Below are positions 1 through 22,346 of a DNA stretch of 22,346 nt, piece by piece; within the stretch, counting starts at the first letter, position 1, and each line of letters begins with the position of its first letter. The DNA is from a virus. The DNA is taken from the IMG/VR virus record IMGVR_UViG_3300030105_003465, positions 1 to 22,346 of that record, one strand, 5' to 3'. The position numbers and the translations under genes were made by a program. Below the pieces are notes generated by a model, which was not told the DNA's origin, did not search any database, and saw nothing but the letters and a program-made list of their open reading frames with translations.

Positions 1-101
1 CGATTTAAGAATACAGCTATCTCCGCGATAGGTAGATCGAAACAGTTTTGCCTGATGTAATCCATCTCACCATTAGAGAGCTTGCCTCTTTTACGACTCA
101 T
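1..101 (-). CDS. Partial helix-turn-helix protein (5' end only)
   Basis: Thirty-three codons are readable before the window edge, starting at an ATG whose first base is 101. The stop codon of the upstream HNH gene (91-93) lies inside this gene, so the two overlap by 11 nt, and an AAGGG sequence lies about 8 nt before the ATG. The basic start (MSRKRGKLS) is followed by a stretch that reads as a helix-turn-helix (YIRQNC, then IAEIAVFLNR). It aligns with the N-terminus of the plus-strand gene at 2560: about 15 of 31 aligned residues are identical, including KRG, YI, QNC and the final L.R. It is therefore probably a DNA-binding paralogue of that protein. The rest of the gene lies outside the window, so no function beyond DNA binding can be suggested. 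Confidence 0.6.
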   Translation of the reverse strand, partial: MSRKRGKLSNGEMDYIRQNCFDLPIAEIAVFLN

Positions 102-1026
102 ACTTGTTACCCTTGATTAAGTTGTCCTTTGCCCAAAGCGGTTGCAAATTTTTAAAGTTCCATGCCTTATATAGAAGCTTCTCAAATTCCTGTGACCCTA
201 CTTCATGTTCATCAAAACCAAAAGAAGATAAAGGCCTGATATGATCCAGATGCCACTCCCCGTAGTTTTCCCTAGTCATTCCCTTAGTGAATTTTACCTC
301 CAAGTATGCCATTAGCTCCTCAGAATTCTTGCCCACATAGTCTAGTGTATGTGATTTTTTAATTTTTCCCTTGAGGCACAGATACATTCCGTTTCTCATA
401 TTCCCCAGTAGCCTAACTGTTGGATCGTTTCTGCGAAGATCTCTCATGTAGACCTTGTTGTATTTTGCGATCGACTCTTTGTTCTTCTGATAGTAAGCCT
501 TCTTTTGTTCTAAAATCGCCTCTTTGTTGCCTTCATAGTAAGTCTTCTTATATTCTGCTAACTCCTCTTTATTATCTTGCTGGTAAGCCTTGTGGTATTC
601 CGCAATCGCCTCTTTGTTCTCTTCTCTGTAAGCCTTCATTTTTTTAGCAATCACTTCTTTGTTCTCTTTCCTGTAGGCCTTCTTATATTTTGTTATTGCC
701 TCTTTGTTCTCTCTCTTGTAAACCTCCTGTTGTTTTAAAGTCGCCTCTCTGTTCTGCTGATACCAGCGTTTTATTTGTTCAGAAAGCAACTCTTTGTTCT
801 CTTCCCTGTAGGCCTTATTTTTTTTCGCATAATATTCTTTGTTCTCTTCCCTGTAAGCCTTATTTTTTTTCGCAATCGACTCTTTGTTTTCTTGATAGTA
901 AGCCCGCCGATACGCCATCTGGCACACCTTACAGGCCCATGCCCTTCCATCCCTAGAATCCGAATGCTTATTAAATTCCTCAAGGGGTTTTATTTCTTCA
1001 CACTTACTACATGTCTTTAATTCCAT
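91..1026 (-). CDS. HNH endonuclease-like protein with ten 15-aa repeats
   Basis: The 311-aa protein has three parts. The N-terminus carries two CxxC pairs (C6/C9 and C32/C35), a likely zinc knuckle. Residues about 42-191 hold ten copies of a 15-residue charged repeat of the form AYREENKEaIAkykK. The C-terminus has an HNH-type nuclease motif: WHLDHIRPLS near residues 258-267, then N290/N293 in NFKNLQPLW and DN at 301-302. The frame is open further upstream to 1131, but the start at 1026 is chosen because AAGGAGAG sits just before it and the next gene upstream ends at 1043. It is a tandem paralogue of the 173-aa gene at 1043-1564, which lacks the repeats. Likely a free-standing or homing-type nuclease; the repeats probably form a helical spacer. 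Confidence 0.75.
   Translation of the reverse strand: MELKTCSKCEEIKPLEEFNKHSDSRDGRAWACKVCQMAYRRAYYQENKESIAKKNKAYREENKEYYAKKNKAYREENKELLSEQIKRWYQQNREATLKQQEVYKRENKEAITKYKKAYRKENKEVIAKKMKAYREENKEAIAEYHKAYQQDNKEELAEYKKTYYEGNKEAILEQKKAYYQKNKESIAKYNKVYMRDLRRNDPTVRLLGNMRNGMYLCLKGKIKKSHTLDYVGKNSEELMAYLEVKFTKGMTRENYGEWHLDHIRPLSSFGFDEHEVGSQEFEKLLYKAWNFKNLQPLWAKDNLIKGNKYES
454..903 (-). repeat. Ten tandem 45-bp repeats coding for a 15-aa unit
   Basis: Ten in-frame 45-bp units inside the HNH gene encode a Tyr-rich, Lys/Glu-rich 15-residue unit with an almost invariant NKE core (NRE in the fourth copy). Copies differ at most wobble and several amino acid positions, so this is an old expansion under protein-level constraint rather than a fresh slippage tract. 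The charge pattern predicts a long helix or coiled coil linking the zinc knuckle to the HNH domain. Confidence 0.85.
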
Positions 1027-1042
1027 TTTCTCTCCTTTATAG

Positions 1043-1564
1043 TTACAGACCCCTAGAATCCCACGAGGCACCCTTAGACATGTTGTCTTCAGCCCAGAGT
1101 GGCTGCAAGTTGGTATAGTGGTTGCTGCCACCTTTTGATAGGGGAAAAATATGATCTATATGCCATCCCTCCAGTCCATAATTCTCCCAAGTCATCCCAT
1201 CTTTGAATTGACTCTCCATATGTTCCTTAAGCTCCCCATACGTACACCCTAAGTTCTCACTAGAGCTGTTGAGATCCTCACCATTCATCGCGTACCTCAC
1301 AGCTCTCGCACAGTGCGCCCTCATGTTCTTAGCAAGCCGGTATTCTGTATTTTCTCGTATTTGTTTTCTCTGCCACTTTGCCTCGACTTCTTTTCCTCCG
1401 TTGTAGTATGTCTTTTTCCGCCAGATCTTGTTTCTAGAGTCCGAATTTCTGCAATCTCTACATATTCCTCGTCTAGTGTGCATACCATTAGGTCTTACCT
1501 GTAGATGGTAACCCTTTTCCTTTGGTTTATCTTCCCCACACCTATTACATTTCTTTAATTCCAT
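1043..1564 (-). CDS. HNH endonuclease-like protein
   Basis: A 173-aa protein with an N-terminal double CxxC motif (C6/C9 and C35/C38) and a C-terminal HNH motif: WHIDHIFPLS at about 134-143, TNLQPLW, then EDN and SKG. The start at 1564 is preceded by AAGGGG about 7 nt upstream. The first residues (MELKkCnrCgE) and the C-terminal block (GMTWENYG..GWHIDHI) match the downstream gene at 91-1026, so the two are a tandem duplicate pair; the second member acquired a repeat insertion in the middle. The gap between them is 16 nt and contains the next ribosome site, so they are probably co-transcribed leftward from the 1565-1815 region. HNH genes of this type are common mobile passengers in phage genomes. 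Confidence 0.75.
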   Translation of the reverse strand: MELKKCNRCGEDKPKEKGYHLQVRPNGMHTRRGICRDCRNSDSRNKIWRKKTYYNGGKEVEAKWQRKQIRENTEYRLAKNMRAHCARAVRYAMNGEDLNSSSENLGCTYGELKEHMESQFKDGMTWENYGLEGWHIDHIFPLSKGGSNHYTNLQPLWAEDNMSKGASWDSRGL

Positions 1565-1737
1565 TAACTTTACCCCTTATAGATATATAAATAATATACT
1601 AAACCCTAATATTATGTTTTGATGTCATTTTAAAATCGCCCCTTATATTTTCATGCTAATATTTCCAGACTCGTTTAGGCCCTAATTTTAAATAACAGCA
1701 TCTATTTTCGTAGGTTTTTGTAAAAATAGTTATTTTA

Positions 1738-1745
1738 TGTGTATA
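1738..1745 (+). promoter_or_regulatory. Candidate late promoter element TGTGTATA upstream of sigma-factor block
   Basis: Exact TGTGTATA in the 251-bp gap between the leftward HNH genes and the rightward block, 78 nt before the ATG at 1816. The same octamer recurs upstream of other blocks in this window. The downstream leader contains a 10-bp palindrome at 1770-1779. The rest of the gap is AT-rich and contains no ORF that I can support. No convincing sigma70 -35 box was seen in front of it. Confidence 0.5.
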
Positions 1746-1815
1746 TTTCTTTACAAAACACCTACAATGTTGTATACAATTGTAACACTTTTAACACATA
1801 CATAATGGAGCTCTC

Positions 1816-2058
1816 ATGCCAAGTAACAAAGACAAACCCAAAAAAATCCAATCTGAGTTCGTTTCCAAGGCTTCTGAAGAATTAGAAGATGCAGTAGCGG
1901 GCGAATTGGAAGTTGAAGACCCCTCCGTAGAAGAAGCGGCTGCGATTATCAAAGAACTTTCTATTGAGATGCCGGTAGTGGAAGAGGCGGCGGGCGAGAT
2001 CGAAGAAGATGTAGAAGAAGTGGCTGATCCTCCAGTACGCAATCGAGGGCCTCAGTAG
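1816..2058 (+). CDS. Small acidic protein of unknown function
   Basis: An 80-aa protein with a short basic start (SNKDKPKK) followed by a strongly acidic, Glu/Val/Ala-rich body and a PVRNRGPQ tail. No cysteine, membrane segment or recognisable domain is visible. A GGAG lies 5 nt before the ATG, so translation is likely. It is the first gene of the rightward block and is followed after one base by the gp55-like sigma gene, so the two are surely co-expressed. An acidic partner of the transcription machinery (for example a gp33-like co-activator) is conceivable from the position alone, but nothing in the sequence proves it. Most of the chain is probably disordered. Confidence 0.6.
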   Translation: MPSNKDKPKKIQSEFVSKASEELEDAVAGELEVEDPSVEEAAAIIKELSIEMPVVEEAAGEIEEDVEEVADPPVRNRGPQ

Positions 2059-2059
2059 T

Positions 2060-2563
2060 TTGAAAATACCTAGTAATATGTCGGAGCAAGAAGTTGTTGA
2101 TATGATTACTAAGGTTAGCGAAAGACTGTCCAACAAATTTACATTCGCATTCTATACTACTGAAGATATACGGCAGGAAGCTTTTATCATTGGTATGGAG
2201 GCGCTTGAGAGGTATGACGAGAGTAAACCCTTGGAGAATTTCCTATTTGTCCACATGGCGAATAGATTAAAGAATTTTAAGAGAGATAACTACTTTCGTC
2301 AGGACGAAGGCAATGCAGAGAAGGTGCAGAAGAGGAAAAAGAATCTTCTAGAGCCTGCTAACTTAGAGAATTTCAGCGTAGCTCGTGAAGAGGAAGACTT
2401 ATTGTCTAAAATATCTAACTCCGAGATAATGGAGTTGGTCAAGAGGAGTATACCCTCAGGTATGAGGTCGGACTATTTAAGATTGTGTGCGGGAGTCTCA
2501 ATATCCAAGAACAGGAAATCAGAGATAGAAGCAATAATCAGGGAGATAATTGAAGACGAATGA
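2060..2563 (+). CDS. T4 gp55-like late sigma factor
   Basis: A 167-aa protein whose residues 20-80 read as sigma70 region 2: LSNKFTFAFYTTEDIRQEA, then GMEALERYD, then a PLENFLFVHMANRLKNFKR helix. The spacing and the F-x-F..YT, Q/E and F/Y-D landmarks parallel T4 gp55, the late-transcription sigma of 185 aa that recognises a -10 element without a -35 box. Regions 3 and 4 are absent, as in gp55. I do not see an obvious copy of the gp55 C-terminal clamp-binding motif; the tail ends in EAIIREIIEDE. The first possible start is TTG at 2060, one base after the preceding stop; an ATG at 2078 (MSEQEV) is an alternative, and neither has a strong ribosome site. It overlaps the next gene by ATGA. Role inferred: directs host RNA polymerase to phage late promoters. 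Confidence 0.7.
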   Translation: MKIPSNMSEQEVVDMITKVSERLSNKFTFAFYTTEDIRQEAFIIGMEALERYDESKPLENFLFVHMANRLKNFKRDNYFRQDEGNAEKVQKRKKNLLEPANLENFSVAREEEDLLSKISNSEIMELVKRSIPSGMRSDYLRLCAGVSISKNRKSEIEAIIREIIEDE

Positions 2564-3357
2564 AGCGAGGGCGTTTTTCAGTAGAAGAGACCCAATATAT
2601 CGAGCAAAATTGCGAGGCTCTTTCTCCAGAAGTCATAGCTGATAATCTTGATCGGAGCGCTTCATCTATAACTTCATGGATCGAAGAGAATGTAGGATTC
2701 TCGGCGAAACAGAAAAAGGAAGTGGAGGCTCATCGGGAGCTCAAGCAGAAACCTTACTGGAACGAACTATTAAAGCAGTTCTCAGAGCGAGAGCTGGAAC
2801 TATTCCAGTTCCACTTTAAGAAGATGTGGGCGCAGTTCAAGGACGATGTGTTTCATACAGAAGAAATGCAAATCGTGGATACCATCAAGCTCGAAATCTT
2901 AATGAATCGTATCTTAACGAGTCAAAACGAAAACCTGACAGAGATTGGGGCGACGAAGCTCCTAATTCAGGTTGAGAAGGAGCAGGATCTCGCGGATCAA
3001 GACCGTGACTACGTTTCGTCATTGGAGCGTCAAATATCTATGGCTAGGGCGGCGCATGAGACGCTATCTAAGGATTATAAAGATCTCCAAACACGCAAAG
3101 CAATAATGCTCAAAGATCTCAAAGGGACGAGGGAGCAGCGTATTAAGCAAATCGAAGACTCTAAGCTAACGTTTGCATCGCTGGTGAAACAGATTTCATC
3201 AGATCCTACTTTTCGTAGCAAAATAGGAATGGAAATGGAAAAAATGCGCTTGGCAACAGAAGCCGAGAAAGAGCGTTTATCACAGTATATTCAATTTGAG
3301 GATGGGCAGGTGGATCAGCCATTCTTGTCCGCAGAAACCACTAAAGGAGGAAAATAA
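2560..3357 (+). CDS. Helix-turn-helix and coiled-coil protein, possible terminase small subunit
   Basis: The 265-aa protein begins with a basic HTH-like stretch (KRGRFSVEETQYIEQNC through VIADNLDRSASSI, residues 1-38). A conserved-looking core follows (PYWNELLKQFSERELELF, QFKDDVF, TEEMQIVDTIKLEILMNR, residues about 62-117). A long charged coiled coil occupies about 125-245. It starts by ATGA overlap with the sigma gene. HTH plus an oligomerising helical body fits a terminase small subunit, which binds DNA and regulates TerL, but TerL lies 3.2 kb downstream and I cannot confirm the family. The same HTH occurs in the truncated gene at 1-101, so a transcription regulator is an equally fair alternative. 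Its last codons contain the AAAGGAGG ribosome site for the next gene. Confidence 0.55.
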   Translation: MKRGRFSVEETQYIEQNCEALSPEVIADNLDRSASSITSWIEENVGFSAKQKKEVEAHRELKQKPYWNELLKQFSERELELFQFHFKKMWAQFKDDVFHTEEMQIVDTIKLEILMNRILTSQNENLTEIGATKLLIQVEKEQDLADQDRDYVSSLERQISMARAAHETLSKDYKDLQTRKAIMLKDLKGTREQRIKQIEDSKLTFASLVKQISSDPTFRSKIGMEMEKMRLATEAEKERLSQYIQFEDGQVDQPFLSAETTKGGK

Positions 3358-3358
3358 T

Positions 3359-4525
3359 ATGAAGATCGCAATCATTTTTGGGGTGACAGGCCAAGACGGT
3401 AGTTATTTAGCTGACTTGCTACTTTCTAAAGATTATAAGGTAGTAGGAGTCGCGAGACGTAGTAGTGTTGACACGACGGGAAGAATCGTCAGTCAAATGA
3501 AACATCGAAACTTCTTGCTAGTCGAGGGAGACATTACCGACGGATTTTGTGTTGCAGACATTATTAACAAACATGAGCCAGACGAAGTATACAACCTTGC
3601 CGCTCAGTCGCACGTAGGCACCTCCTTTAAGCAGCCGACACTAACTTGGGACGTAACTGGTGCTGGATGTTTAAATATCCTAGAAGCTATCAGAGCATGC
3701 CCTAGAAGAGAAGATATTAAGTTCTATCAAGCATCTTCGAGTGAAATGTTTGGCAGGAACTATTCAGTATCCAAAACGAGCCCTAGCGTTGGTGATACTC
3801 TTGCTGGGAGTCCCCCTCCGTTAAAATATCAAGATGAAGACACTCCTTTTGTTCCTCAGTCACCTTATGCTATCGCTAAACTAGCAGCGCACCACCTTGT
3901 AAGAAACTATAGAGATAGCTATGGAATATTTGGATGTTGTGGTATATTGTTTAATCATGAGAGTGAACGAAGAGGAGAAAACTTCGTGACTAGAAAGATT
4001 ACTAAGTGGATAGCTAGATTCATAGCTTGGGAGCAAAACAACTCCACCGAGATGCCTTATAGCTGTAAGTTTACTATTAACGAAGAGCATATCGCTATGC
4101 CGAGAGAGCGACAGTTTATAGAAGCAATAGCGACTCCTAGCTTTCCTAAGCTTAGACTTGGAAATTTAGACGCGCAGAGAGATTGGGGTCACGCGAAAGA
4201 TTATGTGCGGGCTATGTGGCTTATGCTACAGGAAGATATTCCCGAAGATTATGTCGTAGCAACGGGAAGAACTCGTAGCGTTAGAGATTTCTTAGATATT
4301 GCCTTTGAGAGAGTTGGAATAAAAGATTGGAAGCATTTTGTATTTATTGATCCAGAGTTCTTCAGACCGGCAGAGGTTGATTACCTATTAGGTATTCCAG
4401 ATAAAGCAAGAAACCAACTTGGATGGCAACCTGAAATTTCGTTTCCAGAACTAGTACATGGTATGATCGATGGAGATTTAGATGAGGAACTACTCAGACC
4501 CCAGTTACAAGAAGTTCAGGACTGA
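3359..4525 (+). CDS. gmd: GDP-mannose 4,6-dehydratase
   Basis: A 388-aa short-chain dehydrogenase/reductase enzyme that converts GDP-mannose to GDP-4-keto-6-deoxymannose, the precursor of fucose, rhamnose and related sugars. Visible signatures are the NAD(P) loop GVTGQDGSYL (8-17), NLAAQSHVGTSF (79-90), catalytic SSSE (S127/E129), YAIAK (Y170, K174), HESERRGENFVTRKI (200-214) and RDWGHAKDYV (274-283). The ATG at 3359 is chosen over an upstream in-frame start because AAAGGAGG lies 8 nt before it and residue 1 then begins the Rossmann strand. Two stretches look inserted relative to bacterial GMD: about 134-160 and about 227-262. Phages carry this gene as auxiliary metabolism, probably to alter host surface polysaccharide or glycosylate virion or DNA components. 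The last 44 nt overlap the following HNH gene. Confidence 0.9.
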   Translation: MKIAIIFGVTGQDGSYLADLLLSKDYKVVGVARRSSVDTTGRIVSQMKHRNFLLVEGDITDGFCVADIINKHEPDEVYNLAAQSHVGTSFKQPTLTWDVTGAGCLNILEAIRACPRREDIKFYQASSSEMFGRNYSVSKTSPSVGDTLAGSPPPLKYQDEDTPFVPQSPYAIAKLAAHHLVRNYRDSYGIFGCCGILFNHESERRGENFVTRKITKWIARFIAWEQNNSTEMPYSCKFTINEEHIAMPRERQFIEAIATPSFPKLRLGNLDAQRDWGHAKDYVRAMWLMLQEDIPEDYVVATGRTRSVRDFLDIAFERVGIKDWKHFVFIDPEFFRPAEVDYLLGIPDKARNQLGWQPEISFPELVHGMIDGDLDEELLRPQLQEVQD

Positions 4526-4748
4526 TGTTCTGAAGAGAGACAAGTTTACCTGTAAAATGTGCAAGTCTAAAGGCATCAAGGGTAAACGTAAGAAGTTGTA
4601 CGTGCACCATATTAGAAAATGGGCTAGTGCATCTTCATTGAGGTACGAAGTAAGCAATGGGATATCTCTTTGCTATAATTGCCACAAAGAAGTTACAGGT
4701 AAAGAGGAACATTACGAGTATTATTTACTAGGACTATTGGAGAGATAA
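4482..4748 (+). CDS. Small HNH endonuclease
   Basis: An 88-aa protein with the compact HNH layout: FRTDVLKRDKFTCKMCKSKG with CxxC at residues 24/27, VHHIRKW near 41-47, and NGISLCYNCHKEV with a second CxxC-H. This is the McrA-like HNH arrangement with a zinc-stabilised fold and the HH metal/catalytic pair. The start lies inside the 3' end of the dehydratase gene (44-nt overlap) and has a GGAG 6 nt upstream. It shares its final base with the following ATG (TAATG), so it is translationally coupled on both sides. It is unlike the two leftward HNH genes and so represents a separate acquisition. Likely a free-standing nuclease; a role in packaging cleavage is possible in HK97-type phages but is not shown here. 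Confidence 0.75.
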   Translation: MRNYSDPSYKKFRTDVLKRDKFTCKMCKSKGIKGKRKKLYVHHIRKWASASSLRYEVSNGISLCYNCHKEVTGKEEHYEYYLLGLLER

Positions 4749-5398
4749 TGAAGAAGATTCGACCAAGAGATGCGGATTATCAACTTCCAGAATCGGTTGG
4801 GGGGCAAATGTCTGATATAGAAAGACAGAAGCTCTTTGAGTGGGTCTACACGAGTGAGCCCTCTACAGTGATTGAAATCGGAGGTGGTTCAGGAGGTGGT
4901 TCTACCTTCTCTATAGCTGAGGCTATGGCTAGACTGAGGGGTGAGGGAAAGTGTCAAGACTCTATCCTCCTAAGTGCAGATCCGGATAACGGATCAGCGA
5001 GAGAGTTTTATGGAAAGAACGATAGATACAAAGACTTCATTAAATTTTTATCATTTTCTTCAGAGTTTGAGTATATTTTTCCAAGTCAGGTTTTTCCTAC
5101 TCCTGATTTTCTATTCTTTGATGGCCCAGAAGATCCTGATCTTAACCTAGAAGACTTTAAGTTTTTTGATAACATAGTAAAGAGTGGCTGTAAATTTTCA
5201 TGTCATGACTGGGAGACATCTCCAAGAGCTTTTGATGGAGCTACATCTGTGAAAGCCTCTAAGGTAAGACCCTATATCGAGAACCTCGACACTTGGGAAC
5301 AGGTAGAATGTCTTTCTGGTCTATTTGCCGAGTGGCCTAATGTAGATGTTAATGTTAGGGCCAGATCCGTAGGCCTATGTTATTATAGAAAGATCTGA
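4748..5398 (+). CDS. SAM-dependent methyltransferase-like protein
   Basis: A 216-aa protein with a class I methyltransferase fold signature. Motif I is EIGGGSGGGST (43-53), an acidic post-I position occurs in LLSADPDN (75-81), DFLFFDGPED (120-129) matches the motif IV region, and FSCHDWE (150-156) ends the core. The order matches the methyltransferase-24/FkbM-like group that acts on sugars or small molecules rather than the DNA methylases: there is no DPPY or PC motif. It lies directly after the GDP-mannose dehydratase and small HNH genes, so methylation of a deoxysugar or glycan is an attractive inference. The start overlaps the preceding stop. The substrate is unknown. Confidence 0.6.
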   Translation: MKKIRPRDADYQLPESVGGQMSDIERQKLFEWVYTSEPSTVIEIGGGSGGGSTFSIAEAMARLRGEGKCQDSILLSADPDNGSAREFYGKNDRYKDFIKFLSFSSEFEYIFPSQVFPTPDFLFFDGPEDPDLNLEDFKFFDNIVKSGCKFSCHDWETSPRAFDGATSVKASKVRPYIENLDTWEQVECLSGLFAEWPNVDVNVRARSVGLCYYRKI

Positions 5399-5401
5399 CA
5401 T

Positions 5402-5920
5402 ATGACGAAAAAGAATATACCAAACTACACCGTCATTAAAGACACTAGGGAGCAGCGTGGCTGGATTTTTAATAAATCCGACCGATGTGACGGCATGCGT
5501 GTCGAAACGCTTAAGACGGGCGACTACACCCTTGGTGGGTTTGAGGAAATGGTTTGTGTGGAGCGAAAGTTTAGTGTGGAAGAAATAGCAACTAATTTGG
5601 GCAAGAAGAAGAAAGCTTTTGCAGCAGAGATGAAAAGGATGCGGGAGTTTCCCTTTAAGTTTATTATCTGTGAGTTTACTTTAGAAGATTTAGTTAATTA
5701 CCCAGACTCTATCTTCTCTGACGAAATGAAAGAGTCGAGACCTGAATTTACACAAAGTAAAATAGCAGAAAGAAAAGTTACAGGAAAATACCTGTTGAAA
5801 GCCCTTATGGAATATCAAATATGGAACGGAGTACATGTTTTGTTCTGTGGAGATAAAACCAATGGGTTCTATGTCGCTAGTAGTATTTTTAAGAGATTAA
5901 ACGAGATGTTCCATGAATAG
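5402..5920 (+). CDS. ERCC4-type nuclease
   Basis: A 172-aa protein with the ERCC4 (XPF/MUS81) nuclease core: IKDTREQRGW (12-21), LKTGDYTLGG (37-46) and VCVERK (51-56). D14, D41 and the E54-R55-K56 triad correspond to the metal-binding catalytic residues of the GDX(n)ERKX(3)D signature, although the exact final Asp is not obvious (FSVEE follows). The remainder is a small alpha/beta domain ending in a helix (SSIFKRLNEMF). No helix-hairpin-helix domain is attached, so this is the single-domain phage form. It probably cuts branched or flapped DNA during replication, recombination or before packaging. It ends by overlapping the start of the ClpP-like gene by 8 nt. No strong ribosome site is visible at 5402. 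Confidence 0.75.
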   Translation: MTKKNIPNYTVIKDTREQRGWIFNKSDRCDGMRVETLKTGDYTLGGFEEMVCVERKFSVEEIATNLGKKKKAFAAEMKRMREFPFKFIICEFTLEDLVNYPDSIFSDEMKESRPEFTQSKIAERKVTGKYLLKALMEYQIWNGVHVLFCGDKTNGFYVASSIFKRLNEMFHE

Positions 5921-6563
5921 ACCTACTAATTACTCAGCCCTAGCAAATTGGCATGACTACGGAATTCTATCTAGCACTCGGGAAATATTCCTTTCTCCAG
6001 ACGACGATGGATTATCTTCTAAGGATGCAGTAACGTTCATCAAGAACCTAGTAATGCTTGAATCTTTAAGCTCTGACCCGATTGTTGTACATCAATACAA
6101 TGTGGGCGGAGATCAAAGTGCTGGACTAGCTATCTACGATGCTATCGCAACTAGTCAGTGCAAGTTTTTGTTTATCTGCTATGGTTCTGCATCTTCGATG
6201 GGAAGTATAATTCCACAGGCCGCATTTGGAAAAGGTATCAGGGCAACACACATCAATTGTGAGTGGGTTATTCATGAAGGGGCCTGTGAGCTTAGCGGAA
6301 CGACAAAGCAGTTCATATCTAACGCAGAGGCCCTTAAGCGCAGTAAGAACGATATGTATGATATATATACTAAGTGTTGCAAGAAAGGCGCGGCATTTAA
6401 GGGTAAGAAACCTGAAGAGATTAAGTCTATACTTAAACGTAGGTTAAACGTAAAAGAAGACTGGATACTCAGTGGGCGACAAGCGGTAGAGTATGGATTC
6501 GCTGACGTTCTAATTGGTAAAAATCAGAACAATTCTATTGAGGCTATCCTGAAGAAGCTATGA
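5913..6563 (+). CDS. ClpP-like serine protease (S14 family)
   Basis: A 216-aa protein that keeps the ClpP landmarks in order: a GLAIYDAI helix (71-78), the catalytic serine in GSASSMGS (S95), the catalytic histidine in VIHEG (H121), and an acidic residue before the EAVEYG-like helix (D183 in KEDWILSGRQAVEYGFAD). The oligomer contact and hydrophobic segments also look intact, so it is probably active. No ClpX partner is encoded here. In phages such proteins serve as prohead maturation proteases or work with host chaperones, but a separate capsid protease domain exists at 10773, so its role is open. The gene overlaps the nuclease gene before it and the terminase after it (ATGA). Confidence 0.8.
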   Translation: MNRPTNYSALANWHDYGILSSTREIFLSPDDDGLSSKDAVTFIKNLVMLESLSSDPIVVHQYNVGGDQSAGLAIYDAIATSQCKFLFICYGSASSMGSIIPQAAFGKGIRATHINCEWVIHEGACELSGTTKQFISNAEALKRSKNDMYDIYTKCCKKGAAFKGKKPEEIKSILKRRLNVKEDWILSGRQAVEYGFADVLIGKNQNNSIEAILKKL

Positions 6564-8560
6564 GTGATAAAAATATAACAAAGACTATAGAAGATGCGTG
6601 GTTAGGTGTAGACCTAAAGGAAGAAGATTTATTCAATCCTATGGATTTTCTTTATCACGATAAGGATCCAGAAAAGATGTTGGAGAGAACAGCATGGCTC
6701 ATGATGAGACCGGAGTACTTCTCTTTTGTTTCTAAGTATGTTCTCAATATTGAGCTATCTCCTTTTCAATCACTCATACTCCAAGAGGTGTGGAATAAAA
6801 AGTTCCCTATGTTGATAGGAAGTAGAGGTATGGGTAAATCCTTTTTACTCTCTCTGTACACCTTGCTAAGGGCTTTGTTCATGCCTAGACGAAAGATTAT
6901 CGTTGTTGGTGCGGCCTTTAGGCAGTCTAAAGTCCTATTTGAGTATATGGACACCATTTGGAAGAACGCACCCGTCCTGAGGGATCTGTGCGGCTCTAGC
7001 AGCGGACCTAGAAGGGACGTTGATCGATGTGTTATGCATATTGGAGATAGTACTATAACTTGTTTACCTCTGGGTGATGGAAGTAAGATTCGTGGTCAGC
7101 GTGCGAACGATATTATTGCAGACGAGTTTGCATCTATTCCGCGAGAGATTTTCGAAAATGTTGTCGCCGGTTTTGCCGCTGTGGCATCCTCTCCTATTGA
7201 GAAGGTTAAGGCTAAGGCTAGACAGAAAAAAGCAGCTGAGCTTGGTGTAGAATATAAGGAAGAGGAGACAGGTCTAGCTGATGCTAAATCAAACCAGATT
7301 ATTTTATCAGGTACTGCTTATTATGATTTCAATCACTTCGCTGAATACTGGAAGAGATATAAAGATATTATAAATAGTCAGGGCGATAGAGCTAAGCTTA
7401 GGGATATTTTTGGGGGTGATGTCCCAGAGGATTTTGCTTGGCAAGAGTATTCTGTGATCCGCATGCCTGTAACGACTATTCCATCAGGCTTTATGGACGA
7501 GGGTCAGGTAGCAAGAGCAAGAGCAACAATCCACTCTGGTATCTTCCAGATGGAGTATGGGGCATGTTTCACTACGGATAGCCAAGGGTTCTTTAAAAGG
7601 TCTTTAATTGAGGGCTGTATCGCCTCTCTAGAGAATAGCATAAAGATAAACGGTGAGGATATTAGTTTTGAATCACAGCTAAAGGGGGTTCCAGAGAAAC
7701 AATACATTTTTGGTGTTGACCCTGCATCAGAGGTTGATAACTTTAGTATCGTTGTTTTAGAAGTAAACGAAACCCACCGACGCATTGTTCACTGTTGGAC
7801 TACAAACAGGAGTCAACATAGAGAGAAGCTCAAGTCTCACCTTGTTGATGAGGATGACTTTTATTCGTACTGCGCTAGGAAGATTAGAAACCTCATGAGA
7901 GTGTTTCCTTGTATAGAGATAGCTCTTGACGCTCAGGGCGGAGGTATAGCTGTTATGGAAGCCTTGCACGACAAAGACAAAGTTAGAGAGGGCGAGGTCA
8001 AAATATGGCCGACTATAGATTATGACAAACCTAAAGATACAGATGATGAACCCGGATTGCATATATTAAAGATGTGCCAGTTTGCAAAATACGATTGGCT
8101 TGCAGAGGCTAATCATGGTCTCAGAAAAGACTTTGAAGATAAGCTAGTTTTGTTTCCAGACTTCGACACCGTGAGTCTTGGTCTTTCTGCTGAAGAAGAT
8201 AACATACAAGGAAGAGTATATGACACGCTAGAGGATTGTGTTATGGAGATCGAGGAGCTTAAGAATGAGCTATCTATGATCATAATGACGCAAACAGGGC
8301 TGGGTAGAGAAAAATGGGATACCCCTGAAGTAAAGGTTGCTGCGGGTAGAAAAAGAAGAATAAGAAAAGATCGTTACTCTTCTTTAATTATGGCTAACAT
8401 GTCTGCTAGACAGATGTTCGTAGAGAGAACAGTACGGACTTATGATCATTATGGAGGGTTTGCCGAAAAGGCAGCGAACAAGAACGATAAAGACGAAGAC
8501 AACGGCCCCTTGTATCAAGGTCCCTCATGGTTTACAGAAAATATGGGCGATATATACTAA
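6560..8560 (+). CDS. terL: Terminase large subunit
   Basis: A 666-aa packaging motor. The ATPase half has a Walker A GSRGMGKS (87-94), a Walker B IIADEF with D188/E189, and a coupling motif ILSGTAYY (248-255). The C-terminal RNase H-like nuclease shows its acidic residues in FGVDPASEVDNFSIVV (D387), IALDAQGGG (D457) and KDRYSSLIMAN (D604). Length and motif order are those of a full-length TerL. An insertion-like charged stretch lies at 213-243 (KVKAKARQKK...). The protein docks on the portal, translocates DNA into the prohead and cuts the concatemer. It overlaps the protease gene by 4 nt and is followed by a 59-nt gap with a promoter motif before the portal gene. Confidence 0.93.
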   Translation: MSDKNITKTIEDAWLGVDLKEEDLFNPMDFLYHDKDPEKMLERTAWLMMRPEYFSFVSKYVLNIELSPFQSLILQEVWNKKFPMLIGSRGMGKSFLLSLYTLLRALFMPRRKIIVVGAAFRQSKVLFEYMDTIWKNAPVLRDLCGSSSGPRRDVDRCVMHIGDSTITCLPLGDGSKIRGQRANDIIADEFASIPREIFENVVAGFAAVASSPIEKVKAKARQKKAAELGVEYKEEETGLADAKSNQIILSGTAYYDFNHFAEYWKRYKDIINSQGDRAKLRDIFGGDVPEDFAWQEYSVIRMPVTTIPSGFMDEGQVARARATIHSGIFQMEYGACFTTDSQGFFKRSLIEGCIASLENSIKINGEDISFESQLKGVPEKQYIFGVDPASEVDNFSIVVLEVNETHRRIVHCWTTNRSQHREKLKSHLVDEDDFYSYCARKIRNLMRVFPCIEIALDAQGGGIAVMEALHDKDKVREGEVKIWPTIDYDKPKDTDDEPGLHILKMCQFAKYDWLAEANHGLRKDFEDKLVLFPDFDTVSLGLSAEEDNIQGRVYDTLEDCVMEIEELKNELSMIIMTQTGLGREKWDTPEVKVAAGRKRRIRKDRYSSLIMANMSARQMFVERTVRTYDHYGGFAEKAANKNDKDEDNGPLYQGPSWFTENMGDIY

Positions 8561-8563
8561 TAC

Positions 8564-8571
8564 TGTGTATA
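8564..8571 (+). promoter_or_regulatory. Candidate late promoter element upstream of portal
   Basis: Exact TGTGTATA in the 59-nt gap between terL and the portal gene, 56 nt before the portal ATG at 8620. The gap is one of the few true intergenic spaces in the rightward block. Downstream, the leader has a 7-bp AT-only stem (8598-8604 with 8610-8616) whose 5-nt loop carries part of the ribosome site. Confidence 0.55.
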
Positions 8572-8597
8572 CTTAAAAGTAATCGAATTATCAATAC

Positions 8598-8616
8598 TAT
8601 TGTTTAAGGAACAATA
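8598..8616 (+). promoter_or_regulatory. Hairpin presenting portal Shine-Dalgarno in its loop
   Basis: TATTGTT pairs with AACAATA around the loop TAAGG, placing the AAGG of the portal ribosome site in a hairpin loop 11 nt before the ATG at 8620. The stem has six A-T pairs and one G-C pair and so is weak; it may modestly tune portal synthesis or be fortuitous. Confidence 0.3.
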
Positions 8617-8619
8617 CAA

Positions 8620-10722
8620 ATGGCAGATGATCTTTATTTAACGTGGGGAAATGACCAAGAGCGCAGCAAGGCTTATGAGGCATCTTCCGATACTGTTCAC
8701 GCTTATGATGGCATACAAAAATCCTTTGCCTACAACAATAGAACATTCTTAGATGTCGAGTCCTCGCGGTCTGTTCGCCCTAGTTTTGACAAGAGCGACT
8801 ACACGTCCTTTCGTCCCGGCGAAGCTGTTCCAACACAGCAAAAGCGGATTATAAAGATGTGTATGCAGGCATATGATAAAGTCGGGATTATCAGAAATGT
8901 TATCGACCTGATGGGGGATTTTGCATCTCAGGGCATTACTCTTGTTCATCCAAACAAATCAATTGAGAGATTCTATAGAAAATGGTTCGAACAAGTTGAC
9001 GGTCTGGATAGATCAGAGAGATTCTTAAATTATCTATATAGATGTGGTAACGTTACCGTAAAGAGAAGCACTGCGAAGATAAGCAAGAAAAAAGAAGCCG
9101 AGCTTAAGAGAAGCACCGCTGCCGCAGATATGAAGATTGAAGATATAGATTTTACTAAGAGAGAGATCCCTTGGAAGTATGATTTTCTCAACCCCTTAGC
9201 TGTTGATGTTAAAAATGTTGATGCGGCAATGTTTACTGGAGACCTTGAGTATGTACTAAAGGTGTCAAAGACAACAATGAACTCTTTGATGATGTCTAAC
9301 GATGGGAAACGACAGAACCTACCTGCCGCGATGATGAAAAGATTTTCGCAGGGAGAAAGGGAGATCCCTCTAGATAAAGATAAAGTGATGATGTTCCATT
9401 ACAAAAAAGATGATTGGAACCTTTGGGCAAACCCAATGATTTATGCGATCCTCGACGATATCATTATGCTAGAAAAAATGAAACTTGCAGATCTAGCAGC
9501 TCTTGATGGGGCTATATCTAATGTTAGACTGTGGAGAATTGGCGATCTAGATCATAAGATTATACCCACTAAGGCAGCTATTAATAAGCTTAGGGATATC
9601 CTTGCCAGTAATGTTGGTGGTGGAACTATGGATTTAGTTTGGGGTCCTGAGATTGACTTTAAAGAAAGCAATAGTCAGGTATATAAGTTCTTAGGTTCAG
9701 AAAAATACCAGCCAATACTCACAAGTGTATATGCAGGTCTTGGAATTCCTCCCACTCTAACTGGAGCATCTTCAGGTGGTGGATATACCAATAACTTTGT
9801 TAGCCTGAAGACCTTAGTAGAAAGACTTGAGTATGGTCGTGAAATCTTAAAGGGTTTTTGGAAGCATGAGATTAAAATCATTCAGAAAGCTATGGGCTTT
9901 AGATTCCCCGCAGAAATTCACTTCGACTCAATTATATTGGCAGACGAAGCTGCACAGAAACAATTACTAGTCCAACTAGCCGATAGAGACATTATATCTC
10001 ATGAAACGCTTCTCGAAAGATTCAGAGAGCTACCGGCTATCGAGAAAATTAGAGTTCGTAGAGAAGAGAGATCTAGAGTTAACGATGCGCTCTCACCCAA
10101 TAAGGCAGGGCCGTATCATAACCCACAGCATAAAGAAGACATCGCTAAGATCGCACTCACTAAAGATGTTTTGGATAATGATATCTATCTTGAGAACTTA
10201 GGTCTTCCCGTATCTGAGATCGACCAGATAAACAAAATAGAGGTTGATGAGACTCCAAAACCGACAGTAGAAGACACGAACACAGCGACTCCTGATCCAG
10301 ACGGAGGGAGGCCTAAAAACGCTAGAGATAAGCAAAAGAGAAAACAAAAGCGAGTTCTACCTCGCAGTAAAGGTGACGTATCTACTACGTTATGGGCTTA
10401 TGAAGCACAGAAAGATATTTCTGAGTTAGTTATGCCTATGGCTCTAGCGCACTTCAACAAGAAGAATGCTCGAAGCCTAACAAAGTCAGAGTTTGACCAG
10501 CTAGAATATCTCAAGCTTTGCATATTGACTGGAGTTAAACCGTTCATGGATATCGATGCAGATGTAATAAAAGCTATTATTGATTCTGGTACAAAACCGT
10601 CGGGCGATTTCAAGAATGATATAGAAACTTCTATCGCTAGTTTCTCAAAAGCACAGAACAAGAAACCTAGTGTTGATGAAATGCGATATATCTACGCCTC
10701 CACTTTTGCTAGTTTTAGTTAA
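8620..10722 (+). CDS. Portal protein
   Basis: A 700-aa protein placed directly after terL and before the prohead protease, the classic portal position. The sequence fits: a central region of portal wing/stem type (VMMFHYKKDDWNLWANPM, then AILDDIIMLEKMKLADLAALD at about 274-306), a stretch YAGLGIPPTLTGASSGGGYTNN followed by a long helix (LKTLVERLEYGREILKGFWKHEI) that is typical of the portal core, and a charged, Lys-rich C-terminal extension (KNARDKQKRKQKR at about 565-577). The dodecameric portal forms the DNA channel, docks the terminase and nucleates capsid assembly. Residues 140-190 and the last about 180 residues are longer than in compact portals. No catalytic residues are expected. Confidence 0.85.
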   Translation: MADDLYLTWGNDQERSKAYEASSDTVHAYDGIQKSFAYNNRTFLDVESSRSVRPSFDKSDYTSFRPGEAVPTQQKRIIKMCMQAYDKVGIIRNVIDLMGDFASQGITLVHPNKSIERFYRKWFEQVDGLDRSERFLNYLYRCGNVTVKRSTAKISKKKEAELKRSTAAADMKIEDIDFTKREIPWKYDFLNPLAVDVKNVDAAMFTGDLEYVLKVSKTTMNSLMMSNDGKRQNLPAAMMKRFSQGEREIPLDKDKVMMFHYKKDDWNLWANPMIYAILDDIIMLEKMKLADLAALDGAISNVRLWRIGDLDHKIIPTKAAINKLRDILASNVGGGTMDLVWGPEIDFKESNSQVYKFLGSEKYQPILTSVYAGLGIPPTLTGASSGGGYTNNFVSLKTLVERLEYGREILKGFWKHEIKIIQKAMGFRFPAEIHFDSIILADEAAQKQLLVQLADRDIISHETLLERFRELPAIEKIRVRREERSRVNDALSPNKAGPYHNPQHKEDIAKIALTKDVLDNDIYLENLGLPVSEIDQINKIEVDETPKPTVEDTNTATPDPDGGRPKNARDKQKRKQKRVLPRSKGDVSTTLWAYEAQKDISELVMPMALAHFNKKNARSLTKSEFDQLEYLKLCILTGVKPFMDIDADVIKAIIDSGTKPSGDFKNDIETSIASFSKAQNKKPSVDEMRYIYASTFASFS

Positions 10723-10745
10723 AAAGATAGTCAAACTGCATTTTT

Positions 10746-10753
10746 TGTGTATT
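10746..10753 (+). promoter_or_regulatory. Candidate late promoter element (TGTGTATT variant)
   Basis: TGTGTATT, one mismatch from the recurring octamer, in the 50-nt gap before the protease-scaffold gene. It begins 27 nt before the ATG at 10773, so a transcript from it would have a very short leader beginning close to the AAGGAG site at 10761-10766. The six preceding T's resemble the T-runs before the copies at 13876 and 20249. Confidence 0.4.
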
Positions 10754-10772
10754 ACCTCTTAAGGAGATTCAC

Positions 10773-12290
10773 ATGAAAGCATATGCACAAGAAATAAAAG
10801 ACGGTATCCAAGATCTAGTAGAGAACAATTGCACAATTGCATATTGTGCTCCTATCGATCTAGAGATAACCGATGAAGAAAAGGCTATTGCCCTATCTCA
10901 TACAGTCGCCGATAATAAAGAAGATAAGCAATTTGATCTTTATTACCTAAGCTCTGTTCTAGTGAGTAGTGGCTGGAATAAAAACGATGATGTTTTTGAT
11001 CCTCAAGAGATGTGGGCAGCGCGCTCAACTCCCGAAGATAAACAATTTAATTATATGCACGACGAAAAAGATATCATTGGCCATATTACAGGAAATTATG
11101 TGGTCGATTTTAGTGGTAAATCTTTAGATGGAGCCGTTGACTGGAGTCAAGCTGGTTCTCCCGAAGACTTTAATATTATCACAAATGCCGTGCTCTATAG
11201 GTCTTGGAGTGATATGGATCTTCAAGGACGTATGGCTAATCTTATAGAAGAGATTGAGGAAGGAAATCAATGGTTTGTATCCATGGAATGTTTGTTCCCA
11301 AGTTTTGATTACGCTCTAAGAAATTCTAAGGGCGAAAGCAAGGTTGTGGCGAGAGAAGAGGCTTCTGCATTTTTGTCGAAGCATCTCCGATCCTACGGGG
11401 GAACAGGAGAGTATGAGGGTTATGAAGTAGGTAGATTATTAAGAAATATATCTTTCTCTGGCAAGGGCTTGGTTTCTAAACCTGCTAATCCTCGAAGTAT
11501 CATTTTAAATGATAGTCAAAGTTTTAGTGAATGTAAAAGTAAACTTATTACTGTTTCATCAATAAAGGAGACTACAATGTCCGATGTTTTACAGAAACAG
11601 CTGGATGAAGTGAAAGCCGCGTTGGCCGAAGCTTGTCTAGCTAATGAGACTATGAAGCAGGAAATGGAAACTCAGAAAGCCGAAGCGATTGAAGCTCAAT
11701 TGCGAACGTTCGAAGAAACCATTTCTGCTAAAGACGAGGCTTCTGCCTCTCTTGAGTCTAAAGTTACAGAAGCTCTATCTAGAGTGGAAGAACTTGAAGT
11801 ATCACTGGCTTCAGCTGAAGCCGCTAAAGAAGAAGCTATTTCTAAAGTAGCCGAAATTGAAAAAGCTGCTACCCTCGAAAAGAGAGTTGCTGCTTTAACC
11901 CAAGCAGGTCTTGAAGGCGAATCGCTGGATGAGGCTATTGCTAAATTTGAAGATCTTGATCAAGAGACTTTCGAGTTTATTGTTGCAAAACTTCCGCCTT
12001 GGATGGTCAACAAAGACAAGAAAGACGAAGATAAAGACAAAGATAAAGACAAAGATGAAGATAAAAAAGACAAGAAGGACGAGAAAGCCTCTAAGGCCGA
12101 CGACGAACTTCTTGAGGAAGAGATTGACGAGTCCGAAGCATCTGCTGAAGATCTCGAAGAAGTAGAAGTGGAAGAGAACATTGCAATGGCTGAAGCTATT
12201 GACGGAGACGACCCTTCGGTTGAACTTCGCTCGACAGCTAGCGATTGGTTTGGTTCTTTACTTAAATCAACGGCTAATCTTAAGAAATAA
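10773..12290 (+). CDS. Prohead protease fused to scaffold
   Basis: A 505-aa two-part protein. Residues 1-250 are a prohead protease: a conserved histidine in FNYMHDEKDIIGH (H96), a likely catalytic serine in WFVSMECLFP (S170), and the family-typical final strand LLRNISFSGKGLVSKPANPRS with PANP at 237-240. Residues about 270-405 are Ala/Glu/Lys-rich coiled coil, and about 414-480 are highly charged (Lys-Asp then Glu-rich), as in scaffold or core proteins. It ends with ASDWFGSLLKSTANLKK, a likely capsid-binding tail. AAGGAG lies 6 nt before the ATG. The protease should cleave scaffold and capsid precursors inside the prohead. A strong internal start at 11577 probably makes the scaffold part alone, which parallels the lambda C/Nu3 arrangement. 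Confidence 0.85.
   Translation: MKAYAQEIKDGIQDLVENNCTIAYCAPIDLEITDEEKAIALSHTVADNKEDKQFDLYYLSSVLVSSGWNKNDDVFDPQEMWAARSTPEDKQFNYMHDEKDIIGHITGNYVVDFSGKSLDGAVDWSQAGSPEDFNIITNAVLYRSWSDMDLQGRMANLIEEIEEGNQWFVSMECLFPSFDYALRNSKGESKVVAREEASAFLSKHLRSYGGTGEYEGYEVGRLLRNISFSGKGLVSKPANPRSIILNDSQSFSECKSKLITVSSIKETTMSDVLQKQLDEVKAALAEACLANETMKQEMETQKAEAIEAQLRTFEETISAKDEASASLESKVTEALSRVEELEVSLASAEAAKEEAISKVAEIEKAATLEKRVAALTQAGLEGESLDEAIAKFEDLDQETFEFIVAKLPPWMVNKDKKDEDKDKDKDKDEDKKDKKDEKASKADDELLEEEIDESEASAEDLEEVEVEENIAMAEAIDGDDPSVELRSTASDWFGSLLKSTANLKK
11577..12290 (+). CDS. Nested scaffold protein from internal in-frame start
   Basis: Inside the protease-scaffold frame an ATG at codon 269 (11577) is preceded by AAAGGAG at 11564-11570, 6 nt upstream, as good as any start in this window. 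The product would be 237 aa (MSDVLQKQLDEVKAAL...), beginning exactly where the protease domain ends and the coiled coil begins. The residues around it (SSIKETTM) look like linker. This fits the known strategy of phages that make a full-length protease-scaffold in low amount and a shorter scaffold in high amount from one frame. Translation is inferred from the ribosome site and domain boundary. Confidence 0.7.
   Translation: MSDVLQKQLDEVKAALAEACLANETMKQEMETQKAEAIEAQLRTFEETISAKDEASASLESKVTEALSRVEELEVSLASAEAAKEEAISKVAEIEKAATLEKRVAALTQAGLEGESLDEAIAKFEDLDQETFEFIVAKLPPWMVNKDKKDEDKDKDKDKDEDKKDKKDEKASKADDELLEEEIDESEASAEDLEEVEVEENIAMAEAIDGDDPSVELRSTASDWFGSLLKSTANLKK
12012..12086 (+). repeat. Low-complexity Lys-Asp tract in scaffold
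   Basis: A run of AAAGAC/AAAGAT-type hexanucleotides codes for 25 residues made up almost entirely of Lys, Asp and Glu near the C-terminus of the scaffold. It is likely a slippage-derived disordered linker. The neighbouring acidic stretch continues to about 12200. Confidence 0.75.
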
Positions 12291-12308
12291 TTAAAAGGAG
12301 AATAGATA

Positions 12309-12773
12309 ATGGCTCTTAAATCAGATAGAAATGAAGTTCAAACTGACATTAGTTTCTTCATGAACGAAGTTGCTACTAGAGGTGGTATTGCTTCAATGAG
12401 CACTGCTGGTAGTGGTGCAGCTATGGATCAAGGCACAGCCTTGGTTACGTATGCAGCATCTGCCTCAGGCCAAGTCCCTATGGGATTGTTGCTGAACGAT
12501 ATGGTCAATCTTGACCTTACTCGCCAGCATATTAATCAACATAAGGATGAAGTGCAAAAGGGTGGTAAAGTTACCATTCTTCGTAAAGGCTATGTTGTCA
12601 CCAATAATATTGAAGGTACTACACCTACTGCTGGAGCACAAGCTTTCCCAGCACATAGTGGTAATCTTTCAATTACAGACATTGTTGGCGACGGAACTGT
12701 TTCCGCTATTGGGCGATTCTTGTCTACCGCAGACCAAGATGGATATGCCAAAGTAGAAATCAACCTACCGTAA
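12309..12773 (+). CDS. Head decoration/stabilisation protein candidate
   Basis: A 154-aa protein between the scaffold and major capsid genes, the usual place for a decoration protein. The body is Gly/Ala/Thr-rich and predicted mostly beta: GKVTILRKGYVVTNNIEG, then AVGRFL-like AIGRFLSTADQDGYAKVEINLP at the end, a closing strand often seen in small trimeric capsid-binding proteins. It has no cysteines or signal peptide. An AAAAGGAGAATA leader nearly identical to that of the next gene suggests high expression. It is expected to bind the capsid surface after expansion. Family assignment is from position and sequence character, not from a clear motif, so a minor capsid or head-fibre protein is the alternative. 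Confidence 0.6.
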   Translation: MALKSDRNEVQTDISFFMNEVATRGGIASMSTAGSGAAMDQGTALVTYAASASGQVPMGLLLNDMVNLDLTRQHINQHKDEVQKGGKVTILRKGYVVTNNIEGTTPTAGAQAFPAHSGNLSITDIVGDGTVSAIGRFLSTADQDGYAKVEINLP

Positions 12774-12802
12774 TTTTTAGCTCGTAAAAGGAGAATAATA
12801 AT

Positions 12803-13807
12803 ATGAATATGAAAGAACGTCCTTCCGATGAATTCATCGCATTGCTAAAACAATCCGGTAGTTCAGATAAAGCGGTGGCTATCGAAGCTCAGCGAGAAAT
12901 CGCAAAAGCTTTGGAAACGCCACTACGTAAAGGAGTTTTGTTCGGCGATGTCGTAACTTCAATTTATGAAGCTATGCCACTTGAACCGGGCGCAACCCCT
13001 GAATTCCCACTCGACCTTCTTGCTCCGGGTACGGAAAGCGAACATGTCGCTTATACCAATCCGGGTCACGGTCGTATTCCAGAACGTAGCGTCGAAGGCG
13101 ATTACGTAATGGTTAACACTTACGGCATTACTAGCTCGATTGATTTCTTGCTTAAATATGCTCGTGAGGCTAACTGGAACGTTATTGCTCGCGCAATGCA
13201 AGTTTTGGAATCATCTTTTGTTAAGAAAATCAACGACGATGGCTGGCATACACTGCTCGCCGCTGCTGTTGACAGAAATATTTTGGTCTATGATGCAGAT
13301 GCTGCGGTTGGTCAATTCACCAAACGTATCGTTTCGCTCATGAAGACAGTCATGAGACGTAATGGTGGCGGTAATAGCGTCACTGCTAACGGTCGCCTTA
13401 CTGACATGTACTTGTCTCCAGAAGCTATTGAAGATATCCGCAACTGGGGTGTTGATCAGCTTGACGAAGTTTCACGACGTGAAATTTACGAAGCAGCTGA
13501 CGACGGAGCTCCTTTGACAAGACTCTTCGGTGTTAACTTGCATGACTTATTCGAATTTGGTGACGGTCAAGAATATCAAAATTACTTCACGAGTGATCTT
13601 GGTGGTTCGTTGGCTAGCACAGATGTCGAACTCATCATTGGTCTTGACCAAGCAAGTAGCGATAGTTTCGTAATGCCTGTTAAAAAGGAAGTTGAAGTTT
13701 ATGAAGACGAAGCTCTTCACCGACATCAACGCCAAGGGTATTATGGCTGGGCTGAAATCGGCTTTGGTGTACTAGATAATAGAAGAGTTCTCGCTGGCTC
13801 GTTCTAA
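12803..13807 (+). CDS. Major capsid protein (HK97-fold candidate)
   Basis: A 334-aa protein at the expected position after protease, scaffold and decoration genes and directly before a strong terminator. Features fit an HK97-fold capsid protein: a helical N-arm (about 1-45), an E-loop-like region with PEFPLDLLAPG, a long spine-type helix (SFVKKINDDGWHTLLAAAV), an AVGQFTKRIVSLMKTVM helix with DMYLSPEAIEDIRNW following, and a beta-rich C-terminal half ending EIGFGVLDNRRVLAGSF. AAAGGAG lies 9 nt before the ATG; a second ATG two codons later is possible. About 415 copies would be needed for a T=7 shell, in line with the strong ribosome site and the terminator. Confidence 0.8.
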   Translation: MNMKERPSDEFIALLKQSGSSDKAVAIEAQREIAKALETPLRKGVLFGDVVTSIYEAMPLEPGATPEFPLDLLAPGTESEHVAYTNPGHGRIPERSVEGDYVMVNTYGITSSIDFLLKYAREANWNVIARAMQVLESSFVKKINDDGWHTLLAAAVDRNILVYDADAAVGQFTKRIVSLMKTVMRRNGGGNSVTANGRLTDMYLSPEAIEDIRNWGVDQLDEVSRREIYEAADDGAPLTRLFGVNLHDLFEFGDGQEYQNYFTSDLGGSLASTDVELIIGLDQASSDSFVMPVKKEVEVYEDEALHRHQRQGYYGWAEIGFGVLDNRRVLAGSF

Positions 13808-13833
13808 TTTAAGTACTTTACCTGAGTTTAAAG

Positions 13834-13869
13834 AACCGTCCTGTTGGCAACAATGGGGCGGTTTTTTTT
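13834..13869 (+). terminator. Intrinsic terminator after major capsid gene
   Basis: An 8-bp stem (AACCGTCC at 13834-13841 with GGGCGGTT at 13856-13863, one G-T wobble), an internal TGTT/AACA pairing in the loop, and an eight-T run at 13862-13869. It is the only clear rho-independent terminator I found on the plus strand and lies 27 nt after the capsid stop codon. Confidence 0.9.
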
Positions 13870-13875
13870 AGTTTT

Positions 13876-13883
13876 TGTGTATA
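13876..13883 (+). promoter_or_regulatory. Candidate late promoter element after the terminator
   Basis: Exact TGTGTATA beginning 7 nt after the terminator T-run and 47 nt before the ATG at 13923. Its position right behind a strong terminator, where transcription must restart for the downstream genes, is the best single argument that the motif is a promoter. Confidence 0.6.
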
Positions 13884-13922
13884 TATACTTGAATGAGCTT
13901 TAATATAAACTAGGGGTAAAGA

Positions 13923-14690
13923 ATGGAACTGCTAATAAAGATCAATAGCACAGAAGGAGATGCCTCATATAAAGATGGGGATATAGTGCAAGCGTTCTCT
14001 TATGATCGCATACATTTAACCAACGCTCAGGTAATATGCAATGTAGATAACTTTCCTCTTGATAGTGTTACAGGCTTGAGGGTTAATGATTCATTGCTTA
14101 TGAAGTACCTAGAAAGAGCGTCTTTGTATAGATTTGAGCGAACTGGGGTTAATACAGTAAAGAAAATAAACCTGTTAACGCTAGGAGAAGAAACTCTTGG
14201 AGCAGAAAGTATAGATGTTACCGCGTTCCTTGCAAAAAGACTAAAAAGCCCTAGACATAAAGTGTTTGGGTCTTCTGGGTCAGAAATTTGGTATGGAGAT
14301 TCGAGAGAGTTAGATATAACTGCTCTATGGCATACCATAGAGGCTTATTCAGATAATCTAAAGTCTGAAAATAGCAATTGGCCATTTACAGAAATAGAGA
14401 AGAAGCATCTATTAGTATTGAATTCATCTGGCTTCAAGAACAATATAGTTACAGAAGTTTCCAGCGGCACCGCCAGCGATAGACAGTCGTCAGCTATTAG
14501 TGGAGAAGACATGGTTGCTAAGAGACAATGGCAGATTCCTTATTGGGATTTGTCTGAGGCTTTGGGAATTAATATTGACGACGTGAGAAATAAAGATACT
14601 GCAATAGATGGACGAAAACCAGTATCTGACAGGCCCCATATAGATGACTTAAATATAGATAAGGTTGTCGCGGGAATTATCACACTATAG
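13923..14690 (+). CDS. Unrecognised protein of the structural region
   Basis: A 255-aa soluble protein starting MELLIKINSTEGDASYKDGDIVQAF. The first 45 residues are beta-like with a GDIV turn; the middle carries WHTIEAYSDNLKSENSNWPFTEIEKKHLLVL (about 138-168) and the end is Asp-rich (NIDDVRNKDTAIDGRKP). There is no signal peptide, membrane segment or catalytic motif that I recognise. It follows the terminator and a candidate promoter, has GGGG about 7 nt before its ATG, and precedes tail or fibre genes, so a neck or head-completion role is possible from context only. Confidence 0.5.
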   Translation: MELLIKINSTEGDASYKDGDIVQAFSYDRIHLTNAQVICNVDNFPLDSVTGLRVNDSLLMKYLERASLYRFERTGVNTVKKINLLTLGEETLGAESIDVTAFLAKRLKSPRHKVFGSSGSEIWYGDSRELDITALWHTIEAYSDNLKSENSNWPFTEIEKKHLLVLNSSGFKNNIVTEVSSGTASDRQSSAISGEDMVAKRQWQIPYWDLSEALGINIDDVRNKDTAIDGRKPVSDRPHIDDLNIDKVVAGIITL

Positions 14691-14730
14691 ATTAAAACAT
14701 TTTATACATATTACTACAGGAGTATATATC

Positions 14731-15144
14731 ATGACCGCAATGTCAAACTATTTAGAAAATAAACTTATAGACCATATCTTGAGAGGAACGTCTTTTAGTC
14801 AGCCAAGCGTCTATATTGGACTAGTGGGTAAATATGATGCTGCTCAACTTGAGGCTGGAACCCTTACTCATGAACTAACTGGAGGTTCTTACGCTAGAAT
14901 TGGTAGTATTCGAGGTGATGCATATTGGAGTGCGGGCGGAACCAGTGGTCTTACCGACAATGAAAGCGCAATAACATTTGCTGCTGCAACTAATGAATGG
15001 GGTCATGTATCAGGTATTTTTATAGCAGATGCGGCTAGTACCGGAAACATTTTATTGTACGGATCATTGACTGCTACCAAGTTTGTTGAGAATACAGATC
15101 AGTTTATCGTTTCTGCGGGTGATTTTGATATTACCTTTGCTTAA
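14731..15144 (+). CDS. Small virion-associated protein, probably tail or fibre related
   Basis: A 137-aa protein beginning MTAMSNYLENKLIDHILRGTSF, followed by PSVYIGLVG and a GGSYARIG turn. The opening amphipathic helix followed by a Gly/Ser/Thr-rich beta domain recurs in small structural proteins of many tailed phages, usually next to fibre genes, as here. The frame is open from 14665, but the start at 14731 is preferred because AGGAG lies 8 nt before it and the extra residues would overlap the previous gene in a poor context. It has no cysteine and no transmembrane segment. A baseplate or fibre-attachment role is inferred from neighbours. Confidence 0.6.
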   Translation: MTAMSNYLENKLIDHILRGTSFSQPSVYIGLVGKYDAAQLEAGTLTHELTGGSYARIGSIRGDAYWSAGGTSGLTDNESAITFAAATNEWGHVSGIFIADAASTGNILLYGSLTATKFVENTDQFIVSAGDFDITFA

Positions 15145-15163
15145 TTTATAGGGAGCATGGGTA

Positions 15164-17155
15164 ATGGCTTTAGTACTTAAAGATAGAGTAAAAGAAACTA
15201 CTACAACTACCGGAACGGGGACGATAACTCTCGCGGGAGCTGTTGTTGGATATCAGACTTTTTCCGTTATAGGGAATACCAACACAACCTATTATGTTAT
15301 AGAAGATGCTAATAATGCTTGGGAAGTAGGGATTGGGACATATACCCTGTCGGGAACTACACTCAGTAGAGACACGATCTTAGACAACAGTGCGGGAAAT
15401 ACAAGCGCTATTACTCTAAGCTCTGGAACGCACACTGTGTTTTGTGGTTATCCCGCCGGGAAATCGGTAGTTACCGAGAGCCCAACATTAGTAACGCCTG
15501 CGTTGGGAACGCCTTCGGCATTAGTTGCTACTAACGCAACCGGAACCGCTGCGAGCCTAACCGCTGGAACCGCCACCCTCGCCACCCTCGCAACGAGCGT
15601 TACGGTCACCGCCAACAATGGTACCAATGAAACCGTTTATCCACTCTTTGTAGACGGGGCAACGGGAACTCAAGGTACTGAGACCGATACGGGGCTAACG
15701 TATAACCCAGACAGTGGGCTTCTTACTTCTACGCTCTTTGCTGGTGCCTTGACAGGTAACGTTACGGGTAACGCTTCTGGTAGCTCCGGTAGTTGTACTG
15801 GCAACTCTGCTACGGTAACAAATGGTGTTTATACTAGCAACAACCTTTCGGTCATGGCTGCCACAACTTCTGCTCAATTAGCAGGAGTAATATCGGACGA
15901 AACAGGAAGTGGAGCATTAGTCTTTGCCACTAGTCCTACTTTAGTTACTCCAGTATTGGGAACGCCAGCATCTGGAACTCTAACAAACTGTACGTTTCCC
16001 ACTCTTAATCAAAGCACGTCCGGTACTGCTGCTATTGCGACCACTGTAACTGTAGCTGACGAGTCTGCCGATGCTACGTGTTTTCCTTTATTCGTTACTG
16101 CGGCAACAGGTAATGTGGGACCAAAGTCTGGCACCAATCTAACCTTCGCTTCTGATACAGGTATCTTAACAGCAACTGGATTCGCCGGGCCTCTTACGGG
16201 CAACGTTACAGGTAACGCCAGTGGTACTGCCGCAACCGTTACTGGTGGCACGCAGGCAGCTATTACATCTGCCGCAAATTTAGTCACGATTGGCACTGTT
16301 ACGTCTGGGACGTTATCGACCGGGACTGTATTAGCCGGTGTTACCGTTACAATGGGTAGTGATGCAGAGGGAGATATTTATTATCGTAATTCTGGTGGCG
16401 TACTTACCAGATTGGCGGCGAGTACCGATGGTCACGTATTAACTGCTACAGGTGCTGGATCAGCGCCCGCTTGGGAGGCCGCCACTGGCGGCACACCTAC
16501 GGTGATAACTGTGGCTGACGAATCTACCGACACAACATGTTTTCCGTTGTTCGTTACTGCTGCGACCGGCGATTTAGGTCCAAAATCTGGAAGCAATCTA
16601 ACGTTTAATTCCAATACGGGTGTTTTAACGGCAACAGGGTTTGCTGGGCCTATTACGGGCAACGTTACGGGCAACGCAAGCGGTACTGCTGCTACAGTTA
16701 CGACCGCCGCTCAATCAGCAATTACATCAGTCGGAACCCTAACTAGCGTGGTTGTTGCCGACGGAGGAAATATTGGTTCTGCTTCTGATACCGATGCTAT
16801 TTCTATCGCTTCTACCGGAGCTGTTACCTTTTCTAAAGCAACCAAACCCGCTCTCAAATCTAACTCAGATGCATCTACAGTTACGTTTGATGTAAATGAA
16901 GCAAACGTGCATACGGTTACTCTGGGTGCAAATAGAGTGTTCGCTATATCAAATGAAACAGCGGGTCAGAAATTTATGATTAGAATACTACAAGATGGAA
17001 CCGGAAGCAGAACCGTAACTTGGTTTAGTACAATTAAATGGGCTGGAGGCTCTGCTCCCACTTTGACTACCACTGCGAATAAAGCAGATGTAGTTGGGTT
17101 TCTTGTTACGGGAGCAGATACATATGATGGATTTGTCATAGGACAAAATATATAA
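15164..17155 (+). CDS. Tail fibre-like protein with repeated Thr/Gly modules
   Basis: A 663-aa, Thr/Gly/Ala/Val-rich protein with almost no charged residues. Residues 1-105 form an N-terminal domain (VKETTTTTGTGTITLAG, then YYVIEDANNAWEVGIGTY) common at the base of phage fibres. Three related modules follow at about 147-208, 294-358 and 447-512, each with FPLFV.AATG, a GLLTSTLFAG/ILTATGFAGP strand and TGNVTGNASG. SPTLVTP.LGTPS occurs twice (106-119 and 257-270). The C-terminus (about 555-663) is a separate beta domain ending in FVIGQNI. GGGAG lies 8 nt before the ATG. It is likely a trimeric fibre stalk exposed on the virion. The stop overlaps the next ATG. Confidence 0.75.
   Translation: MALVLKDRVKETTTTTGTGTITLAGAVVGYQTFSVIGNTNTTYYVIEDANNAWEVGIGTYTLSGTTLSRDTILDNSAGNTSAITLSSGTHTVFCGYPAGKSVVTESPTLVTPALGTPSALVATNATGTAASLTAGTATLATLATSVTVTANNGTNETVYPLFVDGATGTQGTETDTGLTYNPDSGLLTSTLFAGALTGNVTGNASGSSGSCTGNSATVTNGVYTSNNLSVMAATTSAQLAGVISDETGSGALVFATSPTLVTPVLGTPASGTLTNCTFPTLNQSTSGTAAIATTVTVADESADATCFPLFVTAATGNVGPKSGTNLTFASDTGILTATGFAGPLTGNVTGNASGTAATVTGGTQAAITSAANLVTIGTVTSGTLSTGTVLAGVTVTMGSDAEGDIYYRNSGGVLTRLAASTDGHVLTATGAGSAPAWEAATGGTPTVITVADESTDTTCFPLFVTAATGDLGPKSGSNLTFNSNTGVLTATGFAGPITGNVTGNASGTAATVTTAAQSAITSVGTLTSVVVADGGNIGSASDTDAISIASTGAVTFSKATKPALKSNSDASTVTFDVNEANVHTVTLGANRVFAISNETAGQKFMIRILQDGTGSRTVTWFSTIKWAGGSAPTLTTTANKADVVGFLVTGADTYDGFVIGQNI
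16043..16699 (+). repeat. Direct repeat of a fibre module within the fibre gene
   Basis: About 195 bp at 16043-16237 and 16502-16699 encode near-identical modules (VADES.D.TCFPLFVTAATG, then LTATGFAGP.TGNVTGNASGTAATVT), with a more diverged copy near 15600-15790. Between the two close copies lies a different segment (GDIYYRNSGGVLTRLA). Such repeats allow recombination that lengthens, shortens or swaps fibre modules. Confidence 0.75.
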
Positions 17156-17679
17156 TGGCACAAGTATACGCAAGACCAGACAGCGATGTTTCTGATGGGC
17201 GATGGGTTAATTCAGCCGGGAACAATACCAATCTTTATTCATATATAGATGAGTCTACTGTCAGTGATTCAGATTATATTCACGTTACTGATGAGTGGGG
17301 CTCTACTGATATCTGTACCGTTGGTCTTGGCGATGTCACAGACCCAAGCTCCGCGTCAGATCATAAGTTTACAGTTAGAGTTTTAGAGACGGGGGGGATG
17401 GACTCAATAATCCTTACTGTAACATTGCTACAGGGTTCTACCGCTATAAGAGCTGCTACTATTACTCCCAACACTGCGTATGCAACCGTTACGACAACAC
17501 TAACTGCTAGCGAAGCCAATGCTATTAGTGATTATACTGATCTTAGGTTAAAGATACAAGCTGTTGATCAGGGAGGTATGGGAACTCAAACCAAAGTGAG
17601 TTGGGCATACTTTGAGTGTCCGGAGGCTAGCTCGTCAGCCGTTAGTAATCCGGCATTTTTATTGTTTTTAGATCCATAA
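17155..17679 (+). CDS. Appendage-like beta-rich structural protein
   Basis: A 174-aa protein beginning MAQVYARPDSDVSDGRWVN, with N-terminal residues Y/S/D-rich (NLYSYIDESTVSDSDYIHV) followed by a single predicted beta-sandwich: FTVRVLETGGMDSIILTVTLL, AATITPNTAYATVTTTL, DLRLKIQAVD and KVSWAYFECPE. The alternating strands resemble fibronectin- or jelly-roll-like accessory domains of tail appendages. Its ATG shares the last base of the preceding fibre stop, so translation is coupled. It ends in a hydrophobic FLLFLDP tail. No enzymatic residues are seen. Function is inferred from the surrounding fibre genes. Confidence 0.55.
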   Translation: MAQVYARPDSDVSDGRWVNSAGNNTNLYSYIDESTVSDSDYIHVTDEWGSTDICTVGLGDVTDPSSASDHKFTVRVLETGGMDSIILTVTLLQGSTAIRAATITPNTAYATVTTTLTASEANAISDYTDLRLKIQAVDQGGMGTQTKVSWAYFECPEASSSAVSNPAFLLFLDP

Positions 17680-17683
17680 ACAT

Positions 17684-17691
17684 TGTGTATA
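17684..17691 (+). promoter_or_regulatory. Candidate late promoter element upstream of repeat protein
   Basis: Exact TGTGTATA in the 62-nt gap after the appendage gene, 58 nt before the ATG at 17742. It is followed by TAATATTAAG; an AAAAAGGGG ribosome site lies further down. The gap has no terminator-like hairpin. Confidence 0.55.
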
Positions 17692-17741
17692 TAATATTAA
17701 GCAGTTGGTAATATCTTAACTATGTAAAAAAGGGGTTATAA

Positions 17742-18842
17742 ATGAGTTTTTCAGCAACCCCATTTTCATCCGTACCTTTCTCGTCTGAGCCAGCGGGTAG
17801 CATAACAACTGTTTCAGGAGCCGCTAGTATTTCGGCATCAGTCGCGGTTTCTGCTGCTGGACTGATTAAGAAGGGTGCAGCTACATCTGTTTCAGCTTCT
17901 ATCACTGTTGCTGCTGCTGGGTTAGTTAAGAAAAGCGCCGCTGCATCTGTTTCAGGTTCCGTCTCAATCTCCGTTACTGCAAGTGGGTCAATGAGCGCGG
18001 CGACATCTATTTCAGCCTCTATAGCGGTTTCCGCTGCTGGGCTAATTAAGAAAAACGCAGCGACATCTATTTCAGGGTCTATCGCAGTTTCCGCCGCTGG
18101 GCTAATTAAGAAGAATGCGGCAGTATCTATTTCAGGTTCTATTACGACTTCCGTTGCTGGGGTAATCGGGAAAAAAGCGGCTACATCTATCTCAGGCTCT
18201 ATCGCAGTTTCTGCTGCGGGAACAGTACCAAGAACCGCAGCGGCATCTATTGCGGCGTCTATAGCAGTTTCCGCTGCTGCACTAATTGAGAAAAACGCAG
18301 CTACCTCTGTTTCGGGGTCTATTGCGGTTTCCGTCGCTTCGGAAGTCAAGAAACACGCGGCGACATCTGTTTCAGCTTCCATCTCAGTTTCCGCCTCCGG
18401 AAAAGTCCCGATACGCGGAGCTACATCTATCTCTGGTTCGGTCTCGGTGTCCGTTACCGCTAAGGCTAGGAATAATGCTGCGACATCTATGGCGGCAACA
18501 ATTTCAGTTACCAAAGCAGAAGCAATGACTAAGAAGGCTGGGTTTGTTTCTATATTGGGTTCAATTTCCACCGTAGCGTCGGGAACTGTCAAAAGGTTTG
18601 CGTCTACTAGCATGAATGCTAGTGTAACCATATCTGCTGATGGGATAGTGTCTAGCGACGTAGAGGGTGCTGTTTCATTGCTTACTAGTGCTAGTGTTTC
18701 AGTTGCTGGAAAAATAAGTCAATTCCCAGATGTCGAAGAGTTTATTGTGTATATCAATACGGACATAGGCAAGATTGCGTCTATTAATACAGCAAAAAAT
18801 GTGGACGCTAGCATAGAAACATTAAGAATATTTGAGGGGTAA
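17742..18842 (+). CDS. Fibre-like protein built of about fifteen 20-aa repeats
   Basis: A 366-aa protein in which residues about 25-327 consist of about fifteen repeats near 20 residues, consensus AATSISGSIAVSAAGLIKKN. Ser/Ala/Ile/Val alternate in two short strands separated by a turn and closed by Lys-rich corners (KK, PR, EK). Such a regular small-residue pattern predicts a stacked beta-solenoid or extended fibrous rod. The N-terminus (FSATPFSSVPFSSEPAG) is Phe/Ser/Pro-rich, while the C-terminus (EFIVYINTDIGKIASINTAKNVDASIETLRIFEG) is non-repetitive and more normal, and may anchor or trimerise it. AAGGGG lies before the ATG and a candidate promoter 58 nt upstream. Probably a host-contact fibre or spike; no similarity I can name. 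The reverse strand is also open for 303 codons, a by-product of the repeat. Confidence 0.65.
   Translation: MSFSATPFSSVPFSSEPAGSITTVSGAASISASVAVSAAGLIKKGAATSVSASITVAAAGLVKKSAAASVSGSVSISVTASGSMSAATSISASIAVSAAGLIKKNAATSISGSIAVSAAGLIKKNAAVSISGSITTSVAGVIGKKAATSISGSIAVSAAGTVPRTAAASIAASIAVSAAALIEKNAATSVSGSIAVSVASEVKKHAATSVSASISVSASGKVPIRGATSISGSVSVSVTAKARNNAATSMAATISVTKAEAMTKKAGFVSILGSISTVASGTVKRFASTSMNASVTISADGIVSSDVEGAVSLLTSASVSVAGKISQFPDVEEFIVYINTDIGKIASINTAKNVDASIETLRIFEG
17814..18722 (+). repeat. About fifteen tandem 60-bp repeats
   Basis: Sixty-bp units, each coding for the 20-residue motif with an AATSIS..SI.VS..G core. Units 4 and 5 are the most alike; the last three lengthen by one to two codons and diverge in composition. 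Codon choice within the block is GC-richer than in the flanking genes. Copy number could change by slippage or recombination. Confidence 0.85.
18746..18753 (+). promoter_or_regulatory. Intragenic copy of TGTGTATA
   Basis: A sixth exact copy of the octamer, inside the 3' end of the repeat-protein gene where it codes for part of FIVYIN, 99 nt before the ATG at 18845. It could supply an extra promoter for the BppU-like gene, but lying within coding sequence it may be chance. Confidence 0.25.
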
Positions 18843-18844
18843 CT

Positions 18845-19153
18845 ATGGCATCTAACGAAATACATGTTAACGATATAGGGACTACGTTCCAACTAACCTT
18901 CAAAGACGATGGTTCTGTTGTTAATATTAGTTCTGCCACTATCACTATAATGCTTCAGGGGCCTGACGATGTAACTCTATCGAAAACCGGAGTTCTTGTT
19001 AATACTGGTGCTGATGGAAAAGCTAAATATGTAACAGTCTCTGGAGACTTATCTTCCCCGGGAACTTGGAAGCTTCAGGGAAAACTCGTGATTGGAGCCA
19101 CTACCTACTCTAGTGATATCCATACTTTTATGGTTTATAAGAATTTAGTATAA
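18845..19153 (+). CDS. Small BppU-like upper-baseplate/fibre domain protein
   Basis: A 102-aa protein with the look of a single immunoglobulin-like domain: GTTFQLTFKDDGSVVNIS, ATITIMLQGPDDVTLSKTG, GKAKYVTVSGDLSSPGTWKLQGKL, and a final TYSSDIHTFMV strand. The pattern 'F.DDGS.VnlS.at...l..PdG...tk....dG..y....GdL...G.W..q' is characteristic of the N-terminal domain of phage BppU-family baseplate/fibre proteins. It stands alone here rather than fused to a fibre. GAGGGG precedes the ATG, which follows the repeat-protein gene by 2 nt, and it is likely a connector between baseplate and fibre proteins. Confidence 0.55.
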   Translation: MASNEIHVNDIGTTFQLTFKDDGSVVNISSATITIMLQGPDDVTLSKTGVLVNTGADGKAKYVTVSGDLSSPGTWKLQGKLVIGATTYSSDIHTFMVYKNLV

Positions 19154-19164
19154 GGGAATAAGAC

Positions 19165-20229
19165 ATGGCCAACGTAGCAAAAACAATAGGCACAGCAGTA
19201 GGGCGTGACTACAGTACTATATCTGCGTGGGAGTCTGATTTATCCGATACTAGTATTTATGCATCGCAAGACACAGCAGAAGGTGATTGTTATGACGATA
19301 GTGAATTTAGTGAGAATGTATCTATTAATGGGGCGTTTGACCTTTTGAAGATAACCTTAACTGCTGATCCATCTGCTAGACATGACGGGACAATTGGGTC
19401 GGGTGCTACTGTTAAGCCAGCGGGTCCAACTTCTTATACTATTAATGTCCATGAAAGCAATACAGTTATATCTTGGTTAGATATAAATGGAAATGATAAC
19501 GGTGCATATGGGGTGAAGTTTAACACAGGACTTTCTGATGTTTATCTTCAGAACTGTCTAGTGCATAACTTCGGAAGCACGTCCGATGTTTCTACAGACG
19601 TTTACGTAATTAGAAACCTTAGCGCTGCAAATTTCACTAATAACTTTATTTTCAACAATACTAGTGGATCGAGTGCAGATCTTTTTGTTCATCATTCTTC
19701 TACTTCTGTAACATCTTATATATATAACAATACATATTATTATAATAATGTGGGGGATAATTCCAGTAATTCTGGGTATATATTTTACGGCACTCTAAAT
19801 AACGCAGGGTCTGTAGCTAAGAATATAATTATATTAAGATACGATAATAACTACTGGAACACCAAGCACGCTAGCGCTACTTTAGATTATTGGGGCGCGG
19901 TTGGATCTATAGCTGGAGTGAGTAACGTCACAACAGATACATATAGCAACGCCTTTGTTGGTACATCTACTAGCGATCCTGATTTACACCTAAAGACAGG
20001 CTGTAACTTTATAGGAACCGCTGTAGATCTAGGAACATCGCCAATTGACGTAGAAATAGACATTAACGGCAACAATAGAGATTCTGCTGGAGTTACGTGG
20101 GACTTGGGTGCTCATGAATTCGAGCTACCTATCGCAGCGACAGGCAAAAAGATAAAGCCAAATACAAGGTTTCATCTATTTCATGGTACAGAGGGTTTCG
20201 AGGCTTTTTCTACCCACTTTAATTTTTAA
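19165..20229 (+). CDS. Beta-helix tail spike-like protein
   Basis: A 354-aa protein starting MANVAKTIGTAVGRDYSTISAWESDL, the usual opening of pectate-lyase-like phage proteins. The body has repeating Asn/Ser/Thr-rich turns, each followed by a short strand: YTINVHESNTVISWLDINGN, GVKFNTGLSDVYLQNCLVHN, NFTNNFIFNNTSGSS, YIYNNTYYYNNVG, NIIILRYDNNYW. These are rungs of a right-handed parallel beta-helix. It continues into a DPDLHLKTGCNFIGTAVDLG block and ends GAHEFEL, both common at the end of such helices, then a short tail HLFHGTEGFEAF. No glycosidase catalytic residues can be assigned. Likely a receptor-binding or polysaccharide-binding spike. GGGAA precedes the start. Confidence 0.7.
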   Translation: MANVAKTIGTAVGRDYSTISAWESDLSDTSIYASQDTAEGDCYDDSEFSENVSINGAFDLLKITLTADPSARHDGTIGSGATVKPAGPTSYTINVHESNTVISWLDINGNDNGAYGVKFNTGLSDVYLQNCLVHNFGSTSDVSTDVYVIRNLSAANFTNNFIFNNTSGSSADLFVHHSSTSVTSYIYNNTYYYNNVGDNSSNSGYIFYGTLNNAGSVAKNIIILRYDNNYWNTKHASATLDYWGAVGSIAGVSNVTTDTYSNAFVGTSTSDPDLHLKTGCNFIGTAVDLGTSPIDVEIDINGNNRDSAGVTWDLGAHEFELPIAATGKKIKPNTRFHLFHGTEGFEAFSTHFNF

Positions 20230-20248
20230 TATTATTTATAGAACATTT

Positions 20249-20256
20249 TGTGTATA
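20249..20256 (+). promoter_or_regulatory. Candidate late promoter element upstream of connector block
   Basis: Exact TGTGTATA in the 65-nt gap after the spike gene, 46 nt before the ATG at 20295, preceded by TT like the copy at 13876. An AAAGGAAA ribosome site follows. It would drive the neck-protein genes to the end of the window. Confidence 0.55.
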
Positions 20257-20294
20257 GTTAGATAGTATTAACTTTATTTAGAAAGGAAATTATA

Positions 20295-20798
20295 ATGGCT
20301 TGGACAACAGATTTAGTTCTTTTTGTCAGAACGCTGATTGGTGACTTAGATAGTTCCAAATATGCCGATTCTAGACTAGAGCAGATTATAGCTGTAGCCG
20401 CCTATAAGGTATATGATCAAGCTGATTTTAATTATACGTATGTAGTAGATATCGCGACAAAAGAAATTACCCCAGATCCAGTAGATAACAAAGACACAGA
20501 CTTTACTGTGCTTACAGCTTATCAGGCTGCGTGTATTATTCTAGGTAGTGAAGTAAAGACAGAGTCGTCAAATTCGCTATCCTTAAGAGATGGCCCTTCT
20601 GCTATTGATCTTAGAGGTGTTGCGACAGCTCTCAATGGTTTATATCAAGATCTCTCTGCAAAGTTTGAAGAATTAATGCAGAACTACAAAACAACTAATA
20701 GTATACATGGTCAAGCAATTCTCGGTCCTTATAGTCCCGGAAGTGCTGGATTTAACAACGGATACGATGCCCGATCAGGCTCTGTATTTGGAAACTAA
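20295..20798 (+). CDS. Head-tail connector-like protein
   Basis: A 167-aa, mainly helical protein with the opening typical of phage connector adaptors: DLVLFVRTLIGDLDSSKYADSRLEQIIAVAAYKVYDQADF. A middle beta turn (YVVDIATKEITPDP) and a second helical half follow (FTVLTAYQAACIILGSEVKTES, DLRGVATALNGLYQDLSAKFEELMQNYK), then a Gly/Ser-rich tail. This 'L..vR.lIgD.d...YsD..L...I..Aa..v' layout belongs to the gp6-like connector group that seals the portal after packaging. No catalytic motif is present. It starts a short block that ends with other neck candidates, which supports the assignment. Confidence 0.65.
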   Translation: MAWTTDLVLFVRTLIGDLDSSKYADSRLEQIIAVAAYKVYDQADFNYTYVVDIATKEITPDPVDNKDTDFTVLTAYQAACIILGSEVKTESSNSLSLRDGPSAIDLRGVATALNGLYQDLSAKFEELMQNYKTTNSIHGQAILGPYSPGSAGFNNGYDARSGSVFGN

Positions 20799-20814
20799 TA
20801 AAAGGAGATAAACA

Positions 20815-21042
20815 ATGGCTGTAGACGTAGCAAAAAAAGTTAAAACAGGAGATTCTCAACCAAATGGTGGAGATGGAATTGTTGGTGTTGCAGGAGCTAA
20901 AGGCTTAACCGCCGCTGAGAAGATTGATTCTGATCATTCTGTTTCTACTGCTAAATCATCATCTTTAATTGACGAACCAATAGACATAATGTTTTCACGC
21001 CTCAAAGACAGGTTTGATGATTATAACACTTATAGCGCATAG
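20815..21042 (+). CDS. Small unknown protein
   Basis: A 75-aa protein with an AAAAGGAG site before its ATG. The first half is Gly-rich (KVKTGDSQPNGGDGIVGVAGAKG) and the second acidic-helical, ending EPIDIMFSRLKDRFDDYNTYSA. The start MAVDVAKKVKTG and a DIMFSRLKDRFDDY helix are all that stands out. Its neighbours are the connector-like protein and a small virion-type protein, so a minor structural or neck role is plausible. No known domain recognised. Confidence 0.5.
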   Translation: MAVDVAKKVKTGDSQPNGGDGIVGVAGAKGLTAAEKIDSDHSVSTAKSSSLIDEPIDIMFSRLKDRFDDYNTYSA

Positions 21043-21053
21043 GGAGAACTAAT

Positions 21054-21347
21054 ATGGCAGCCGTACCAAATTTTTTAACTGGCAGAAAAAGCAGTATCGG
21101 CACAACTGCTCTGCAACTAACAACGACTAGTCATGTATCACGTGGTGTTCAAGTCATAGCCGACTCTACTAATTCGGTTAAGGTTTACGTGGGTGTCTCT
21201 ACGGTTACTGCGAATGCGGCAGACGGAACCGATGGGTTTCCATTGGCTGCCGGAGAAAGCATTGTGATTCCGGTCATCGACCCTAGCACAGTGTATGTCA
21301 GAGCCCCAAGTGGAACTAGTTCAAAAGTATTCTTTATAACGGTATAA
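21054..21347 (+). CDS. Small virion-type beta protein
   Basis: A 97-aa protein: KSSIGTTALQLTTTSHVSRGVQVIADSTNSVKVYVGVSTVTANAADGTDGFPLAAGESIVIPVIDPSTVYVRAPSGTSSKVFF is a compact nine-strand-like pattern. The elements SRGVQV.AD, NSVKVYVG, DGFPLAAGES, DPSTVYV and a final FF.TV strand are typical of small phage surface domains that decorate heads or tails. GGGAG precedes the ATG. No signal sequence, so assembly is cytoplasmic. It may be a head-decorating or tail-tip protein; it is not recognised to a named family. Confidence 0.55.
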   Translation: MAAVPNFLTGRKSSIGTTALQLTTTSHVSRGVQVIADSTNSVKVYVGVSTVTANAADGTDGFPLAAGESIVIPVIDPSTVYVRAPSGTSSKVFFITV

Positions 21348-21350
21348 AAT

Positions 21351-21863
21351 ATGCCCATAGTAATTCCTACGGGCGTTTTTAACGTCTACAATGAGGCGGT
21401 TACTCTTTTTGAGAGAGTCGCCACATTGGTATATCCAGAAAAGAGAGAGCAGTGTCCTAACTGTTATTTGGATACTCTAGGTACTCGCACGCGGTCTGTT
21501 AGCGTGTACAAGACTGGCGGACCTTATCCTTTTAGCAGGGGTATGCCCTGCCCTTACTGTGATGGTAGAGGGTACAAAGCTATTGAAGTTGAAGAGGATA
21601 TCAATATTAGAATATACTGGGAGCCTCGCCAATGGAAAGATGTTGGTATAGCTATAAATTTACCAGAGAATTCAATACAAATAATATCAAAGATGACAGA
21701 CTTACCAAAGCTAGATATGGCTAAATATCTAATACCTAAGTCTTATGGAGATATAAGTAATTATCACACGATGAAGTTTACTAAGGCTAGCGCCGCTTAT
21801 CCTCAAGGGTTCAAGCAAAACCCAGAGAAGTACGCTGTTACTTTTTGGACAAGGAATGGATAA
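21351..21863 (+). CDS. Zinc-motif protein of the neck region
   Basis: A 170-aa protein. Residues 1-30 are helical (FNVYNEAVTLFERVATLVYPEK). A pair of zinc-type motifs follows: CPNC (about 35-38) and CPYCDGRGY (about 68-76), separated by GGPYPFSRG. The second has the CxxCxGxG form of DnaJ-type zinc modules. The C-terminal 90 residues are beta-rich (INIRIYWEPRQWKDVGI, IQIISKMTDLPKLDMAKYLIPK). The order helix, zinc site, beta domain is unusual for a tail or neck protein, though related proteins may occur in other large phages. It starts 3 nt after the previous stop, with no strong ribosome site. Likely structural, function unknown. Confidence 0.55.
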   Translation: MPIVIPTGVFNVYNEAVTLFERVATLVYPEKREQCPNCYLDTLGTRTRSVSVYKTGGPYPFSRGMPCPYCDGRGYKAIEVEEDINIRIYWEPRQWKDVGIAINLPENSIQIISKMTDLPKLDMAKYLIPKSYGDISNYHTMKFTKASAAYPQGFKQNPEKYAVTFWTRNG

Positions 21864-21865
21864 TA

Positions 21866-22346
21866 ATGGTTTCTAGTTTTAAATTAACACAGACTACCGC
21901 TCAGATAGAGAAAGAGATAGTGAAGGCTCTTGTCAAAGAGGTTAATTATACCTTTAAAAACTCTATAGGTAAAATGATATCGCCAATAAGAAGGATTGTC
22001 TCGTCTGCAATAAAGTCAAGCCCTGTAATATCAGAACTAAACTCGGGTATTCTTAGGGCTGATTTTGGTATCCCTAAAGGTAAAGACGTAACAAGTGCTA
22101 TTGTTGCATCTGTCGCAAGAGCTACAAGTATTGAAATGAGAAGATTTTCAAGTTCCGGTAAAAATATTTCCGGAGGCGTCTTTGTATATATACAGCCTAC
22201 TAACTTTGCTAATTTATTATCTCTATCGGCAGGAGAGACCATTACAGAAAATGGAGCTCGTCTACCTTGGTTAGATTGGTTACTTACTTTAGGGGATACG
22301 ATTATTATTGCTGATTTCGGAGTTGAGTACGGCAGCTCTGGCAGAA
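21866..22346 (+). CDS. Partial protein, possibly neck or tail completion
   Basis: An open frame starting at ATG 21866, 2 nt after the previous stop, and running off the window end after 160 codons. It begins MVSSFKLTQTTAQIEKEIVKALVKEVNYTF, an amphipathic helical start, then IGKMISPIRRIVSSAIKSS, ILRADFGIPKGKDVTSAIVASVARA, and a beta strand GGVFVYIQPTNFANLL. It reaches LPWLDWLLTLGDTIIIADFGVEYGSSGR. The WLDWLL.LGD turn followed by a F.VEYG strand recurs in small neck or tail-completion proteins of tailed phages. The order after a connector-like gene supports that. The C-terminus is not in the window. Confidence 0.5.
   Translation, partial: MVSSFKLTQTTAQIEKEIVKALVKEVNYTFKNSIGKMISPIRRIVSSAIKSSPVISELNSGILRADFGIPKGKDVTSAIVASVARATSIEMRRFSSSGKNISGGVFVYIQPTNFANLLSLSAGETITENGARLPWLDWLLTLGDTIIIADFGVEYGSSGR

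Follow-up and report, generated by a model that had tools for sequence, protein, structure and literature searches.

The 22,346-base IMG/VR fragment studied here (the whole of which is called the window below) encodes a protein made for the most part of fifteen 20-residue units, and this repeat rod is both real and part of a family whose members sit at one genomic locus and differ in length by whole units. The family offers a natural series in which a single protein carries from 0 to 25 near-equal modules at one genomic place, which allows a direct test of repeat number against fibre length and phage adsorption, and its unit adds a new repeat to those available to fibre designers and for predicting structures. 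To the reading that the rod forms the shaft of a fibre or decoration protein on the virion surface of a long-tailed siphophage, acting with a partner that resembles the N-terminal domain of BppU and having its length set by its units, we give about an even chance. More surprising than the rod itself is a candidate late promoter that appears to be embedded in its C-terminal codons.

Anatomy of the rod gene

The gene and its parts, all on the plus strand, are:

17742..18842, +, rod gene, 366 aa and stop, ATG start (open reading frame; homologues at the same locus in relatives)
17742..17816, +, N-terminal leader MSFSATPFSSVPFSS..., family pattern M[ST][FY]SGxP[FY]SSxP[FY] (family alignments)
17817..18725, +, array covering residues 26-328, fifteen 20-aa units (60 nt each) (profile segmentation, self-identity)
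18741..18839, +, C-terminal tail FIVYINTDIGKIASINTAKNVDASIETLRIFEG, about three 10-aa units (tail lengths in the family)

An SD-like sequence, aaggggtt, lies 5' of the reading frame. Profile segmentation assigns 83% of the protein to the 15 units, spaced by 20 residues in 12 of 14 cases, by 21 in one and by 22 in another; the original prediction, made from the letters of the window, had named exactly this reading frame, about fifteen units of this length and a coverage above 80%. At a lag of 20 residues the self-identity reaches 0.41, whereas 500 shuffles give 0.135 (maximum 0.184), which excludes a chance origin of the repeat. The units share the consensus AATSISASIAVSAAGLIKKN, to which their identity runs from 0.30 to 1.00, and their pairwise identity averages 0.45 (range 0.15-0.95), so that the term 'near-perfect', which had been applied to all of them, suits only some. 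The 'lysine corners' proposed at the same time are a fair description, Lys or Arg standing at unit position 18 or 19 in 11 of the 15 units, and the supposed alternation of small and hydrophobic residues is real: among 178 family units, Ile, Leu, Val or Met occupies position 5 in 96% and position 11 in 89%, positions 4, 6, 8, 10 and 12 are mostly Ser or Thr, and position 15 is Gly in 60%. Where adjacent units carry equal residues their synonymous codons agree in 48% of cases, as opposed to 31% expected from codon usage, so the array grew by duplication of units that then diverged.

Family alignments show that the leader and the FIVYIN-bearing C-terminal tail are common to rod family members. 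The tail has a repeat of its own, which, like two features described below (the gene that always adjoins the rod and the DNA motif inside it), the original prediction had missed: tail lengths in the family are 32, 35 (L031 and L035), 52 or 102 residues, of which 32, 52 and 102 lie multiples of 10 apart, and the roughly three 10-residue units of the window become 5 or 10 in some relatives. This period, half that of the rod, is in line with two strand-and-turn elements in each 20-residue unit. Between the window and L001 the dN/dS of the array is 0.32, and across 30 orthologous unit pairs the hydrophobic class at positions 5 and 11 is always kept and positions 4, 8, 12 and 15 are unchanged; together, these constraints look like the pattern of a folded repeat under selection. 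An antisense reading frame at 17720-18631 (303 aa) was rejected as an artefact of the sense frame, and its low dN/dS is uninformative because the two frames share their third codon positions.

An optional gene that varies by whole units

Relatives were gathered by scanning viral contigs with the rod protein, by family alignments and through neighbouring genes, and the members found come mostly from one broad virus lineage. In these related contigs the family occupies one fixed place, with 6 units (L002, L005), 9 (L009, L010), 15 (the window, L001, L034), 16 (L011), 19 (L031), 20 (L050), 23 (L035) or 25 (L037), and with none at all in L020, whose 84-residue protein consists of the rod ends only. 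That repeat number sets length had been predicted, and the comparison of relatives agrees, lengths varying in 20-residue steps: the rods of L002 and of the window and L001 are exactly 180 residues apart, and L031 matches L035 unit for unit except for L035 units 6-9, which it lacks. Some duplications are recent, since units 2 and 3 of L050 are identical over all 60 nucleotides and units 5 and 6 of L037 are 95% identical at the nucleotide level. Whole units would be gained and lost through recombination between similar 60-bp units.

When 17 related records were searched with a profile of five units, 8 proved to have a single rod gene and the other nine to have none; the records are fragments, so that absence does not equal loss. 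With eight records that carry it and nine that do not, the gene is optional in this virus group and confined to a single locus. In one of the nine, a 145-kb contig that has no cassette, the capsid and connector genes are direct neighbours. Pfam, PHROGs, NCBIfam and PDB sequences offer no match to the rod protein, and the earlier statement that no known fibre family could be assigned holds. A protein search of 50,697 phage records also found no match, a weak negative since BLAST masks low-complexity sequence, and a DNA search with a relative found none either. A scan of bacterial and archaeal genomes returned 43 pattern matches, none of them a relative.

Predicted fold and comparison with known repeat fibres

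AlphaFold2 modelled the full-length rod, with ten relatives in the alignment, at a pLDDT of 44.7, and a stretch of five units, with 64 rows checked to be in phase, at 65.4, the five models of the latter disagreeing (65 down to 24.7). Both runs place two strands in each unit at the same unit positions; neither run yielded a confident fold or a confident prediction of disorder, and the beta-solenoid of the original prediction is unproven. AlphaFold2 produces confident beta-solenoids even for random perfect repeats (PMC11795689), and given this bias its weak score on the rod is a warning: a simple single-chain solenoid is not supported, and an intertwined oligomer is possible. The top BFVD matches, A0A6J5SI72 (E 0.008) and A0A516LWH2 (E 0.08), came from a low-confidence model and are not relied on. 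A protein of Mycobacterium phage Myrna ranked in BFVD; the rod profile finds no match in the Myrna genome, and Myrna was discarded as a relative.

The closest solved structure to the low-confidence five-unit model is the CsgA fibril (VIA-align Z 14.3, 98 residues, rmsd 8.0; Foldseek E 0.91, prob 0.30), a match that is weak because the rmsd is large and the pLDDT is 65. The beta-solenoid repeats of CsgA, of about 23 residues, share with the rod two strands per repeat and a variable repeat number, but CsgA is a secreted amyloid, a setting that the rod does not have. The Q-x10-Q ladder of curlin does not appear either, as X6QX10Q occurs 0 times in all 13 rod members tested and NX5Q once in one; nor was the curlin profile of Pfam matched, since the window rod matched no Pfam family at E <= 0.1 and relatives gave only weak, unrelated matches at E <= 1. 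The triple beta-spirals of adenovirus fibre and reovirus sigma1 are trimeric repeat rods of similar repeat length in which repeat count likewise sets length, and their rule calls for hydrophobic residues at c, e, g, k and m and Gly or Pro at j (PMC3150272). The rod does not follow this rule: its best phase is 42% hydrophobic at these positions with Gly or Pro at j in 1% of units, and the phases that do have Gly or Pro at j are 11-13% hydrophobic.

The fibre cassette and its surroundings

Gene order runs from the capsid gene through a terminator hairpin, fibre genes, the rod, its partner and, in one clade, a 354-aa protein to genes of the connector and head-completion region. Besides the rod, the window holds:

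12803..13807, +, major capsid protein (PHROG 2522, E 1.4e-5; 79-95% identical in relatives)
13830..13867, +, terminator-like hairpin, 17 pairs and a T run, 3' of the capsid gene (also in relatives)
14725..15144, +, gp80-like fibre protein (PF23140, E 1.9e-29; 139-aa gene in relatives)
15164..17155, +, tail-fibre-like protein, 663 aa, repetitive (PHROG 9017 tail fiber, E 1.8e-10)
17155..17679, +, cassette protein of 174 aa (conserved among the relatives)
18845..19153, +, partner of the rod, 102 aa, BppU-N-related (PF10651 and PHROG matches in homologues; adjacency)
19165..20229, +, 354-aa protein that accompanies the rod in one clade (no family match)
20295..20798, +, 167-aa protein of the putative connector/head-completion region, end of the cassette (in all syntenic loci; function judged from position)

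The open reading frame list starts the gp80-like gene at a TTG at 14665 rather than at 14725. The tail-fibre-like protein has repeats of its own, SPTLVTPALGTPSA and GPLTGNVTGNASGTA, and is mosaic between relatives; the 354-aa protein has no Pfam or PHROG family match. In every rod-bearing locus in which the region is covered, the partner starts 2-9 nt past the rod stop. Of 14 partner homologues, 7 match PF10651, the BppU N-terminal family (best E 1.6e-4), and 5 a minor tail protein PHROG, and the window's own copy has no match to PF10651. The likeness of the partner family to BppU is thus weak and repeated, and the partner differs from BppU in being an N-terminal-type domain alone, of 102 residues, and in lying in the head region rather than in a baseplate operon.

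The rod gene is encoded among virion genes, in a slot that in other relatives holds LamG-like lectin genes, a 42-aa-repeat protein or nothing. The repeat protein, with a 42-residue period (VATAIGSSASGTNSMSIPN), is found in L024 (8395-8928) and L025 (8398-8928), and tandem LamG/concanavalin A-like lectin genes in L038 (6847-8956), L013 and L014, PF13385 having been tested on one of the L038 genes. In L001 (2590-5898) and L005 (2595-5903), but not in the window, four genes are inserted between the fibre cassette and the rod; by eye their products resemble a phosphoribosyltransferase, a sulfotransferase, a polysaccharide pyruvyl transferase and a radical SAM protein. Downstream in a 105.8-kb relative lies a tail module that includes a tape measure of 3,555 aa and several proteins of more than 1,000 aa; as this module is present and no sheath gene was recognised in that relative, the virus is likely a long-tailed siphophage.

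Elsewhere in the window, positions 91-1131 on the minus strand encode a protein with the look of an HNH endonuclease and about ten 15-aa repeats (KAYREENKEAIAKK), and a GDP-mannose 4,6-dehydratase gene (3359-4525; PF16363, E 2e-114) adjoins packaging genes. There is no Rfam match in the window and no tRNA in ten related loci.

What the rod may do

We infer virion membership, fold, position and an adhesive role for the rod protein as follows. Each 20-residue unit would form two beta-strands with turns, its small and aliphatic residues facing inward, Ser and Thr outward and Lys or Arg at a turn; the units would stack as a rod whose length is fixed by their number, between the leader and the C-terminal 10-residue units as conserved ends of the shaft. 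The BppU-N-like partner would act with the rod, probably as anchor or adaptor, the two belonging to an exchangeable adhesin cassette between capsid and head-completion genes. Some phages are known to have head fibres or Ig-like decoration proteins that help them attach (PMC7602432, PMC12796354): phi29 gp8.5, the capsid fibres of phage 7-7-1 and Hoc are, like the rod, optional surface proteins whose genes lie in or near the head genes, and they have Ig-like parts and a proposed attachment role (PMC7602432, PMC12796354). The rod has no sequence match to any of the three; gp8.5 itself has a beta-tulip base that carries a helical supercoil, and attachment of the rod to the head is putative.

A head or neck position is the more likely one for the rod, as the adhesin slot adjoins the capsid gene and is set at a distance from the tail module, although gene position is not virion position, and no capsid-binding or trimerisation domain was recognised in the protein. 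The BppU and minor tail protein matches of the partner point equally to the tail, and the resemblance to BppU gives some weight to an improbable alternative in which the same rod is the shaft of a tail-tip or side-tail fibre and only the attachment site differs. The upstream neighbours, which resemble tail fibres, fit such a shaft; against it, the cassette lies directly 3' of the capsid gene, and connector genes separate it from the tail module of tube, tape measure and large tail genes. Slightly less probable still is that the rod is a mostly disordered, Ser/Ala-rich spacer between folded ends, of which the length matters and the fold does not.

Such a spacer would suit the low AlphaFold2 confidence, the composition and the existence of L020 without any units; that a program biased toward solenoids gave no confident structure also counts against the surface-shaft reading. 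We nevertheless think a spacer unlikely, since a strict 20-residue phase is kept through arrays that are only about 35% identical, the hydrophobic positions 5 and 11 hold their class in orthologous pairs, and the predicted strands recur at the same unit positions. A last alternative makes the rod a chaperone, an internal head protein or another cassette product that never reaches the surface; this is very improbable, as the slot is common to adhesin-type genes and the large, free variation in length is better suited to a surface shaft.

A DNA motif embedded in the rod gene

Aligning upstream regions brought out the motif TTGTGTATA; a sigma-70-type promoter scan gave no excess over shuffles (15 vs 14.1). 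The window has four copies, all on the plus strand, against 0.2 expected, and no shuffle had four:

13875..13883, +, candidate late promoter between the capsid terminator and the fibre cassette
17683..17691, +, candidate late promoter 50 nt 5' of the rod gene
18745..18753, +, within the FIVYIN codons, candidate embedded late promoter for the gene at 18845 and those beyond
20248..20256, +, candidate late promoter 38 nt 5' of the connector-region gene

The core TGTGTAT occurs eight times on the plus strand and never on the minus strand (1.3 expected), seven of the eight copies lying 20-92 nt ahead of a gene start, and near variants with this core precede 1816, 8620 and 10773. In 18 related sequences, about 318 kb that partly overlap, TTGTGTATA is found 62 times on the plus strand and 3 times on the minus strand. 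Copies outside rod genes lie between genes, in most cases 36-95 nt ahead of a capsid-cassette, rod, connector, tail-tube or tape-measure gene, and often immediately 3' of a terminator hairpin.

Every rod gene has one internal copy, within the FIVYIN codons. These read TTT ATT GTG TAT AT[T/C] AAT in all nine divergent members compared, the only invariant codon run in the family, although the nine share ancestry and the invariance has no simple probability. The family uses all four Val codons, GTG most rarely (38 of 323), and in the rest of the gene the codons of conserved Ser, Pro and Gly residues vary without restraint; selection on the protein would not by itself freeze the third positions of FIVYIN. 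In L020, L031, L034, L035, L037 and L050 the rod-internal copy is the sole exact one from the upstream cassette to the tail tube gene, and in the rod-less L024, L025, L027 and L029 a copy lies directly 5' of the connector gene. For these reasons we propose the internal copy as a candidate late promoter that would serve both the partner and the genes of head completion, a second layer of function that DNA conservation suggests for the FIVYIN codons.

In large phages of the T4 type, phage sigma factors read a short -10-like box before virion genes. TTGTGTATA is likewise short, -10-like, strand-specific and ahead of virion genes; it differs from the T4-type box in sequence (TTTTGTGTATATA) and in having one copy within frozen codons. 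A possible reader is a sigma-70 region 2-like protein encoded at 2060-2563 (E 4e-5, slightly below Pfam's cut-off). A signal for the processing or translation of RNA would be expected to show the same strand bias and the same distance of 36-95 nt from gene starts; we judge it the improbable alternative in view of the frequent position straight after a terminator hairpin, the likeness to a -10 element and the presence of the sigma-like gene.

If the motif is a promoter, a dispensable, recombining gene would owe its fixed place to the control element that it carries for essential neighbours. A bolder reading, which we consider doubtful, joins both layers: the units would be a fibre-shaft fold unseen in solved structures, with intertwined chains, which would account for the want of a confident single-chain model, and a length tuned by recombination, while the C-terminal codons double as late promoter. 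An optional adhesin would then be tied to an essential operon, and the embedded promoter would explain why the gene end is kept in the relative that has no 20-residue units.

A scan of viral contigs with the embedded 18-mer gave 22 matches, of which 14 are known family genes and 8 have no rod-like reading frame. In Bacillus phage Slash (L080), TTGTGTATA stands at 12869-12877, immediately 3' of an annotated terminator and ahead of a gene for a minor tail protein; this may be the element of the rod loci recurring in a distant phage, or it may be chance.
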